Source of the DNA: Aurantimicrobium photophilum
Lineage (GTDB): Bacteria; Actinomycetota; Actinomycetes; Actinomycetales; Microbacteriaceae
NCBI RefSeq assembly: GCF_003194085.1
Contig: NZ_CP023994.1
Location: forward strand, 1,116,001 to 1,180,000
Direction of reading: 5' to 3'
Length of the DNA: 64,000 bases
Shown here: positions 1 to 64,000 of the stretch, in pieces
Layout: each line of letters opens with the position of its first letter
How positions within the stretch are numbered: position 1 is the first letter of the stretch
Made by a program: the position numbers and the translations under genes
The notes under the pieces: generated by a model
What the model saw: only the letters and a program-made list of their open reading frames with translations
The model's database searches: none
Told to the model about the DNA's origin: nothing

Positions 1-903
1 GTGTTGTTCCTGGTTCCCTTCACCTTGAACTTGTTCGGCGTGAAAGTTGCTGGCTGGGTGCAGTTAGGTCTTAGCGCACTGCTCGTTGTGGTGGTCGTGG
101 GTGTGATTTCCTATGGCGCACCTGCCGTGCAGGAAACCAGCTTCCAGCCGTTCATGCCCCATGGCTGGGTTGGTGTGGGCGTGGCCATCAGTTTGTTCGT
201 CTGGGCATTTGCCGGCTGGGAAGTTGGGACCCACATCGCCGCCGAGTTCAAGAACCCGCGCAAGACCATCCCTATCGCCACCGGTATTGCTTTGGTGATT
301 GTGGGAACGGCTTATCTTGCCCTGCAGTGGGTCACCATCGGCGTGCTCGGCGAAAATGCCGGCAAGGGCAGTGTTCCCCTACTGACCTTGGTCAATGAAA
401 CTGCTCCCAAGGCAGGCTCCATCATTATCGCCAGCATCGCGGCGATCGTGTCCCTCGGCGTGCTCAACGCCTATTTGGCAGCCATAGGCAAGCTGGGTGC
501 CTCACTGGGGCGTGACGGAGATCTCCCCCACTATTTCGCTCAGGGTTCAGAGCCTGATGAGGTTCCTCGTCGTAGCTTGATGCTGTCTCTGGGAATTTCC
601 ATCATCTTCTTTGGGATTTTGTTTGCACAGGATTTCCAGCTTCTCAGTCTGATTCCCATTCACCTGAGCTCGATGGTTGCCATCTATGTGTTGGGCATGA
701 CGGCAGCAGTATTGATCTTTCCTCGCTGGAGCGGGGACTGGTGGGTTGCTGTTGTGGCACTAGCCATGACCATCGTGCTGCTGGTCTTGAATGGCCCGAA
801 CGTGTTCTTCACCATTGGCGTAGCAGTCATTGCGGTGATAGTGACCGTGGTCAAGCGGCGTATTGCCACTACCCAAGCCAAGAAGGCAGCTCCGACTGCC
901 TGA
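1..903 (+). CDS. APC-family amino acid permease, C-terminal part (5' end outside the window)
   Basis: The frame is open from base 1 and ends at TGA 901-903, giving at least 300 residues. The visible part is a string of hydrophobic helices, about eight, with the loop GWEVGTHIAAEFKNPRKTIP near residues 72-91. That loop is typical of helix 6 and the following loop in amino acid-polyamine-organocation (APC) transporters. APC proteins usually have 400-500 residues and about twelve helices, so the N-terminal helices are missing off the left edge, and the GTG at base 1 is probably not the true start. The substrate cannot be read from the sequence. The tail is lysine- and alanine-rich and cytoplasmic in type. 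The gene is convergent with the aldo/keto reductase that follows. Confidence 0.85.
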   Translation: MLFLVPFTLNLFGVKVAGWVQLGLSALLVVVVVGVISYGAPAVQETSFQPFMPHGWVGVGVAISLFVWAFAGWEVGTHIAAEFKNPRKTIPIATGIALVIVGTAYLALQWVTIGVLGENAGKGSVPLLTLVNETAPKAGSIIIASIAAIVSLGVLNAYLAAIGKLGASLGRDGDLPHYFAQGSEPDEVPRRSLMLSLGISIIFFGILFAQDFQLLSLIPIHLSSMVAIYVLGMTAAVLIFPRWSGDWWVAVVALAMTIVLLVLNGPNVFFTIGVAVIAVIVTVVKRRIATTQAKKAAPTA

Positions 904-919
904 TCAATAGTTCTTCGAA

Positions 920-1750
920 CTACATCTCTTCGTGAGTGTTGGGATCTCCACCCCACAGGCGTCCACGCTCCAAGCCAGAGATGACATCCAGCTCTTCAGG
1001 CGAGAGATCAAAGTCGAAGCTGTGGAGGTTCGACATCTGACGACCACGATCAGCTGACTTAGGAAGTGGAATTGCGCCCAGCTGAGTGTGCCAGCGGAGG
1101 ATCAACTGTGCAGGAGTAACCCCACGTGCCTGAGCGAGGTCAGTAATGACCTTCTCGTTACGCAGTTCTTCTGTCTTGCCCAGCGGACTCCAGCTTTCGG
1201 TTTGAATGCCGTGCTGCGCATGGAATGCACGCATCTGTGCCTGGGGGAAGTAGGGGTGGAGTTCGATCTGGTTGACCGAGGGCACAACGCCGGTGGCGTC
1301 GATGATCTTGGACAAGAACTCTTCGGTGAAGTTACACACACCAATACTCTTGGCGAGCCCGTCGTCCTTGAGCTCGATCATGGCCTGCCACGAGTCGAGG
1401 TAGCGGTTGACGCTGGGGTTAGGCCAATGAATCAAGTAGAGGTCGATGTAGTCGAGTCCCAGTGTCTGACGGCTCAGCTCAAATGCAGCCATGGTTTCAT
1501 CGAAACCGTGAGCTGAACCACGCAGTTTGGTCGTGACGATGATCTCTTCACGAGGAACTCCTGAGGCCGCAATAGCCTTGCCTACCTCGCCCTCATTGTT
1601 ATACCGGGTTGCGGTATCAATCAGGCGGTACCCCTCGTGGATGGCGCCCACGATGGAGGCAATGCCATCGTCACCGGTGAGTTTGTAGGTTCCCAGACCA
1701 ATCTGGGGCAGAACTAAACCATCATTGAGGGTAACTGTGGGAGTTGTCAT
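920..1750 (-). CDS. Aldo/keto reductase (2,5-diketo-D-gluconate reductase type)
   Basis: The 276-residue protein carries the full aldo/keto reductase tetrad: Asp45 (RLIDTATRYNNE), Tyr50, Lys75 (VTTKL) and His108 (LIHWPNP). It is therefore expected to be a cytosolic NADPH-dependent (beta/alpha)8 barrel that reduces aldehydes or ketones. Length and motif spacing match the bacterial DkgA/B-like AKR5 group. The true substrate is unknown. A purine-rich GGAGGG lies unusually close to the ATG. The downstream end is convergent with the permease, and apt lies 20 bases upstream on the same strand, so the two may be co-transcribed. Confidence 0.9.
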   Translation of the reverse strand: MTTPTVTLNDGLVLPQIGLGTYKLTGDDGIASIVGAIHEGYRLIDTATRYNNEGEVGKAIAASGVPREEIIVTTKLRGSAHGFDETMAAFELSRQTLGLDYIDLYLIHWPNPSVNRYLDSWQAMIELKDDGLAKSIGVCNFTEEFLSKIIDATGVVPSVNQIELHPYFPQAQMRAFHAQHGIQTESWSPLGKTEELRNEKVITDLAQARGVTPAQLILRWHTQLGAIPLPKSADRGRQMSNLHSFDFDLSPEELDVISGLERGRLWGGDPNTHEEM

Positions 1751-1770
1751 ACCCTCCAGCGTAGGGCTTT

Positions 1771-2295
1771 CTAGAGCGTGACGAGAGCGTGAATATCGCG
1801 CCCAGAGAGGCGTTCGCGACCTGCGAGAGCTTCAAGCTCCAACACCACGGCAATACCAGCCACTTCCCAGCCCGCACGCTCGATCAACGACACTGAGGCA
1901 CCGATAGTGCCGCCAGTTGCGAGCACATCATCGAGGACGAGAACACGAGAACCTGCAGGCAATGAAGCGGGGTTCACTTCGAGCGTGGCAGAACCATATT
2001 CCAAGTCATAGGTTTCACCAATGATGTCACCAGGCAGCTTCCCACCCTTACGAATGGGCAGAACACCGACTCCGCCATCAATGGCTGCGGCAGCTGCCAG
2101 CAAGAATCCACGAGCCTCAAGGCCAGCCACGGCATCAAACTTGCCCACAAAAGGCTCAATCAAACCGTCGACAACAGAACGAAAAGAAGCTCCATGGGCA
2201 AACACAGGAGTGAGATCCCGAAAGAGAATCCCCTCGGAAGGGAAGTCGGGAACAGTCACCATGCGTTGCATGACGACATCGGTCGCGTTACTCAT
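1771..2295 (-). CDS. apt: Adenine phosphoribosyltransferase
   Basis: The 174-residue protein salvages adenine: adenine + PRPP gives AMP + pyrophosphate in the cytosol. Diagnostic features are the PRPP-binding motif VLVLDDVLATGGTI at residues 118-131, the N-terminal FPSEGILFRDLTP segment and GLEARGFLL near residues 58-66. All are typical of Apt, and the length is usual for the family. The chosen ATG at 2295 gives the standard N-terminus; only a weak GGA precedes it. In many actinobacteria apt sits beside secDF and relA, but here its neighbours are an aldo/keto reductase and aspA. Confidence 0.95.
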   Translation of the reverse strand: MSNATDVVMQRMVTVPDFPSEGILFRDLTPVFAHGASFRSVVDGLIEPFVGKFDAVAGLEARGFLLAAAAAIDGGVGVLPIRKGGKLPGDIIGETYDLEYGSATLEVNPASLPAGSRVLVLDDVLATGGTIGASVSLIERAGWEVAGIAVVLELEALAGRERLSGRDIHALVTL

Positions 2296-2319
2296 GTTTC
2301 CAGCGTAACGAGGGTGAGA

Positions 2320-3825
2320 CTACTCTGAGTCCATTCCCGAGATCTTTGCGGGCGACAGCTCGCGCAGAACATCTTCCTTGGTCATCAAGCCTGCTTCAAC
2401 GACCAGGTCTGCCACGGGGCGACCTGTCTTGAGTGCCTGCTTGGCCAGCTCTGCAGCGGGGCCATAACCAATGAAGGGAATCAGGGCGGTGATTACACCG
2501 ACGCTGGAGGCAACCATGCCTTCCAGGCGCTCCACGTTGGCAGTGATGCCCACAACACAGTTCACACGCAAAGTCATGCATGCCTGAGCGAGCCAGCTAA
2601 TGCCCTGCAGGAGTGAGTATGCAATCACAGGTTCAAAGGCGTTGAGCTGAAGCTGTCCACCTTCGGCAGCCATGGTGACGGTGACGTCATTGCCAGCAAT
2701 GGCGTAAGCAACCTGGCTCACGGCTTCAGGAATAACAGGGTTGACCTTGCCCGGCATAATTGACGAACCTGCCTGCTGAGCAGGAAGGTTGATCTCGCCC
2801 AGACCAGCCTGGGGTCCCGAGGAGAGCAGGCGAAGGTCATTGCTGATCTTGGAGAGCTTGATCGCAGAGCGCTTGAGCGTGCCGGAAAAGCTCATGAATC
2901 CACCCGCGTCGCTGGTGGCCTCAATGAGGTCAGGAGCGCTGGTGATGTCGAGACCAGAAATAGCTGCAAGGTGGCGCACAGCAGCCTCGCGGTAGCGAGG
3001 ATCTGCCGTGATACCCGTACCAATAGCGGTAGCACCCAGGTTGATTTCACTCAGCATCCACACCGTCTCGGTAAGACGGTCATAGTCTTCACCGAGCGTG
3101 GTGCCAAAGCCATGGAATTCTTGACCCAAGGTCATAGGAACAGCATCTTGCAGCTGTGTGCGGCCGACCTTGAGGATGTGCTTGAACTCTTCACCCTTAG
3201 CGTTGAAGGCATCACGCAGCAGTCCCAGCTCGGTGAGCAAGTGAGGCAACGCAAACGCGAGTGAGAGCTTCACAGCGGTGGGATAAGTGTCGTTTGTCGA
3301 CTGTGACTTGTTCACGTCGTCGATGGGGTGCATGTGCTCATAGGAGCCCTTGGCGTGCCCCATGAGCTCGAGGCAGCGGTTTGCAATGACTTCGTTGGCA
3401 TTCATGTTGGTGCTGGTTCCCGCACCACCCTGAATCACACCAACGACGAACTGTTCGTGCCATGCACCGTCAATGATTTCCTGGCAAACGCGGTCAATGA
3501 TGTCAGCCTTGTGCTGGTCCAGAACACCAATCTCTGCATTGGCGCGAGCAGCTGCCTGCTTCACGCAGGCCAGAGCAACGATGAGCTCGGGGAATACCGA
3601 GATAGGACGCTTAGCTATGGGGAAGTTTTCCAGAGCACGTGCGGTGTGGACGCCCCAGTAAGCGTCTGCAGGAACCTGCATGGCTCCAAGAGAGTCGGTT
3701 TCGGTCCGAGTAGCTACAGGCGCAATCGGCAGCTGTGCATTTCCGGCGAAGTTTCCAACCCGGTCGGTCGAGGAGAGACCAAGAGTGTCGATGGGACGTG
3801 TGGATGGTGTGGTCTGTTCAGACAC
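2320..3825 (-). CDS. aspA: Aspartate ammonia-lyase
   Basis: The 501-residue protein belongs to the fumarase/aspartase superfamily. It has the signature SSIMPGKVNP near residue 355 and the conserved THxxxxQ-type region GRTQLQDAVPMTLGQEF near residue 225. It is expected to deaminate L-aspartate to fumarate and ammonia as a cytosolic tetramer. The start is GTG at 3825, preceded by a GGAG about ten bases upstream. The roughly 30-residue N-terminal extension before the conserved core (ETDSLGAMQVPADAYWGVHT) is slightly longer than in E. coli AspA. Aspartase is preferred over class II fumarase from the overall pattern; biochemical confirmation would be needed to separate them fully. An aldehyde dehydrogenase lies upstream on the same strand, 107 bases away. 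Confidence 0.9.
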   Translation of the reverse strand: MSEQTTPSTRPIDTLGLSSTDRVGNFAGNAQLPIAPVATRTETDSLGAMQVPADAYWGVHTARALENFPIAKRPISVFPELIVALACVKQAAARANAEIGVLDQHKADIIDRVCQEIIDGAWHEQFVVGVIQGGAGTSTNMNANEVIANRCLELMGHAKGSYEHMHPIDDVNKSQSTNDTYPTAVKLSLAFALPHLLTELGLLRDAFNAKGEEFKHILKVGRTQLQDAVPMTLGQEFHGFGTTLGEDYDRLTETVWMLSEINLGATAIGTGITADPRYREAAVRHLAAISGLDITSAPDLIEATSDAGGFMSFSGTLKRSAIKLSKISNDLRLLSSGPQAGLGEINLPAQQAGSSIMPGKVNPVIPEAVSQVAYAIAGNDVTVTMAAEGGQLQLNAFEPVIAYSLLQGISWLAQACMTLRVNCVVGITANVERLEGMVASSVGVITALIPFIGYGPAAELAKQALKTGRPVADLVVEAGLMTKEDVLRELSPAKISGMDSE

Positions 3826-3932
3826 TGGTTATCAGCTCCATTGCTGTGTTGAAGGACTTTGTGGGTCGTCACGAGTCTAGAACGGTCATTCGGGCACGAA
3901 CAAGGAAGGCGTCCGGCTATTCGGACAATTCA

Positions 3933-5336
3933 TTAGCTCAATTTTCGAAGCAAACCTGTGATGAGTTTCTTCTTTGATTCCGTAAATGGCGGATAGACCA
4001 GAGCCAGAGTTTCTGGTTTGAGCGGCTTCGACAAGATTGCCTTCTCGTGACTAAACGTGTCGAAGGAGCGCTTGCCGCGGTAAGCACCAATGCCACTCTC
4101 CCCTACGCCACCAAAGGGCAAACCGGGGACACTCAAATGAAGAATAGCCACATTGAAACCAATAGCCCCAGAGCTGGTGCGCTCGGTGAATGCACGACGA
4201 ACTAATGTGTTCTCGCTAAACACATAGAGCGCTAACGGCTTGGACTTGGAGTTGATGAAGTCAATTGCGTCGTCAAGATCTTTGACGGTGATCATGGGCA
4301 AGATCGGACCAAAAATCTCTTCCTGCATCACCGCAGCATCTCTTTTGACGTCAACCAAGACAGTGGGAGGGATGTATCGCTGCTTCGCCACGGGCTTGCC
4401 TGCGGCAACAACACGACCGTCCTTGAGATAGCCACTCAAGCGCGCAAAGTGATTGTCGTTGATGATGCGACCATAGTCATCCGAGAGCAGCGGATCAGAA
4501 CCATAAAGATTCTCGATTGCAGTCACGAGGTGTGACTCGAGTTCTTTCTGGACGCTCTGTGTGGCCAGGATGTAGTCCGGTGCAACACAGGTTTGACCTG
4601 CGTTGAGATATTTTGCCCACGCAATGCGCAACGCTGCAGCTTCGAGGTCAACAGAGTCGTCGATATAGATCGGCGACTTCCCACCAAGTTCCAGAGAAAC
4701 AGGTGTGAGGTTCTTAGCCGCAGCTTCCATCACTATCCGTGCCACGCGGCCATTGCCGGTGTAGAAAATGTGGTCGTAGCGTTGCTCAAGCAACCAACCA
4801 GTTTCTTCAGCGGCACCCTCCACAATCGCAATGGCGCGTGGGTCGAGATAGACCGGAATGAGCTTGGCCAGTGCCGCCGATGTAGCTGGTGCTAACTCAC
4901 TGGGCTTGAGGACTGCCGCATTACCCGCCGCAATAGCGCCGACCAAGGGAGCTAACAGTAACTGCATGGGGTAGTTCCAGGGAGCAATGATGAGCGCAAC
5001 ACCCACGGGCTCGCTGACAACAAAAGCCTTTGCTGGCATGGCTGCCAGCGGAACGCTCACCTTATGAGGCTTGAGCCAACTCGAGAGATTCTTGAGGGCA
5101 TAATCAATGTCGCCCAAGATGATGCCAATCTCGGTCAGCTGGGCCTCTGACGCACTCTTGCCCAGGTCCGAGAACAACGCAGCTTCAATAACACTCTCGT
5201 TATCGACCACCATCTGACGCAGGGCGTTGAGCTGGTTGATGCGCCACTGACGTTTGGCGGTCAGGCCAGAGTTATAGGCATCACGCAGTGATGCGACGAG
5301 TGCTGCGGCTTCTGACTTTTTCTTCAGCGTGGTCAT
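3933..5336 (-). CDS. NAD(P)-dependent aldehyde dehydrogenase (class 3-like)
   Basis: The 467-residue protein is a complete aldehyde dehydrogenase with no long N-terminal extension. The catalytic cysteine is Cys250 in GQTCVAPDYIL, and the general-base glutamate lies in SLELGGKSP near residue 216. APWNYPMQL and the C-terminal NVAILHLSVPGLPFGGVGESG complete the family pattern. This last motif is typical of class 3 / coniferyl-aldehyde-like enzymes that oxidise medium-chain or aromatic aldehydes; the actual substrate is not readable. It is cytosolic by composition, although the hydrophobic C-terminus could associate with membrane as in some class 3 enzymes. It lies between the hydrolase upstream and aspA downstream on the same strand. 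Confidence 0.88.
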   Translation of the reverse strand: MTTLKKKSEAAALVASLRDAYNSGLTAKRQWRINQLNALRQMVVDNESVIEAALFSDLGKSASEAQLTEIGIILGDIDYALKNLSSWLKPHKVSVPLAAMPAKAFVVSEPVGVALIIAPWNYPMQLLLAPLVGAIAAGNAAVLKPSELAPATSAALAKLIPVYLDPRAIAIVEGAAEETGWLLEQRYDHIFYTGNGRVARIVMEAAAKNLTPVSLELGGKSPIYIDDSVDLEAAALRIAWAKYLNAGQTCVAPDYILATQSVQKELESHLVTAIENLYGSDPLLSDDYGRIINDNHFARLSGYLKDGRVVAAGKPVAKQRYIPPTVLVDVKRDAAVMQEEIFGPILPMITVKDLDDAIDFINSKSKPLALYVFSENTLVRRAFTERTSSGAIGFNVAILHLSVPGLPFGGVGESGIGAYRGKRSFDTFSHEKAILSKPLKPETLALVYPPFTESKKKLITGLLRKLS

Positions 5337-5363
5337 GGCAACACACTACGCCTGCAGGCTGAA

Positions 5364-6230
5364 TTAGTCGCGTGGCTGAACGCTATAACGACGCAGTTGG
5401 AGGGAAGGGTTGGTCTGGCGCGCATCAATGACGGCCTGAATGTTGACCGTGGCGATCGAGACACCCATCTGGTTTCCCATGTCGATGAGTGTTTCACCCA
5501 TGGGCGAGATAACACGAGACATTCCTACCGCGATGGGAGGAATCTGGTCAGCAGCTGCCAGGTAGACAGTGTTCTCAATAGCTCGTGCAGACGTGAGTGC
5601 AGCCCAGTGATGCGCCTTCTTTGGCCCTGAGATCCACTCCGCAATGAGGGCAACCATGTGGGCACCGGCATCCACCAAACGCCTCGTGGTTTCGGGGAAA
5701 CGCAAATCAAAACAGGTCTGCATTCCTACCGTGAGATCATCCACGGTGAACAACTGAGGGGCCTCTGCAGGATCTCCTGCCTGCATCCACTCGCTTTCGA
5801 GCATGTCGAAGGCGTCATAGAGGTGCACCTTGCGATATCTCGCCACGACGCCTGCCCCTGGCAACACCGCAATAGCGGTGTTGTAAGGGCGCTTGTCTTC
5901 GGGATTGTCTGACTTCTCGAGCATGCCAATGACAATGGCAATGTTGCACTCATCTGCCAGTTCGGTCATGGCTTCCACGAAGGGGCCGTCCATAGTCTCG
6001 GCATATTCAAACACCCAGTCACCGAGCTTGCCACCCAGCACAGAGGAATATTCGGGCAGAACAATGAGGCGGGCATCGTTGTGAGACGCAGCGTGCACGA
6101 GAGCCTGAATGGTGCTCACGTTCTCTGCTGGGTTGGGCCCAGGACCGAACTGCGCAACAGCAACTTTCACGCCGCCCACATCTTGGGATTCTCCGAGGTC
6201 GTCGTTCTTGGTGTCGAATTCTTCAGCCAT
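5364..6230 (-). CDS. Carbon-nitrogen hydrolase (nitrilase superfamily)
   Basis: The 288-residue protein has the Glu-Lys-Cys triad of the nitrilase superfamily: Glu60 (VLPEYSS), Lys134 (YRKVHLYD) and Cys173 (TCFDLRFPE). It should hydrolyse an amide, but the substrate (omega-amide, deaminated glutathione or other) cannot be assigned. The ATG overlaps the ribF stop in a TAATG junction, so translation is probably coupled to ribF. A GTG at residue 21, just before the conserved KVAVAQF, is a possible shorter start. It is the last gene of a truB-to-hydrolase run on the minus strand. Confidence 0.88.
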   Translation of the reverse strand: MAEEFDTKNDDLGESQDVGGVKVAVAQFGPGPNPAENVSTIQALVHAASHNDARLIVLPEYSSVLGGKLGDWVFEYAETMDGPFVEAMTELADECNIAIVIGMLEKSDNPEDKRPYNTAIAVLPGAGVVARYRKVHLYDAFDMLESEWMQAGDPAEAPQLFTVDDLTVGMQTCFDLRFPETTRRLVDAGAHMVALIAEWISGPKKAHHWAALTSARAIENTVYLAAADQIPPIAVGMSRVISPMGETLIDMGNQMGVSIATVNIQAVIDARQTNPSLQLRRYSVQPRD

Positions 6231-7168
6231 TACTTACCCAATCCAAGAATCTCTCTCGTGACGCGAACATCGTTATGCATTTGCTCAATGAGTGGATCGA
6301 TGCCGGTAAAAGCAACCATCCCACGAATGTGGGCAGCAAACTCAATCGTGACCTGGTGACCATAAAGATCCAGGTTCTGATCCAAGAGGAAAGCTTCGAC
6401 GGTGCGCTTGTTCACACCTTCAAAAGTGGGGTTAGTTCCTACAGAAATTGCTGCGGGATACCGGTGACCTCCGTCAACGAACCAGCCCGCATAGACGCCA
6501 TCGCTGGGCACGAGTCCCGTGGCTTCTTGAGAGAGGTTGGCAGTGGGGAAACCGAGTTCGCGCCCACGCTTGTGACCGTGAACTACTTCACCATTGACGC
6601 GAGGCAAGCGACCTAGCAGCTTCGCTGCCGTCGCCACATCTCCTGAAGCCATGAGTTCACGAATGAGCGAAGACGACACGCGCACGCCATCAACTGGGGC
6701 AACGTCATCAATGAGCACCACATCAAAACCGAGCTCTGCGCCAAGTTCCTGCAGTGTTGCAACATCGCCTGAGGCGTGGTCACCAAAGCGGAAGTCATGA
6801 CCGACCAATACTGCCTGGGTGTTGAGTTTGCCGAGCAAAATGCTAGTGACGAAGGCCCGGGGGCTGAGGCCTGCAAGTTCCGTATCGAAGGCCAGCACCA
6901 AGCTGGCATCTATGTTCTCTTGGTCAATCAGTGCCAGACGATCCTCGGTGGAGAGGATGTCTGCTGGTAGCTGCTCTGGTGACAGTAACGAAGCTGGGTG
7001 GCGATCAAATGTAATCACGGTCGATTTCAATCCACGCATGGAAGAAATCTCACCAAGCTGCCGGAGAATTTCCACGTGCCCCACGTGAACACCATCGAAC
7101 TTGCCAATGGTGACCGCACTGGGCCCCCATCCAGATGGGACCTCCGCAAGAGAACGCCAGTGAAACAT
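6230..7168 (-). CDS. ribF: Bifunctional riboflavin kinase / FAD synthetase
   Basis: The 312-residue protein makes FMN from riboflavin and then FAD. The N-terminal nucleotidyltransferase half shows TIGKFDGVHVGH (residues 22-33). The C-terminal kinase half shows GRELGFPTANL near residue 204, the riboflavin-kinase PTAN motif. Length matches actinobacterial RibF. The gene begins in an ATGA overlap with the small membrane protein upstream and ends in a TAATG overlap with the nitrilase-type hydrolase, so the three are likely translated from one message. The truB-ribF neighbourhood is common in bacteria; here two small membrane protein genes separate them. Confidence 0.95.
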   Translation of the reverse strand: MFHWRSLAEVPSGWGPSAVTIGKFDGVHVGHVEILRQLGEISSMRGLKSTVITFDRHPASLLSPEQLPADILSTEDRLALIDQENIDASLVLAFDTELAGLSPRAFVTSILLGKLNTQAVLVGHDFRFGDHASGDVATLQELGAELGFDVVLIDDVAPVDGVRVSSSLIRELMASGDVATAAKLLGRLPRVNGEVVHGHKRGRELGFPTANLSQEATGLVPSDGVYAGWFVDGGHRYPAAISVGTNPTFEGVNKRTVEAFLLDQNLDLYGHQVTIEFAAHIRGMVAFTGIDPLIEQMHNDVRVTREILGLGK

Positions 7169-7584
7169 CAGACAGATTTCTTTTCAGGGTGCTTACGCAA
7201 CCACCGCAGACCAATAATGGGCATCACCAGTGGGATAAAGAGATAACCCATACCGAAGAAGGACCAGACGGTGGGGTGGGCAAAGAGTGCGGGCATGAGC
7301 AAACTCAGCGCACCCACAATCAACACACCAGCTAGCTCAAAACCAATCGTGATCTGCGCAATGCGGAACCAGACCGCGCCGGGGGCAATGAGCGCAATCG
7401 TGGCAACGACATAGACAACCGCCGCGAGCGCAGAAAGCGAATACGCCAGGGGTGCCTGATCAAACTTGGCCACCAGTTGATAAAACGATCGACCGGTAGC
7501 CGCCAATGCCAACACCAGGTAAATCGCAATCAGAATGCGACCCGCGCCTGAGCGTCGAGATACCGGTGAGGAAGTGTCAGACAT
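7168..7584 (-). CDS. Small four-helix membrane protein, unknown function
   Basis: The 138-residue protein has about four predicted membrane helices (around residues 16-36, 46-70, 73-95 and 105-125) and a basic C-terminal tail ending in RKHPEKKSV. I do not recognise a functional motif. Its TGA overlaps the ribF ATG (ATGA), which suggests coupled translation. A second small membrane gene lies 27 bases upstream, followed by truB. Real coding status is supported by the overlap geometry and the coherent hydrophobic pattern. Assigning it to flavin transport would be a guess. Confidence 0.7.
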   Translation of the reverse strand: MSDTSSPVSRRSGAGRILIAIYLVLALAATGRSFYQLVAKFDQAPLAYSLSALAAVVYVVATIALIAPGAVWFRIAQITIGFELAGVLIVGALSLLMPALFAHPTVWSFFGMGYLFIPLVMPIIGLRWLRKHPEKKSV

Positions 7585-7611
7585 GGTGAGTCAATTCTAG
7601 GTTCACGAGGA

Positions 7612-7980
7612 CTAGACGCCCTGAATGAACCAGATCTGTCCCATGCGGTACAGCATGACGGCAACAGCGAGCTGTGCCACACCCAAAATCACTGTGCTCC
7701 AACGACTGCGGTCAATGAGCGCCCAGAATCCGGAAGCTACGGGCAGGAATATGGCACTGATCAGATAGATATAAAACTCGAACAGGCTTCCGGTAGGTCG
7801 ATTACCTGTGAGTGGTCCGGCGATGGTCACAGCCAGCTGAACAATCAACAGCAACGCAACAACACCAGCAAAAGCCATAGTCAAGTCACTGGGTCGGCGC
7901 CCCATCAAACCCAGAACAACGGCAAGCACGCCACCAGTCACGGCTACGCCTATCTGCAGGGCAGTAAACCAGTCGATCAT
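7612..7980 (-). CDS. Small four-helix membrane protein, unknown function
   Basis: The 122-residue protein has four likely membrane helices (around residues 5-27, 34-56, 70-88 and 94-115) and short charged loops such as GRRPSD and DRSR. No family motif is recognisable to me. It starts three bases after the truB stop and is followed by another small membrane gene and ribF, so it sits inside a probable truB-ribF operon. The size and topology resemble many uncharacterised actinobacterial integral membrane proteins. Confidence 0.7.
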   Translation of the reverse strand: MIDWFTALQIGVAVTGGVLAVVLGLMGRRPSDLTMAFAGVVALLLIVQLAVTIAGPLTGNRPTGSLFEFYIYLISAIFLPVASGFWALIDRSRWSTVILGVAQLAVAVMLYRMGQIWFIQGV

Positions 7981-7983
7981 GAG

Positions 7984-8919
7984 TTAAGAACCTTCGGTTT
8001 CAGTGGGGAAATTCACCACGACACGAGTCTGGTTTTTCTTCACAGTAACCAGTCCCACCAGCCTATCCCCCGGGCCGATAGCTGCGACGGGCTCTTTGCT
8101 GTCGGGATACCCCTCAAGAAGAACTTTTTTACCCTGAGAGAGTTCGACGGCTTGAGTCTCATTGAGATCCACCGCAGAGAAGATTCCTCGTGCCACATCA
8201 GCTGGGGACATGAGCTCTGGTGCGCTCTCCAGCTTGTCTAAGTCATGGGCATCGGTGACGTGGAAAGAACCGATACGTGTTCTGCGCAAGGCAGTGAGAT
8301 GACCACCCACACCCAGCTTGAATCCCAGGTCTCGAGCAAGTGCACGGATATAGGTCCCCGAGGAGCACTCCACCCGCACTTCAACATCAATGAAGCCGTT
8401 GCCCTCCTCGTCAGATCCACGAGTAATGCTCTGAACATCGAAGGCATAGATGGTGACCGCACGAGCTTTGAGCTCCACTGTCTCCCCCGCGCGGGCCAAT
8501 GCATAGGCACGCTTGCCGCCCACCTTGATGGCACTAACCGTGCTGGGAACCTGTTCGATCTCGCCTGTGAGTGGAATGATGCCCTCTGCAATGAGTTCAT
8601 CGGTCACACGATCGAGCTGTGCTTGGGGTGCAAAACCCAGGAGGTCACCCTCAGCATCATCAGTGGTGCTTGAAGAACCCAGCCGAATGGTGGCGACATA
8701 TTCCTTGCTCAACCCCACGATAAAGGTGAGTAAACGAGTCGATGGCCCCAGCCCCAGAATGAGCAAACCTGTTGCCATCGGGTCTAACGTTCCGGCGTGA
8801 CCGACCTTGCGGGTGCCAGCGAGCTTACGAATACGAGCCACTGCGTCATGACTGGTGAAACCTTGTGGCTTGTCAATCAACACAATGCCGTTGGGTGCAG
8901 GTGTTGTGGGGGAAGCCAT
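7984..8919 (-). CDS. truB: tRNA pseudouridine-55 synthase
   Basis: The 311-residue protein isomerises U55 in the T-loop of tRNAs. It shows the TruB N-terminal block GIVLIDKPQGFTSHD, then VGHAGTLDPMATGLL with the catalytic Asp in GTLDP near residue 46, and the later CSSGTYIRALARDLG. The C-terminal part resembles the actinobacterial TruB C-terminal domain. There is no Shine-Dalgarno sequence before the ATG. A GATAAT sits six bases upstream, so the transcript may be leaderless. A terminator-like hairpin for tRNA-Lys lies just upstream, so truB probably has its own promoter. Confidence 0.95.
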   Translation of the reverse strand: MASPTTPAPNGIVLIDKPQGFTSHDAVARIRKLAGTRKVGHAGTLDPMATGLLILGLGPSTRLLTFIVGLSKEYVATIRLGSSSTTDDAEGDLLGFAPQAQLDRVTDELIAEGIIPLTGEIEQVPSTVSAIKVGGKRAYALARAGETVELKARAVTIYAFDVQSITRGSDEEGNGFIDVEVRVECSSGTYIRALARDLGFKLGVGGHLTALRRTRIGSFHVTDAHDLDKLESAPELMSPADVARGIFSAVDLNETQAVELSQGKKVLLEGYPDSKEPVAAIGPGDRLVGLVTVKKNQTRVVVNFPTETEGS

Positions 8920-8925
8920 AGGTCA

Positions 8926-8931
8926 ATTATC
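8926..8931 (-). promoter_or_regulatory. Candidate -10 element for a leaderless truB transcript
   Basis: On the minus strand GATAAT (one mismatch to TATAAT) ends six bases before the truB ATG, which places the expected first transcribed base at the start codon. No convincing -35 element is visible at 17-18 bases. It lies between the tRNA-Lys terminator and truB, where an internal promoter is needed. Confidence 0.35.
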
Positions 8932-8962
8932 TCGGATAGTGGTGTGCTGATATCCAAACAAA

Positions 8963-8988
8963 AAGACCACCTGGCGAGAGGTGGTCTT
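8963..8988 (-). terminator. Rho-independent terminator downstream of tRNA-Lys
   Basis: A perfect 10-bp stem (AAGACCACCT with AGGTGGTCTT) closes a six-base loop. On the minus strand it is followed by TTTTTG. It begins about nine bases past the 3' end of tRNA-Lys, as expected for a tRNA gene terminator. Confidence 0.8.
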
Positions 8989-8996
8989 AGTGTTTG

Positions 8997-9069
<73 letters not shown>

Positions 9070-9106
9070 AGTTGGTTCGAAATTGTGTTCCGAACCGAAG
9101 GTCAAC

Positions 9107-9112
9107 ATTATC
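9107..9112 (-). promoter_or_regulatory. Candidate -10 element for tRNA-Lys
   Basis: GATAAT on the minus strand lies about 38 bases upstream of the mature tRNA 5' end. The -35 region is poor (TTCGAC at about 16 bases). This is the only plausible -10 in the 262-base gap between tRNA-Lys and ald. Confidence 0.35.
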
Positions 9113-9295
9113 ACCACTGAGCGAACTGGTCGAATTGAGCACAAACATGACCCCTGCCCCAGCGAAGTAATTTCCCAGAGGAACTTTCGCACCCTGAGGA
9201 AATCCTCATAATTTTGAATCAAATTTACGAAATCCGTATGAATTCTTCAAAAATACTTCCGATTCCGTCGCTTGAAGGGATAAAGTAGGGAGGTA

Positions 9296-9315
9296 CTCAT
9301 CCAACGAGGGATGAG
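9296..9315. promoter_or_regulatory. Inverted repeat just upstream of ald
   Basis: A perfect seven-base inverted repeat (CTCATCC, six-base spacer, GGATGAG) ends 17 bases before the ald ATG, around the expected start of the message. It could be an operator or a 5' leader hairpin. It occupies the end of the otherwise featureless 9113-9332 gap. Confidence 0.35.
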
Positions 9316-9332
9316 CCCGTACTAGGAGTGTC

Positions 9333-10448
9333 ATGAAGGTCGCAGTCCCCACCGAAATCAAGAACAACGAGTTCCGCGTTGCAATTACCCCCGCAGGCGT
9401 GCACGAACTCGTTGGTAACGGACACGAAGTTCTCGTTCAAGCTGGAGCAGGTCTCGGCTCTTCGATCACCGATGAGGCTTACAAAGCCGCTGGTGCGAAG
9501 ATCGTCGCCACCGCTGAAGAAGCTTGGGCAGCAGCTGATGTTCTGCTCAAGGTTAAAGAACCTATTGCCAGCGAATACAAGTACTTCCGTGAGGGACTTG
9601 TTCTCTTCACCTACCTCCACCTCGCAGCTGAGCCTGAGCTCACCAAGGCACTGGTTGACGCCAAGGTCACCGGTATTGCCTATGAAACCGTTCAGCTTCC
9701 CACTCGTCAGCTTCCACTGCTTGCTCCCATGAGTGAGGTTGCAGGTCGTCTTGCTCCCATCCTCGGTGCCAACGTTATGCTCAAGCCCAATGGTGGCCCC
9801 GGCCTCCTCGTTCCTGGCGTTCCCGGAACTCACCCTGCCAAGGTTGTTGTCCTTGGTGGCGGTGTTGCAGGAACCAACGCTGTGCAGGTTGCTGCAGGTA
9901 TGGGTGCAGAAGTAACTGTTCTCGACACCAACTTGTTCCGCCTGCGTGAGCTCGACGCTCTCTACGACGGACGCATCAAGACCATCGCCTCGAACTCCTT
10001 CGAGATCGAAAAGGCATGTCTTGAAGCAGACATGGTGATCGGTTCTGTTCTGATTCCTGGCGCTAAGGCTCCCAAGCTGGTCAGCAACGACTTGGTCAAG
10101 CGCATGAAGCCAGGCAGCGTTCTCGTGGACATCGCAGTAGACCAGGGTGGCTGCTTCGCAGACACTCACGCAACCACTCACGCTGAGCCCACCTTCCAGG
10201 TTCACAACTCGCTGTTCTACTGCGTAGCTAACATGCCAGGTGCTGTTCCCAACACCTCGACCTACGCACTGACCAACGCAACCCTGCCTTACCTGCGCTC
10301 CATCGCCAACAACGGATGGCACGCAGCCCTCAAGGCAGACCCTTCACTGCGTCTGGGCCTCAACACCCACGCCGGTGCTGTAACCAACGCACCTGTTGCT
10401 CAGGCAACGGGTCTCGAATACAGCGACCTCGACGCAATCTTCGCGTAA
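9333..10448 (+). CDS. ald: Alanine dehydrogenase
   Basis: The 371-residue protein starts with MKVAVPTEIKNNEFRVAITP, the classic N-terminus of L-alanine dehydrogenase. It contains the catalytic Lys in the LKVKEP region near residue 74 and a Rossmann nucleotide-binding glycine motif VVLGGGVAGTNAVQVA near residue 171. It reversibly converts L-alanine to pyruvate and ammonia with NAD+ as a cytosolic hexamer. The length is standard. An AGGAG lies seven bases before the ATG. The gene is followed by a strong terminator and is convergent with the FtsK-like gene. Many actinobacterial ald genes are controlled by Lrp/AsnC regulators, but none is adjacent here. Confidence 0.96.
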   Translation: MKVAVPTEIKNNEFRVAITPAGVHELVGNGHEVLVQAGAGLGSSITDEAYKAAGAKIVATAEEAWAAADVLLKVKEPIASEYKYFREGLVLFTYLHLAAEPELTKALVDAKVTGIAYETVQLPTRQLPLLAPMSEVAGRLAPILGANVMLKPNGGPGLLVPGVPGTHPAKVVVLGGGVAGTNAVQVAAGMGAEVTVLDTNLFRLRELDALYDGRIKTIASNSFEIEKACLEADMVIGSVLIPGAKAPKLVSNDLVKRMKPGSVLVDIAVDQGGCFADTHATTHAEPTFQVHNSLFYCVANMPGAVPNTSTYALTNATLPYLRSIANNGWHAALKADPSLRLGLNTHAGAVTNAPVAQATGLEYSDLDAIFA

Positions 10449-10454
10449 AGAAGT

Positions 10455-12980
10455 TCACAGAATGACCCTTGTGGTCGAGCCATCAGGTTCGACCACAAGG
10501 GTTTTTCCATACCCCGTGTGAGGAAACAGACCCGACCGCAGACGCAAACCTCGAAGTTCTGAACTGGTGCAGCCATCCAGCACCACAACAGAGGAGTGCT
10601 TGAGTGCCCCAAGGAGTGCAGGTTGAGACATCCACTCATCCGGTGTTCCCACCACGATGGATGGTGAATTCTGAACCTGAACAGAAATCCCTTCGCCCAA
10701 ATCTGAGAGTCTTGATTCTTCTTCCTGCCAAGCAAGGAGGAGCTCGCGCTTCCGGTGGGTCACAACCAAATAAGAGGTGTTCTCGTCAAAATCGAGCTTC
10801 TCGACCTGAGCAACAGGGTGCTCTAGAAACTCCGTCAAGAAAAGTTGAACCTCATGTCCATTCCACACAGCCCTGCCAGGTTGTGCATGCGACTGAAGCT
10901 TGAGAGTTGCAGGGAAAAGAGACAACAACCCCGTCACGCCGCGGATGTGTTCACTGCACCCCAACACCACAGCTTTGCCTTGCTTAGGGGCGTTCCTCAC
11001 CACGCGCGTGAGGCACTGAAGGAACTCCTCACGATGCTCCAGATCGAAGTCATCCAGGATGGCATCAAGGTCGTCGACGATGAAGCCTTCCTCTGGTGCT
11101 GCTCCCCCAACGACAACATCCCAAGCCTGTTCAGCCTCAACAATCAGACCAAAGCCCAACTGCTGAGCAATGAGTTGGGAGGCATTGCTGTTGCCTGAAC
11201 GTGCAGGACCTGTGATGAGTAGGTTCCCCTCGGAACGTGGTGAGTACTGTGCCCATGTTTGCACCTGGTGTTCTGGGATATCTGCCAGCCCCAACCAAGC
11301 AGCTTCATCGAGAGGCTCTGGTAAGTCGACTGAACGAATCACTGACGGCAGAGGCGGTAACCATGGCAATCGAGGTGACCATCCGAGATGTTCCTGCCGC
11401 CATTGATCGGTCTTTGCTTCGACCACCTCTATGTCTTGCTCGGTCAGACATGCTGCTTGGAACTCTTTCTGATCAAGACCAGTTCCTACAATCACAGCTC
11501 TGCCTGGGATGTGGGGAAGAACAAAAGCAGCGTCATCTCCCAACAGCGCCTGGGAATCTTGTTTCTGTGAAACACGGAATCCCACCTTCAGAGCACAGTT
11601 CGCCAGTAACGCATCACCGAGAGCTCCACCCACACGCTGGCTGGAGAGAATCAGATGAATTCCGAGAGATCTTCCCCTTGCAGCGAGGTCCACAAAGACG
11701 CTCTGGAGTTCCGGGAACGCTTCGAGAACGGCACGAAATTCATCAACAACGACAATGAGACGCCCGAGCTGAATGCCTTCACCGAGAGCTGCAATATCCC
11801 CTGCTCCACACTGCGCCAGGACCCGTTCGCGATAGCGAATCTCTGCATGCAGTGACGTCAAGGCACGATGAGCTTCTGCGTTATCAAGGTCTGTCACCAT
11901 TCCCACAACATGTGCCAAGCCCGTGAGCTGGCTAAAGCCGGCACCACCTTTGAAATCAATAATCAGGAAGGAGAGTTCATCGGGCGAATAACTGGCAGCT
12001 AGTGCAACAAGCCAAGTTTTCAGGAACTCTGTCTTGCCTGAACCTGTCATTCCTGTGATGACGGCATGTGGTCCGGCGGTGACGAGGTCAAGCAGGAGTG
12101 GATATGACTGTTGCCTCCCCACATTGACAACCAAACTTTCTCTAGTGGACTGCCACATTCCTGTGGTGTTGAGGACGGTCTCAACACGTTGGGGAATGAC
12201 TTCTCGTTCTTTCGTTTCGGGAGTAGTTTCTGCCACTAATTTGGGCAGGATGAGGTTCGCTTCAGCTCGGGTGAGCAGATCCACCGACAGCTCGATGGGA
12301 GCGGCCATGGCATCGACTGTGTCGAGCAAGGTGGCTCGTCCATGCTCCACTTTGAGCAGATAACGCAATCCCACCGGGATGGTGTCCATATCGGAAATAT
12401 GGCTCACTACGACGTTGATACTCTTCGTTGGAGAGAGCAAGGCAACCAGTTCTGGTTCTGCAGAAAGTTCGATCCCCACACGCGTGATCTCATGGCTTCC
12501 CCAATTCCACGCCAACTGGAATGCCATCGCACGTATAACCGATTTCGCCTCGATATCAGTCCCTCTCACAGCGATACCTGAGGTGATATCCAACAGAACC
12601 GGCAAACCGTCTGTGCGATCAACTCCTAGTCGCACCACACGCTCGTCGCCTACTGACTGGGCTCCTGCAGCCCACAGCGGCCTCATCATGTTTCCGGGTT
12701 GTGCATTGGCGCTGCTGGGAGGATTGCGCCGGAGCATCTCTTCTCGATGAGCGAGTGTTTCGAGCTGTTTTTGCTGAGACAGGGCTATCTCTTCCTCGTC
12801 TTCACGCTCTGCCTGCTTGAGCGCTTCTCGTTTGGTATGAAACTTGCCATCGAAGTACTGGGCAACCGCCATAACTGGCCCCAGAAGGGCAAAGAGGAGT
12901 GTGTAAGCAGAGCCTGTAATCAGGAACAACACAACACTGGTGACAAGTGGGGCAATAAGGGCAAAGACAGGGAAGCGCAT
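10455..12980 (-). CDS. FtsK/SpoIIIE (EccC-like) membrane ATPase
   Basis: The 841-residue protein has two N-terminal membrane helices (about residues 5-45), a charged coiled segment to about residue 90, and a first FtsK-type ATPase domain. That domain has Walker A GMTGSGKTE (Lys316), Walker B LIVVVDEF and the GRSLGIHLILSSQR motif typical of EccC/EssC type VII secretion ATPases. A second ATPase-like domain has a broken Walker A, GPARSGNSNA, with Asn597 where the lysine should be. EccC proteins usually have three ATPase domains, so this one is short. It is the last gene of the kinase/Fn3 locus. No EccB, EccD or WXG100 gene is present in the window, so secretion is an inference. Confidence 0.85.
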   Translation of the reverse strand: MRFPVFALIAPLVTSVVLFLITGSAYTLLFALLGPVMAVAQYFDGKFHTKREALKQAEREDEEEIALSQQKQLETLAHREEMLRRNPPSSANAQPGNMMRPLWAAGAQSVGDERVVRLGVDRTDGLPVLLDITSGIAVRGTDIEAKSVIRAMAFQLAWNWGSHEITRVGIELSAEPELVALLSPTKSINVVVSHISDMDTIPVGLRYLLKVEHGRATLLDTVDAMAAPIELSVDLLTRAEANLILPKLVAETTPETKEREVIPQRVETVLNTTGMWQSTRESLVVNVGRQQSYPLLLDLVTAGPHAVITGMTGSGKTEFLKTWLVALAASYSPDELSFLIIDFKGGAGFSQLTGLAHVVGMVTDLDNAEAHRALTSLHAEIRYRERVLAQCGAGDIAALGEGIQLGRLIVVVDEFRAVLEAFPELQSVFVDLAARGRSLGIHLILSSQRVGGALGDALLANCALKVGFRVSQKQDSQALLGDDAAFVLPHIPGRAVIVGTGLDQKEFQAACLTEQDIEVVEAKTDQWRQEHLGWSPRLPWLPPLPSVIRSVDLPEPLDEAAWLGLADIPEHQVQTWAQYSPRSEGNLLITGPARSGNSNASQLIAQQLGFGLIVEAEQAWDVVVGGAAPEEGFIVDDLDAILDDFDLEHREEFLQCLTRVVRNAPKQGKAVVLGCSEHIRGVTGLLSLFPATLKLQSHAQPGRAVWNGHEVQLFLTEFLEHPVAQVEKLDFDENTSYLVVTHRKRELLLAWQEEESRLSDLGEGISVQVQNSPSIVVGTPDEWMSQPALLGALKHSSVVVLDGCTSSELRGLRLRSGLFPHTGYGKTLVVEPDGSTTRVIL
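10465..10506 (+). terminator. Rho-independent terminator of ald, inside the 3' end of the FtsK-like gene
   Basis: A perfect 14-bp stem (ACCCTTGTGGTCGA with TCGACCACAAGGGT) with a ten-base loop is followed by TTTTT on the plus strand. It begins 17 bases after the ald stop. The whole hairpin lies within the last codons of the oppositely oriented FtsK-like gene, whose TGA is at 10455-10457. Confidence 0.88.
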
Positions 12981-13047
12981 GGGGGCACTTCACCACGAAG
13001 TCGAGTATCGAATCACTCACATCTGAGTGTTCGTGGATAACTCCGCG

Positions 13048-13695
13048 TTAGCTAATGGTGAGGTGGAGATCTCCGAAATCCACCCGAGTTCCGCGCACCA
13101 CGGTGTAGTGAGTTCCTGGTTGTGCACGACGGGGCACAACACCGGGTTCACGAATAATGGTTCCGTTGCCACTCTTGCGGTCAGAAATCCACAACTCATT
13201 ACCCTCAACACCGAACTCAAGGTGGGTCTTGGAGACGGATCGACCCGGGTCTGAGACCACGATGAGGTGTTCGAACTCTTCATCCTCAGCAGGCGTGGGC
13301 ATGCGGCCTAGGAGTCCACTGCGGGTGATCTCAACGCTTTCACCGGTTCCCAGCGTGATGGTGAACGAGACCATGGAGGTGAGTTCGTTCTCGGTAGCAA
13401 AACGGGGTGCTTCAACAACACGGGCAGGCGGGGTTTCGAAAAGCTCGGAGAGATCAACGCCCTCGATCTGCTCAATGATGTTGGTCGATGTAGTTTCTGG
13501 TTCCTGCGCAGGAACCGTAGTGAAACTCTCTGCGGGGGGAAGATCAGCAGGTGCAGAAGTTACTTCAACCGCAGGCTCAGCAACAGGCTCTGGCTTCACC
13601 ACAGGAATTGCTTGGGTGCGGGAGACAGAACTGCCGCATTCGCCACAGAACAGCGCTCCGTCCGGGAGCGCGCTCTGACATACCTCACACACCAT
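13048..13695 (-). CDS. Zinc-ribbon plus FHA domain protein
   Basis: The start is placed at the ATG at 13695, giving 215 residues, because the conserved zinc ribbon MVCEVCQSALPDGALFCGEC begins there. A longer frame would run into the upstream gene. The four cysteines (3, 6, 17, 20) form two CxxC pairs. A proline/valine/glutamate-rich linker follows. A C-terminal FHA domain occupies about residues 118-215, with GLLGRMP, SVSKTHLEF and SGNGTII motifs, and should bind phosphothreonine. It begins 11 bases after the transglutaminase-fold gene and is followed by the FtsK-like gene. It may link kinase signalling to that ATPase, by inference from context. Confidence 0.85.
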   Translation of the reverse strand: MVCEVCQSALPDGALFCGECGSSVSRTQAIPVVKPEPVAEPAVEVTSAPADLPPAESFTTVPAQEPETTSTNIIEQIEGVDLSELFETPPARVVEAPRFATENELTSMVSFTITLGTGESVEITRSGLLGRMPTPAEDEEFEHLIVVSDPGRSVSKTHLEFGVEGNELWISDRKSGNGTIIREPGVVPRRAQPGTHYTVVRGTRVDFGDLHLTIS

Positions 13696-13705
13696 GACTG
13701 TGATG

Positions 13706-15904
13706 CTACCGGCGCTTGGGCAACCAAGCGGTGAAGCGAGCCCATGACAGACCAAATGATTTCACTGAAATCTTTGCTCTGAATTTCTGCCAACGTGTCA
13801 GGTTTGCATCTAATTCCTTGACCACACCATCTGCTTCGGACCAGGCACGAATCACGTCAGATTCGGTGACGGAATCAACCGAATACTGGGCTGTATCTGC
13901 CAGCACGGCAACCGTGGTTGCTGCTGGCAGAGCAGTGATCTCTGCTAATTCTTGACGCGTCATCGAGGCAGATGCAGCAGTGCCATGATCAAGCAGGGCA
14001 TCTCGAACCTCACTCCATGCGCCTTCCACACGATCACGGGGATCTGCGGCGCTGTGACGCGCTGCGCGTCGGCGCCGCTTCGCAATGACTATTGCGAGGA
14101 ACGGAGACGCAAGAACACCTAGCCAGAGCAGTGACCACCCAACCACGTTCAGCACCGCAAGAATGGCCTGCAACACAGGATCCACTGCCGTGGGCTGTTC
14201 TTCATCGGCAGCTTCAGGGGCTGAGTTGTCGTTGAGTTGTGGTTCATCCTGCGCAGGGGGTTCCACTGCGGTTTGTGGGAAGGCCACTTCTGTGGGGTCT
14301 TGAGGCTGCTCTTCCGGGATAGGTCGTTCCGCAGGGTTGGGGTTCACAGCCACCCAGCCGTTGGTGGTGTTGATCTCGATCCACGCCGTCATCTCAGCGC
14401 CGGTAAAGGTCACATCAGTACCCGCATCGGAGCCTTCAGGGGCGATAAAGCCCATCACCACGCGAGAGGGGAAGCCAATCTGTGTTGCCATCAGCGAAGC
14501 GGCAGCCGCATACTGCTCTGCGTCTCCGACCATGGGGCTTGCCGCAAAGAGAGCAGCGAGACGATTAGCACCATGGCCAGAGGCACTAGAAACCTCCTCG
14601 GGACCACCATGGCTGATGTAACCCTGGGAAGTGAGCGCGGTAAGTGCTGCTTGCACGCGTTCCCCTGCAGACGTTTTTCCCTTGGAAGACAAAGACACAA
14701 AAGCATCCAGCCCATCTGGCATCACCTGAGGGGCAGGAACGATGGCATCGCCAGGTTCGAGCGAACCAACAGAGGAGATTGACACCTCAGGTGCAGCAAG
14801 ACCGGTGGTGCGATAGCTATCACCCTCTATCAAACCTGTGGTGACAGCTCCTGTTCCCGCAGGACGGCTGTAGTAGAAGGCATCAGTGAGTGCTCGTGAA
14901 CCTGCTCCAGTGAAGTTCAACGAGCCGAGCTCTCCTGTAAGGGGAACCCATGCACCTGTAAGGCCAGAGATCGTGACCTGCGCTGTGACTTCATCACCTG
15001 TCTTGGACGTTGTGGGGATAGAGCCGGGAAGTTTGGTGAAGTCGGCGGCAACACCACCGACGGAGAACAACACCCCGGTGTAGTTATCGAGGGCGGCAAT
15101 ACTGAGTCTTTGGCCCGCGCTCAGCCCAGTAACCGAGAGAAGATCCTTGTTCTTGTCATCGCCGGTGACAAAAGAACGGTATTCAGAGAGTGGGCTGGTG
15201 TCGTCTTGCAATACGAAGGGCTGGTCAATCTCGGTGCGCCAGACTGTGCGGTCCGTGATGGGAGTGACCAAGACAACCGCAGAGGCCACTACTGCAGAAA
15301 GAACGAGAATACCGATTGCCCTGAATCCAGCTCGGGCAACACCGACGCGGCTGAGCGCAAACCACATCGCTATAAGAACAAACACACCCACGGTGACGAC
15401 AACACTGGCGAAACTTCTACTGGGGCCAAGCCAGATGGCGACACCCAGCGTGATTACGGGAACCAGTGCAGCCACGGAGGCAATTCCTCGCGTGCGAATG
15501 ATCCGCAGGCTCAGCACAACCGCAAGCAATACTCCCAGCAACGACAGCAAGAGCACAGGCACCAAGAGAGCTTCATATGTGCCCACTGGCGGCATGACCG
15601 TCACCAGTTGTTTCCATGACAGCACGACACCAGTGAGCAGATTGAGTTCACCTTGCAGGCTGGGAAGGAAGCCGAAGAATGCTTCGCTGGGCACAGCCAG
15701 TGGAACACCGAAGATCAGATAGGCAGTAACTGCCGTGAGCGCGGTGCGGAGCACGGACCACTTACCGCGGGCAGAGAGCAGTGCAATGAGGGCACCGAGA
15801 AGGGCACCACCAGCTACAGCAACAAAGAATGCAGGGTTTTGATACACCGGCCACAACGGCACGAGAGATACCACTACCGCTAAGGCAAGTATGAGAGCCC
15901 TCAT
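13706..15904 (-). CDS. Transglutaminase-fold membrane protein lacking the catalytic triad
   Basis: The 732-residue protein has a block of about six membrane helices at the N-terminus (residues 1-215), a long extracytoplasmic region with a transglutaminase-core fold near residues 430-525, a Pro/Glu-rich stretch, one more helix near residues 590-615 and a cytoplasmic tail. This is the usual TgpA/YebA-like layout. The catalytic positions are changed: Cys is Ala462 in GDAEQYA, His is Thr506 in EMTAWIEI, and Asp is Asn521 in VAVNPNP. It is therefore probably a structural or peptide-binding protein and not an enzyme. Its ATG overlaps the DUF58 stop (TAATG), so the two are translationally coupled. 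Confidence 0.88.
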   Translation of the reverse strand: MRALILALAVVVSLVPLWPVYQNPAFFVAVAGGALLGALIALLSARGKWSVLRTALTAVTAYLIFGVPLAVPSEAFFGFLPSLQGELNLLTGVVLSWKQLVTVMPPVGTYEALLVPVLLLSLLGVLLAVVLSLRIIRTRGIASVAALVPVITLGVAIWLGPSRSFASVVVTVGVFVLIAMWFALSRVGVARAGFRAIGILVLSAVVASAVVLVTPITDRTVWRTEIDQPFVLQDDTSPLSEYRSFVTGDDKNKDLLSVTGLSAGQRLSIAALDNYTGVLFSVGGVAADFTKLPGSIPTTSKTGDEVTAQVTISGLTGAWVPLTGELGSLNFTGAGSRALTDAFYYSRPAGTGAVTTGLIEGDSYRTTGLAAPEVSISSVGSLEPGDAIVPAPQVMPDGLDAFVSLSSKGKTSAGERVQAALTALTSQGYISHGGPEEVSSASGHGANRLAALFAASPMVGDAEQYAAAASLMATQIGFPSRVVMGFIAPEGSDAGTDVTFTGAEMTAWIEINTTNGWVAVNPNPAERPIPEEQPQDPTEVAFPQTAVEPPAQDEPQLNDNSAPEAADEEQPTAVDPVLQAILAVLNVVGWSLLWLGVLASPFLAIVIAKRRRRAARHSAADPRDRVEGAWSEVRDALLDHGTAASASMTRQELAEITALPAATTVAVLADTAQYSVDSVTESDVIRAWSEADGVVKELDANLTRWQKFRAKISVKSFGLSWARFTAWLPKRR

Positions 15905-17166
15905 TACGACACCGCCATGCGTTTGCCGAGGAGTTGCTGGAGATCGTCGAGGCGACCAATGGTTGCCACAGTTAGTCTGCCCATTCGGCGTGTAACTGGA
16001 GAAGCTTCAGGAGCACAACTCACCACAACCACTTCAACCCCGGCAGGGAATGCCACAGAGGCAGAGTGCAGGGTCTTCGAGTCCACGGCAGCACCGGTGA
16101 CCAGGAACGCAATGGACACATCTGCTGCCTGCGCTGAGGCCAAGCGTGAGAGCTCCACAATGCTGGGGCTTCCCTCTTGCAGGTGAACTCCAGAGAGTTC
16201 GTCGAGTAGTCGGTCGCGGGAAACAGTAGACATCGCTCGAATTCGGGCAGGTGCAGAACCACGTTCAGCACGGCGACGTGAAGCCAGCTCTCGTGCAGCT
16301 TCACGCAAAGCACTGAGGCGGCCGGTTGAAGCGGGCCTAGCATCGGCGCTCACCAAAACAGAGAGATCACGGGTGTCGCGAATAGCACGAACACCCAGTG
16401 ATGCCGCGGCACTGACGGCTAATTCGAACTCATCATCGGTGGCAAATACTTCTGGTTCGGTGTCCAGCACAATCATGAGGTGACTGCGACGAGTCTGCTC
16501 AAACTGTCGGACCATAAACTGGCCCGTCTTCGCCGTGGACTTCCAGTGAATGTTGCGGCGATCATCACCGGGAACATATTCACGTAGCGCATGGAAAGAC
16601 AGGTCACTGTCGGTGAGGTCCCTGGTGGGATTACCTTCCAGATCTCGCACAAAGCCCGTGCTCATGCTGAGCAAGCCAATAGTTCTGGGGTGAATGAACA
16701 GCGTGCGCACATCCCCGTGAACAACTTCACGCGAGATAAGGCCCAGCGGGTCTTGACGAATGACACGGGCAGGCCCCACCTGAACCATGCCACGGTGATC
16801 GGTGGGAACAGGCAAGGTGATGTCGTCCTGCGCAGCTTTACGCAGTCGACCCACCTGAGTCTCCACCTGCTGCTCCCCCACGGGAACAACCACATCAAGC
16901 GACGCCAGTGAGTGACCAGTGGGATTAGACACCGTCACGACGAGCTGTGCTTCATCTCCAACGACCACACGCTCGTGAGCGAGGTGGAAGGACACTTCAT
17001 GAGAGTGGCGAAAGAGTGCGTAGAGCGTGGCCAGACCAAAGGTGAGCAGTCCAGCAACACCCAAACCTATGAGTTCAATCCATCCCTGTGCTGCACCCAC
17101 GACAAGGCAGAGCAGGGCTACAACAGCCCAGCCCCAGCCTCGCGAGGTGACAACACGGAAGTTCAT
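15904..17166 (-). CDS. DUF58 domain protein
   Basis: The 420-residue protein has two N-terminal membrane helices (about residues 12-52), a beta-rich segment, and the DUF58 signature YVPGDDRRNIHWKSTAKTGQ near residues 195-214, followed by a VWA-like region (HLMIVLDTEPE). DUF58 proteins nearly always accompany MoxR ATPases and transglutaminase-fold proteins, as here. They are thought to act together in assembling or folding envelope proteins. Both ends show TAATG overlaps, with MoxR upstream and the transglutaminase-fold gene downstream, which is strong evidence for one operon. Confidence 0.92.
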   Translation of the reverse strand: MNFRVVTSRGWGWAVVALLCLVVGAAQGWIELIGLGVAGLLTFGLATLYALFRHSHEVSFHLAHERVVVGDEAQLVVTVSNPTGHSLASLDVVVPVGEQQVETQVGRLRKAAQDDITLPVPTDHRGMVQVGPARVIRQDPLGLISREVVHGDVRTLFIHPRTIGLLSMSTGFVRDLEGNPTRDLTDSDLSFHALREYVPGDDRRNIHWKSTAKTGQFMVRQFEQTRRSHLMIVLDTEPEVFATDDEFELAVSAAASLGVRAIRDTRDLSVLVSADARPASTGRLSALREAARELASRRRAERGSAPARIRAMSTVSRDRLLDELSGVHLQEGSPSIVELSRLASAQAADVSIAFLVTGAAVDSKTLHSASVAFPAGVEVVVVSCAPEASPVTRRMGRLTVATIGRLDDLQQLLGKRMAVS

Positions 17167-18128
17167 TATGCGGCAGGTGCTCCCACGGGAAGATCAATCA
17201 AGATCTTGCCCACAACGTTGTTTGCTGTCACGCCATCGAACTCAGCCTCGGGGTCCAGCACGAGACGGTGAGAAAGAACGGAGTCAGCAAGTGCCTTCAC
17301 GTCATCAGGGATGACGAAGTGGCGGCCTTGCGATGCTGCGTGAACTCGTGACGCACGAATGAGTGCCAAAGCACCACGGACCGAGGCACCCAGGCGAACT
17401 TCTGGCGCAAAGCGAGTGGCTTCGACAATGCGGGAGACATAGTCATTGATCTCGGGGTCAACGTGGACGCTCTTGGCCAGTTCAATCAGCTTGACCACCA
17501 TCTCGGCGGGCACAACACCGTCGAGTTCAGCAGCCTGCTTCTTGGCAGAGCCTTCCAGGATGAGCATGGTTGAGGCATGGTCGGGGTAGCCCAAGGATGC
17601 CTTCATGAGGAAGCGGTCCAACTGGGCCTCGGGGAGGCGGTAGGTACCGGCTTGCTCAATGGGGTTTTGGGTCGCAATGACCATGAAAGGCTCACCGGTG
17701 GGGTGGGTCACACCGTCCACGGTCACGTGGTGCTCTTCCATCACCTCGAGCAGAGCCGACTGCGTCTTGGGGCTTGCGCGGTTGATCTCATCCGCGAGAA
17801 CGATGTTGGAGAAGATGGGGCCCTTGTGGAATTCGAAGGCACCCTTCTTCTGGTCAAAGATGCTCACACCGGTGATGTCACCGGGCAGAAGATCAGGGGT
17901 GAACTGGATACGTGAGTGGCTTCCCTGCACACTCTGCGCCATTGCACGAGCCAGCGAGGTCTTACCCGTTCCGGGGTAGTCCTCGAGGAGGAGGTGACCA
18001 CCACTGAGCATGGCAGTGAATGCCAGGCGAACGGTTCGATTCTTGCCCAGAAGAACCTGTTCCACGTTTCCGACGAGCTTGTCGAAAACTTTCTGGAACC
18101 CGGCTGCTTGTTCGGGTTTCATACTCAT
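17166..18128 (-). CDS. MoxR-family AAA+ ATPase
   Basis: The start at 18128 gives 320 residues, beginning MSMKPEQAAGFQKV. It is preferred because an AAAGG lies seven bases upstream and a longer reading would overlap the upstream gene. The AAA core shows Walker A EDYPGTGKTSLARA near residues 50-62, Walker B NIVLADEINRASPKTQ, and a MoxR-type C-terminal lid. MoxR ATPases act as chaperones with VWA or DUF58 partners, and the DUF58 gene follows with a one-base overlap. It is cytosolic. Confidence 0.93.
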   Translation of the reverse strand: MSMKPEQAAGFQKVFDKLVGNVEQVLLGKNRTVRLAFTAMLSGGHLLLEDYPGTGKTSLARAMAQSVQGSHSRIQFTPDLLPGDITGVSIFDQKKGAFEFHKGPIFSNIVLADEINRASPKTQSALLEVMEEHHVTVDGVTHPTGEPFMVIATQNPIEQAGTYRLPEAQLDRFLMKASLGYPDHASTMLILEGSAKKQAAELDGVVPAEMVVKLIELAKSVHVDPEINDYVSRIVEATRFAPEVRLGASVRGALALIRASRVHAASQGRHFVIPDDVKALADSVLSHRLVLDPEAEFDGVTANNVVGKILIDLPVGAPAA

Positions 18129-18150
18129 GTTGTGCCTTTCGATGGAGCGG

Positions 18151-21100
18151 TTAGTTCTGGGTTGGAATGTAGAAGGGAGCGGGTGTTCCACTGGAGGTGG
18201 AACCGCCAGCACCGCAGTCACCTGCAGCTGTGCAGCCACGAATAACAACAGTCTGGCCTGTGCCGGAGGTTCCTCCGGCTTGGAAGTAGGCGGTTTTGTC
18301 GATTTGGTAGGTCGGAGTGGATGCCCCGGCTACCTCGGTCAGATCAACCCAGGTGCTGCCAATCTGGATCTGCCAGGTTCGAATGGAGGACTGCAGTGAG
18401 GCAACTGTGGGGTTTTCCACGCGAATGACAAATTCTTGGCCGTTTGTCGCTGTGGAACATGTCACTGCTGGTGTTGCCAGAGGGAATTCAAGACAGCTGG
18501 CTGCGTCATAGGACGCAGCTCCTGGAATGCGCTGTGCAATGGTGAGACTAGTTGTCTGGGCAACGCAACTAAATCCGTTGTCGGCATAGACAACGTAGTT
18601 GTAAGTGCCCACACTCTTGGAAGAGTTGTCATTCCAGGACGTTGCCGAGCCCACATTGGTCGCCCCTGATTGGTAACCAGCGAGGCAGCTTCCGTCAGAG
18701 AAGGAAGACGTTCCACCCTTGACGTAGTAGGTCACTGATCCAGCACCGTTGGCACCCACGGGGTTCCAACTCAGCGTGGTTTCACCGTTGGCGCCAGTCT
18801 GGGTGGCCACCAGGCCACCTGCTGGCTGCGGTGCGCCGATAGCAACGATAGATCCAGAGCTGGTGGTGTTCCAGTTTTCGGTGTCTGCGTTGTTCTGCGG
18901 AGTGACGCGAGCAACATAGGAGTGCCCGGGGGTTAGCCATAGCGTGGGGAGGCTTGTCACATTGGCAGGTTGGTCGTAACTTGCCCGCACGGTGGTGCCA
19001 TCTTCGATGATGGTGACCACGTACTTGCTGACAGGGCTACCACCAGAGGGCGTTCCCACAGCACTCCAGGAGACATTAATTCCGCCACCCTCGGGGTGAG
19101 AAGAATCAAATGCCGCGGTGGAAATATTGACCTGGGCAGGCCCTGCTGGAATGACGTCTGCGCTCAGTGGCTCACTCCAGTTACTCAGCTGAGATGTACC
19201 AATGGCGTTGGTGGCACTCACGGTGAAGCGGAAACGCTGACCGGTTGGCAATCCATCCAGCGAACAGATGGTGGAGGTGCATTCCTTGCGGTAGCCGCCG
19301 TCACTTTCGACGGTGTACTTGGTAATCGCCGAGTTGTTGGCAGCTGGCGCTGGCCACGACAGGGTCAGAGTTCCAGAAACAAACCCAGCAGCACGCGTGG
19401 GGGCTTGTGGCGCGTTAGGAACATCCTGAACAGAGATGTTGATGACGCCCCAGACATAACGATCGGGGTCGTTGGTGGCGTCTGCCACCTCATATTCAAG
19501 CGTGGTGTCACTGGGGTCAGCGTTGCCAGAGACCGTCACCGTCAAAGTGGACTTATCTGCAGATGGAGTCACGGTGACCCCCGCAGGAATGTTTCCACCA
19601 TCGAGACCGCGGACCGAAAGAACCTTCAAAGGCTGTCCTGGGAAGGGGTTGGTGGCTTGGTCATTGGCCAGCACGTCCACGGTCTGGGTTTCACCACGCT
19701 TGGCCACAATGCTGTCCGTTGCCGGGATAGCCAAAGGCCTGGTCGAGGGCACGATACGAATAATGATCTGACCTGGAGAACCGTCCGCAACCTTGTCTTT
19801 GACTGTGACGGTCAACGGAACGGTGCGTCCCTTGGCAGCGTCGTCGCTGGCCTTGAGCGTCAGCGTCTGACCGTCCAATGTCGCGCTGACACCTTGACCG
19901 GCACCTGAGACGGTGTATTCGAGCTCATCTTGGTCATCGACGTAGGGATAGCGCGTGACGCGGACGAGGTCGAGGGTCTTCTCTTGACCGGGTTCGAGGT
20001 CAATGTTGGCGCCCATCATGACCGGAGGCATGTTTTCGCGAGGAGTCACGGTTATCGGCAACACAATCGTGGCGGTGTGAGCACCGGGAGAGGTGGCGGA
20101 ATCACCATCGGTGACTTCGAAGGAAATGGAGGCCGGGCCGAAGTAGCGATCCTCACTGGTGTAGCTCAGCGTGGTGTCGTTGACGACAAGCCTGGAGCCA
20201 TCTGCATGGGTCGCACGAACCGTTGCGGAATCCGTCAGCTTCACGTTCTTACCCAATGCGGCAATGACGTAGTCGTTGATATTGATACGCAGGGTTTGCT
20301 CACTCACTACGGTCAGCGGAGCAACACCACGCTTGCGCTGAGGCAGGGCATCATCGGTGCCGGGGACCCAAATAAACGCCGTCGACGTGACACTGGGGTC
20401 ATCGGGGTGAGCGACAGAGAACGGGATGATCTGGCTTTGTGCCAGCACCTGCACGCGAACCGTATTGCTCGAGATCACACGGGCAGTCTGGCCGTAGCCG
20501 TTCACAATGGTGGGGCGCAGGCTCGATACCGGCCCATCAGCGAAGAAGGCATTCGCCATCACGTTTACATCGACACTGTTGTGGCCAAGGATGTCTGTCA
20601 GGCTCACCACCGCATCAGAGATGACGGGCTTAGCCAGTGGTGCCTGTGTTTGAACATCGAGAGTGATGAAGTTGGAGGCGGAACCTGCCAGGTCATTCTC
20701 TATTTCATAGATCAGGCCATAGCGTCCAGGGGTCAGTGGTGCGGTGATCTTGACCAGATCGCCCACGATTTCTGCCGTGACGGAATCATCCTGAGGGGTC
20801 ACCGTCACAATGGAGAGCGGACGTCCATCAGGGTCACTGTCGTTTTGTAAGGCACGGACATAGACGGTGTATCCGGGGCGTGCGATCACGTTATCGGCTA
20901 CCGCAATGGGATTGCGGCCACCGGCAAGTGGCTCTGCAATTCCGACGCGAATGGTGGCACTCGCCTGAGCTCCAAGAGCATCTACGACCGAGTAGCTGAA
21001 GGAATCAGTGCCGGTTGCATAGGCAGAAGCTTCGTATTCAATCCAGTCACCACCAACTGACGTGATGGAGCCCTTCTCAGGGTTGGTGTCGAGACCCACA

Positions 21101-23883
21101 AACTGCACTGAGTCACCGTCAGGATCGATACCGACCAACGGGATCGGAATACGCACAGTCTGACCAGACATAGCTCGTGCGGTCACGGTGCGCGGATTAG
21201 GTGCTTGGTTGGTGTCTTCGTCAATGGCACGAACCGAGATAGTGACCGTGCCACTGGCCCACTGGCCGTTATCTGCGTTGACGCGGTACACGGCCGAGTA
21301 GGTTCCCGGGTTGTTGCCAGCAAGGAAACGCAGCTGGTTCCCCGAGACGAAGAGCAGTCCTGCACCGGAGGGAACATCTTGATCGAGGGTGGGTGCCAAG
21401 GTGAGCTGGCCACCGTCAGGGTGAATGTCGTTGGCAAGGACAGGAATGCTGATGACATCTCCCACGCGCACCGCCACCACATCGGGAACAGCAACAGGTG
21501 CCTGGGCAACCACTGGTGCTGGTGTTTGCACAACCGTGATGGTGCCTTCGCTCTGAGAAATACCGTTACTGATGCGATATCCGAAGGACACGGCTGCATC
21601 TAGTGGCTTAGTGAGCGTCACCCGCACAAGTCTGTGGTCGACTACCTCTACTTGAATACCTGATTCAAGAGGAACATTCATGGTTCCCGTGACCACGAGC
21701 ACACCGCCGGCAGGATCGCGGTCGGTGGCGGTCACATCAACAGTTCGAGACTGCTGCAGCGGAACATAGACCGCGTGAGCAGAGGTAATCGGTTGCGCGG
21801 AAACTTCAGGCGGATCAATCACATCTATGCGCACCAGACCCGAGCCGGTGGCATCACCATCTGTCACCGCATAGGTGACATAGGTGGATCCTGTGCGGGA
21901 CGCGGTTACAGAGAAGGAGAAGTTGGCGAAGTCGGTAACAATATCCAAACCAGGAACAGCTGGAACACCAGTCAGGCTGAGCACACCAGTTCCCCCGCGA
22001 ATGTGCGGAGAAGGATTAATGGTGACCGGCTGGCCCTGAACCGCAATCACGGCAAATGCTTCAGCAACAATCGGCACCTGACCAGCTGCCTTCACACTGA
22101 CCTGGACGGAACCAAAACCTGATGCACGGCCATCAGAGACTTCAAGCGCAATTTGCTTGTTTCCGCCACCCCCGCGACCAGAGTCGGTGAATGCCACACG
22201 ACCTGCGGGTGAATAGGACAGTGAGTCTGGTTCCTCGGTTGTTGCCGCAGCAACGAAGATGGCATCGCCATCAGGGTCGACCCAGTCACCCAACACATTC
22301 ACAATGACCTGCCCGCCCATGGCCACAGAAGTGCGTGTGGGGCGAGCCTGAACAGGTGGAGAGTTTTCTGAATCAGGACGAATGTTGAGCGTGACGGTGG
22401 CGGAGGCTTCGCCGCCGCGGCCGTCAGAAATCGTGTAGTCGAACTGGGTAGCACCGGCAGCATCAGGGGCAAGACGAACCATGACCTGATTACGGTCAGC
22501 GTTGATGTAAATCTCACCGAGCCCGGCAGGAATACCTGTCACCGAGTCAATGACGAGCGCATCACCATTGGGGTCGTAGTCGTTGAGAAGAACAGGGAGA
22601 GCAGTCACACGACCTGGACGGGCACCCAGATCGTCATCGACCGCAACCGGGGGTGCTGGGTTTTTGTCATACTCAGGGGCATCAGCGTTATTGGTTTGGA
22701 CTACCTGCTGTTCTTGAGCTTGCTGAGCCAGGAGTGAATCCCAGTTGTCGATGAGGCGAACTCCACCCTGCACCGCCCAGACCAAACCAGTGGCAGCATC
22801 ATTAAGCGCAATAACACCATCAGACACGCGGAACGTCAGCTGGGCAGATCCAGACATGGATTCTGCATTGTCCGTGCTGTCCCCAGCTGAACCGCACTTC
22901 GACCACACGGTGCCACCAGACCACGCTGCATAACCGCAGTCCCCGTCAATCAGAGGAGCAGCGGGTCGACCGTTTGCTGCAGTAATGAGAGAAGTCTCAC
23001 CACTGTCGAGGTTGATGGCAGAAAGCCCTGAACTGGTTGCTAACAGCACAGATAAGGTGCCCGAGACATTCGTAGACGCGTTATTGCTCGCGTTCACGCC
23101 CACGGCGCTGGGAAGCTGCAGCTTCGCCTGAGCCAGTTCAGTGGCGGTTGCGCTCACAGAGATGACACGGCCAGCGGTGATGAGCATTGCTGATTCACGG
23201 TCCAGCACAGCCCACCGGTCCCCCACCAGCGTGATCTCCAGCTTGCCCGTGTTGAGCTTCGCATCCAGAGTCTTCGACTCGGGTGTGACGGAAGTCAATG
23301 TGTTGATGCTGGAGAGAGTGCCAAGCTTGGCGCTGACCCCCACGAGGAAGCCTTGAGCATTAACCGCCACAACAGAGTCCGCACCAACCGTAAAGTTGGC
23401 GGGCTGGGTTTGCGCATCAAAGGTGGAGATGGTTGCGGCAGGAATAACCCACACATCACCAGAGCTGGGGGCGTGCAAGATGACGTTGTCACCAGAGAGC
23501 GCCGCATAGGTCACATCCTGTGGAAGTGGGATGCTCTCCGAGACCTCTCCGGTTGCCTGATCAACCACATCCAATGAACGCGTGGCGTCATTAATGAGGA
23601 ACACGTGTTGAGCGTTTTGCACCAGATCCATCTGACTGGAATCTGTGGTGAGCACGGTGTTGAGTTCAAAGACCTTGGTGTTGGCACGACCGATAGCTTG
23701 CTTGTCACCGTTAGTCACCCACACAGCACCATCATCGAGGTTCACGCGCTGCGCTTGATACCCGGTGGCCACGAGTGCGCCAATGACCAGAAGTGAAAGC
23801 ACACTGGTTGCCGCCGTCCACTTGATAATGGTGCGACGGCGTGGGGTTGCCCCGAGGAGGCGGCGTAACCACGAACGGATCAT
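18151..23883 (-). CDS. Giant membrane-anchored surface protein with Ig-like and fibronectin type III repeats
   Basis: The 1910-residue protein has an Arg-rich N-terminus, one membrane helix at about residues 20-42 and no signal-peptidase site, so it is probably anchored with the rest outside. Residues 45-385 look like a beta-propeller-type region. A Gln-rich linker follows. From about residue 410 to 1480 runs a series of cadherin/Ig-like modules with recurring PVAVDD, NDYDPNGD, VNADRDPAGG-like motifs. Three fibronectin III domains follow (about 1488-1575, 1580-1678, 1682-1780), then a cysteine-containing C-terminal domain. The start lies two bases after the kinase stop. It is the likely ectodomain partner of the adjacent kinase, by inference. 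Confidence 0.9.
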   Translation of the reverse strand: MIRSWLRRLLGATPRRRTIIKWTAATSVLSLLVIGALVATGYQAQRVNLDDGAVWVTNGDKQAIGRANTKVFELNTVLTTDSSQMDLVQNAQHVFLINDATRSLDVVDQATGEVSESIPLPQDVTYAALSGDNVILHAPSSGDVWVIPAATISTFDAQTQPANFTVGADSVVAVNAQGFLVGVSAKLGTLSSINTLTSVTPESKTLDAKLNTGKLEITLVGDRWAVLDRESAMLITAGRVISVSATATELAQAKLQLPSAVGVNASNNASTNVSGTLSVLLATSSGLSAINLDSGETSLITAANGRPAAPLIDGDCGYAAWSGGTVWSKCGSAGDSTDNAESMSGSAQLTFRVSDGVIALNDAATGLVWAVQGGVRLIDNWDSLLAQQAQEQQVVQTNNADAPEYDKNPAPPVAVDDDLGARPGRVTALPVLLNDYDPNGDALVIDSVTGIPAGLGEIYINADRNQVMVRLAPDAAGATQFDYTISDGRGGEASATVTLNIRPDSENSPPVQARPTRTSVAMGGQVIVNVLGDWVDPDGDAIFVAAATTEEPDSLSYSPAGRVAFTDSGRGGGGNKQIALEVSDGRASGFGSVQVSVKAAGQVPIVAEAFAVIAVQGQPVTINPSPHIRGGTGVLSLTGVPAVPGLDIVTDFANFSFSVTASRTGSTYVTYAVTDGDATGSGLVRIDVIDPPEVSAQPITSAHAVYVPLQQSRTVDVTATDRDPAGGVLVVTGTMNVPLESGIQVEVVDHRLVRVTLTKPLDAAVSFGYRISNGISQSEGTITVVQTPAPVVAQAPVAVPDVVAVRVGDVISIPVLANDIHPDGGQLTLAPTLDQDVPSGAGLLFVSGNQLRFLAGNNPGTYSAVYRVNADNGQWASGTVTISVRAIDEDTNQAPNPRTVTARAMSGQTVRIPIPLVGIDPDGDSVQFVGLDTNPEKGSITSVGGDWIEYEASAYATGTDSFSYSVVDALGAQASATIRVGIAEPLAGGRNPIAVADNVIARPGYTVYVRALQNDSDPDGRPLSIVTVTPQDDSVTAEIVGDLVKITAPLTPGRYGLIYEIENDLAGSASNFITLDVQTQAPLAKPVISDAVVSLTDILGHNSVDVNVMANAFFADGPVSSLRPTIVNGYGQTARVISSNTVRVQVLAQSQIIPFSVAHPDDPSVTSTAFIWVPGTDDALPQRKRGVAPLTVVSEQTLRININDYVIAALGKNVKLTDSATVRATHADGSRLVVNDTTLSYTSEDRYFGPASISFEVTDGDSATSPGAHTATIVLPITVTPRENMPPVMMGANIDLEPGQEKTLDLVRVTRYPYVDDQDELEYTVSGAGQGVSATLDGQTLTLKASDDAAKGRTVPLTVTVKDKVADGSPGQIIIRIVPSTRPLAIPATDSIVAKRGETQTVDVLANDQATNPFPGQPLKVLSVRGLDGGNIPAGVTVTPSADKSTLTVTVSGNADPSDTTLEYEVADATNDPDRYVWGVINISVQDVPNAPQAPTRAAGFVSGTLTLSWPAPAANNSAITKYTVESDGGYRKECTSTICSLDGLPTGQRFRFTVSATNAIGTSQLSNWSEPLSADVIPAGPAQVNISTAAFDSSHPEGGGINVSWSAVGTPSGGSPVSKYVVTIIEDGTTVRASYDQPANVTSLPTLWLTPGHSYVARVTPQNNADTENWNTTSSGSIVAIGAPQPAGGLVATQTGANGETTLSWNPVGANGAGSVTYYVKGGTSSFSDGSCLAGYQSGATNVGSATSWNDNSSKSVGTYNYVVYADNGFSCVAQTTSLTIAQRIPGAASYDAASCLEFPLATPAVTCSTATNGQEFVIRVENPTVASLQSSIRTWQIQIGSTWVDLTEVAGASTPTYQIDKTAYFQAGGTSGTGQTVVIRGCTAAGDCGAGGSTSSGTPAPFYIPTQN

Positions 23884-23885
23884 GA

Positions 23886-24992
23886 TTATCCGGCCACCAC
23901 TGCCAAGACGAGAGTGACGATAGCCACCACTGCCACCACACCCGTGACGACAGAAATCAGGAGCTTGCGCCGGCGGCGCGCAGCGACGAGCGCAAGCTCA
24001 TCACGTTCTGCCGGAGTGGAGTTATAACCCTGGCGTCGCCAACTTGGCGTGGAGTGGGCATCGAGCGGGGACAGTGCGGTGCGATCGTTCTCATTGATCA
24101 CAATCGCGGTGGAACCCCACTCATCACCGACAACATCCAGAGGAGTCTGAGCTAAGCCCATTGACGTCTCAACCTGCTGCAGCTGCCGAGCAAACTCGAG
24201 TGCCGAGTGTGGACGGTCGATGGGGTTCTTACTCATCGCCTGGTTAAGAACTTCTTCCAGACGAGCAGGAACGTCACTACGGCCAATGGGCTGCGGCTTA
24301 GATTTCAAGATGCGGCCAGCGAGGTGACCGGGAGAGTTGTCCTTGCCTGGGATCTCAAAGGGGCTGCGCCCTGCCAGCAACGAATACACCGTGGCGCCCA
24401 GCGACCAGATCTCTGAAGCTGTTGAACCTGTGGTGCTCTCACGAATGACTTCAGGAGCAGACCATGGCACCGAGAGTCCCACTGCGGTGGAGTTATCACC
24501 CAAATAGACCGAGGAGGCAATTCCGAAGTCACTCAAGACCGGGTGGCCATAGGCGGTAACCAAGATGTTGCCAGGCTTGATGTCGCGGTGAAGCACATTG
24601 GCGCGGTGAGCAGTTTCCAGTGCAGCAGCAATGCGTATACCGGTGCGCAAGGCTTCTGCCACAGGAATCGTCTCTGCACGAAAGCGTTCGCCGTAACCAC
24701 TGACACACACCTCTGTCACGAGATAGGGGCGACCATCGGCGCTCACGCCAGCTTCGAAGACACTCAAAATCGAGGGGTGTGTGCTCAGCTGAGACATCAA
24801 CTGAGCTTCAGATTGGAACATGTCCCGCACGCGAGGGTTCACAACCTCAGGCAGCAGAACCTTCACAGCAACATTGCGCCTGGGAAGCTGCTGTTCATAG
24901 AGAAACACGTCGCCAAAACCACCAGAGCCCAACACACGGACGAATGTGAATCCAGGCAGCACAGGCGGAGTTGAGGGAAGTCGTCTCGACAT
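23886..24992 (-). CDS. Ser/Thr protein kinase with a C-terminal membrane helix
   Basis: The 368-residue protein is a complete Hanks-type kinase: glycine loop GSGGFGDV, Lys44 (VAVKVLL), Glu62, catalytic HRDIKPGN with Asp137, SDFG with Asp155, and APE at 179-181. After about residue 275 comes a linker rich in Ser/Thr and then a single helix near residues 342-366, with only three residues beyond it. It therefore has no extracellular sensor domain such as PASTA repeats. The giant Fn3 protein encoded two bases downstream may supply the sensing part, by inference. The PP2C phosphatase gene is upstream, 80 bases away. Confidence 0.94.
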   Translation of the reverse strand: MSRRLPSTPPVLPGFTFVRVLGSGGFGDVFLYEQQLPRRNVAVKVLLPEVVNPRVRDMFQSEAQLMSQLSTHPSILSVFEAGVSADGRPYLVTEVCVSGYGERFRAETIPVAEALRTGIRIAAALETAHRANVLHRDIKPGNILVTAYGHPVLSDFGIASSVYLGDNSTAVGLSVPWSAPEVIRESTTGSTASEIWSLGATVYSLLAGRSPFEIPGKDNSPGHLAGRILKSKPQPIGRSDVPARLEEVLNQAMSKNPIDRPHSALEFARQLQQVETSMGLAQTPLDVVGDEWGSTAIVINENDRTALSPLDAHSTPSWRRQGYNSTPAERDELALVAARRRRKLLISVVTGVVAVVAIVTLVLAVVAG

Positions 24993-25072
24993 GTCCCACC
25001 ACCTTCGTCAACCTGGATTGAGTCTCGGAGAGCTCAACGCAAATAACGCCGTAAATTCAGCGCAATTGAAGT

Positions 25073-25888
25073 TTAGGCAGGTGAAACTGAGGATTCGGTG
25101 TGCCCCACCGTGACCGCAATAACGTCAATGACGATCAATGTGACGTTGTCACGACCGCTATTGGTCAGCGCGGCGTTCATGAGCTCGCTCACGGCATCCT
25201 CCACCGTGGGAGCGTTGGTCAAAAAGTGCTCAATTCCGACATCGGTGAGCTCTTTGGTCAAGCCATCAGAACACAGCAACAAACGCATGCCGGGAACGAC
25301 AGGAAGTGCCACATAGTCAGGGATGGGCTCATCGATGATGCCCACAGCACGGGTAATCACGTTGGCGTGAGGGTGGTAGTCCGCCTCTTCCTTGGTGATG
25401 GTTCCTGCATCCACCAGTTGCTGCACAACCGAGTGATCCACGGTGACCTGTTCAAAGGTTTCATCGAGCTTCACATAGACGCGCGAGTCACCAATGTTGA
25501 AAACAGCCCACTGCAGCTGGTCACCTTCTTGGACCAAAGCAGCACCCGTGACTGTTGTCCCCGCACCCTGCTGATCTTCGGTGAGCTTGTTACGCAGGTC
25601 CACTACCGACATAGCCAGTGCCATCTCGAGGGCGTCTAAGTCAGCGAATCCTGGCTTCTCCAAGCCGGCAATGCGCTGCACGACACAATCGCTGGCAATG
25701 TCGCCGGCACTGTGGCCACCCATGCCATCCGCCACAGCAAAGACGGGGCAGGCAATGGCATAGGAGTCTTCGTTGTTAGCGCGGTGGTTTCCCACATCCG
25801 TTCCGGCAGCCCAGGAGAGGGTTACGCTCGCACCAGTGCTCGTGTCGACAACAGTCGTGCCGGTCGAGTTCTGGCCTAGGGCAGTCAC
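25073..25888 (-). CDS. PP2C-family Ser/Thr protein phosphatase
   Basis: The 271-residue protein has the PP2C metal-binding motifs: NNEDSY, VADGMGGHSAGD, NIGDSRVY, LCSDGLTKEL and SGRDNVTLIVI near the C-terminus. It should remove phosphate from Ser/Thr residues with Mn/Mg and oppose the adjacent kinase. It has no membrane helix, so it is cytosolic. The start is GTG at 25888 with a GGAG eight bases upstream. It lies between the FHA gene and the kinase gene on the same strand, a typical kinase-phosphatase-FHA signalling trio. Confidence 0.95.
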   Translation of the reverse strand: MTALGQNSTGTTVVDTSTGASVTLSWAAGTDVGNHRANNEDSYAIACPVFAVADGMGGHSAGDIASDCVVQRIAGLEKPGFADLDALEMALAMSVVDLRNKLTEDQQGAGTTVTGAALVQEGDQLQWAVFNIGDSRVYVKLDETFEQVTVDHSVVQQLVDAGTITKEEADYHPHANVITRAVGIIDEPIPDYVALPVVPGMRLLLCSDGLTKELTDVGIEHFLTNAPTVEDAVSELMNAALTNSGRDNVTLIVIDVIAVTVGHTESSVSPA

Positions 25889-25932
25889 AGGAAAATCTCC
25901 AAGATTATGGGGCTACAACCGAAAGAAAACAG

Positions 25933-26601
25933 CTAACCAAGAACTTCAAGTCTATTACCGTCACCGAGGTCGATAATCGCGCCAACCCCGAGCGCCATCG
26001 AGTCCCCGGGGGCAAGCAGAACGGTGGGCTGCCCAGGATTGATCACACGGGTGCCATTGGTTGAGCGCAGGTCGGTCACCACCACCACATCACCGAGCAC
26101 CTCAACACGGGCATGAGTGGACGACACAACACCATCAGGTGAGGCAAGAACAACGAGAGTCACTCCGCGATCACCACGCAGGGGCGCTGCAGGCAGACGC
26201 CCCATGATCAACGGCTTGGTCAGTTCGTACTTGGTGCCATTGATGTGACGCAAACGAAAACGGGAGATGAGTTCCTGCTGCGGAGCTGTATCCCCGACGT
26301 CACCAGAGCTCTCCTCAACTTCTTCAATCAGTCCACTCAGGCCCAGAGAGGTGTCCATGAGAGAGCCGATGAGGGTGTTGTATTCGTCTGTCGTTTCGGG
26401 GATGACCGTGTCATCACTAGTGATGACAGTTTCCTCAGACGGGACAACATCTCCGATGACCGTGCTGTCATCGATGATCTCAACTGATCCCACAACTGTT
26501 TCATCAATTGGAACTGTGATGATGGTGTCATCGCTGGCATCAGCGCCGATGACGGTGTCATCGTTCACGTTGATGCGAGTGTTGTCGTCAGGAGTGCTCA
26601 T
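25933..26601 (-). CDS. FHA protein with a Thr-rich acidic N-terminus
   Basis: The ATG at 26601 gives 222 residues; a TTG seven codons upstream is less likely. The first 80 residues are acidic and contain seven acidic/Asn-Thr-hydrophobic-hydrophobic motifs (DDTVIG, DDTIIT, DETVVG, DSTVIG, EETVIT, DDTVIP, NTLIG) with Thr16, 26, 35, 47, 58, 65 and 76. A C-terminal FHA domain (about 120-222) has MGRLP, VSSTHARVEV and LRSTNGTRV. The arrangement resembles GarA-like substrates, in which N-terminal threonines are phosphorylated and then bound by the FHA domain. Its partner kinase is probably the one encoded two genes downstream. smc lies 33 bases upstream. Confidence 0.88.
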   Translation of the reverse strand: MSTPDDNTRINVNDDTVIGADASDDTIITVPIDETVVGSVEIIDDSTVIGDVVPSEETVITSDDTVIPETTDEYNTLIGSLMDTSLGLSGLIEEVEESSGDVGDTAPQQELISRFRLRHINGTKYELTKPLIMGRLPAAPLRGDRGVTLVVLASPDGVVSSTHARVEVLGDVVVVTDLRSTNGTRVINPGQPTVLLAPGDSMALGVGAIIDLGDGNRLEVLG

Positions 26602-26634
26602 TTGTGCAAACCAAGGCGGCAAGCTTGCGAAAGC

Positions 26635-29600
26635 TTACGCACTTTCCTTTTCAGTGGACTCTTTCGCTGCCACGCGCTGACCGACCACAGCCGAGACACC
26701 ATCTTGGCGCATCGAGACTCCATAGAGTGCGTCCGCGATTTCCATGGTGCGCTTCTGGTGAGTAATCACAATGAGCTGGCTGGAATTACGCAGGTCTTCG
26801 AAAATCGCCAGCAGACGACCCAGGTTGGCATCGTCCAGAGCGGCCTCAACCTCATCCATGATGTAGAACGGCGAAGGGCGCGCCTTGAAGATGGCCACGA
26901 GCAGAGCAACGGCAGCCAGCGAACGCTCACCACCAGAGAGCAAGCTCAGACGGTCAATTTTCTTACCCGCAGGCTTGACCATGACTTCAATACCGGTGGT
27001 GAGGAGATCATCGGGGTTGGTCAAAGCAATGCTTCCTGACCCACCGGGGAACAAGATGGGGAACACTTCAGCGAATGCTGCTTGAGTGTCATCGAAGGCT
27101 GCCTGGAAGACCGACTGCATCGTGGAATCGACTTCCTCGATGATGGTCATCAAATCCTTGCGGGTGTTGGTGAGGTCGGTGAGCTGTTCGGTGAGGAAGG
27201 TGTGGCGCTGTTCCAGTGCCGCAAACTCTTCCAACGCCAGCGGGTTCACACGACCGAGCTGACCGAGCTTACGCTCTGCCTTCTCTAGTCGAGTCTGCTG
27301 TTCAGAACGGTTATATAGCTTAGTTTCGGGCTCAGCATCCGCAGGTGCATCTGCATCCAGAGCAACAGGGATACCCACCTCGGGGCCGTATTCGGCAATG
27401 AGGACGTCTTCAACGAGACCGAGTTCATTACCTGCACGCTCGAGCAAACCAGAGAGCTGCATCTTCTTTTCATAGATCTGCAGTTCCAGCCCGTGCACGT
27501 TCTCGGTGATCGAGTGCAGACGTTCACGAAGCTGTGATTCTTCTTGACGCAGGGTGATGAGTTCTTGGTTCTGTGCTGCACGGTCCGCTTCGCGCTGACC
27601 CAGTAGAACACGTGCTTCCGAAACGGAACGATCGACGGAGTCCAGAACGGCAGGCAGTGCTTCAGCAACACCGGCAGCGGCATCAATCTGGCGGCGGCGA
27701 ACAACAGCACGACGTGCTGCTTCTTCTGCTGCAGCACGGTCAGCCTCGAGCTGCTGGCGCAGGCCCTCCACACGAAGTTCTTCAGCACGAACGCGCTCAC
27801 GCGCCGTTTCGAGCTCCAAACGTGACTGAACTTCTTTCTCACGAACCTGTTCAAGTTCAGCAAAGAGTTCATCACGAGCAGAAACATCCAGGATGGGGCG
27901 CGGACGAGACTCGACAGACTCAAGTTCGCTCGTGGCACGGTGTGCATTCTGCTCTGCTTCCTCAACAGAAGTGGCAGCCAGTGCCAGTGAGGCGCTCAAT
28001 CGCTCAGATTCAGCAATCGCTGCTTCGACCTGAACACGAGCACGGTTGAGTGCTTCCGAGCGGGCAGCCAGCTGTGAATCATATTCGCGCAGTGCAGCAA
28101 GTGCTGCGGTGGAGCGTTCCTTGGCAACCTGGGCAACACCGCGCTGGTCAGCAAGATCCAGGCGTGCCTTGTCGATAAGGCCAATAACTTCGTCGAGGCG
28201 CTTCTGGGCGGCATCACGATCAGAGACAAGCTCAATACGGCTCTGCTTTGAGCCAGAACCACCGCGCAGCACGAAGCGGGTGAGAACTTCACCTGCCTTG
28301 GTGATGATGGTGACGTTGGCATCGGAGGTGTCCAAGCCTTGCTTCCATGCAGCTCGTGCTGCATCCAGGTCATCGGCGATGACGGTGGATGCGAGAAGTG
28401 CCAACACACCTTCCGGCGCAGTCACCACGTCAGAGGCGGGGACAACACCCACAACACTGGGTAAGGAAACTGCACTCTTGCCCGGCTTGGCCGCAACAAC
28501 AATTTCCACGCGACCGAGGTCGTCACGATCCACATTGGCAAGTGCCGAGATGGCAGAGTCCATGTCATCGGCCAGCACAGCGTCAGAGAGCGAACCAAGT
28601 CCCGCTGCGATTGCTGCTTCGAAACCGGCTTTAACCTGGATGTGCTCGGCGACGAGGCCACGAATACCGGAAAGCTTGGCCTTCACCAGAGCAGAGGAGC
28701 CATCCTTCTGATCTAGAGCCATCGAGAGTGCGCCGGTGCGAGCCTGGAGCGCATCGCGTTCGCGCTCAAGGGTGTGGAGTTCATCACGCAGACGATCGAT
28801 GGTGGCATCTGCTTCCACCACAGCAGCCTGTGCTGCCTCATATGTGTCATTCAGGCCCGTTTCACCCGCGGTGGTGTCAGCAGAATCTGACTCAACCTGG
28901 GCCAAGTTTTCTTGAGCAGAGACACGACGCTCAGTTGCCGCATCCAGTGCGTTCTGTTGACGCAGAACTTCACCGCGCACGGCAGCCAGTGCAGAGTCAG
29001 CTGCTTCTTTCTTTCCGCGCAGGCTGGTCAGTTCCAGATCGTGCTGAGAAACCAGAGCGGACTGTGCTGAGATTTGCTCGTCAATAGAGTCCAGCTTTTC
29101 GCGCGCGACCACAGTCGCCTGCTGGGCAGCCTGCCAGGCAGCTTCAGCAGCAATGACGATGCCACGCATAACCTCAACCTCAGACTCAGCGCCCTCGATC
29201 ATGGCCTGGTTCACACCCGAGCCCAATGGCTGCTGGTCAGTGTCTGCACCGAGGAGGGCGAGACGCTGATTAGCGAGGTTATAGAGACCACGTAGACGTT
29301 CCTGAATAGATTCAAGAGCGAAGACAGTCTTGCGGGCTGACTCAACATCATCAGCACTCTGGTCTGCTTCGAGACGGCGCACGCGCAACATGGTGCGCTC
29401 AAGCTGTTCTTGCAGCACGATACGTTCACTGTGACGCTCAGACTCGGTCTTGTTATGGGCGTCGAGAGTGGTGCGCAACTGAACAACATCATCAGCCAGG
29501 ATGCGTGCGCGGGCATCGCGCACCTCAGCCTGGATGCTCTGTGCTTCACGAGCAATCTCGGCCTGGTGTCCCAGGGGCTTGAGCTGGCGACGAACCTCGG

Positions 29601-30186
29601 TTGCGAGGTCAGTCAGACGGGTGAGATTAGCCTGCATCGCTTCAAGCTTGCGCACAGTCTTTTCCTTGCGGCGACGGTGCTTGAGAATTCCCGCAGCTTC
29701 TTCAATGAAACCGCGGCGATCTTCTGGGCTGGCCTGAAGAACGTTATCGAGTCGACCCTGACCCACAATGACGTGCATCTCGCGACCCAGACCGGAGTCA
29801 GAGAGAAGTTCTTGAACATCCAACAGACGGCAGTTTTCACCGTTGATGGCATATTCACTCGAGCCGTTACGGAACAGGGTTCGGCTAATGGTGACTTCGG
29901 AGTATTCGATGGGCAGAGCACCATCAGAGTTATCGATGGTGAGCAGAACCTCGGCGCGGCCTAGCGGGCCGCGGGTGGAGGTTCCCGCGAAGATGACGTC
30001 TTCCATCTTGCCGCCGCGGAGAGTCTTTGCACCCTGCTCACCCATAACCCAGGCGAGCGCATCAACGACGTTGGACTTACCCGAACCGTTGGGTCCCACC
30101 ACACAGGTGACACCGGGCTCGAAGGCAAAAGTGGTCGGCTGGGCAAACGACTTAAAGCCTTTGAGCGTCAGGCTTTTTAGATACAC
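26635..30186 (-). CDS. smc: Chromosome segregation protein SMC
   Basis: The 1183-residue protein has the SMC head Walker A VGPNGSGKSNVVDAL near residues 30-44, two long coiled-coil arms, a hinge around residues 510-670, and the C-terminal signature LLSGGERSLAAVALL with Walker B YIMDEVEAALDD. It forms a dimeric ATP-dependent DNA clamp that organises and segregates the chromosome with ScpAB. The start is GTG at 30186, with GGGGAG about nine bases upstream. In many actinobacteria smc follows mutM and precedes ftsY. Here a four-gene segment separates it from mutM, and the FHA/PP2C/kinase locus follows it. Confidence 0.96.
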   Translation of the reverse strand: MYLKSLTLKGFKSFAQPTTFAFEPGVTCVVGPNGSGKSNVVDALAWVMGEQGAKTLRGGKMEDVIFAGTSTRGPLGRAEVLLTIDNSDGALPIEYSEVTISRTLFRNGSSEYAINGENCRLLDVQELLSDSGLGREMHVIVGQGRLDNVLQASPEDRRGFIEEAAGILKHRRRKEKTVRKLEAMQANLTRLTDLATEVRRQLKPLGHQAEIAREAQSIQAEVRDARARILADDVVQLRTTLDAHNKTESERHSERIVLQEQLERTMLRVRRLEADQSADDVESARKTVFALESIQERLRGLYNLANQRLALLGADTDQQPLGSGVNQAMIEGAESEVEVMRGIVIAAEAAWQAAQQATVVAREKLDSIDEQISAQSALVSQHDLELTSLRGKKEAADSALAAVRGEVLRQQNALDAATERRVSAQENLAQVESDSADTTAGETGLNDTYEAAQAAVVEADATIDRLRDELHTLERERDALQARTGALSMALDQKDGSSALVKAKLSGIRGLVAEHIQVKAGFEAAIAAGLGSLSDAVLADDMDSAISALANVDRDDLGRVEIVVAAKPGKSAVSLPSVVGVVPASDVVTAPEGVLALLASTVIADDLDAARAAWKQGLDTSDANVTIITKAGEVLTRFVLRGGSGSKQSRIELVSDRDAAQKRLDEVIGLIDKARLDLADQRGVAQVAKERSTAALAALREYDSQLAARSEALNRARVQVEAAIAESERLSASLALAATSVEEAEQNAHRATSELESVESRPRPILDVSARDELFAELEQVREKEVQSRLELETARERVRAEELRVEGLRQQLEADRAAAEEAARRAVVRRRQIDAAAGVAEALPAVLDSVDRSVSEARVLLGQREADRAAQNQELITLRQEESQLRERLHSITENVHGLELQIYEKKMQLSGLLERAGNELGLVEDVLIAEYGPEVGIPVALDADAPADAEPETKLYNRSEQQTRLEKAERKLGQLGRVNPLALEEFAALEQRHTFLTEQLTDLTNTRKDLMTIIEEVDSTMQSVFQAAFDDTQAAFAEVFPILFPGGSGSIALTNPDDLLTTGIEVMVKPAGKKIDRLSLLSGGERSLAAVALLVAIFKARPSPFYIMDEVEAALDDANLGRLLAIFEDLRNSSQLIVITHQKRTMEIADALYGVSMRQDGVSAVVGQRVAAKESTEKESA

Positions 30187-30207
30187 GTCGAAGGCTCCCC
30201 GGTCAGC

Positions 30208-30221
30208 AGTGCGAACGCACT
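30208..30221. repeat. Inverted repeat upstream of smc
   Basis: AGTGCG and CGCACT flank a two-base centre, 22 bases before the smc GTG. It may be part of the promoter region or a leader hairpin. It does not match a LexA box. Function is unknown. Confidence 0.3.
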
Positions 30222-30266
30222 AACTAACAAATTTACTGGATATAAAAGCCCGACAAAACCACCGAT

Positions 30267-31031
30267 TTAGTGGTCGTCTTCGAGTTCTTTACGAATCGAA
30301 TCAGCAGCCTGCTGAAGCACCTCTACTAAACGAGGAATATCCATGTGTGTCAGGTGAGCAACCACACCCACAGCAGCCACACAACGGCCACCTCGCAGAA
30401 TAGGAACAGCAACAGATCCGTTACCTGCTGTGCTCTCCTGGCGAGCCACGGCATAGCCACGAGTCTTGGTCTCAACCAGCTCGGTCTTGAGCTTGACGGG
30501 GTCCACGATCGAGTAGGGAGTGGTGCGAGAGAGCGGACGGCTGAGATATTTCTCAATAGCCTCGGGGCTCTGCCACGCCAGCAACACCTTGCCCACACCT
30601 GTGGTGTGCAGGGGAAGGTGTCCACCCGCACGAGATGCGGTGTGAACGGAACGTTCGCCACCAATACGGTCAACGTAGAGTGCCTGGCCGCGGTCCAGCA
30701 CGGCGAGGGTGATGTTTTCACCGGTCTCTTCATAGAGACGAGCAAGAGTGGGGAGGGCGCGGTGACGCAGCTGGTCGCTTACAGGAGCGAGCTGACCAAT
30801 CGACCACACGCGCGTTCCGATGCGGTAACGACGGTCAGATCCGCGAACCAAGAAACCACCCGCAACCAACTCGGCAACAACACGGTGTGTGCTCGACATG
30901 GGAAGCAGGGACTTCTCAGACAGTTCCGACAGCGTCAGTGCGCGGCGGCGCTCATTGAAACAACCAAGAACGGCGATGCCGCGACCAATCGAGGAGATAG
31001 GTGCACCGGCAGTAGTACGTGCTGGACTCAT
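30267..31031 (-). CDS. IclR-family transcriptional regulator
   Basis: The 254-residue protein has an N-terminal winged helix (about residues 12-75, with LTLSELSEKSLLPMSSTHRVVAEL) and an IclR effector-binding domain. That domain shows HLPLHTTGVGKVLLA near residues 135-150 and YAVARQESTAGNGSVAVPI near residues 190-208. It binds DNA as a dimer or tetramer and responds to a small metabolite that cannot be identified here. An AAAGGG lies about eleven bases before the ATG. The gene is downstream of the D-threonine-aldolase-like gene on the same strand and may regulate it. Two inverted repeats lie in the 92-base gap between them. Confidence 0.92.
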   Translation of the reverse strand: MSPARTTAGAPISSIGRGIAVLGCFNERRRALTLSELSEKSLLPMSSTHRVVAELVAGGFLVRGSDRRYRIGTRVWSIGQLAPVSDQLRHRALPTLARLYEETGENITLAVLDRGQALYVDRIGGERSVHTASRAGGHLPLHTTGVGKVLLAWQSPEAIEKYLSRPLSRTTPYSIVDPVKLKTELVETKTRGYAVARQESTAGNGSVAVPILRGGRCVAAVGVVAHLTHMDIPRLVEVLQQAADSIRKELEDDH

Positions 31032-31065
31032 GAAATATCTGCCCTTTCAGGCCTCAAGAAATAAG

Positions 31066-31116
31066 GTTCCAATGACCGGAACACTACTCCTCATTTATCT
31101 CGATATCAAGATAAAT
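31066..31116. promoter_or_regulatory. Two inverted repeats upstream of the IclR gene
   Basis: Positions 31093-31100 (ATTTATCT) and 31109-31116 (AGATAAAT) form a perfect eight-base inverted repeat with an eight-base spacer. A second repeat, GTTCC at 31066-31070 and GGAAC at 31078-31082, lies closer to the gene. Either could be an IclR operator. The second resembles the TTCC/GGAA half-site style often seen for this family, although with the halves reversed. Confidence 0.4.
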
Positions 31117-31123
31117 AGAAAAA

Positions 31124-32200
31124 TCAGGAATTTCTTCCCCGCGCAGCGACCTTCCAGCGGTCCACAACAACACCACGATCGAAGACAAAAACCTCATCTG
31201 CGAGGTTCACGGTGTTACACACATGGTTCGGAATAACCGGCAGAACATCACCCAGAACGGGCGCATATCCTTCAGGGAACTCAATGGTGGCGTGGTGTTC
31301 AGACAGCGCCACGATGCGCGCATCGGGCTGTCCCAGCACACGACCATAGCCGCTGGCATAAGGGGCTTTATCGGCACCGAGTACCTTGCTTCCCGCATCC
31401 ACAATCACCCGGCTACCACGAACACTCACCACCGTTCCATGCACGGTCAGGGCAACGTCGTCCCAGTCACACGAACCCAGCTCAATCTGTTGTGCATCGT
31501 TGAAGACATAGACACCCGGACGCTGCTCGGTCACCACCGAAGCATCTGCCTCAGCCAGCGACGGTGTAGATCCACCGCTGACAATGTTGGCGTCAGGGAA
31601 GCCAGCTGCAACAAGCTGCTCCTGTGCATGAGACAACGCCCGCGCCTCGTCCTGAGCCGCTGCGGCACGGCCATCGACTGAGTAACTATGTCCAGGGAAG
31701 GTAAAGCACCCGGACACCTCAAGACCCAGATCTCGAAGACCAACTGCCAACTTCCCCACGCCCTCAGGAGCAATACCGCTGCGGTGGTGACCGCAGTCCA
31801 CTTCGATGAGTAGTTCAATCAGAGAAGCACGGCCTCGAAGATGCTCGGCAAGTTTCTTTCCCGATTCCAGCGAATCAATCCCCATCCGAATAGTGGCTCG
31901 ATCAAGGAGAGCATCTAATCGCTTTGCCTTAATAGGCGTCAACCAGAGCGGATAGGCAATGAAGACATCCGGGAATCCTGCCTCCACAAACACTTCAGCT
32001 TCACCAAGGGTGGCAACCGTGATACCGAGAATCCCGGCGGCTTCTTGCATGCGGGCGATCTCGATGATCTTGTGTGTCTTCACGTGGGGACGCAGAGCAA
32101 TGCCTGCCGTGCGCGCTGCCTCAGCAGCGCGGGCAATGTTTCCCTGCAGTATGCCGAGCTCTATAGCGATGTAGGGAGTCTCCGGTGCAGAGATAGTCAT
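31124..32200 (-). CDS. D-threonine aldolase / D-serine dehydratase-like PLP enzyme
   Basis: The 358-residue protein is a fold-type III (alanine-racemase-like) PLP enzyme. Lys41 in RPHVKTHK is the expected Schiff-base lysine. The C-terminal metal-binding pair His326 and Cys328 (NHVCNTVN) is typical of D-threonine aldolases and zinc-dependent D-serine dehydratases. It probably acts on a beta-hydroxy D-amino acid in the cytosol; the exact substrate is unknown. The IclR regulator gene lies 92 bases downstream and the toxin gene 41 bases upstream, all on the minus strand. Confidence 0.88.
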   Translation of the reverse strand: MTISAPETPYIAIELGILQGNIARAAEAARTAGIALRPHVKTHKIIEIARMQEAAGILGITVATLGEAEVFVEAGFPDVFIAYPLWLTPIKAKRLDALLDRATIRMGIDSLESGKKLAEHLRGRASLIELLIEVDCGHHRSGIAPEGVGKLAVGLRDLGLEVSGCFTFPGHSYSVDGRAAAAQDEARALSHAQEQLVAAGFPDANIVSGGSTPSLAEADASVVTEQRPGVYVFNDAQQIELGSCDWDDVALTVHGTVVSVRGSRVIVDAGSKVLGADKAPYASGYGRVLGQPDARIVALSEHHATIEFPEGYAPVLGDVLPVIPNHVCNTVNLADEVFVFDRGVVVDRWKVAARGRNS

Positions 32201-32241
32201 GACTGCGAGCTTACTTTCGAAGGGATACGTGAAGAATAACT

Positions 32242-32499
32242 TTATTTCTCATAGACATTTCTGCGGTGTCCCAGCGTAATGACGACGACGACCAACACGT
32301 TGTCGTCAACGGTGTAAATGATGCGGTAATTCCCCACTCGCACGCGCAGACCTGGGCGCCCCTGCAGTGCTTGAGCGCCTGGAGGGCGTGGCTCCTCACC
32401 GAGCAAAGCTATAGCTCCGCGAACACGGTCCCGGTCTTGATGCCCAATTGTTTTCAGTGCACGAATTGCAGCCGGGCGAAGTTCAATCGAGTAGGTCAC
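32242..32499 (-). CDS. RelE/ParE-family toxin
   Basis: The start is taken as the GTG at 32499, which overlaps the antitoxin TGA in a GTGA junction, giving 85 residues (a reading 11 residues longer is possible). The protein has the RelE pattern: basic helix-rich N-terminus, then GLRVRVGNYRIIYTVDDNVLV and a final GHRRNVYEK with the arginines and tyrosine expected for ribosome-dependent mRNA cleavage. It is coupled to the YefM/Phd-type antitoxin upstream, as usual for type II toxin-antitoxin modules. It lies between mutM and the D-threonine-aldolase-like gene. Confidence 0.9.
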   Translation of the reverse strand: MTYSIELRPAAIRALKTIGHQDRDRVRGAIALLGEEPRPPGAQALQGRPGLRVRVGNYRIIYTVDDNVLVVVVITLGHRRNVYEK

Positions 32500-32744
32500 A
32501 CCCAACCCAGATCTGACTTCACTTGAGCCCACGGAATGTTGGGGCCCTCTTCAGCCATTGCTGCATCAAATGCTGCAACGTCCTCTGCGTCTTCAAGTGC
32601 AACCATCATGCGCTCGTAATGCTCGGGGCTCACCAGAACTGCTGCCTGTTGGCCCCGGCGTTCGATAAAGACAGCTTCGGTCTGAGACTGCGTAATGATC
32701 TCAGAGAAGTTGTTTCGGGCGTCAGCCACACTCACAATAGACAT
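32496..32744 (-). CDS. YefM/Phd-family antitoxin
   Basis: The ATG at 32744 gives 82 residues, beginning MSIVSVADARNNFSEII, the standard Phd/YefM N-terminus that forms the DNA-binding dimer. The C-terminal part (ALEDAEDVAAFDAAMAEEG onward) is acidic and should wrap the toxin. An ATG at 32780 is possible but falls inside the operator palindrome, so it is rejected. The gene has no Shine-Dalgarno sequence and lies directly at the predicted transcription start. Two TGTACA palindromes upstream fit autoregulation of the YefM type. Confidence 0.9.
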   Translation of the reverse strand: MSIVSVADARNNFSEIITQSQTEAVFIERRGQQAAVLVSPEHYERMMVALEDAEDVAAFDAAMAEEGPNIPWAQVKSDLGWV

Positions 32745-32750
32745 ATCTGA

Positions 32751-32783
32751 ATTGTACAACTCAGAACTTGTTATGTACATAAC
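32751..32783 (-). promoter_or_regulatory. Promoter and YefM-type operator of the toxin-antitoxin pair
   Basis: Two palindromes with a TGTACA core occur, a perfect 14-base GTTATGTACATAAC at 32770-32783 and an eight-base TTGTACAA at 32752-32759, centred 21 bases apart. On the minus strand the first core (32779-32774) is also a -35-like hexamer, and TACAAT (32756-32751) is a good -10 at 17-base spacing. The antitoxin ATG is six bases after the -10. Long and short TGTACA repeats are the known operator of E. coli yefM-yoeB. Confidence 0.7.
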
Positions 32784-32826
32784 TTCCTCACTTTCCCTTC
32801 AGCACCAGGGAAATATGAGCTCAGTC

Positions 32827-33687
32827 TTATGCCACCCTCTGACATTTCGGGCAGAAGTGTGAACCACGGTTCATGAACGTCACCCGCCGAATGGGTGTGC
32901 CGCAACGTGGGCACGGTTTGCCCTGCTGTCCATAGGCGTTGAGGCTGTGGGAGAAGTAACCCGATTCACCGTTCACGTTCACGTATTGCTCGTCGAAGCT
33001 GGTGCCACCCTCCCCCAATGCTTTGGTGAGGATTGCTCGCACTGCCTCCAGGAGCTCACGTGCTTTCGCCTTCGACAACGTGTCTGAAGGTTTCTCCCCG
33101 TGAATCTTTGCCGCCCACAACGACTCATCGGCATAGATGTTCCCCACGCCGCTAATGAGTGTCTGATCCAGCAAGGCTCTCTTCACGCCTGTGCTTTTCT
33201 TGCGCAGCCGCGTGATGAATAGCTCGTCATCAAAGAACGGATTGAGGGGATCCAGCGCGATGTGGGCTGCTTGAGAGGGAACAAGGCCCGAAGGTTGTTC
33301 CACCAGTTCATCCACAGCCATCGATCCAAAGATGCGCTGGTCGACGAAGTTAACCACGAGCTGGCCATGCTCTGGATGCGTGATGACGTATTGGATGCGC
33401 AAATGGCGATCTGGTGCTGCATCGAGATCTCGTAAGAGAACCTGACCACTCATGCCCAGGTGAGTCACCAGGGCATCGCCTGAGCCCAGAGGGAACCACA
33501 TGAACTTTCCTCGGCGCTCGGCAGAGAGCACCGTTGCTCCCTGAAGCATGCCGACAAAATCTCCACGTCTCGCGTCATGACGTTTGAGCGAACGTGGATC
33601 GAATACCTGAACAGAGTCAATCCGAGCACCGACCAGTGCAGGTTCTAACCCTGCACGCACCACCTCAACTTCGGGAAGCTCAGGCAT
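32827..33687 (-). CDS. mutM: Formamidopyrimidine-DNA glycosylase
   Basis: The start at 33687 gives 286 residues, with the obligatory N-terminus MPELPEVEVV. The catalytic Pro2 and Glu3 must be at the mature N-terminus, so the longer open frame is rejected. A zinc finger closes the protein (CPRCGTPIRRVTF ending in CPKC). It excises oxidised purines such as 8-oxoguanine and nicks the DNA. It starts seven bases after the rnc stop, within the conserved DUF177-rpmF-rnc-mutM run. Confidence 0.96.
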   Translation of the reverse strand: MPELPEVEVVRAGLEPALVGARIDSVQVFDPRSLKRHDARRGDFVGMLQGATVLSAERRGKFMWFPLGSGDALVTHLGMSGQVLLRDLDAAPDRHLRIQYVITHPEHGQLVVNFVDQRIFGSMAVDELVEQPSGLVPSQAAHIALDPLNPFFDDELFITRLRKKSTGVKRALLDQTLISGVGNIYADESLWAAKIHGEKPSDTLSKAKARELLEAVRAILTKALGEGGTSFDEQYVNVNGESGYFSHSLNAYGQQGKPCPRCGTPIRRVTFMNRGSHFCPKCQRVA

Positions 33688-33694
33688 AGGGAAG

Positions 33695-34408
33695 TTAGTT
33701 CGTCTCGCCGAGCGATGACCACGCAGTGAGGGCAGCTGCCATCTCGGCGTGCTTCTTGCTGGTGCCCGTGCCGGTGGCGGTGACGAGTTCCCCCACGGTG
33801 ACTGTGGCGGTGAAGACGCGTGCGTGGTCAGGACCTGCTGCTTCAACCGAATACACAGGAACGGCAGTACCCAGCTTGGCAACAGCCTCTTGCAGGCTGG
33901 TCTTGGGATCCATTGCTGCACCGAAGCGTTCGGGGTTGTCCAGCAGTGGTTCAATCAGGCGCAGCACGAGGGCATTGGCAACCTCGGGACCTGCGGTGAG
34001 ATAGGTGGCACCAAAGAGTGCTTCTACGGTGTCAGCCAGGATGGAATCCTTGTTGCGTCCACCGGTGAGTTCTTCGCCATTACCTAAGCGAATGTATTGG
34101 CCGAGCTCAATACTGCGAGCCACTTCAGCCAAAGCCAGTGTGGAGACCAAGGAAGCCCGGCGCTTGGCCAGGTCACCCTCATCCAAGTCGGGGTAGTTGG
34201 TATAGAGCATGACCGTGACGGCTTGACCCAATACTGAGTCGCCGAGGAATTCCAGGCGCTCGTTGTTGGCAATGCCGCCATGCTCGTAGGCATAGGAGCG
34301 GTGCGTCAGGGCAAGCTCGTAGAGCTCCCCGTCCAGGGGTATGCCAAGAGAACTCGAGAGACTCGAGATATCGGTCAGATGACCAGAAGCAGGAGAGCTC
34401 ATGCTCAC
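33695..34408 (-). CDS. rnc: Ribonuclease III
   Basis: The 237-residue protein has the RNase III catalytic signature NERLEFLGDSVL (residues 49-60), with the second acidic cluster near DTVEALFGA (about residue 127) and a C-terminal double-stranded-RNA-binding domain from about residue 165 (DPKTSLQEAVAKLG, then GTSKKHAEMAAA). It processes rRNA precursors and other double-stranded RNA. A second ATG two codons downstream is an equally possible start. The rpmF gene is 18 bases upstream. Confidence 0.95.
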   Translation of the reverse strand: MSMSSPASGHLTDISSLSSSLGIPLDGELYELALTHRSYAYEHGGIANNERLEFLGDSVLGQAVTVMLYTNYPDLDEGDLAKRRASLVSTLALAEVARSIELGQYIRLGNGEELTGGRNKDSILADTVEALFGATYLTAGPEVANALVLRLIEPLLDNPERFGAAMDPKTSLQEAVAKLGTAVPVYSVEAAGPDHARVFTATVTVGELVTATGTGTSKKHAEMAAALTAWSSLGETN

Positions 34409-34426
34409 TCGCCTATAAGGGTGTGA

Positions 34427-34633
34427 CTAAACGTCAGCTACCTTGCGGCCCTTGTACTCCATGAAGAGTGGGGTGCCGGCAGAGTCTTCAACAACCTTGG
34501 CGCGGTGAGGAAGGCTGTAGGAAACCTTGCCGTTAGCGTCAACGCTCTTGACGAGGGTGGCAGCAGTTGCCTTCCACTGGGCACGGCGCATGCGAGTGCT
34601 AGCTCGCGACATTTTGCGCTTGGGAACAGCCAT
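34427..34633 (-). CDS. rpmF: 50S ribosomal protein L32, zinc-free type
   Basis: The 68-residue basic protein begins [20 protein letters not shown] and ends GRKVADV, the typical actinobacterial L32. It has no cysteines, so it is the zinc-independent form. It is co-directional with DUF177 upstream and rnc downstream, the usual arrangement. Confidence 0.95.
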
Positions 34634-34654
34634 GGCTATCTCTTCTCTTCTTAC

Positions 34655-35209
34655 TTACTTCTTTTTACCGGTGCTTGTGTCACCGTTGTCTGCGGAAGCA
34701 GTCAGCTGGCTCAGCGCGGCCCATCTCGGGTCAATCGTCTCTTCCAGCGTGGTATCCAGTGGTTCTGCCAAACGCTCACCAGTCTCAGGATCGAGACCAG
34801 CACAATCTGGCCGGCAAACCGGCTGGAACGGAAGTGCGAGCACTACCGCTTCCCTGACTAGAGGTTCAAGATCCACGTGGTCGTCGTGAACCTCATAATC
34901 AAATGCTTCGTCAACAGAATACGCGAAAAGTTCCTGAAATTCGACTTCGAGGTCCTGCTCGATGGGTTCGAGGCATCTTCCGCACTCTCCCAGAGCTGTT
35001 GTTTCGACCTCAGCGGTGACCAAAATACCGTCTCCGAGCGACTCTAAACGCAGGTCAAGGTGGATATTTTCGCCCGCAGGAACAGCAATAATTCCTTCGC
35101 CCAACTTTTCAGGCGCAGCAATATCGAGCTCACGCTCGCGGTGCTCACCGGGACGGTGCATGAGGTCATAGACCTCAATGGTGAAGGGGGTTTTGACGAA
35201 TTTAGCCAC
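34655..35209 (-). CDS. DUF177 (YceD) family protein
   Basis: The 184-residue acidic protein has two cysteine pairs, CGRCLEPI near residue 77 and CRPDCAGL near residue 132, which match the DUF177 family. That family is almost always encoded directly before rpmF, as here (21 bases), and has been linked to 23S rRNA or large-subunit maturation. It is predicted to be cytosolic. The lysine-rich C-terminus STGKKK is probably disordered. Confidence 0.9.
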   Translation of the reverse strand: MAKFVKTPFTIEVYDLMHRPGEHRERELDIAAPEKLGEGIIAVPAGENIHLDLRLESLGDGILVTAEVETTALGECGRCLEPIEQDLEVEFQELFAYSVDEAFDYEVHDDHVDLEPLVREAVVLALPFQPVCRPDCAGLDPETGERLAEPLDTTLEETIDPRWAALSQLTASADNGDTSTGKKK

Positions 35210-35218
35210 GAGACAAGT

Positions 35219-36358
35219 CTACGCGGATAGTTTCGACGACGCTTTCTGGATCAACTTCTTACCCATGCGCTGCAGTGGTGCCTCGACTAACGTGCGGGCA
35301 ATGAGCGTGAACAAGATTGACACAATCGTGATGCTCACGGATTCAACCAGGAAGAAGTAGACCCATTTGCCAGGTGGGTAGGCACCACTGGGTGTGCCCA
35401 ACACAATGTTGGTCCACTGGATCAGGGGCTGGTGGAAAACATACACACCGAAGGAATAGGCGCCCATAATGGACAACACCTTGGCTTTGCGCGTTCCCGG
35501 GGTGACTTCGAACTTAGTCAGCTGCAGAATCAGCAGAGCAAAGATGGGGGCAGCGAAGTAGGTGATGTTGTAGCGGTAAGAATCCCAGTGCCAGGCATCT
35601 TCGATGAAGAAAAGGGAAACAACCAAACCGACGGAGATAACCAGCATCCACCAGTTACGAAAACGAGATAACTGAGTCAGATACTTGCGCAGCAAGAGTC
35701 CCAAGCCAAAGCCGAGAAACGCACGACCCACCGCCTCAAAACCTCGGATAGGTCCGCTGTATTCAATGAAGGACGCATCTGAGGTCAATCCATACCAGAG
35801 CATGACGTAGCCAGCGATGACGGCCAGGATGATTCCCATGCCCCACTTCACTGCTGTCAAGGGGGCATAGATGACGTTGGCAATCCACTCAGCAGAGAGG
35901 GACCACAGCGGAACGTTGATCGCAATTGCTGAAGCCAACAACACCTGCAGAAGCAGGAAGGCAATGACGAGGATATGAACCCGTTCATCTGCCGGCAATC
36001 CCGCCAAGCTGCCATAAGGAGCATTGAAGTTGTCTTTCGCCACCAACACATTGCGTTCCCAGTCAATGGCGATCAACGCAACAATGAGGCTGGTAATGGC
36101 CAGTGGCCAAAATCTAAAAACACGCTTAAGAATGAAGATGCCTGATGTGCGGCCCAGCTGCTTGCCGTGCTGAGGCATGCTGGGCCAGAGCACGAAGCCA
36201 CTGAGGACGAAGAAGAAGTCCACGAAGAGATAGAAGGAAGCCAGCTGCTGGAAATCTGAGGTTGCACTCACCGTGACGTGAAACGCGAGAACACCCAGGG
36301 CGGCAACGCCACGCATCCCATCTAGGAGTAAGAAACGGTGCTGTGGTGCAGGGGTCAC
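35219..36358 (-). CDS. Acyltransferase family 3 membrane protein
   Basis: The 379-residue protein has about ten membrane helices and the N-terminal block RFLLLDGMRGVAALGVLAFH with the catalytic-type histidine, followed by FFFVLSGFVL. Both mark the acyltransferase-3 (OafA/YrhL-like) family. These enzymes move acyl groups such as acetyl onto extracellular polysaccharides or lipids. There is no C-terminal SGNH domain. The start is a GTG at 36358, with GAGGA about ten bases upstream. The target glycan is unknown; the ABC polysaccharide exporter some 6 kb away could be related, but this is speculative. Confidence 0.9.
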   Translation of the reverse strand: MTPAPQHRFLLLDGMRGVAALGVLAFHVTVSATSDFQQLASFYLFVDFFFVLSGFVLWPSMPQHGKQLGRTSGIFILKRVFRFWPLAITSLIVALIAIDWERNVLVAKDNFNAPYGSLAGLPADERVHILVIAFLLLQVLLASAIAINVPLWSLSAEWIANVIYAPLTAVKWGMGIILAVIAGYVMLWYGLTSDASFIEYSGPIRGFEAVGRAFLGFGLGLLLRKYLTQLSRFRNWWMLVISVGLVVSLFFIEDAWHWDSYRYNITYFAAPIFALLILQLTKFEVTPGTRKAKVLSIMGAYSFGVYVFHQPLIQWTNIVLGTPSGAYPPGKWVYFFLVESVSITIVSILFTLIARTLVEAPLQRMGKKLIQKASSKLSA

Positions 36359-36430
36359 GTACGTTGTGTCCTCTCAGGAGGGAGTGAGCGGTTGAACCAG
36401 AATGGCACATAAACTAGTCAGGTAACACTC

Positions 36431-36512
36431 GCGGGAGTGGTGAAATTGGTATACACGCCAGATTTAGGTTCTGGTGCCGAGAGGCGTGAGGGTTCAAGTC
36501 CCTTCTCCCGTA
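36431..36512 (+). tRNA. tRNA-Leu (anticodon TAG)
   Basis: The 82-base type II tRNA has a GCGGGAG...CTCCCGT acceptor stem (with a terminal G-T pair), the leucine-type anticodon stem-loop CCAGA-TTTAGGT-TCTGG with anticodon TAG, a variable arm (TGCCGAGAGGCG) and a T-loop TTCAAGT. The 3' CCA is not encoded. It lies 38 bases before the first DedA gene on the same strand, with no terminator between them. Confidence 0.93.
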
Positions 36513-36550
36513 CAAATACTTCTCTAACAACCTCATGAGAAAGAGCACTT

Positions 36551-37198
36551 ATGTTGCACGCCTCGGCACTTGATGGACAGATGACTGATCTGTTCTCACA
36601 AGTAGGTGTTGTGGTGTTCTATCTCGTGGTGTGGGGGCTTGTGTTCGCCGGAACCGGCCTCTTTGTTGGCGCCTTCATTCCGTTCATTACCGGTGACTCT
36701 CTCCTCTTTGCTGCGGGCCTTGTTACTGCAGCAACTCCGGAACTGAGCGTATGGATATTAGCTCTCGGTGTTGGCATCGCTGCTTTTGTCGGTGACCAGG
36801 TTGGTTTCATTTTGGGTCGCCACCTCGGACGCCCCTACCTTGATCGCAAGAGCGGTCCACGGATGAAAAAGATCATCGCCCGGGTGGAGAAGTTCTACAA
36901 CTCTTACGGTTGGTGGTCTGTCGTCATTGCGCGTTTCATTCCCTGGGCTCGCGTATTTGTTCCCTGGGTTGCCGGCATCGGCAAGATGAACTACTTCAAA
37001 TTCCTCACCAGCAACTTTGTCGGCGCTCTTGCGTGGGGTGTGGGGCTGACACTTGTGGGCTATTACGCAGCGAGCATCCCCGGCGTGAAGGCAGCTGCCT
37101 ACGTCATCGCTGGTTTCTTCATCACTGCTTCAGTCATATTCAGCATCCGAACCTGGGTTGTGGAGCGCCGCGACCGTCAGCAAAATCCTGCGAATTAG
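36551..37198 (+). CDS. DedA-family membrane protein
   Basis: The 215-residue protein has about five hydrophobic segments and the DedA core: GDSLLFAAG near residue 48, FVGDQVGFILGRHLGRPYL near residue 80, and ARFIPWARVFVPWVAGIGKMNY near residue 130, with the conserved arginines. DedA proteins act in membrane homeostasis, and some are undecaprenyl-phosphate or phospholipid flippases. It is followed by a second DedA gene after 41 bases and comes directly after tRNA-Leu. Confidence 0.92.
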   Translation: MLHASALDGQMTDLFSQVGVVVFYLVVWGLVFAGTGLFVGAFIPFITGDSLLFAAGLVTAATPELSVWILALGVGIAAFVGDQVGFILGRHLGRPYLDRKSGPRMKKIIARVEKFYNSYGWWSVVIARFIPWARVFVPWVAGIGKMNYFKFLTSNFVGALAWGVGLTLVGYYAASIPGVKAAAYVIAGFFITASVIFSIRTWVVERRDRQQNPAN

Positions 37199-37239
37199 TT
37201 GAAAGCGCGCTCCGAGCCAACAGGTAGGCTGGAACCACT

Positions 37240-38019
37240 ATGCACACCTCGTTGATTCCCTGGCTTGACCCTGCAAACCTGATTGACGGCTTTGGGCCTT
37301 ATGCCCTCCTCGGTGTGGCATTCATTGTCTTCGCTGAGACCGGCCTCTTGGTTGGGTTTCTCCTTCCTGGAGACACCCTCCTCATCTCGGCTGGTGTCCT
37401 CACCGTCACCGACACTTTCGGCGCGAACATCTTTGTTGTGTGTGCTGCCATTAGCGCCGCCGCCTTCATCGGTGGTGAAGTGGGCTATCTGATTGGCCAT
37501 AAATTCGGCCCCAGTATTTTCGAAAAAAACGAGAGCGGCTTCTTCAGTAAGAAGAATGTCGAACGCACCAACAGCTTCTTCGTTCGCTACGGCGGACTAG
37601 CCGTGATCATTGCTCGCTTCGTGCCCGTCGTGCGCACCTTCGCCCCTGTGGCAGCTGGTGTGGGTCACATGAACTACAAAAAGTACACCCTCTATAACCT
37701 CATCGGTGCCATCATCTGGGGTTCCGGTCTGACCGCACTGGGTTATGGCGTGGGACACATTCCCGTCGTCGCGGCATTCGTTCAGGACTACATCGACATC
37801 GTTCTGCTCGGAGTCGTTGTCATCGTGTTGATCCCCAGCGTTTACCACTACATCCAGGCCGTGATGAAGGCTCGTCGTGCCAAGAAGGAAGCTGCACACA
37901 AGCACTCCCCTGAAGCACTCAAGGTCACTCACGACGAGGCAGAGAAGCTCGCTCTCAAGCCTGACGTGTTCTCACAGAAGCACGACGGTCAGCACGAGCC
38001 TGACGTCACCACGAAGTAG
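37240..38019 (+). CDS. DedA-family membrane protein, second copy
   Basis: The 259-residue protein has the same core as its neighbour: LLPGDTLLISAGVL near residue 46, IGGEVGYLIGHKFGPSIF near residue 80, and ARFVPVVRTFAPVAAGVGHMNY near residue 125. It has a longer, charged C-terminal tail (about 50 residues, rich in Lys, Ala, His, Glu). The two DedA proteins are clearly diverged, so this is not a recent duplication. phzF-like coding follows after eight bases, so the three genes are probably one transcript. Confidence 0.93.
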   Translation: MHTSLIPWLDPANLIDGFGPYALLGVAFIVFAETGLLVGFLLPGDTLLISAGVLTVTDTFGANIFVVCAAISAAAFIGGEVGYLIGHKFGPSIFEKNESGFFSKKNVERTNSFFVRYGGLAVIIARFVPVVRTFAPVAAGVGHMNYKKYTLYNLIGAIIWGSGLTALGYGVGHIPVVAAFVQDYIDIVLLGVVVIVLIPSVYHYIQAVMKARRAKKEAAHKHSPEALKVTHDEAEKLALKPDVFSQKHDGQHEPDVTTK

Positions 38020-38027
38020 GAAAAGCT

Positions 38028-38882
38028 ATGTCCGCTCCTGAGGTGTTGCGTCTGACTGCGTTCAGCGACGACCCCGAAGGCGGTAACCCTGCCGGAGTCG
38101 TTCTCAACGCCGAGGGTATGAGCGATGCAGAGATGCTTTCTGTCGCCCACGAAGTGGGGTATTCCGAAACTGCCTTCCTCTTTCCCCACAAGGACAGAGA
38201 GAACAGCTACCAGATTCGCTACTTCACCCCCGAAGCAGAAGTTGCTTTCTGTGGCCATGCCACGATTGCTTCGGGAGTTGTGTTGGGCCGCGAATACGGT
38301 GATGGAGTCTATGAACTGAGCACCAATGCAGGCCCGGTTGAAGTTGATGTCACCGTGGCAGGACGTTCCGTCGTTGCCACGCTCACTTCTCCCCCAGCAA
38401 CATTGCAGCCATTGGATCCCGACCTGGTCTACGACATCCTGGATGCACTGGATTGGGATGAGTCTGATCTGGACACCCGCTTCACTCCTGCCGTTGGCTT
38501 CGTGGGTAATGCCCACCCCATCTTGGTCTTAGACAGCCGCGAGACACTCGCCTCGATGGACTACGACTTTGATGTGCTCGGTGACCTGATGAAGGAACAC
38601 GGCTGGACCACCATCCAGCTGGCCTATCCCGACGAGGGCGACCCTCACGGTCGCAGATGGCACTCACGCAACCCCGCACCATCCGTGGGTATCTATGAAG
38701 ACCCCGCAACCGGTTCTGCCGCTGCCGCACTGGGTGCTTACTTTCGCGACACAGGTGTCTATGGTTCAGGTGACCACGTCACGATTTTCCAAGGCGATGA
38801 CATGGGGCGTCCCAGCTCCATCATGCTCACCATTGGTGGTTCCAGAATGAAGATTTCTGGCACCGCTACCGATCTGAACTAG
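38028..38882 (+). CDS. PhzF-family isomerase/epimerase-like protein
   Basis: The 284-residue protein has the PhzF fold signature: FSDDPEGGNPAGVVLNAEGM near the N-terminus, GYSETAFLFP with the catalytic Glu near residue 46, CGHATIASG near residue 76, and DPATGSAAAALGAY near residue 224. PhzF proteins isomerise small metabolites; the family is broad and the substrate here is unknown. Its TAG stop overlaps the TAG of the opposite SDR gene within one CTAG. Confidence 0.9.
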   Translation: MSAPEVLRLTAFSDDPEGGNPAGVVLNAEGMSDAEMLSVAHEVGYSETAFLFPHKDRENSYQIRYFTPEAEVAFCGHATIASGVVLGREYGDGVYELSTNAGPVEVDVTVAGRSVVATLTSPPATLQPLDPDLVYDILDALDWDESDLDTRFTPAVGFVGNAHPILVLDSRETLASMDYDFDVLGDLMKEHGWTTIQLAYPDEGDPHGRRWHSRNPAPSVGIYEDPATGSAAAALGAYFRDTGVYGSGDHVTIFQGDDMGRPSSIMLTIGGSRMKISGTATDLN

Positions 38883-39571
38883 CTAAAGAGTTCCGCAGGA
38901 ACATCCTTTTCATCATTCACGATGGCTGCCACGATGCGTGCAGCCACAGCATCAGGATCTAAGCCCTGAGGCATCGTGGGAGCAACACCGGCAATAGCCC
39001 TGGATGCAAGACCAGTTTCGGTGTGAGGTGGACGCGTGTCCAGCACACGAATGCCTTCACGGCGAAGTTCACGCTGCGTGGCAGAGACGAAGGACTTCAG
39101 CCCTGCCTTGCTCGCGCCATACGCCGCCATGCCTGCCGTGGGCATATCTGCGATGACGCCGGAGATGGTGAGCACAAACGGTTCACGACCCGCGGCCTTG
39201 GACGCTAACAGCGCGGGGATGGCAGAGGTGATGAGTTCAATGGGACTGGTCTGGTTCAATGCTTGCAAAGTTCCCAGAGTCTGAGAATCAAGCTCGACAA
39301 CAGGGCCAAATGCCACCACACCATGCGCGGCAACGACGCCGTCAAGTTGTCCTGCTGACGTCACGGTCTGAATGAGTGACGCCGCTGCACCAGGCAGAGA
39401 GAGATCAAGAGTGAACAGCTCTGCGGGAATTCCAAGAGCTTGCAGTTTGTCTGCATCACGCCCGGTGAGCACCAACTGAGCACCCTGTGCGGCGAAGTGC
39501 CCGGCAATACGTGATCCCAGAGCTCCGGTGGCTCCGGTAACGAGAATTCGTGCGCCAGAAAGTTCAGTCAT
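38879..39571 (-). CDS. Short-chain dehydrogenase/reductase
   Basis: The 230-residue protein is a classical SDR with the nucleotide-binding motif LVTGATGALGSRIAGHF at the N-terminus, then VAAHGVV and the YGASKAG motif carrying the catalytic Tyr and Lys near residues 153-157. It is a cytosolic NAD(P)H oxidoreductase of unknown substrate. It overlaps rdgB by four bases (ATGA) at its 5' end, so it is the last gene of the DUF3039-murI-rph-rdgB run. Confidence 0.9.
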   Translation of the reverse strand: MTELSGARILVTGATGALGSRIAGHFAAQGAQLVLTGRDADKLQALGIPAELFTLDLSLPGAAASLIQTVTSAGQLDGVVAAHGVVAFGPVVELDSQTLGTLQALNQTSPIELITSAIPALLASKAAGREPFVLTISGVIADMPTAGMAAYGASKAGLKSFVSATQRELRREGIRVLDTRPPHTETGLASRAIAGVAPTMPQGLDPDAVAARIVAAIVNDEKDVPAELFS

Positions 39572-40152
39572 GAGCTGAGTCTGTCAGCTAACGCCTGCAG
39601 TGCGCGAGAGCGGTGGCTGAGTTTGTTTTTCTCTGCCGGGTCCAGAATCGCTGCCGTGACCTCAAAGCCTTCAGGAATAAACACAGGGTCGTAACCAAAA
39701 CCGTTCACACCGTGAACCTCACGGGCGATTGTGCCGGGCCAGTTTCCCACCACGACAAACTCTTCCTGGGTCTCAGGAATCACCACAGCGATGTGGCAGG
39801 TGAAGTGAGCTCCACGGTCGCTGTCTCGCACATCGCTCATCTGATCCAGCAGCAGCTGCACGTTAGCTGCGTTGTCTTTGGCATTACCTGCCCAGCGTGC
39901 CGAGAAGATTCCGGGCATGCCACCCAAGACATCGACACAAATGCCGGAGTCGTCAGAGAGGGACGGCAGGCCGGTGTGTGCTGCCGCCGCACGCGCTTTG
40001 ATCAGCGCGTTCTCGGCAAAGCTCACACCATCTTCGATGGGCTCAGGGCCGTCATAACCGATGACGTTGATGCCGGGAACGAGCTCGCCGAGTATCGCGT
40101 TGAATTCCTCAATCTTGTGCTGATTGTGGGTAGCGAGCACGAAGGTGTTCAT
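39568..40152 (-). CDS. rdgB: Non-canonical purine NTP pyrophosphatase (RdgB/HAM1)
   Basis: The 194-residue protein removes ITP, dITP and XTP from the pool. It shows LATHNQHKIEEF at the N-terminus, SDDSGICVDVLGGMPGIFSARWAG near residues 67-90, and GYDPVFIPEG near residue 150, all family signatures. It starts three bases after the rph stop; rph-rdgB pairing is typical for actinobacteria. Confidence 0.95.
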   Translation of the reverse strand: MNTFVLATHNQHKIEEFNAILGELVPGINVIGYDGPEPIEDGVSFAENALIKARAAAAHTGLPSLSDDSGICVDVLGGMPGIFSARWAGNAKDNAANVQLLLDQMSDVRDSDRGAHFTCHIAVVIPETQEEFVVVGNWPGTIAREVHGVNGFGYDPVFIPEGFEVTAAILDPAEKNKLSHRSRALQALADRLSS

Positions 40153-40155
40153 GAG

Positions 40156-40890
40156 TTAGGCAAGTGCCTGACGCTGGAAGTTGGTGAGGTCTTCAGCACC
40201 AGCAACGGCCAAATCAAGCAGAGCGGTGAGCTCGTTGCGATCGAAGGGTGCACCTTCGGCGGTGCCCTGAACCTCAACGAACAGTCCGCGACCAGTGACC
40301 ACGACATTCATGTCGGTCTCTGCGCGGACATCCTCGACATAGGCGAGGTCGAGCATGGGGGTGCCATCAATGATGCCCACCGAGACAGCAGCAACACTGT
40401 CAATGAGGGGTTCGGCACTCTTAGGGATGAGGTTGTTGTCCTTGCCCCACTGAATGGCTTCGGCGAGCGCAACATAGGCGCCGGTAATGGCTGCGGTGCG
40501 AGTGCCACCATCTGCCTGGAGAACGTCGCAGTCGATCACGATGGTGTTTTCACCGAGGGCCTTAGTGTTGACCACGGCACGCAGCGAACGACCAATCAAA
40601 CGCGAGATCTCATGGGTGCGACCACCAATCTTGCCCTTGACTGCTTCGCGGTCCATGCGGGAGTTGGTGGAGCGAGGAATCATCGCGTATTCGGCGGTGA
40701 CCCAGCCTTTACCTTTGCCGGTCATCCAGCGGGGAACGCCACTGGTGAAGGAAGCCGTGCAGAGCACCTTGGTCTTACCAAAGGAGATCAGCGCGGAACC
40801 TTCAGCCTGTTCGCTCCAGCCGCGCTCGATAGTGATTTCACGAAGCTGGTTAACGGCGCGGCCGTCGGCACGAGTGATGTTCTCTGACAT
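40156..40890 (-). CDS. rph: Ribonuclease PH
   Basis: The 244-residue protein is a phosphorolytic 3' exoribonuclease that trims tRNA 3' ends. Recognisable blocks include [19 protein letters not shown] at the N-terminus, [14 protein letters not shown] near residues 63-76, GRSLRAVVN and [20 protein letters not shown] near residues 115-135. The length is standard. It is followed by rdgB and preceded by murI, eight bases away. Confidence 0.96.
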
Positions 40891-40898
40891 GGGTTCCT

Positions 40899-41738
40899 TT
40901 AGGTGAGGGGAAGATCGATAGCACCGGTGGGGGTGTAATCCACGGTGAGGACTTGGGGGCCAAGGAACAACGAGGACAAACGCAGGAACTCTGCGGTGTT
41001 ATCTCCCGTTGCTTCATAGCGATAGGTGGGAGGTGTGGGGTCTACGCGGTCGAGCTCTCGGTTCACCAGTTCGCGGTAGACGTCCTTGGCGGTTTCGTTG
41101 TCGCTGGCTACCAGTCGAACGTGATCTCCCATGACATAGGAGATGGCTCCACGGAGGAAGGGGTAGTGGGTGCAACCGAGGACCAAGGTGTCAATGTCTG
41201 CCTTGATGAGGGGCTGCAGATACTCACGGGCTACCCGAAGAACGTCAGCACCGCTGGTCTGGCCAGCTTCAACGAATTCGACGAAACGAGGTGCTGCCTG
41301 GGTGAAGAGCTCCAGGTGAGGTGCTGCGGCAAAGGCGTCGTTGTAAGCACGAGAGGTAATGGTGGCGTCGGTGGCAATCACGCCAATGCGGTTGTTACGC
41401 GTCGCTGCGAGCGCACCGCGTACCGCAGGCTGAATCACTTCCACCACAGGAACGTCATAACGCTCACGGGCATCGCGCAACATCGCAGCACTGGCGGTGT
41501 TGCAAGCAATGACCAGCATCTTGACGCCCTGCTCAACCAGATTGTCAAGCACATTCAGGGCATACGTGCGGACATCCGCGATGCTTTTGGTGCCATAGGG
41601 CGAGTGAGCGGTGTCACCGATGTAAATGATCGATTCGTGAGGCAGAGAGTCACGGATTGCCCGGGCAACGGTGAGGCCACCAACTCCGGAGTCAAAGACA
41701 CCGATGGGGGCGTTGCGGTTGAACTTCCCGCTAGTCAT
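40899..41738 (-). CDS. murI: Glutamate racemase
   Basis: The start at 41738 gives 279 residues and puts the conserved [15 protein letters not shown] near the N-terminus; a longer reading would overlap the DUF3039 gene deeply. The two catalytic cysteines are visible in [10 protein letters not shown] and VLGCTHYPF. It interconverts L- and D-glutamate for peptidoglycan. The ATG overlaps the end of the DUF3039 gene by eight bases, so the two are coupled. Confidence 0.96.
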
Positions 41739-42012
41739 TCGCCATCTTCTCGTAGATGTCTTTACAGGTCTGGCAGACCGGGAACTTGTCGGGGTCACGA
41801 CCCGGAGTCCACTTTTTTCCGCAGAGAGCCTTGACGGGTTTGCCCGAGAGAGCCGACTTCAAGATGTCGTCTTTCTTCACGTAGTGAGAGAAACGATCGT
41901 GATCGCCATCTTCTAACTGCTCATTCCGCAGGAGTTCTTCGAGCTCACGGTCCAGGGTTGCGGTGCCGCCACCGGTCTCCAGTGGAGTGCCATCAGGGAA
42001 TGTCGAGCTCAT
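41731..42012 (-). CDS. DUF3039 protein
   Basis: The 93-residue acidic protein matches the actinobacterial DUF3039 family, with [21 protein letters not shown] and a closing CQTCKDIYE. The three cysteines may bind a metal. The function is unknown. It overlaps murI by eight bases and appears to be the first gene of the murI-rph-rdgB-SDR operon. Confidence 0.88.
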
Positions 42013-42083
42013 ATGCCAATTCTATGAGGCGGAAGCCCCCTGAGTGAACCCTGTGAAAATGGACACGAATGAGCAACAAAGTG

Positions 42084-42158
42084 CCGAAATGTCTGGATTT
42101 TTCGGGTAAACGCCGGGTAAACTGAAGGAGACATAACGGGGTGTCGTATCTATCGACA
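42084..42158 (+). promoter_or_regulatory. Putative promoter and structured leader of the nucleotidyltransferase gene
   Basis: In the 210-base gap, CCGAAA (42084-42089) and TTTCGG (42100-42105) form an inverted repeat. It is followed by a tandem repeat CGGGTAAAC at 42103-42111 and 42114-42122. TAAACT at 42118-42123 could be a -10. Alternatively GGAT at 42095 and GGGTAA at 42115, sixteen bases apart, resemble a SigB/SigF-type promoter. A small stem TGTCG/CGACA (42142-42158) follows. The leader would be about 95 bases long. Confidence 0.4.
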
Positions 42159-42222
42159 TTTTCTGATGCCCGTTTTGCTTTCTTCCCTGGTGCATCGAAT
42201 ACACCACACAAGGAGATTTATC

Positions 42223-42915
42223 GTGACTACGCAGGTTGTCATTCTTGCTGCAGGCATGGGTAGCCGTTTGGGCCGCTCACTTCCTAAGCCCCTGACTGAA
42301 CTCAGCGACGGCCGCACCATCATGCAGCAGCAGATGGAAAACATTCGCTTCGCTTTCGGTGCAGACGCACACATCACTGTTGTTGTCGGCTACAAGCTCG
42401 AGCACATCATCGAGGCTTTCCCCGACGTGAACTTTGTTTACAACGAGCAGTACGACACCACCAACACCTCCAAGTCGCTCATGCGCGCACTGCGTGCATC
42501 CAGCACGGGTGGCGTTCTATGGATGAACGGTGACGTGGTCTTCGACCCCGCAGCTCTCGTGCGTGCATCTGAACTGATCGTGCGCGACCAGTCCTTCGTC
42601 TCTGTGAACACTTCTTCCGTCTCAGACGAAGAGGTCAAGTACACCACCACTGCCGAGGGTTACATCAAGGAACTCTCCAAGACCGTCAAGGGCGGCCTGG
42701 GCGAGGCAGTAGGTATCAACTACATCTCCGCTAAGGACAAGGCAGTTCTGCTGCGTCAGCTCACCAAGGTGAACGACCAGGATTACTTCGAGCGTGGCCT
42801 TGAGCTCGCTATCGAGCAGGATGGTGTCTTGGTTGAGCCTGTTGACATCTCTGACCTCTACGCCGTCGAAATCGACTTCGCTGAGGACCTCGAGCGCGCC
42901 AACCTCTTCGTTTAA
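42223..42915 (+). CDS. LicC-like nucleotidyltransferase
   Basis: The GTG at 42223 gives 230 residues, preceded by AAGGAGA at good spacing; a longer frame lacks conserved sequence. The protein has the nucleotidyltransferase motif ILAAGMGSRLGRSLPKPL at the N-terminus and MNGDVVFDP near residue 103. The NEQYDTTNTSKSLM segment resembles the substrate loop of phosphocholine cytidylyltransferase (LicC). It would activate a sugar phosphate or alcohol phosphate with CTP or UTP. It is followed by a polysaccharide ABC exporter, which suggests a role in cell-wall glycopolymer decoration or synthesis; the product is unknown. Confidence 0.82.
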   Translation: MTTQVVILAAGMGSRLGRSLPKPLTELSDGRTIMQQQMENIRFAFGADAHITVVVGYKLEHIIEAFPDVNFVYNEQYDTTNTSKSLMRALRASSTGGVLWMNGDVVFDPAALVRASELIVRDQSFVSVNTSSVSDEEVKYTTTAEGYIKELSKTVKGGLGEAVGINYISAKDKAVLLRQLTKVNDQDYFERGLELAIEQDGVLVEPVDISDLYAVEIDFAEDLERANLFV

Positions 42916-42951
42916 CCTCTCAGGCTCTAACTAGCCGTAGGCTCGTATTTC

Positions 42952-43752
42952 GTGAGCGCATCTGTGGAACAGTCACCGTATCAACGGTCTTCTTTCGCGC
43001 GCTATCGTCACGCCCTCTGGCTGCTGACTCGTCGCGACCTCAAGGTTCGCTACTCCACCAGTGCACTGGGATATCTCTGGTCGATTCTTGATCCCTTGAT
43101 CATGAGTGGCATCTACTGGTTCATCTTCACCCAGGTGTTCCAGCGCGCTGCCGGCACAGAGCCCTACATCGTCTTCCTGCTGGCCGGACTCCTGCCGTGG
43201 ATGTGGTTCAACGGTGCCGTCTCGGACTCGACACGTGCTTTCCTGAAGTCAGCCAAGCTTGTTCGCTCCACAGCAATCCCCCGCAGCATTTGGGTTGCCA
43301 GCATTGTGTTGGGTAAGGGTATTGAGTTCCTGTTTGCACTCCCGGTCCTCGCCTTGTTTGCCATATTTGCCGGAGCTCAACTCAGCTGGGAGGTTGTCTT
43401 CTTCCCCCTGGCTATCCTTGTGCAAGCCATCCTCAGCTTCGGTATCGGCCTGATCGTGGCACCACTGGTGGTGTTCTTCAGGGACCTCGAACGTGCCATC
43501 AAGTTGGTGCTGCGCTTCTTGTTCTATGCATCGCCGATTATTTATGCCTTTGGTGATTTGCCTGCTGCAATTCAGCCGTGGGCAGCTTTCAACCCTCTTG
43601 CCGGCATCTTTGATCTCTATCGCGCAGCGTTCTTCCCCCAAGAACTGAACTGGACAGTTGTGGGCATTTCTGCCACCATGTCTCTCGCAATTTTGGCTGT
43701 GGGTCTGTGGGTCTTCAAACGTGCCGAACGATCCGTTTTGAAGGAGATCTAA
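42952..43752 (+). CDS. ABC-2 polysaccharide exporter permease (Wzm/TagG-like)
   Basis: The 266-residue protein starts at GTG 42952 and has six predicted membrane helices. The N-terminal LLTRRDLKVRYSTSALGYLWSILDPL is the classical motif of Wzm/TagG/RfbA permeases that export O-antigen or teichoic acids. FFRDLERAIKLVLRFLFYASPIIY near residue 180 is also typical. It is overlapped by the ATPase gene (TAATG), so the two make one transporter. Confidence 0.93.
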   Translation: MSASVEQSPYQRSSFARYRHALWLLTRRDLKVRYSTSALGYLWSILDPLIMSGIYWFIFTQVFQRAAGTEPYIVFLLAGLLPWMWFNGAVSDSTRAFLKSAKLVRSTAIPRSIWVASIVLGKGIEFLFALPVLALFAIFAGAQLSWEVVFFPLAILVQAILSFGIGLIVAPLVVFFRDLERAIKLVLRFLFYASPIIYAFGDLPAAIQPWAAFNPLAGIFDLYRAAFFPQELNWTVVGISATMSLAILAVGLWVFKRAERSVLKEI

Positions 43753-44495
43753 TGACTTCTTCTGCTGTGATTACTGTGACCGACGCCGGCATCCGCTTTC
43801 GTCGCAACCACAAGGGGCGTCGCTCCTTCAAGGACCTGTTCTCCACCAAGGCACGTCGTTCTAAGCCCAATGAGTTCTGGGCTCTCCAGCACGTCAGCTT
43901 TGAGGTTCACCCTGGTGAAGCCATCGGCGTGGTGGGACGTAATGGTCAGGGCAAGTCGACACTGCTCAAGCTGGTGGCTAACGTACTCATCCCCGATGAG
44001 GGTTCCGTCAATGTCAATGCTGGTGTTGCTCCCCTGATTGAAATTACCGGTGGGTTCGTCGATGACCTCACGGTCCGTGACAACGTCTATCTCACCGCAG
44101 GTTTGCACGGCATGACCCGTGAGCAGGTGGCAGCGAAGTTCGATGACATCATCGAATTCGCCGAGATCGAAGACTTCCTTGATACCCCCTACAAGCACCT
44201 CTCCAGCGGAATGAAAGTGCGCTTGGCATTCTCAGTGGTCACGAGCCTGGAAGAACCAGTTCTGCTCGTGGACGAAGTTCTTGCCGTGGGTGATAAGTCA
44301 TTCCGCAACAAGTGTTACCGCCGCATTGAAGAGATGCTGGCTGAAGGCCGCACCCTCTTCTTCGTTTCACACAGCGAAGGCGACTTGCGCCGCTTCTGCA
44401 GTCGAGGCCTCTACCTCGACAAGGGATCCCTCAAACTCGATGGGCCCATCGAAGCAGTCCTCGATGCCTACAACGAGGACTACCCCGGTCTCTAA
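43752..44495 (+). CDS. ABC-2 polysaccharide exporter ATPase (Wzt/TagH-like)
   Basis: The ATG at 43752 overlaps the permease TAA and has AAGGAG six bases upstream, giving 247 residues. The protein has Walker A GVVGRNGQGKSTLLK, signature LSSGMKVRLAFSV and Walker B PVLLVDEVLAVGDKSF, with the ITGGFVDDLTVRDNVYL region typical of Wzt/TagH. It lacks the C-terminal carbohydrate-binding domain found in some Wzt. It energises export of an undecaprenyl-linked glycopolymer. No glycosyltransferase genes follow; the next gene is convergent. Confidence 0.93.
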   Translation: MTSSAVITVTDAGIRFRRNHKGRRSFKDLFSTKARRSKPNEFWALQHVSFEVHPGEAIGVVGRNGQGKSTLLKLVANVLIPDEGSVNVNAGVAPLIEITGGFVDDLTVRDNVYLTAGLHGMTREQVAAKFDDIIEFAEIEDFLDTPYKHLSSGMKVRLAFSVVTSLEEPVLLVDEVLAVGDKSFRNKCYRRIEEMLAEGRTLFFVSHSEGDLRRFCSRGLYLDKGSLKLDGPIEAVLDAYNEDYPGL

Positions 44496-44498
44496 GCC

Positions 44499-45683
44499 TT
44501 AGCTAAATGCGTTGAGTCCAGTCAAAGCTCGACCAACCACGAGCTGGTGAATCTCATCGGTGCCCTCATAGGTGCGCACGGATTCCAGGTTGGCCATGTG
44601 ACGCATGACGGGGAATTCTCCCGTGATGCCATCGCCGCCAAGGATAGTGCGCGCTTCGCGCGCAATCTTGAGAGCTTCGCGCACACTGTTGAGCTTGCCC
44701 ACACTGATTTGTGCCAGGTTGAGCGTTCCAGCATCTTTCTGGCGGCCAATGTGGAGGGCAAGGAGAACACCCTTCTCGTATTCGAGTGTCATGTCCGCGA
44801 GCTTGGCCTGAGTTAGTTGGAATGAGCCAATGGGCTTGCCAAATACCTCACGCTCCTTCGAACGAATAATTGCTGCATCCAGACATGCTCGAGCTGCACC
44901 CATAGCGCCCCAAATGATGCCGTATCGAGCCTCGTTGAGACAGCCGAAGGGCCCGGAGAGGCCCTTGGCACCCGGCAAGATTGCATCTGCAGGCACGGTC
45001 ACATTGTCGAGTTCAATCTCGCACTGGATCGACGCACGCATCGAGAGCTTGCCATCAATGGCGGTTGCTGTGAAGCCTGGTGTGTCAGTGGGAACAATGA
45101 AGCCGCGCACGCCTTCATCAGTCATCGCCCAGATAATTGCCAGATCTGCGAGGGTGGCCAAACCGATCCAGCGCTTGGCACCGTTGATCACCCACGTTTC
45201 CCCCACCCTGGTGGCGGTGGTGAGCATGTTGGCAGGATCACTACCACCCTGTGGTTCGGTCAGGCCGAAGCAACCGAGCTTCTCCCCCTTAGCCATCTGA
45301 GGCAGCCAGTAGTTCTTCTGTTCTTCGGTGCCGTATTTGTAAATCGCTGACATGGCCAGTGATCCCATGACGGAGATGAACGTGCGCCACCCGCTGTCGA
45401 CAGCTTCTGTCTCGAGACAGACCAGGCCGTAGCTGACAGCTGATGCTCCCGCGCAACCGTAACCCTTGAGGTGCATACCCAGGAAGCCCTGCTCAGCAAT
45501 GAGGGGAATGAGTTCCTTGCGGAAGTACTTCTTGTCGAAGTCGTCCTCGATAACCGGACGAATGTGAGTTTGTGCGAATGTACGAGCCTTCATGGCCCAT
45601 TCGATTTCGTCAGGCTGCAAAATCGCGTGGAGATCGAAGACCTCATCCATCACAGAAACTTCGGGGAATTCAGCGGTACTCAT
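44499..45683 (-). CDS. Acyl-CoA dehydrogenase, glutaryl-CoA dehydrogenase type
   Basis: The 394-residue protein is a complete acyl-CoA dehydrogenase with LGCFGLTEPQGGSDPANM near residue 135 and the catalytic-glutamate region SVRTYEGTDEIHQLVVGRALTG near the C-terminus. The overall pattern (KTYGCAGASAVSYGL-like N-terminal segment, the RYEGT-type loop) resembles glutaryl-CoA dehydrogenases, which oxidise and decarboxylate glutaryl-CoA to crotonyl-CoA. It is paired, 12 bases away, with a family III CoA-transferase. Together they suggest glutarate activation and oxidation, as in lysine or hydroxylysine catabolism. Confidence 0.86.
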   Translation of the reverse strand: MSTAEFPEVSVMDEVFDLHAILQPDEIEWAMKARTFAQTHIRPVIEDDFDKKYFRKELIPLIAEQGFLGMHLKGYGCAGASAVSYGLVCLETEAVDSGWRTFISVMGSLAMSAIYKYGTEEQKNYWLPQMAKGEKLGCFGLTEPQGGSDPANMLTTATRVGETWVINGAKRWIGLATLADLAIIWAMTDEGVRGFIVPTDTPGFTATAIDGKLSMRASIQCEIELDNVTVPADAILPGAKGLSGPFGCLNEARYGIIWGAMGAARACLDAAIIRSKEREVFGKPIGSFQLTQAKLADMTLEYEKGVLLALHIGRQKDAGTLNLAQISVGKLNSVREALKIAREARTILGGDGITGEFPVMRHMANLESVRTYEGTDEIHQLVVGRALTGLNAFS

Positions 45684-45695
45684 TGTTTTCCTTCA

Positions 45696-46886
45696 CTACT
45701 CATCCGACGGCTTCTCATCGAGCCAGCGGACATCTTCACTATGCTCTCCCAGCGAGGGTGGAGCAAGCCTGTAACTGGCACCTCGTCCAGGAATATGGAT
45801 GGGGTTCACCACCTGCCGGAAGGTGTGATCACCATCGGCAGTGGGGATATCCACCACAGCATTGAGCTCCAGTGTGTCTGCAAATTCAAAGGCTTCCGGC
45901 AGTGTGTTGACCAACCCGGAAGGAACACCTTGAGTACTCAGCAGCTCCACCCAGTGCGTTCCTGGTTGAGTCTTCAAGACTTCTTCAAGAAGTGCACGGA
46001 GTTCTTCCCGGTGCGTGGCACGGCTGGGATTATCAGTAAAACGTGGGTCTGTAGTGAGGTGTTCAATTCCAAGAAGTCGAACCAAAGTATGGAACTGTTT
46101 GTCATTGCCCACCGCAATAAGTAGTGGTCGGTCCCCTGCGTCATAGAGCTCATAGGGAGAAATGCTGGGGTGGGCATTTCCCAAACGAACCGGAGTCACC
46201 CCGGCGTTCAGGGCTGCTGATGCCTGGTTTGTCATGGCCGCCAACAAGGTCGTCATCAGGTCTACGTGAATGAGTTGCCCTTTCCACTGACCGGGCTCGG
46301 CATGGGCACGTGCTGTGAGCGCAAGCAAGATTCCTTGCACGGCATTCATACCGGTCATGATGTCAATCAAAGCCACACCCACTTTGGTGGGACCACCGTC
46401 TTGAGGACCGGTGACACTCATCAAGCCACCGAGTGCCTGCACCAGAAGGTCATAGCCAGCAAGACTGGCACCCTTGCCCGAGCCAAACCCGGTGATGGAA
46501 CAGTAAATAATTCCCGGATTGATCTTCTGGGCTTCTTCGAAGTTGAAACCCAGCTTGGTCATCACGCCAGGTCGAAAGTTTTCAATCACCACATCTGCGG
46601 TGGCCAGAAGTTCCTGAGCCTTGGCTTTGCCCTCCTGCGTGCGGAGGTCGAGAATGACGGATCGCTTATTGCGATTAACGCTGGAGAAATAGGTGGAAAC
46701 ACCCTGCCCGTCTACGGGTGGACGCCAGCCACGAGTGTCATCACCATCAGCACTTTCAATCTTGATGACATCAGCGCCAAAGTCCGCCAAGGTCATCGTG
46801 GCGTAGGGGCCGGCAAGGACACGAGAAAAGTCGAGGACCCGTATTCCTGCAAGGATGCCACCATCGGCATGAGCTGGTGTTGCCAT
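45696..46886 (-). CDS. CaiB/BaiF family III CoA-transferase
   Basis: The 396-residue protein begins GIRVLDFSRVLAGPYATMTLADFGADVIKIE, the standard CoA-transferase family III N-terminus, and has SITGFGSGKGASLAGYDLLVQALGG with the catalytic aspartate near residue 145. It moves CoA between acids via an aspartyl-CoA intermediate. The adjacent glutaryl-CoA dehydrogenase-like gene suggests a succinyl-CoA:glutarate CoA-transferase role. This is inference from context; other dicarboxylates are possible. Confidence 0.87.
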   Translation of the reverse strand: MATPAHADGGILAGIRVLDFSRVLAGPYATMTLADFGADVIKIESADGDDTRGWRPPVDGQGVSTYFSSVNRNKRSVILDLRTQEGKAKAQELLATADVVIENFRPGVMTKLGFNFEEAQKINPGIIYCSITGFGSGKGASLAGYDLLVQALGGLMSVTGPQDGGPTKVGVALIDIMTGMNAVQGILLALTARAHAEPGQWKGQLIHVDLMTTLLAAMTNQASAALNAGVTPVRLGNAHPSISPYELYDAGDRPLLIAVGNDKQFHTLVRLLGIEHLTTDPRFTDNPSRATHREELRALLEEVLKTQPGTHWVELLSTQGVPSGLVNTLPEAFEFADTLELNAVVDIPTADGDHTFRQVVNPIHIPGRGASYRLAPPSLGEHSEDVRWLDEKPSDE

Positions 46887-46966
46887 ATCGCCATCCTACG
46901 CTCGCTCGCTGAGTCGTTTGGGCAAGAATGACCTCTACTCGCACCCGCGAGTGACCGAAACTTGCA

Positions 46967-47929
46967 TCACCTGTGAAGGTTCGCCTGAACAAGGGCCACT
47001 ACGTCCTGGGCGCAGCCCCACGACAGCGTGTAACCGGCACCACCGTGACCATAGTTATGGATGAGCACACCACCGTCAACCTTCTCAGCCTCAAGTCGAA
47101 CCTCGTCTCGGGCAGGGCGTAAGCCCACCTTCACATCAAGAACAGTCACGTTCTCAAAGTCTGGGGAAAGGGCGGCAACTTTGCGCAAAATGTCTGCTGT
47201 GTCAGCAGGATCTTCTTCGGTGTTCCAGTTATGTGCTTGAGTTGTGCCACCAAGGACAACATCGTCGATACGTGGCGCGATGAGGGAAAGCCCAGAAGCC
47301 GTCTCAGAGACCACAATGTCAGAGAAAGAGTTCAAAGCTGCGCGCACTACCTGACCTCGAACGGGATACACCTTTTCATCAGAACAGAGCTCTCGTGAAC
47401 CTAAACCAGTGCAGTTAATCACCAGTGGATTGACCGCAAATGCTTCACCAAAGTCGTACAGCTCTCGAACGGTGAGCACTCCACCTAGTTCTGAGAAAAC
47501 ATCCACTAACCAGCGCATATAGACCTCGCTGTCCATTAGCACAACGTCAGTCTGATACCCATCGACATAGCCAGGTGGAAGTTCTTCGGGACAAACATGG
47601 CGGTAAGAATCCACTGCCTCTGCCCACCAAGGTTCCCCTACGGGTTCCTCAAATAACTCGAGAAAGCTTCGAACGATGCACCCACTTCGTGGATCTGGAA
47701 GTGCATGTTCCTTGAGATAGTCGTGAGTGTTCTTACTCCAGGTAATTGCTTTATTGCGAGGCTGGCACAGATACGGATACCACAATGCCGCTGCCACATC
47801 ACTGGTGGTGTGAGGGGGAATATCTTTTGCCCATACTTCGACGCTGTAGCCCTGCTTGAGCAGCAGAATTCCCACAGACAATCCCGAAACCCCGGCACCG
47901 ACGACAAGTACATCGGAAGATGTTGTCAT
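46967..47929 (-). CDS. D-amino-acid oxidase (FAD-dependent)
   Basis: The ATG at 47929 gives 320 residues and is preferred because the GGAGGG six bases upstream overlaps an alternative ATG at 47941. The protein has the FAD-binding motif VLVVGAGVSGLSVGILLLKQG, the VAAALWYPY segment, VYPVRGQVV, and the C-terminal NYGHGGAGYTLSWGCA typical of D-amino-acid and D-aspartate oxidases. It oxidises D-amino acids to 2-oxo acids, ammonia and hydrogen peroxide. No peroxisomal-type or secretion signal is expected. It is divergent from the DUF3107 gene. Confidence 0.9.
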   Translation of the reverse strand: MTTSSDVLVVGAGVSGLSVGILLLKQGYSVEVWAKDIPPHTTSDVAAALWYPYLCQPRNKAITWSKNTHDYLKEHALPDPRSGCIVRSFLELFEEPVGEPWWAEAVDSYRHVCPEELPPGYVDGYQTDVVLMDSEVYMRWLVDVFSELGGVLTVRELYDFGEAFAVNPLVINCTGLGSRELCSDEKVYPVRGQVVRAALNSFSDIVVSETASGLSLIAPRIDDVVLGGTTQAHNWNTEEDPADTADILRKVAALSPDFENVTVLDVKVGLRPARDEVRLEAEKVDGGVLIHNYGHGGAGYTLSWGCAQDVVALVQANLHR

Positions 47930-48076
47930 CGTGCCCTCCATCTGGTTTCTATCAATACTTCATTATGGTCACGTGCAGGTGAAGTTACTCTCTGCGCGAA
48001 AGCAGGCTTCACAAACATAGTGGGTCCAGCTTTTTGTCATAGTGTTGGACTCGTTCGAATTACGAAAGGTCTTCAC

Positions 48077-48301
48077 ATGGAAATTCGCATTGGCATGATC
48101 AACACTTCTCGTGAGATTGGTCTGGAGACTTCTCAATCTTTGGCTGAGGTCGAAGCACTCGTCTCGAACGCCCTCACCGGCAGCGACCCACTGTTGAAGC
48201 TGTCAGATGACAAGGGCAAGGTGTACCTCATCGCCGCAGGCAATATCGCATTTGTTGAGGTTGGATCTGACCAGAGCCGACGCGTCGGTTTCGTGGGCTA
48301 A
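48077..48301 (+). CDS. DUF3107 protein
   Basis: The 74-residue protein starts at ATG 48077 with GAAAGG about eight bases upstream. It is a beta-rich small protein, EIRIGMINTSREIGLETSQS at the N-terminus and a closing IAFVEVGSDQSRRVGFVG, matching the actinobacterial DUF3107 family. Function is unknown. TTGTCA at about 48036-48041 could be a -35 element, but no clear -10 follows at the right spacing. The gene lies between D-amino-acid oxidase (divergent) and the ferritin-like gene (convergent). Confidence 0.85.
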   Translation: MEIRIGMINTSREIGLETSQSLAEVEALVSNALTGSDPLLKLSDDKGKVYLIAAGNIAFVEVGSDQSRRVGFVG

Positions 48302-48326
48302 TACTCGCCCCACAACAAGTAAGGAA

Positions 48327-49049
48327 CTAGGCCGTCAGCCCTAGTTCATCCATTCGGCGCGAGTGCGCTGCAATGAGGTCTGTGAAGACAGGCTCAATGC
48401 GCTGTTCGTCGTCTGCACGGTTGTCTGACATGTGCAGGGCAGAGCGCGCAACAAGTTGAGTGTCGCCCACGAGGCGACGCCCCCACACAGCCAGGCGTGA
48501 CGCCAAGGTGGGATCTGCTTCGATGCCTTCCTTGAGCAAAGCAACGATTACTTCTGCAGAACGATCTGTTTCCAACAAGATCTCTACGCGGCCAGCAAGT
48601 GCCTTAGGCAGGCTGGGCACCAAACGAACAAAGAAGTCATCCAAGAAACCTGCGGTGAGGTAAACACCGAGAAGCATTTCATACCAGTTGCGTCCACCAG
48701 TGAGCTCTTCAAACTTGTCAATTGCTGGAGCAAAAGGTGCCATCTCCTCGGCTGGATCCACCTTCTTCTTGCGAAGCTCGGCTACGAGGCCATGGTGTTT
48801 AGCGAGAACTTCACCAGCTGCCGCGCTCAAACCTTCTTTGGCAGCGAGGGTGGGGGCAGCGGTGACAGCGCGCGTCAGTGATTCAAAGACAGCGAGCTCG
48901 AAGTAGGCAACCTGCGCCAAGAACGGCACAACATCAGGAGACATGTCCTTGAGGTCAACCTTGTCTTCGCGTTCAACCTTCTCTTGACGAGGTTTGAGGG
49001 TAGGCGCAACGACTCTGCGCTTGCGCATGCCAAACCAAGAAAAGACCAC
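48327..49049 (-). CDS. Ferritin-like fold protein
   Basis: The 240-residue protein from GTG 49049 (an ATG at 49028 is an alternative) is largely helical. Its middle and C-terminal parts fit the actinobacterial ferritin-like-fold family, including ELAVFESLTRAV near residue 51, AKHHGLVAELRKK, RNWYEMLLGVYLTAGFLDDFF and DEQRIEPVFTDLIAAHSRRM. A possible di-iron site cannot be mapped confidently. No Shine-Dalgarno sequence precedes either start. A TAGGCT six bases upstream of the GTG suggests a leaderless transcript. It is divergent from the DEAD-box helicase. Confidence 0.82.
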   Translation of the reverse strand: MVFSWFGMRKRRVVAPTLKPRQEKVEREDKVDLKDMSPDVVPFLAQVAYFELAVFESLTRAVTAAPTLAAKEGLSAAAGEVLAKHHGLVAELRKKKVDPAEEMAPFAPAIDKFEELTGGRNWYEMLLGVYLTAGFLDDFFVRLVPSLPKALAGRVEILLETDRSAEVIVALLKEGIEADPTLASRLAVWGRRLVGDTQLVARSALHMSDNRADDEQRIEPVFTDLIAAHSRRMDELGLTA

Positions 49050-49054
49050 GTATC

Positions 49055-49098
49055 AAGCCTATGCCTAAACCGGCATACGAGCGAGGCGAGATAGGCTT
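49055..49098. promoter_or_regulatory. Mirrored divergent element between the ferritin-like and helicase genes
   Basis: AAGCCTAT at 49055-49062 and ATAGGCTT at 49091-49098 are perfect inverted copies. Including the following bases, each strand reads ATAGGCTTG(A or T)TACG, a 14-base block with one mismatch, on opposite strands. A dyad TATGCC-TAAACC-GGCATA at 49060-49077 lies partly between them. The layout suggests paired divergent promoters or a shared operator. TAGGCT is a weak -10 in both directions, and no good -35 elements are visible. Confidence 0.45.
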
Positions 49099-49106
49099 GT
49101 TACGTC

Positions 49107-49170
49107 GCTACCGGCAACGGATCGGTAGCCCTACGCCTGTGTGACGAATGAAAAGGCGTAGAACCTTTTT
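49107..49170 (+). promoter_or_regulatory. Structured 5' leader of the DEAD-box helicase with alternative hairpins
   Basis: Three stems can be drawn on the plus strand. Stem one is GCTACCG (49107-49113) with CGGTAGC (49123-49129). Stem two is CTACGCC (49131-49137) with GGCGTAG (49155-49161). Stem three is AAAAGG (49151-49156) with CCTTTT (49164-49169). Stems two and three share bases 49155-49156 and cannot form fully together. A run of five T follows, terminator-like. This is a plausible attenuator, given the known leader control of some RNA helicase genes. Confidence 0.4.
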
Positions 49171-49187
49171 ACACGACAGGCACCTAC

Positions 49188-50615
49188 GTGACTTTTGCAG
49201 ATTTAAATATCGACGCTGACATTGTTGAAGCGTTGGCTTCTAAGGGAATTCTTGAACCCTTCCCCATTCAAGAGCAGACCATCCCTCTTGCTTTGGGCGG
49301 TCAGGACATCATCGGACAGGCCAAAACCGGTACTGGTAAGACTTTCGGCTTTGGTTTGCCCATCATTCAGCGCCTCGGAACCAACCCCGGCCCCGGTGTG
49401 AAGGTGCTTGTTGTTGTGCCCACCCGTGAACTGTGCGTTCAGGTTGCCGAAGACATGGAACTAGCCACTTCCAACCGTGAGACCAAGGTTGTCTCCATCT
49501 ATGGTGGCAAGTCCTACGAAGGCCAGGTAGAGCAGCTCAAGGCTGGGGCTCAGATCGTCGTCGGAACCCCCGGTCGACTCCTTGACCTCGCTAACCAGCG
49601 CTTACTTTCTCTTTCTGAGATCGAAGAAATCGTTCTCGATGAGGCAGACAAGATGCTCGACCTCGGCTTCTTAGCTGACATTGAGAAGATCTTCTCGCAG
49701 ACTCCTCCCAAGCGTCACACCATGCTGTTCTCAGCAACCATGCCTGGCCCCATCGTGGCGCTGGCTCGTCGCTTCATGAACAACCCCATCCACATTCGTG
49801 CCACCGACCCAGATGAAGGTCTTACTCAGGCCAACATCAAGCACCTGGTGTACCGCGCCCACAACATGGATAAGGACGAGGTCATTGCTCGTATTCTCCA
49901 GGCTGAAGGCCGCGGCAAGACCGTCATCTTTACCCGCACCAAGCGTGCAGCGTCACGCCTGGTGGAAGAGCTCACCGACCGCGGCTTCCCTGCTGTTGCC
50001 GTGCACGGTGACCTCAACCAGGAACAGCGCGAACGTGGCATGGCCCAGTTCAAGTCGGGCAAGAAGGAAATCCTCATTGCAACTGACGTTGCTGCTCGCG
50101 GTATCGATGTTGATGACGTGACCCACGTGATCAACCACACCATCCCTGACGAAGACCAGACCTACCTGCACCGCGCGGGTCGTACCGGCCGTGCCGGTAA
50201 GACCGGTATCGCGGTGACCTTCGTGGACTGGGAAGACCTGCACAAGTGGGCCTTGATTAACAAGGCTCTCGAGTTCGGTCAGCCAGAACCCACCGAGACC
50301 TACTCGTCATCCCCTCACCTCTTCACCGACCTGAACATCCCCACCGATGCCAAGGGTCGCCTCAAGTCCACTCCTCCCACCAAGACCGCCGAAGGTCACA
50401 CCGGTCGTCAGCGCGAGGGTGAAAAGCGTGAAGGTTCTGGCGATCGTAACCGCCGTCGCACCAACAACCCACCCAAGCACGTCAGCCCCGAGGGCACCCA
50501 TGGCGTTGCCGGTGGAGCACACGATGGTCGCGGAGACGAACACCACGACGGGAACAACCCGTCGCGCACCCGCACCCGTAACCGTCGTCGCGGTCCAGGT
50601 CTCGGCGGAGCATAA
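49188..50615 (+). CDS. DEAD-box RNA helicase
   Basis: The 475-residue protein starts at GTG 49188. It has the Q motif (FPIQEQTIPLALGGQDIIGQ), Walker A AKTGTGKTFGF, PTRELCVQV, DEADKMLD, SATMPG, and the second-domain motifs VIFTRTKRAA, ATDVAARGIDVDDVTHVIN and HRAGRTGRAG. The last about 100 residues are a basic, glycine-, arginine- and proline-rich tail (GDRNRRRTNN, RTRTRNRRRG) typical of RNA-binding extensions. It unwinds short RNA duplexes in ribosome biogenesis or RNA decay, and such genes are often cold-induced. It is followed by a GAP-family gene after 11 bases. Confidence 0.95.
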   Translation: MTFADLNIDADIVEALASKGILEPFPIQEQTIPLALGGQDIIGQAKTGTGKTFGFGLPIIQRLGTNPGPGVKVLVVVPTRELCVQVAEDMELATSNRETKVVSIYGGKSYEGQVEQLKAGAQIVVGTPGRLLDLANQRLLSLSEIEEIVLDEADKMLDLGFLADIEKIFSQTPPKRHTMLFSATMPGPIVALARRFMNNPIHIRATDPDEGLTQANIKHLVYRAHNMDKDEVIARILQAEGRGKTVIFTRTKRAASRLVEELTDRGFPAVAVHGDLNQEQRERGMAQFKSGKKEILIATDVAARGIDVDDVTHVINHTIPDEDQTYLHRAGRTGRAGKTGIAVTFVDWEDLHKWALINKALEFGQPEPTETYSSSPHLFTDLNIPTDAKGRLKSTPPTKTAEGHTGRQREGEKREGSGDRNRRRTNNPPKHVSPEGTHGVAGGAHDGRGDEHHDGNNPSRTRTRNRRRGPGLGGA

Positions 50616-50626
50616 GTAGTTTCTCC

Positions 50627-51334
50627 ATGAACATCGGAGTGGCTGAAGTAGAGCTGTTGGTGCGGGTTATTCCGCTCGCCATCGGCGCTTCGTTCACTCC
50701 GTCACTTCTCGGCCTCCAGCTTCTTTCCACCAGTTCGTCGAAGTGGATTAGGCGCAGCATTGCGGTGGCTACCGGTTCCGGTAGTGCCTTCTTGCTGGCG
50801 TGTATTTTGCTGACGGCAGGTTTCGCATCTTTGCCCAAACCAGCACCTCACTCACCCGACATTATTGGTGGGATTGTCTGGTCCACGGCAGCTGTGGTGC
50901 TGACTGGTATTGCTGTGTGGCTGTTTATTCCTCACCCCGACCTTGCCAAGAAAGCTGAGCAGGGACTAACTAGTCGCATTGCAAAAGCAAAGACAGTCAC
51001 TTTCTTTGCTTTCGCTTTTGCCTTGAGTATTAAAGACATCACCAGCTTTGCCATGTTGGTGCCCGCTATTCACGATGTGACAGCAGCGGATGTTCCCTGG
51101 TGGCTGCAGTTGCCCACCGTGTTACTTGTCTACATCGTGGCGATGGTGCCTGTGCTGCTGCCACCGCTGTGGCGTTTGTTCCGCGGCGAAAAGGGCAATG
51201 TTCAGCTCACGAATCTGTTTCGCTTCACCATGGATCACCAGTTCCAAATCTTGGGCGTCATTGCAGCCATCTTTGCCATCTATTGCGCATTGATTGCTAT
51301 TGGACCCAATCAATTTGCTCTGATCAGCTGGTAG
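50627..51334 (+). CDS. GAP-family integral membrane protein
   Basis: The 235-residue protein has about six membrane helices, with a first segment VIPLAIGASFTPSLLGLQLL and a middle SRIAKAKTVTFFAFAFALSIKDITSFAMLVPA typical of the actinobacterial GAP (Sap, sulfolipid-addressing-like) family. These are LysE-fold-related transporters that move peptidoglycolipids in mycobacteria; the substrate here is unknown. It follows the helicase after 11 bases and may share its transcript. Confidence 0.8.
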   Translation: MNIGVAEVELLVRVIPLAIGASFTPSLLGLQLLSTSSSKWIRRSIAVATGSGSAFLLACILLTAGFASLPKPAPHSPDIIGGIVWSTAAVVLTGIAVWLFIPHPDLAKKAEQGLTSRIAKAKTVTFFAFAFALSIKDITSFAMLVPAIHDVTAADVPWWLQLPTVLLVYIVAMVPVLLPPLWRLFRGEKGNVQLTNLFRFTMDHQFQILGVIAAIFAIYCALIAIGPNQFALISW

Positions 51335-51343
51335 AACTGAAAC

Positions 51344-51691
51344 ATGTTCTCTGCACAGTTCATCTTCAAACCCGGCACCTACGACGACGAGTTCTACCGT
51401 CTCGACGACGCCATTGAAGAATTCGTTCAGGCGATGCCTGGCTATCTTGGTGTTGAGCGCTGGCTGGCTCCAGAAGGTGGCGTGAAGAACTCCATTTACT
51501 ACTTCGCCGATAAAGAGACTCTGAAAGAGTTCTCGCGCTTTCCCGATCACCTCAGCGCGAAGGCCGGTGTTCAGCGCTGGTATGACGGCTACCAAGTAGT
51601 CATTTCAGAGGTCGTTGCCGCCTATGGTGATGGCAAAATACCCAGCATTGCCTCTGCCGTGAAGGGCAAAGGCACCTTCTACGCCGGATAA
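51344..51691 (+). CDS. Antibiotic-biosynthesis-monooxygenase-like small protein
   Basis: The 115-residue protein has a dimeric alpha-beta barrel look: MFSAQFIFKPGTYDDEFYRLDDAIEE, then PGYLGVERWLAPEGGVKNSIYYFADKETLKEF and HLSAKAGVQRWYDGYQVVISEV. This fits the ABM/heme-degrading/EthD-type superfamily. No cofactor or catalytic residues can be assigned. It ends 13 bases into the opposite PHP gene, so the two are convergent and overlapping. Confidence 0.72.
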   Translation: MFSAQFIFKPGTYDDEFYRLDDAIEEFVQAMPGYLGVERWLAPEGGVKNSIYYFADKETLKEFSRFPDHLSAKAGVQRWYDGYQVVISEVVAAYGDGKIPSIASAVKGKGTFYAG

Positions 51692-52548
51692 CTGGGCGAA
51701 GCGCCTGTTCCCTGCTCAATGATCTTGGCGAGCATCTCAGGAGCGGTCGTGTTCTCACCTGGCTGGTTAGGTTTACCCGTGCCGTGATAGTCACTTGACC
51801 CAGTCATGATCAGCCCGCGTTCGACACAGATTTCGCGCAGGATGGTCTTGCCAGGCTCCATGTTTTCTCTGTGCTCAATTTCATAGCCACCAAGACCTGC
51901 CTCGATCAATCGATCAATGTATTCCATCGGTGCCACGCGTCCCCTGGTGGTGGGGTGAGCCATTACCGGAACGCCACCGGCAGCTCGAATGAGCTTCACG
52001 GCAGAGACGGGATCTAAGGCGTATTGCGAGACGTAATAGGGGCCATTCTTGGACAAGATGCCATCAAAAGCCTCACTACGTTCACCAATAATGCCCTGCG
52101 CAACGAGAGCATCTGCCAGGTGAGGGCGCCCCAGTGATTTACCTGAGGCAGCAACCTGCTCCATCACATGCTCCCAGGTGATGTCATAGTCAGCGCTAAC
52201 GTTCTCCGTCATCTGACGAAGACGGTTCTCGCGGTCATTTTGAAGTTTGTCCAGTTCCTCAGCAAGTGGAGCGTAGTTGGGATCAATCAGATACGCCAGG
52301 ATGTGGATGCTGCCATGTTCAATGCGCGAGCTGAACTCCATACCGGGGATAAATGACATCCCTAGGCGCAGGCACTCTTCCCGGGCTTCATCCCAGCCCG
52401 CTGCGGTGTCGTGGTCAGTGAGAGCCATGGTGCGAACACCGGCAGCATGTGCTTCACGGACAACATCGGTAGGAGATCCGGTGCCATCGGAGACATTGCT
52501 GTGGAGGTGAAGGTCAATTGGACCCTGGGCTCTCAAGAATGCTTCCAC
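51679..52548 (-). CDS. PHP-domain phosphoesterase
   Basis: The 289-residue protein has PIDLHLHSNVSDGT near residue 10 and MALTDHDTAAGWDEA near residue 36, the metal-binding motifs of PHP phosphoesterases. Further histidines occur in PVMAHPTTRG and MTGSSDYHGTGKP. Such proteins act as 3',5'-nucleotide bisphosphate phosphatases or nucleases in bacteria; the exact substrate is unclear. The start is a GTG. It is divergent from the aminopeptidase gene, with a 67-base gap. Confidence 0.9.
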   Translation of the reverse strand: MEAFLRAQGPIDLHLHSNVSDGTGSPTDVVREAHAAGVRTMALTDHDTAAGWDEAREECLRLGMSFIPGMEFSSRIEHGSIHILAYLIDPNYAPLAEELDKLQNDRENRLRQMTENVSADYDITWEHVMEQVAASGKSLGRPHLADALVAQGIIGERSEAFDGILSKNGPYYVSQYALDPVSAVKLIRAAGGVPVMAHPTTRGRVAPMEYIDRLIEAGLGGYEIEHRENMEPGKTILREICVERGLIMTGSSDYHGTGKPNQPGENTTAPEMLAKIIEQGTGASPSYPA

Positions 52549-52615
52549 CCTTTCACTCTATGCCCGGCTGGGGACAACTCCTACTTTCTGCTCCCAGCAG
52601 TGACAGACTGGAAGC

Positions 52616-54073
52616 ATGAACGCTGAGGAAGCCATCCACGAGGTCCCTAAAGGCACAGAGAACCGCTCAACAACTCCTGGATCTGACACCTTCAAGCACT
52701 ACATCTCCAGCCAGTGGGCTGACCGTGCTGAAGAGATTCCCGCACCTCGCGAACAGGCCTCCTATGCCGCAGCACGTCGTGCTGAACTGAGCAAGAAATA
52801 TCCAGGCAAGCGTCTGGTCATTCCTGCTGGCGCTATGAAACGCCGCAGCAATGACACCTTTTATGCCTTCCGGGCTGATTCGGCCTTTAGCTGGCTGACC
52901 GGCTGGGGTTCCGACAGTGAACCTGATTCAGTGCTGGTGATGGAACCAACTGCTTCAGGTCACGAGGCGACCTTGTATTTCCGCGAGCGCGCTGGTCGCG
53001 ACTCCGACGAGTTTTATGCCAATAGCGACATTGGTGAGTTCTGGATTGGTCCCCGCCCTTCCCTTGCGCAGGTTGCGGGCGATCTCGGTATTGCCACCCG
53101 TCACCTTGATGAGCTTCCTGTCAAAGATGCCGAGGTGACGGACCTTCCTCAAGATCTCGCTCAAGATCTCTCTGAAATGCGCTTAGTCAAGGACGAGTTT
53201 GAAATCAACGAGATGCGGGAAGCAGTTGCCTCCAGCATCCGCGGATTCGCGGACATCGCTCGTGTGCTGCCTGCGATAGCTGGCAACAAGCGAGGCGAGC
53301 GCCTTGTTGAAGGTGCCTTTGCTTCACGCGCACGCCTAGAAGGTAATGGTGTGGGCTATGGAACCATCGCTGCCAGCGGCGCTCACGCCTGCATTCTGCA
53401 CTGGGTGACCAATGATGGTGTGGTCAACAACGGCGACCTCATCTTGATTGATGCTGGTGTGGAGCGAGACAGCTACTACACCGCAGATGTCACCCGCACC
53501 CTGCCCGTGAATGGCACCTTCACCCCGATTCAGCGCAAGGTGTACGAAGCTGTGCGCGAAGCAGCAGATGCTGCCTTCGCCATAGTGAAGCCCGGCATCA
53601 CGTTCCGTGACGTACACAACACCGCCATGGGTGTCATTGCGAAAAAGACGGCCGAGTGGGGCCTGCTCCCCGTGACGGCAGAAGAAGCACTTCTTCCCGA
53701 GAATGGTCACCACCGCCGCTACATGGTCCATGGCACCAGTCATCACCTAGGTATTGATGTGCATGACTGTGCCCAGGCACGTCGTGAAATGTATATGGAC
53801 GGCATTGTCAAAGAGGGCATGATCTTCACGATTGAGCCCGGGCTCTACTTCCAGCCAGATGACCTGACCGTTCCCGAGGAATACCGCGGCATAGGCGTGC
53901 GCATCGAGGATGACATCCTGGTCACTGCCACCGGTGCAGAGAACCTCACCATTGCTTTGCCTCGCACCGCTGATGACGTGGAGGCATGGCTTGCACCCCA
54001 TGCCGCTGCTGCAAAGGCACAGAAGGCAGCTCAGATCAAAGCTGACGCCCTAGCCAAGAAAAAGAGGAAGTAG
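52616..54073 (+). CDS. pepP: Xaa-Pro aminopeptidase
   Basis: The 485-residue protein has a creatinase-type N-terminal domain and a pita-bread catalytic domain with the metal ligands in LILIDAGVERDSYYTADVTRT, HGTSHHLGIDVHD, IFTIEPGLYF and GVRIEDDILVT. It removes N-terminal residues that precede proline, using two metal ions. The C-terminal tail is Ala/Lys-rich and probably disordered. A small membrane gene follows two bases after the stop. Confidence 0.94.
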   Translation: MNAEEAIHEVPKGTENRSTTPGSDTFKHYISSQWADRAEEIPAPREQASYAAARRAELSKKYPGKRLVIPAGAMKRRSNDTFYAFRADSAFSWLTGWGSDSEPDSVLVMEPTASGHEATLYFRERAGRDSDEFYANSDIGEFWIGPRPSLAQVAGDLGIATRHLDELPVKDAEVTDLPQDLAQDLSEMRLVKDEFEINEMREAVASSIRGFADIARVLPAIAGNKRGERLVEGAFASRARLEGNGVGYGTIAASGAHACILHWVTNDGVVNNGDLILIDAGVERDSYYTADVTRTLPVNGTFTPIQRKVYEAVREAADAAFAIVKPGITFRDVHNTAMGVIAKKTAEWGLLPVTAEEALLPENGHHRRYMVHGTSHHLGIDVHDCAQARREMYMDGIVKEGMIFTIEPGLYFQPDDLTVPEEYRGIGVRIEDDILVTATGAENLTIALPRTADDVEAWLAPHAAAAKAQKAAQIKADALAKKKRK

Positions 54074-54075
54074 CC

Positions 54076-54459
54076 ATGACCCAGCGCGGTGTCGGTAGTT
54101 GGATTGTCATTGCGCTGTTTACGGTCAGTGGCGTTCTGCACCTGGTCACCCCTGGTGGTTTCTTGTGGCTCATGCCACCAGAACTCGGTGAGACTACGAA
54201 TCTTGCTCTGGTTTATGTCTCCGGTGTCGTGGAGCTGGCGTGTGTTCTTGGACTGCTCAAACGCTGGAGCTGGGCACCTGTGCTGACGGTTCTCACCTTG
54301 TTGGCGGTGTGGCCTGCCAATATTTGGTATGCCTTTGATCAACTGGGCTCTGACAGCACCGTGCTAACGGTGATTGCCTGGGTCCGTATTCCTCTGCAGC
54401 TTCCCTTGCTGTGGTGGGCGTGGAAATCCCCGACGAGAACTATCCTTCGGTCGAAGTAA
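54076..54459 (+). CDS. DoxX-like four-helix membrane protein
   Basis: The 127-residue protein has four predicted membrane helices, with SGVLHLVTPGGFLWLMP and YVSGVVELACVLGLL patterns similar to DoxX-like proteins. The role is unknown; some relatives are linked to oxidative stress. It is adjacent to pepP (two-base gap). Its 3' end overlaps the opposite LysR gene by 20 bases. Confidence 0.75.
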   Translation: MTQRGVGSWIVIALFTVSGVLHLVTPGGFLWLMPPELGETTNLALVYVSGVVELACVLGLLKRWSWAPVLTVLTLLAVWPANIWYAFDQLGSDSTVLTVIAWVRIPLQLPLLWWAWKSPTRTILRSK

Positions 54460-55351
54460 TTAACTCTGCTGTGCGGGCCAGCACGTCTCGGCACACCACA
54501 ATGGCCGGGCTCTTGGCGCTGGCACGACGAGCTGCGGTAAACACTGTCCTTCGAGGGTTACCAGGCAGGTCAATGAGCTCCACGGTCACAGGCCTACCCA
54601 CCCAGGCCAGACCCGTCAGCAGGGCCACGGCATTACCTGACTCCACAAGGCGAATGTGAGCCTGAATATCTGCCGTTTCGAATTGCACATCGGGTTCAAA
54701 CCCAGCCTGTCGACAAGCCTGCTCAGCCCAATGTCGTGAAGCCGTTCCCCGCGGTTCCATGACCCAAGGCAGACCAGCAGTGTCAGCCAAGGACTTGATG
54801 TTGTGTTCAGTAACGAGCTTCTTTGAGACGCCTAAGCGAATGGGGTCGGTTGTGAGATCCACCCGGTCCAGCTCGGGATGACGCGGTGCGGCATGGCCTG
54901 GATATTGCTCGGCAATAACCAAATCAAAGTCACGCGTCCATGTGGCATGCAGGGCAGCTTCAGGTTCTTGCTGGGTTACTTCCAGCCGCATCTCTGGGTA
55001 TTCGCTCCGAACTAGAGTCAACGCGTCAGGAAGAAGCGCAAGCGCTGCTGATTGGAATACCGCCAAACGCACTAAACCAGCTGGACGCTCGAGTGAAGTC
55101 GTGACTTCTGCCTCCGCCTGTTCCAGCACTTCGAGAACGGTTGAGGTGTGGGCAACCAGAATCTCAGCTTGTGGGGTCAGCGTAACCCGGCGCCCAGACT
55201 TTCGAAGTAGGGGAACTCCCACTTCTTTCTCGAGAAGTGCCAGCTGCTGCGAGACAGCAGAAGGGCTGTAATTCAGTGCTTCTGCCACCTCAGCGAGGGT
55301 GCCACGAAGCTTGACTTCACGCAGAAGACGGAGTCGTCTGAGGTCGAGCAT
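54440..55351 (-). CDS. LysR-family transcriptional regulator
   Basis: The 303-residue protein has an N-terminal winged helix (LRRLRLLREVKLRGTLAEVAEALNYSPSAVSQQLALLEKEVG) and a LysR substrate-binding domain. It is divergent from putA with an 89-base gap that holds several CTAAT/ATTAG inverted repeats. It is therefore the likely regulator of proline degradation, in the PutR style, though the inducer is inferred. An AAGGAG lies four bases before the ATG. Confidence 0.92.
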   Translation of the reverse strand: MLDLRRLRLLREVKLRGTLAEVAEALNYSPSAVSQQLALLEKEVGVPLLRKSGRRVTLTPQAEILVAHTSTVLEVLEQAEAEVTTSLERPAGLVRLAVFQSAALALLPDALTLVRSEYPEMRLEVTQQEPEAALHATWTRDFDLVIAEQYPGHAAPRHPELDRVDLTTDPIRLGVSKKLVTEHNIKSLADTAGLPWVMEPRGTASRHWAEQACRQAGFEPDVQFETADIQAHIRLVESGNAVALLTGLAWVGRPVTVELIDLPGNPRRTVFTAARRASAKSPAIVVCRDVLARTAELITSTEG

Positions 55352-55377
55352 GGCACTCCTTAAAAGGTTAAGTAATT

Positions 55378-55399
55378 CTAATGAGTATTAGTAACTAAT
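55378..55399. promoter_or_regulatory. Putative LysR operator between lysR and putA
   Basis: CTAAT (55378-55382), ATTAG (55387-55391) and CTAAT (55395-55399) form overlapping inverted repeats. The right part, ATTAGT-A-ACTAAT, is a perfect 13-base palindrome at 55387-55399. A TAGAAT on the minus strand nearby could be the -10 for lysR. The site lies in the middle of the divergent promoter region, where LysR autoregulation and target activation are expected. Confidence 0.55.
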
Positions 55400-55440
55400 G
55401 TGCGCTTTATCTTAAGTCTTTTGGGCACCAGACTAAGAAC

Positions 55441-58400
55441 ATGACCGCAGATGCTCTCTCGCCTGAACTTGCCCAAGATTCCATTGCATTGGTTCGCAAA
55501 TGGTTGACCGAAGCACAAGGATTCCCCGTTGACTCCAGCGCCGTCATGCTGGCCGGTGTGCTCAAGGATCCCAACGGTCTTGCCTTCACCGTGGGCTTCG
55601 TTGATGGTGTGGTTCGCCCCGAAGACTTGCGTGTTGCTGCGCGTAATTTGAAGGAGCTTGCTCCTAAGGTTCCAGCGTTCCTGCCCTGGTATATGCGCGC
55701 TGCAGTGCGCGTGGGTGGGCTCGTTGCGCCGATTCTTCCTGGTGTAGTTATCCCCATTTCTCGCAAGGTGCTGCGCAACATGGTGGGCCACCTCATCGTG
55801 GACGCCACCGATGCCAAGCTCAGTGGTGCAATCGCCAAGCTCCGCAAGCCCGGTGTTCGCCTCAACGTCAACCTGCTCGGTGAAGCAGTTCTCGGCGAGC
55901 GCGAAGCTGCTCGCCGCCTCGAAGGAACTCGTGCCCTTCTCGCTCGTGATGATGTCGACTATGTCTCCATCAAGGTGTCTTCCACTGTTGCTCCTCACTC
56001 TGCCTGGGCATTTGAGCAGGATGTGGAGCACGTCGTGGAGCGATTGCTTCCGCTGTTCCACTTGGCTGCCGAGAGCCCCACTCCCAAGTTCATCAACTTG
56101 GACATGGAAGAGTTCAAGGACCTCGACATCACCATTGCAGTGTTCACCCGCATCTTGGATCGACCAGAGCTACTCAACCTGGAAGCTGGCATCGTGCTCC
56201 AGGCCTACCTGCCTGACGCACTTGCTGCCATGATGCAGCTTCAGGAATGGTCTGCTGCTCGCCGCGCACGCGGTGGTGCAGGTATCAAGGTTCGCGTGGT
56301 GAAGGGCGCCAACCTGCCCATGGAACGCGTCGAGGCTGCACTGCACGACTGGCCACTTGCTACCTGGCACACCAAGCAGGACAGCGACACCAACTACAAG
56401 CGCGTGATCAACTACGCCCTGCACCCTGACCGCATTGGCAACGTCCGCATCGGTGTTGCCGGTCACAACCTCTTTGACGTGGCCTATGCCTGGCTTCTTG
56501 CCGGCAAGCGCGGCGTTCAGTCCGGAATTGAATTCGAAATGCTCCTCGGTATGGCCCAGGGTCAGGCCGAAGCCGTCAAGAAGGACGTGGGCGGACTTCT
56601 GCTCTACACACCCGTGGTTCACCCAGCAGAGTTCGATGTGGCAATTGCCTACCTGATCCGACGCCTCGAAGAAGGCGCGTCTCAGGACAACTTCATGTCG
56701 GCGGTGTTTGAACTCTCCGCGAATGAAGCACTGTTCGAACGTGAGCAGACTCGTTTCTTGAACTCACTTGCCGAGCTCGATGACACGGTCCCTGCTTCTC
56801 ACCGCGTGCAGGACCGCACCAAGCCAGCCAAGCCCATGCCTACCGACCGTTTCGAGAACGCAGCAGACACTGACCCTGCGATTGCGGCGAACCGCGCCTG
56901 GGGCGATGGCATCCTTTCTCGCATTGCCACCTCACAGCTGGGCAATGACACCGTGGCCACCCACACTGTCAATACCGAAGCTGAACTCGAGGCTGTCTTT
57001 GCCACCGCAACCGGTTCTGGTTCATCGTGGCGCACACGTTCGCCAGAAGAGCGTGCTGAGATCCTTCACCGTGCCGGTGAAGTTCTCGAAGCACGCCGTG
57101 CCGAGCTGATGGAAGTAGCTGCCAGCGAAACCGGCAAGACGCTGGATCAGTCTGACCCCGAGGTCACCGAAGCTATCGACTTTGCTCACTACTACGCCGA
57201 GCAAGCCAAAAAGCTGGGTCGTATCTCTGGTGCTGAGTTTGTTCCTGCTGGCCTGACCGTGGTCACTCCGCCCTGGAACTTCCCCGTTGCGATCCCCGCA
57301 GGCTCAACTTTGGCTGCCCTGGCAGCAGGTTCACCTGTGATTATCAAGCCTGCTGCCCAGGCTCGTCGCTGTGGTGCGGTCATGGTGGAAGCACTCTGGG
57401 AGGCAGGTGTTCCTCGCGATGCTCTCCAGCTGGTCAACATTGGAGACCGCACCCTCGGCAGCAAGCTGGTCTCGGATCCTCGCGTTGACCGCGTGATCCT
57501 CACAGGTGGTTACGAAACAGCTGAGCTGTTCCGTTCACTACGTCATGACCTTCCTCTGCTGGCAGAGACCAGCGGTAAGAACGCCATCATTGTCACCCCC
57601 AGTGCTGACCTCGACCTGGCGGCCAAGGATGTCATTTACTCGGCCTTCGGTCACGCAGGCCAGAAGTGCTCTGCTGCCTCCCTGGTTGTTCTGGTTGGAT
57701 CCGTAGCGACCTCGCAGCGCTTCCGCAACCAGCTCATCGACGGCGTCTCCAGCCTTAAGGTCGGCTACCCCCAGGATGCCACCACCCAGATGGGTCCCAT
57801 CATTGAACCAGCGAAGGGCAAGCTGCTTTCTGCGCTCACCTCAGTGGGCAAGGGTGAAAAGTGGCTCGTTGAGCCCACACAGCTCGATGAAACCGGAAAG
57901 CTATGGTCTCCTGGTGTGCGCGACGGCGTGAAGGCCGGTAGCGAATACCACCTCACCGAATACTTCGGCCCTGTGCTCGGCATCATGACTGCCCGCACGC
58001 TTGAAGAAGCCATTGCATTGGTCAACGCCATTGACTACGGCCTCACTTCGGGCATCCACTCCCTGGATGCTGACGAAGTAGGCCTGTGGCTGGACACCAT
58101 TCAGGCTGGAAACCTCTACGTCAACCGTGGCACTACCGGTGCCATTGTGCAGCGCCAGCCCTTCGGTGGATGGAAGAAGTCTGCTGTGGGTGCTGGCACA
58201 AAGGCAGGTGGCCCCAACTACCTCTTTGGTCTCGGGAACTGGGAAATTGCTGCCACAGCAGACATCGGCCAGGCTCCCATCTCCAAGCACGTGCTCACTC
58301 TTCTTGACGCCATCGAGCGTTCGGAGACACTCAATGGTGGCGAGCTGGCGTGGGTTCGCCAGGCTGCAAGCCTGGACCAGTTCTCGTGGTCAACTGAGTT

Positions 58401-58875
58401 TGGTCAGGCAATCGATGTGTCCCAGTTGGGTGTGGAGCGCAACGTCTTCCGTTACCGCTCGGTGCCTACCCAGATTCGCCTCATGGAAGCAGGCAACCCA
58501 GTTGAACTCTTCCGCGTGGTGCTGGCCGCCATGCGTGCAGAATCTAACTTCACCATCTCGGTACCTGCAAACCTTGGTGAGCGTTACCTCTGGGCACTGC
58601 AAGCCACCGGTATTCGCGTTGACCAGCGTTCAGACGGCTCCTGGCTTTCTAGCCTGAACGAGTTGGATCTAACCAATGCTCGCATCCGCCTGATTGGAGG
58701 CTCCGCAGCACAGGTCACCGCGGCAACCAACGGTCGCCCTGATGTGGCCGTCTATGCAGGTCCTGTGCTTCTGGCAGGCCGCATCGAAATGCTCCCCTTC
58801 TTGCGCGAGCAGGCTGTGAGCATCACCGCGCACCGCTTTGGAACCCCCAATCACCTCAGCGATGCCTTGATCTAA
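55441..58875 (+). CDS. putA: Bifunctional proline dehydrogenase / pyrroline-5-carboxylate dehydrogenase
   Basis: The 1144-residue protein oxidises proline to glutamate. The N-terminal third is the proline dehydrogenase barrel (for example YVSIKVSSTVAPH near residue 178, FINLDMEEFKDLDITI, and RVVKGANLPMERVEA near residue 290). The aldehyde dehydrogenase half has PWNFPVAIPAGSTLAALAAG, LLAETSGKNA with Glu709 and GHAGQKCSAAS with Cys743. The C-terminal 170 residues form an extra domain as in longer PutA proteins. There is no N-terminal ribbon-helix-helix domain, so it does not regulate itself; the divergent LysR probably does. A hairpin terminator follows. Confidence 0.95.
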   Translation: MTADALSPELAQDSIALVRKWLTEAQGFPVDSSAVMLAGVLKDPNGLAFTVGFVDGVVRPEDLRVAARNLKELAPKVPAFLPWYMRAAVRVGGLVAPILPGVVIPISRKVLRNMVGHLIVDATDAKLSGAIAKLRKPGVRLNVNLLGEAVLGEREAARRLEGTRALLARDDVDYVSIKVSSTVAPHSAWAFEQDVEHVVERLLPLFHLAAESPTPKFINLDMEEFKDLDITIAVFTRILDRPELLNLEAGIVLQAYLPDALAAMMQLQEWSAARRARGGAGIKVRVVKGANLPMERVEAALHDWPLATWHTKQDSDTNYKRVINYALHPDRIGNVRIGVAGHNLFDVAYAWLLAGKRGVQSGIEFEMLLGMAQGQAEAVKKDVGGLLLYTPVVHPAEFDVAIAYLIRRLEEGASQDNFMSAVFELSANEALFEREQTRFLNSLAELDDTVPASHRVQDRTKPAKPMPTDRFENAADTDPAIAANRAWGDGILSRIATSQLGNDTVATHTVNTEAELEAVFATATGSGSSWRTRSPEERAEILHRAGEVLEARRAELMEVAASETGKTLDQSDPEVTEAIDFAHYYAEQAKKLGRISGAEFVPAGLTVVTPPWNFPVAIPAGSTLAALAAGSPVIIKPAAQARRCGAVMVEALWEAGVPRDALQLVNIGDRTLGSKLVSDPRVDRVILTGGYETAELFRSLRHDLPLLAETSGKNAIIVTPSADLDLAAKDVIYSAFGHAGQKCSAASLVVLVGSVATSQRFRNQLIDGVSSLKVGYPQDATTQMGPIIEPAKGKLLSALTSVGKGEKWLVEPTQLDETGKLWSPGVRDGVKAGSEYHLTEYFGPVLGIMTARTLEEAIALVNAIDYGLTSGIHSLDADEVGLWLDTIQAGNLYVNRGTTGAIVQRQPFGGWKKSAVGAGTKAGGPNYLFGLGNWEIAATADIGQAPISKHVLTLLDAIERSETLNGGELAWVRQAASLDQFSWSTEFGQAIDVSQLGVERNVFRYRSVPTQIRLMEAGNPVELFRVVLAAMRAESNFTISVPANLGERYLWALQATGIRVDQRSDGSWLSSLNELDLTNARIRLIGGSAAQVTAATNGRPDVAVYAGPVLLAGRIEMLPFLREQAVSITAHRFGTPNHLSDALI

Positions 58876-58890
58876 ACAACACTGTTCACA

Positions 58891-58925
58891 CACTGTTTGC
58901 GCCTCCACAAGGGGCGCAAACAGTG
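58891..58925 (+). terminator. Stem-loop terminator after putA
   Basis: A perfect 13-bp stem (CACTGTTTGCGCC at 58891-58903 with GGCGCAAACAGTG at 58913-58925) has a nine-base loop, 16 bases after the putA stop. No T-run follows, which is common among actinobacterial stem-loop terminators. It would separate putA from the MgtE-like gene. Confidence 0.7.
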
Positions 58926-58946
58926 CTTAACGGGTAGGTTAGAGAC

Positions 58947-60290
58947 GTGACTGGAACACGAGTATTTGTAGCGCGCCTGACAGGCAGCGGCGTTTTCGAC
59001 CCCGCGGGTGACCGCCTGGGTCGTATTCGTGATGTCCTCGTGGTGTACCGCAAGGACAATGCTCCCCGAGTGGTTGGTCTGCTGGCAGAACTTCCCGGTA
59101 AGCGTCGTGTGTTTATCTCGATAGGTCGCGTCTCCAGCATTGGCAGCGGCCAGGTCATCACCACCGGTCCTATTTCTGACCGCAAGTTTGAACAGCGCGG
59201 TGGCGAAGTCCGCCTGCTGGCTGAATTCTTAGGCCGCAAGGTCACCTTCAACGACGGTTCCGGCGAAGCCGAAATCGAAGACGCTGCTATCGAAGAGACT
59301 GGTCCCGGCGAGTGGGCAATCTCTCAGCTCTTTGTTCGTCGCCCCCGCCAAGCTGGTGCTCCCTTCGCTAAGGGCCCCACTGCGCTTGTTCCCTGGTCAC
59401 TGATTACCGAGAAGACCGAAGCGGGCGAACCACAGTCTGCCGAAGCCCTCATTGCGTCCTACTCTGAACTGCGCCCCGCTGACCTCGCCAACACTCTGCT
59501 GGATCTGCCTCAGGAGCGCATGCTCGAGGTTGCTGAAGAGCTTCCCGATGACCGTCTTGCTGACGTTCTCGAAGAGATGGACGAGAGCGACCAGATTGAG
59601 ATCATGGCGCAGCTCGACGACGAGCGTGCTGCAGACGTCCTCGATGAGATGGAGCCCGATGACGCGGCCGACCTCATTGCTCAGCTTCCCGAAGAGCGTG
59701 GTGAACATCTCCTCGAGCTGATGGAGCCCGAGGAAGCCGATGACGTTCGTCTGCTGCTCAGCTTCGGTGCGGACACCGCCGGTGGTTTGATGACCCCTGA
59801 GCCCATCATTCTGTCTGCTGAGTCGACCGTTGCTGAAGGTCTGGCCATGATTCGCCGTAATGAGACTGCACCTGCCTTGGCAGCAGCAGTCTGCATTACG
59901 CTGCCTCCCTACGAATCCCCCACCGGACGCTTCTTGGGCATGGTGCACTTCCAGCGCATGCTGCGCTACCCACCCCACGAGCGCTTGGGTGCTCTCATTG
60001 ACCCCGGTCTTGAGCCCATCTCGGTAGACACACCTGCCGCAGAGGTCTCTCGTATTCTTGCCAGCTACAACCTGGTTTCGGTTCCCGTTATTGACGAAAA
60101 CCATCGCCTCGTCGGCGTGGTCACCGTCGATGACGTGCTCGACTACTTGCTCCCTGATGACTGGCGCAGTCACGACGACGAAGACACTCCTGCCTCGGCA
60201 GCGATGAGTAAACGTGCGCCGAAGAAGCGTCCCGCGAAGAAGAGTGCTGCTCCTGCAGCAAAGCCCGTAACCCGAGGAAGGAGGGGCTGA
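58947..60290 (+). CDS. MgtE N-terminal plus CBS domain soluble protein
   Basis: The 447-residue protein has a PRC-barrel-like N-terminal region (about 1-135, with GVFDPAGDRLGRIRDVLV). It is followed by an acidic MgtE_N superhelix (repeats such as ELPDDRLADVLEEMDESDQ, about 165-290), two CBS domains (about 280-405) and a Lys/Ala-rich tail. The five transmembrane helices of real MgtE channels are absent, so it cannot itself transport magnesium. It may sense magnesium or nucleotides. It shares a tight operon with DUF1003 and mrp; the start is GTG at 58947. Confidence 0.88.
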   Translation: MTGTRVFVARLTGSGVFDPAGDRLGRIRDVLVVYRKDNAPRVVGLLAELPGKRRVFISIGRVSSIGSGQVITTGPISDRKFEQRGGEVRLLAEFLGRKVTFNDGSGEAEIEDAAIEETGPGEWAISQLFVRRPRQAGAPFAKGPTALVPWSLITEKTEAGEPQSAEALIASYSELRPADLANTLLDLPQERMLEVAEELPDDRLADVLEEMDESDQIEIMAQLDDERAADVLDEMEPDDAADLIAQLPEERGEHLLELMEPEEADDVRLLLSFGADTAGGLMTPEPIILSAESTVAEGLAMIRRNETAPALAAAVCITLPPYESPTGRFLGMVHFQRMLRYPPHERLGALIDPGLEPISVDTPAAEVSRILASYNLVSVPVIDENHRLVGVVTVDDVLDYLLPDDWRSHDDEDTPASAAMSKRAPKKRPAKKSAAPAAKPVTRGRRG

Positions 60291-60291
60291 C

Positions 60292-60870
60292 ATGGCACGA
60301 AGCAACCGTCACGATGAAAGCTTCGACTCCCCCAAAGGTTTCAGCGCGCTGAACCCTCGACCATCGCGTTCTCGCGATCGCTTTGGTCGATTCACCGAAA
60401 CCATTGCACGAGGCATGGGTACTCCCTGGTTCCTGCTCGGGCTCACCATCTTCGCTGTGGTGTGGATGTTGTTCAACACCTTTGCTCCCGAAGCATGGCG
60501 TTTTGACTCCTATGCAATCGGCTTCACGGCTTTGACCCTGATCTTGTCGTTGCAGGCGTCCTATGCAGCACCCATGATTCTGTTGGCTCAGAACCGCCAG
60601 GATGACCGCGACCGTGTTCAGTTTGAGCAGGACCGCCAGCGTGCTGAGCGCAACCTTGCTGACACCGAATACCTCGCCCGTGAGGTTGTTGCGCTGCGTC
60701 TGGCGATGAAAGACATGGCCACCAAAGACTTCATCAAGGCTGAACTGCGTGCCCTGCTCGAGGAACTCGAGAAGGACGAAGCACCTGCCAAGTCAGTGGC
60801 TAAGAAGCCTGCGGCTAAGGCACCTGCAAAGAAGCCCGCAACGCGTCCTGCCACTCGTTCTGCCAAGTAG
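60292..60870 (+). CDS. DUF1003 membrane protein
   Basis: The 192-residue protein has two membrane helices (about residues 45-63 and 70-92) separated by the DUF1003 pattern NTFAPEAWRFDSYAIGF, then a long charged coiled helix (DDRDRVQFEQDRQRAERNL) and an Ala/Lys/Pro-rich tail like histone H1. It starts one base after the MgtE_N stop, with AAGGAGGGG eight bases upstream. DUF1003, MgtE_N and Mrp form a common actinobacterial trio of unknown joint role. Confidence 0.9.
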   Translation: MARSNRHDESFDSPKGFSALNPRPSRSRDRFGRFTETIARGMGTPWFLLGLTIFAVVWMLFNTFAPEAWRFDSYAIGFTALTLILSLQASYAAPMILLAQNRQDDRDRVQFEQDRQRAERNLADTEYLAREVVALRLAMKDMATKDFIKAELRALLEELEKDEAPAKSVAKKPAAKAPAKKPATRPATRSAK

Positions 60871-60873
60871 CAC

Positions 60874-62007
60874 GTGAGTACTCACACAGAGCTCGTTCGT
60901 GAGGCTGCGGGGGCAGTAATCGACCCCGAGCTTCGCCGCAGCCTGGGCGATCTCGGCATGATTGGTGGAGTTTCAACACACAACAACACGGCATCAGTTG
61001 AGGTTCGTCTCACTATTGCGGGCTGCCCTGCAGCACAGAAGATTGAAAGCGATGTTCGTGCTGCAGCACTGAGTGTCACCGGCATCGAGGAAGTCACTGT
61101 TGATGTTCAGGTGATGACTGCTGAGGAACGTGCTGAGCTGCTGGGACGACTTCGTCCCGGTGGACCAAAGCAGAACCCGTTTGGTCCTGGCACGCTCACG
61201 CGCGTTATTGCTGTCACCAGTGGCAAAGGTGGTGTGGGAAAGTCCACCATGACCGCGAATCTGGCAGCTGCTCTAGCTCAGCAAGGTTTCCGTGTCGGCA
61301 TCCTTGATGCCGACGTCTATGGCTTCTCCATCCCCGCGCTGATGGGTCTTGCGCCAGATGGTGTGGCAGCAAAGCCCACACGCCTAGATGACATGATTGT
61401 GCCCCCGGTTGGCCACGACGTGAAGGTGATCAGCATTGGCATGTTTGTGGAGAACGCCAATGCCGCCGTGGCCTGGCGCGGACCCATGCTGCAACGCACC
61501 ATCACCCAGTTCTTGACCGATGTCTACTTCGGTGACCTCGACTTCTTGTTGCTAGACCTGCCTCCTGGCACCGGTGATGTTGCTATCACTGTGGGCCAGC
61601 AGCTTCCCAACGCTGAAGTGCTCGTGGTCACCACGGGCCAGACTGCAGCAAGTGAGGTTGCTGTGCGGGCCGGCGTCGTGGCCCGCCAGACTGGCCAACG
61701 CATCTTGGGCGTGGTGGAGAATATGGGGCCTTTGGTCTTGCCAGATGGTTCAGCTCTCGCTCTCTTTGGTGAGGGCGGCGCAGAGACGGTTGCCAACGAA
61801 CTGAGTATTGGTCAAGACAAGGCTGTCAAGGTTCTGGCCAAGATTCCATTGAGCCTAGGCCTGCGTGAAGGTGGCGATGAAGGAACCCCTATCGTGTTGT
61901 CTAACCCGGCAGATCCTGCAGCTCAGGCCATTACAGAACTGGCCCGCGTGATTGCTCACAGCGGGCCCAGTCGTGCAGGAATAAACCTCGGAATTACCCC
62001 GGCTTAG
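60874..62007 (+). CDS. mrp: Mrp/NBP35-family iron-sulfur carrier ATPase
   Basis: The 377-residue protein starts at GTG 60874. It has an N-terminal MIP18/DUF59 domain (about 1-95), the Walker A SGKGGVGKSTMTANLAAAL, and FLLLDLPPGTGD. The usual C-terminal CxxC that holds the bridging Fe-S cluster is not present; the aligned segment reads ENMGPLVLPDGSALALFGEGG. The family delivers Fe-S clusters, but the missing cysteines leave this uncertain. The stop overlaps that of the opposite aldehyde dehydrogenase by three bases. Confidence 0.92.
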   Translation: MSTHTELVREAAGAVIDPELRRSLGDLGMIGGVSTHNNTASVEVRLTIAGCPAAQKIESDVRAAALSVTGIEEVTVDVQVMTAEERAELLGRLRPGGPKQNPFGPGTLTRVIAVTSGKGGVGKSTMTANLAAALAQQGFRVGILDADVYGFSIPALMGLAPDGVAAKPTRLDDMIVPPVGHDVKVISIGMFVENANAAVAWRGPMLQRTITQFLTDVYFGDLDFLLLDLPPGTGDVAITVGQQLPNAEVLVVTTGQTAASEVAVRAGVVARQTGQRILGVVENMGPLVLPDGSALALFGEGGAETVANELSIGQDKAVKVLAKIPLSLGLREGGDEGTPIVLSNPADPAAQAITELARVIAHSGPSRAGINLGITPA

Positions 62008-63440
62008 TCCCCGATGTAGCTCATCACGTGCTTGATGCGGGTGTAGTCATCAAAGCCGTAACCAGAGAGGTCCTTGCCGTATCCGGAGTGCTTGAATCCA
62101 CCGTGAGGCATCTCAGCAACAATGGGGATGTGGGTGTTGATCCACACACAACCAAAGTCGAGCTTCTTTGCCATGCGCATTGCACGGCCGTGGTTCTGAG
62201 TCCACACAGAGGAAGCCAAGGCGTAGTTCACGTCGTTGGCCCAGGTCAATGCCTGTGCTTCATCGGTGAACTTCTGCACGGTCATGACCGGACCAAAGAT
62301 CTCATTCTGAATAACCTCATCTGTTTGCTTGAGGCCAGAAATAATCGTTGCTTCGTGGAAGTAACCCGTGTTGCCTTGACGCTTGCCACCAAGTTCGATG
62401 GTGGCGTTATCGGGCAGGCGCTCAATAAAGCCCTGGACCTGTGCCAGCTGGTTCACGTTGTTGACGGGACCAAACATGGTGTTGGCATCCAGTGGTGAAC
62501 CAGTGATGGCATTCGCACGGGCATACTTGACGAGCTCTGCCATGAATTCGTCATAGATGCCTTCTTGCACGAGCAAACGCGTTGCTGCAGTGCAGTCCTG
62601 GCCGGCGTTGAAGTAACCCGCACCGACAATGCCTTCGACAGCAGAGGGAATATCTGCATCGTCAAAGACGATGACGGGGGCCTTGCCGCCAAGTTCCAGG
62701 TGGACGCGCTTGAGGTCAGTGGCAGCACTCTTGGCCACTTCCATACCGGCACGCACAGAACCGGTGATGGAGATCATCTGTGGAGTCTTGTTCTCCACCA
62801 TTGCTTTACCGGTGTCGCGGTTACCCATCACGGCGTTGAAGACACCGGCGGGCAGGAACTCTGATGCCATCTCAGCCAACAGCATGGTCGAAGCAGGGGT
62901 GGTGTCGGAGGGCTTCAGCACAATCGTGTTACCCGCAGCAATTGCAGGAGCGAACTTCCACACCGCCATGTTGAGCGGGTAGTTCCAGGGGGTGACCTGT
63001 CCGATCACACCAATAGGTTCGCGGCGAATCATGGACGTGTGATCGGCCATGTATTCGCCTGCAGACTTGCCTTCGAGGTGGCGAGCAGCGGTAGCAAAGA
63101 AACGAATCTGGTCCACCGAGGGCATGATTTCGTATTCCACGAGCGTCTCGAGTGGCTTACCGGTGTCCTTGGACTCCACCTCTGCAAACTCACGCGCACG
63201 GGATTCCATGGCATCTGCAATACGGAAGAGAGCAAGAGAGCGCTCGCTGGGGGTGGTCTCACCCCAGGCTTCGAATGCTGTTGCCGCGGCGCCATAGGCG
63301 TCGGCAACATCCTTCTCACTAGAGACAGGGCTGGTGGCATAGACCTCTTCGGTGGTGGGGTCGAGGATGTCCAGACGCTCGTCTGTGGTGGATTCGACAA
63401 ACTGGCCGTTGATGAAGTTCTTCAATGCGTGAGTACTCAT
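62004..63440 (-). CDS. Aldehyde dehydrogenase, aminobutyraldehyde/betaine-aldehyde type
   Basis: The ATG at 63440 gives 478 residues, starting STHALKNFINGQFVEST after Met, the usual ALDH N-terminus; a longer open frame upstream has no conserved sequence. The protein has VTPWNYPLNMAVWKFAPAIA, HLELGGKAPVIV with the catalytic glutamate and FNAGQDCTAATR with Cys283. The closing HGGFKHSGYGKDLSGYG resembles gamma-aminobutyraldehyde dehydrogenases of polyamine breakdown. It is divergent from an Lrp/AsnC gene, which may regulate it. No Shine-Dalgarno sequence is visible. Confidence 0.9.
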   Translation of the reverse strand: MSTHALKNFINGQFVESTTDERLDILDPTTEEVYATSPVSSEKDVADAYGAAATAFEAWGETTPSERSLALFRIADAMESRAREFAEVESKDTGKPLETLVEYEIMPSVDQIRFFATAARHLEGKSAGEYMADHTSMIRREPIGVIGQVTPWNYPLNMAVWKFAPAIAAGNTIVLKPSDTTPASTMLLAEMASEFLPAGVFNAVMGNRDTGKAMVENKTPQMISITGSVRAGMEVAKSAATDLKRVHLELGGKAPVIVFDDADIPSAVEGIVGAGYFNAGQDCTAATRLLVQEGIYDEFMAELVKYARANAITGSPLDANTMFGPVNNVNQLAQVQGFIERLPDNATIELGGKRQGNTGYFHEATIISGLKQTDEVIQNEIFGPVMTVQKFTDEAQALTWANDVNYALASSVWTQNHGRAMRMAKKLDFGCVWINTHIPIVAEMPHGGFKHSGYGKDLSGYGFDDYTRIKHVMSYIGD

Positions 63441-63506
63441 GAACCCAGCATAAGGCGAAAACCGATAGTAAAAGAAGGGTAATTCTGAGGATTTCGTAGT
63501 TTTATC

Positions 63507-63518
63507 CACATAAATGTG
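63507..63518. promoter_or_regulatory. Palindrome in the divergent aldehyde dehydrogenase / Lrp gap
   Basis: CACAT-AA-ATGTG is a five-base inverted repeat near the middle of the 123-base gap. It lies upstream of the predicted Lrp promoter and could be the operator for the Lrp/AsnC regulator. Confidence 0.4.
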
Positions 63519-63527
63519 CGGTTTCAC

Positions 63528-63556
63528 TTGCTTCGGGTGTTTTTTCCTGCCAGAAT
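63528..63556 (+). promoter_or_regulatory. Putative promoter of the Lrp/AsnC gene
   Basis: TTGCTT at 63528-63533 and CAGAAT at 63551-63556 are separated by 17 bases, and a TG lies before the -10. The predicted transcription start falls on or next to the ATG at 63564. With no Shine-Dalgarno sequence in view, this suggests a leaderless message. Confidence 0.45.
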
Positions 63557-63563
63557 CAACCCC

Positions 63564-64000
63564 ATGAACTCTAAGACTCGCGCCGCGCAGCTCGATGATG
63601 TGTCCAAGGCCATCATTGAACAGCTGCAAGAAGACGGTCGCCGCTCCTATGCCGAAATCGGCAAGGCGGTAGGTCTATCTGAGGCTGCTGTCCGCCAACG
63701 CGTGCAAAAGCTGACCGAAGCTGGCGTGATGCAGGTGGTCGCTGTGACCGACCCCATGCAACTTGGGTTCTACCGCCAAGCAATGATCGGCCTGCGCTGC
63801 TCGGGTGACACCCGCGCCATCGCCGACAAGCTGGCTGCATTAGAAGCCGTCGATTACGTGGTGCTCACCGCCGGGTCATTCGACATCATGGCTGAAGTTG
63901 TCTGTGAGTCCGACGAAGATCTCATCAATCTTCTCAACGAACAGATCCGAAAGCTTGAGGGAGTGGTTTCAACCGAAACCTTCGTCTATCTCAAGCTCCA
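63564..64000 (+). CDS. Lrp/AsnC-family regulator, truncated by the window end
   Basis: About 145 residues are visible from ATG 63564; the frame continues past base 64000. It has an N-terminal helix-turn-helix (DDVSKAIIEQLQEDGRRSYA, then IGKAVGLSEAAVRQRVQKL) and a RAM ligand domain (VDYVVLTAGSFDIMAEVVCE). These mark the Lrp/AsnC family, which responds to amino acids as an octamer. It is divergent from the aldehyde dehydrogenase. Its target is probably that gene or an amine/amino-acid pathway, by context. Confidence 0.93.
   Translation, partial: MNSKTRAAQLDDVSKAIIEQLQEDGRRSYAEIGKAVGLSEAAVRQRVQKLTEAGVMQVVAVTDPMQLGFYRQAMIGLRCSGDTRAIADKLAALEAVDYVVLTAGSFDIMAEVVCESDEDLINLLNEQIRKLEGVVSTETFVYLKL

Follow-up and report, generated by a model that had tools for sequence, protein, structure and literature searches.

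The window analysed here, a 64,000-nucleotide stretch of the Aurantimicrobium photophilum genome (NZ_CP023994.1, positions 1,116,001 to 1,180,000), contains a gene for an FHA protein that is followed on the same strand by genes for a PP2C-type phosphatase, a Hanks-type kinase, a 1910-residue Big_9/cadherin/fn3 protein and a MoxR-type ATPase, and then by DUF58, transglutaminase-like, zinc-ribbon FHA and FtsK/SpoIIIE ATPase genes (Table 1). The components that mark a PFNA-type cluster, namely an adjacent kinase, an fn3 protein, a MoxR AAA protein, DUF58 and a transglutaminase, were all found, with PP2C and fha present as accessory genes. Neither enzyme nor reader is unique in this genome, since it encodes five FHA domains and five kinase domains. 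A scan for sigma-70 promoters and terminators around the FHA gene found nothing.

Table 1. Features of the FHA-PP2C-kinase locus, in window coordinates.
Feature	Position	Strand	Basis
FHA protein, 222 aa, ATG start	25933..26601	-	Pfam FHA, E 1.1e-06
N-terminal array, residues 14-78	26368..26562	-	sequence; codon places by hand from start codon
Thr codon T16	26554-26556	-	
Thr codon T26	26524-26526	-	
Thr codon T35	26497-26499	-	
Thr codon T47	26461-26463	-	
Thr codon T58	26428-26430	-	
Thr codon T65	26407-26409	-	
Thr codon T76	26374-26376	-	
FHA domain, residues 113-222, confident model	25936..26265	-	AlphaFold, conserved residues, Foldseek
PP2C-type phosphatase, next gene downstream of the FHA gene	25073..25888	-	profile match
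Hanks-type Ser/Thr kinase, 368 aa	23886..24992	-	profile match; C-terminal transmembrane helix by eye
Conserved D-R-T-A-L (Thr305) in the juxtamembrane interval of the kinase; candidate FHA docking site	24072..24086	-	alignment
Zinc-ribbon FHA protein, without array	13048..13755	-	profile match; motif count
Rest of PFNA-like cluster (zinc-ribbon FHA gene inside the span)	10455..23883	-	profile matches

The FHA protein matched the Pfam FHA profile with a score of 29.4 bits (cut-off 20.7). In an alignment of 48 rows, the canonical residues G134 and S160 were invariant and R135, H163, N182 and G183 were conserved in at least 90%. In FHA domains the Arg/Ser pair and the Asn-Gly loop serve in phosphate binding, and the window protein possesses both (R135 and S160; N182 and G183). 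Using 48 rows, AlphaFold placed 11 strands within residues 116-221 (mean pLDDT 85-98 by block) and left residues 1-110 without secondary structure (pLDDT 48-60); with 8 rows only, the model was poor (mean pLDDT 38.9). The predictions describe a confident FHA fold that follows an unstructured N-terminal tail. Foldseek matched the model to FHA chains at E 3e-06, with ArnA ranked first and FhaA second, all of the best matches being FHA domains; GarA, OdhI and the FHA domains of MDC1 and DgcB were among the next, and the structures of the last two contain their own N-terminal phosphopeptides. In a sequence-profile comparison, the top relatives with a solved structure were three sequences named TB39.8, which appears in other entry titles as FhaA or Rv0020c. 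The protein is probably a reader of phosphorylated threonines.

The initial annotation had placed seven threonines in acidic-Thr-hydrophobic motifs at the N-terminus of this protein, between 26340 and 26600, and the array was indeed present and covered by that range. The motifs read DDTVI (Thr16), DDTII (Thr26), DETVV (Thr35), DSTVI (Thr47), EETVI (Thr58), DDTVI (Thr65) and YNTLI (Thr76). All seven threonines precede two aliphatic residues and are spaced 7-12 residues apart; five follow a pair of acids (-2 and -1), Thr47 follows Asp-Ser, and Thr76, which fits the motif least, follows Tyr-Asn. Of residues 1-90, 21 are acidic, one is Arg and none is Lys. The idea that such sites would arise in any acidic tail rich in Thr was rejected by shuffling residues 1-110, which yielded a mean of 0.46 sites and reached seven in none of 200,000 shuffles. 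In a mechanical selection of 54 window ORFs (20,699 aa, FHA gene included), the strict motif occurred elsewhere as two singletons, while a looser form (T with an acid at -1 or -2, followed by two aliphatics) gave 11 matches spread over 10 other ORFs, two at most in any one, as against six in the FHA protein. Genome-wide, a search at the DNA level for D-[DE]-T-[VIM]-[VIM] gave 15 matches, four of them clustered in the FHA gene, which formed the sole cluster in the whole genome; the other 11 were scattered, a number close to the 9 matches of the reversed-pattern control.

The array was well conserved within the genus, contrary to the lack of conservation that the annotation had named as grounds for refuting its proposal. 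Thr16, 26, 35, 47, 65 and 76 were invariant in 8/8 congeners (the window and seven others), and Thr58 was kept in seven, with a deletion in the eighth. Invariance of six of the seven motif threonines, against 18 of the 82 other residues of 2-90, gave a Fisher p of 0.0013, a value that ignores kinship among the congeners. Other Ser and Thr residues were freer, with 5/16 invariant, three of these within residues 74-85, and three congeners carried an additional inserted motif, ESTVID. Residues 74-85 (26347-26382), YNTLIGSLMDTS, form a separate conserved segment containing Thr76, a residue that may be something other than an array member. Conserved in 8/8 congeners, elsewhere in the cluster, were an NSTGT-x-V stretch near the N-terminus of the PP2C and a TTST-x-I-[IV] motif in the zinc-ribbon FHA protein (13474-13494), the latter reminiscent of the ETTS acceptor of GarA.

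For the family as a whole, 120 genomes were searched, 100 of which matched, and DNA around the best match was taken for 69 of these 100, the better-scoring ones. Among all the loci assembled, 103 had an FHA match, 83 of them distinct, and a PP2C gene was flagged, by mechanical means, directly downstream in 52. Three loci whose frame runs off the contig (L022, L029 and L091) were dropped, leaving 49, made up of the eight congeners and 41 others from 34 genera, seven of which contributed two. N-terminal regions were read from stop to stop, up to 300 residues for per-protein counts and 350 for counts in the 41 relatives and by residue class, so that some rows may include untranslated letters; first-Met trimming in the per-protein counts lost the DESTVIGG site of L013. 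At least one site was found in 39/49 of these PP2C-adjacent FHA proteins and at least two in 31/49, and the largest numbers were those of L073 (10 within the 300 residues counted) and L027 (nine); five of the eight single-site proteins were not significant alone (shuffle p >0.05). The full motif, acid(-1/-2)-T-aliphatic-aliphatic, was found at 82 sites against 4.6 expected, in 32 of the 41 non-congeners; looser motif classes in this count were chosen after the sequences had been viewed. The Ser version gave 11 sites in the same 41, though Ser is more abundant there than Thr (540 vs 464). Nine of the 41 were without the full motif, and three of the 41 (L009, L069 and L102) without even acid-T-[VIL], L009 and L069, which belong to one genus, being almost tailless. 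The commonest residues across the relatives' sites were D-D-T-V-L-R-P. The array is a feature of the family. The number seven, named in the annotation, is not special, as counts among the relatives range from 0 to 10 over the stretch considered. The array of L073 (from genome G026) contains tandem identical copies of EEDTVLGRRELD, which suggests that it grew by duplication.

Outside this set the motif was weaker. The PP2C-unflagged set comprised 31 proteins, 30 of which were counted (the zinc-ribbon protein was left out, and L015 and L075 are one gene entered twice), and gave 29 sites against 3.6 expected, in 17/30. An order-level test covered the best 30 loci of 82 matching genomes, with or without an adjacent PP2C and with several frames running off the locus; one of the 30 was the window and eight of the other 29 belonged to the same family. 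Overall there were 13 sites against 3.6 expected, with seven against about 1.5 in the eight further same-family loci and six against about 2.1 in the 21 loci from three other families, a weak signal beyond the family. A related motif, H-D-G-[EQL]-T-[IV], occurs once each in L017 (the same place as L124), L021, L025, L028, L030 and L137, FHA proteins outside the PP2C-flagged set.

The selectivity for Thr was assessed by tallying, for the 41 non-congeners, which residues stand at X in [DE][DE]X[VIL]. While Thr occurred 58 times against 1.77 expected (33-fold), Ser occurred four times against 1.94 (2.1-fold), Ala six against 3.77 (1.6-fold), Leu four against 1.97, Ile once against 0.81 (1.2-fold) and Val three times against 3.01 (1.0-fold). 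Among the congeners, which are mutually non-independent, Thr was found 35 times against 1.50, and both Val and Ile were absent (1.42 and 1.32 expected). An acidic low-complexity linker in which unphosphorylated T-V-I triplets act as beta-prone stickers, of an aggregating or amyloid-like kind, might be expected to show fairly regular spacing, as seen here, and T, V and I are all beta-branched. However, beta-propensity was rejected as the cause of the pattern, since neither Val nor Ile is overrepresented in place of Thr, and the tail in the AlphaFold model is without strands; we regard such stickers as very improbable. These counts argue strongly against acidity or beta-propensity alone and point to phosphothreonine. 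FHA domains strictly require phosphothreonine (PMC8786283), and a site that demands Thr is therefore the mark expected of a kinase-FHA system.

The residue at +3 is less easily accommodated. It is G, T or P in the window array and most often R in the relatives, a mismatch to the catalogued FHA preferences, pTxx[ILV] or pTxx[ED] (PMC8786283), that speaks against an FHA-bound tail. The mycobacterial kinase PknA prefers an acid at -1 and further upstream together with a hydrophobic residue at +3 (PMC7164672); the acid positions of the array fit this preference and the +3 position does not, which also counts against the mechanism proposed below. The same holds for the nine relatives without the full motif, for the weak signal outside the family and for the five FHA and five kinase domains of the genome. 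The tail could instead serve the kinase or the phosphatase as substrate trap or docking strip, in the role of a kinase sink or dose meter and not of an FHA ligand. Besides the unusual +3 residues, this would agree with the selectivity for Thr, as a Thr-preferring kinase alone would be expected to leave the same mark as a kinase-FHA system, and with the seven phosphothreonines of the StkP juxtamembrane region (PMC12077195), by which Thr arrays are known in kinases themselves, with no FHA domain in the same protein. Yet in the family examined the tail belongs to a protein whose FHA domain retains the canonical residues, and the kinase itself bears a similar Thr motif, so that a pure trap appears quite improbable.

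That kinase motif lies in the juxtamembrane interval. Across 23 kinases (the window, seven congener loci and 15 selected loci), D-R-T was present in 18 and E-R-T in one more, giving [DE]RT in 19/23; three lacked it, and the contig ends within the remaining one (L163). The wider pattern T-x-[VILM]-[RKS], chosen after viewing the sequences, had 20 occurrences (5.5 expected) among the 20 anchored kinases and its Ser version three, the three anchorless kinases lying outside this count. FhaA, an FHA protein, is recruited to PknB through the juxtamembrane region of that kinase in its phosphorylated state (PMC12077195; PMC6180346), and the FHA protein of the window may dock likewise on the kinase of its operon; by this analogy, the [DE]-R-T motif is a plausible candidate FHA dock. 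The kinases of the eight Aurantimicrobium congeners stop directly after the hydrophobic helix, and the other 14 complete family kinases (L151, L152, L154-L162 and L164-L166) continue, as judged by eye, for ~80 more residues past it. The outside part of the Aurantimicrobium kinases seems to have been lost.

The FHA protein invites comparison with GarA and OdhI, which have one or two acceptor threonines and whose orthologues carry an ETTS acceptor motif near the N-terminus and have MerR-type regulators as gene neighbours. It is alike in placing N-terminal Thr acceptors before one FHA domain and in its fold, as matched by Foldseek, and differs in having about seven candidate acceptors. The ETTS motif was absent from the window protein, which has E-T-T-D at residues 69-72 (26386-26397); Thr71 of this stretch was invariant in 8/8 congeners and is, from its resemblance to the GarA motif, a possible further candidate acceptor. 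Nor was the gene neighbourhood of GarA found, the FHA gene lying between the PP2C gene and a 1183-aa ORF that we take to be SMC. Another FHA gene elsewhere in the genome (L031, 1441-1962) adjoins presumed MerR-type ORFs, the gene context of GarA, and we take it for the GarA orthologue.

A GarA-like switch in cis has nevertheless to be weighed, in which one motif at a time would fold back and block its own FHA domain and the surplus motifs would be redundant copies that raise the local acceptor concentration. Self-binding of the N-terminal Thr region is described for GarA, OdhI and DgcB (PMC6733907), the acceptor of OdhI being Thr14 (PMC2784874), and the range of site numbers among the relatives is what redundant copies would show. 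However, conservation of six separate sites in 8/8 congeners is more than redundancy requires, and the presence of a separate FHA protein taken, from its gene context, as the GarA orthologue also tells against it. On balance we consider a simple cis switch unlikely.

The notion of a multi-site acceptor, as first proposed for this tail, is indirectly supported by the conservation of the motifs, their Thr selectivity, the PP2C and kinase neighbours and the canonical FHA residues. The suggested partner, the zinc-ribbon FHA protein, was not singled out by the analysis; an interaction with the FHA domain of the protein itself, or with the kinase tail, is no less likely. A motif count over the window ORFs found no array in the zinc-ribbon protein.

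We therefore favour, with a probability of roughly 0.6, a multivalent phosphothreonine tail that is written by the kinase, erased by the PP2C and bound by FHA domains in cis or in trans. The N-terminal ~80 residues would form a disordered, strongly acidic tail displaying about six or seven Thr motifs of the consensus acid-acid-Thr-Val/Ile-aliphatic. Several of these threonines would be phosphorylated by a Hanks-type kinase, most likely that of the same operon, and the phosphates stripped by the adjacent PP2C. The resulting phosphothreonines would be bound by the protein's own FHA domain, either in cis or in trans, the latter leading to chains or clusters, with the FHA domain of the zinc-ribbon protein as an alternative or additional reader. 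A further possibility is that the FHA domain docks on the juxtamembrane D-R-T of the kinase once this is phosphorylated, which would hold the tail at the membrane, near the enzyme. The number of phosphates would then set the valency of a membrane-proximal complex, and the complex would control the MoxR/DUF58/transglutaminase/surface-protein machinery of the cluster. What was observed here are the motifs themselves, their conservation and preference for Thr, the surrounding genes and the conserved motif of the kinase; from these we infer the phosphorylation of the tail, its binding, its partners and its output.

More tentatively, and with the odds against it, this could be extended to the whole of the Microbacteriaceae, where the PFNA-type FHA protein would be a tunable multivalent phosphothreonine scaffold that gates a surface system. 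Arrays of between one and ten or more Thr motifs would carry a number of phosphates set by kinase and PP2C, FHA domains would crosslink the tails to one another and to the juxtamembrane D-R-T of the kinase, and a membrane-bound polymer or condensate would thereby gate the MoxR/DUF58/transglutaminase surface system.

The inner workings of PFNA-type clusters are, in the accounts available, little understood, and few cases of multi-site phosphorylation in bacterial FHA proteins are known to us. With a compact, conserved array and its likely kinase and phosphatase in a single cluster of a small genome (1.75 Mb), multivalent pThr-FHA signalling can be tested directly, and the differing copy numbers of the relatives offer a natural experiment on valency. 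None of the literature matches listed, which consisted of titles and the starts of abstracts and lay mostly outside subscription journals, described such an array in a bacterial FHA protein; it may already be in print elsewhere.

Among known systems, Rv1747 of Mycobacterium tuberculosis differs from the window protein in having two FHA domains and an ABC transporter, with few acceptor threonines, located in its linker. It is alike in combining FHA with a disordered region, and its condensation is promoted by PknF and reversed by PstP (PMC9312465). The PFNA operon of Bifidobacterium likewise unites a kinase, fn3, AAA-ATPase (MoxR), DUF58, transglutaminase, prpC and fha, with prpC and fha in certain species only (PMC8430577). 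Unlike that operon, the window cluster has extra zinc-ribbon FHA and FtsK-like genes, and the part of the Bifidobacterium account available, compared by description alone, describes no Thr array in the fha product (PMC8430577). In DgcB of Bdellovibrio the FHA domain binds phosphorylated T14 of its own N-terminal tail, with the difference that the output domain is GGDEF and that one acceptor is described (PMC6733907). In the Fha-PpkA pair of T6SS, a membrane Thr kinase phosphorylates an Fha scaffold and both form condensates, although the secretion context is unrelated and the reported requirement is for a single Thr, T640 (PMC12607579). By analogy, the closest mode of action to that proposed for the tail is that of CHK2, where an acceptor cluster N-terminal to the FHA domain is bound by the FHA domain of another molecule (PMC4296918). 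The CHK2 motif is S/T-Q, in contrast to acid-T-V-I here, and the kinase of the window is a separate gene; homology between the two is claimed for the FHA fold alone. If the scaffold reading were true, the PFNA-type FHA protein would be a bacterial counterpart, by mode of action, of the SQ/TQ cluster and FHA domain of CHK2.
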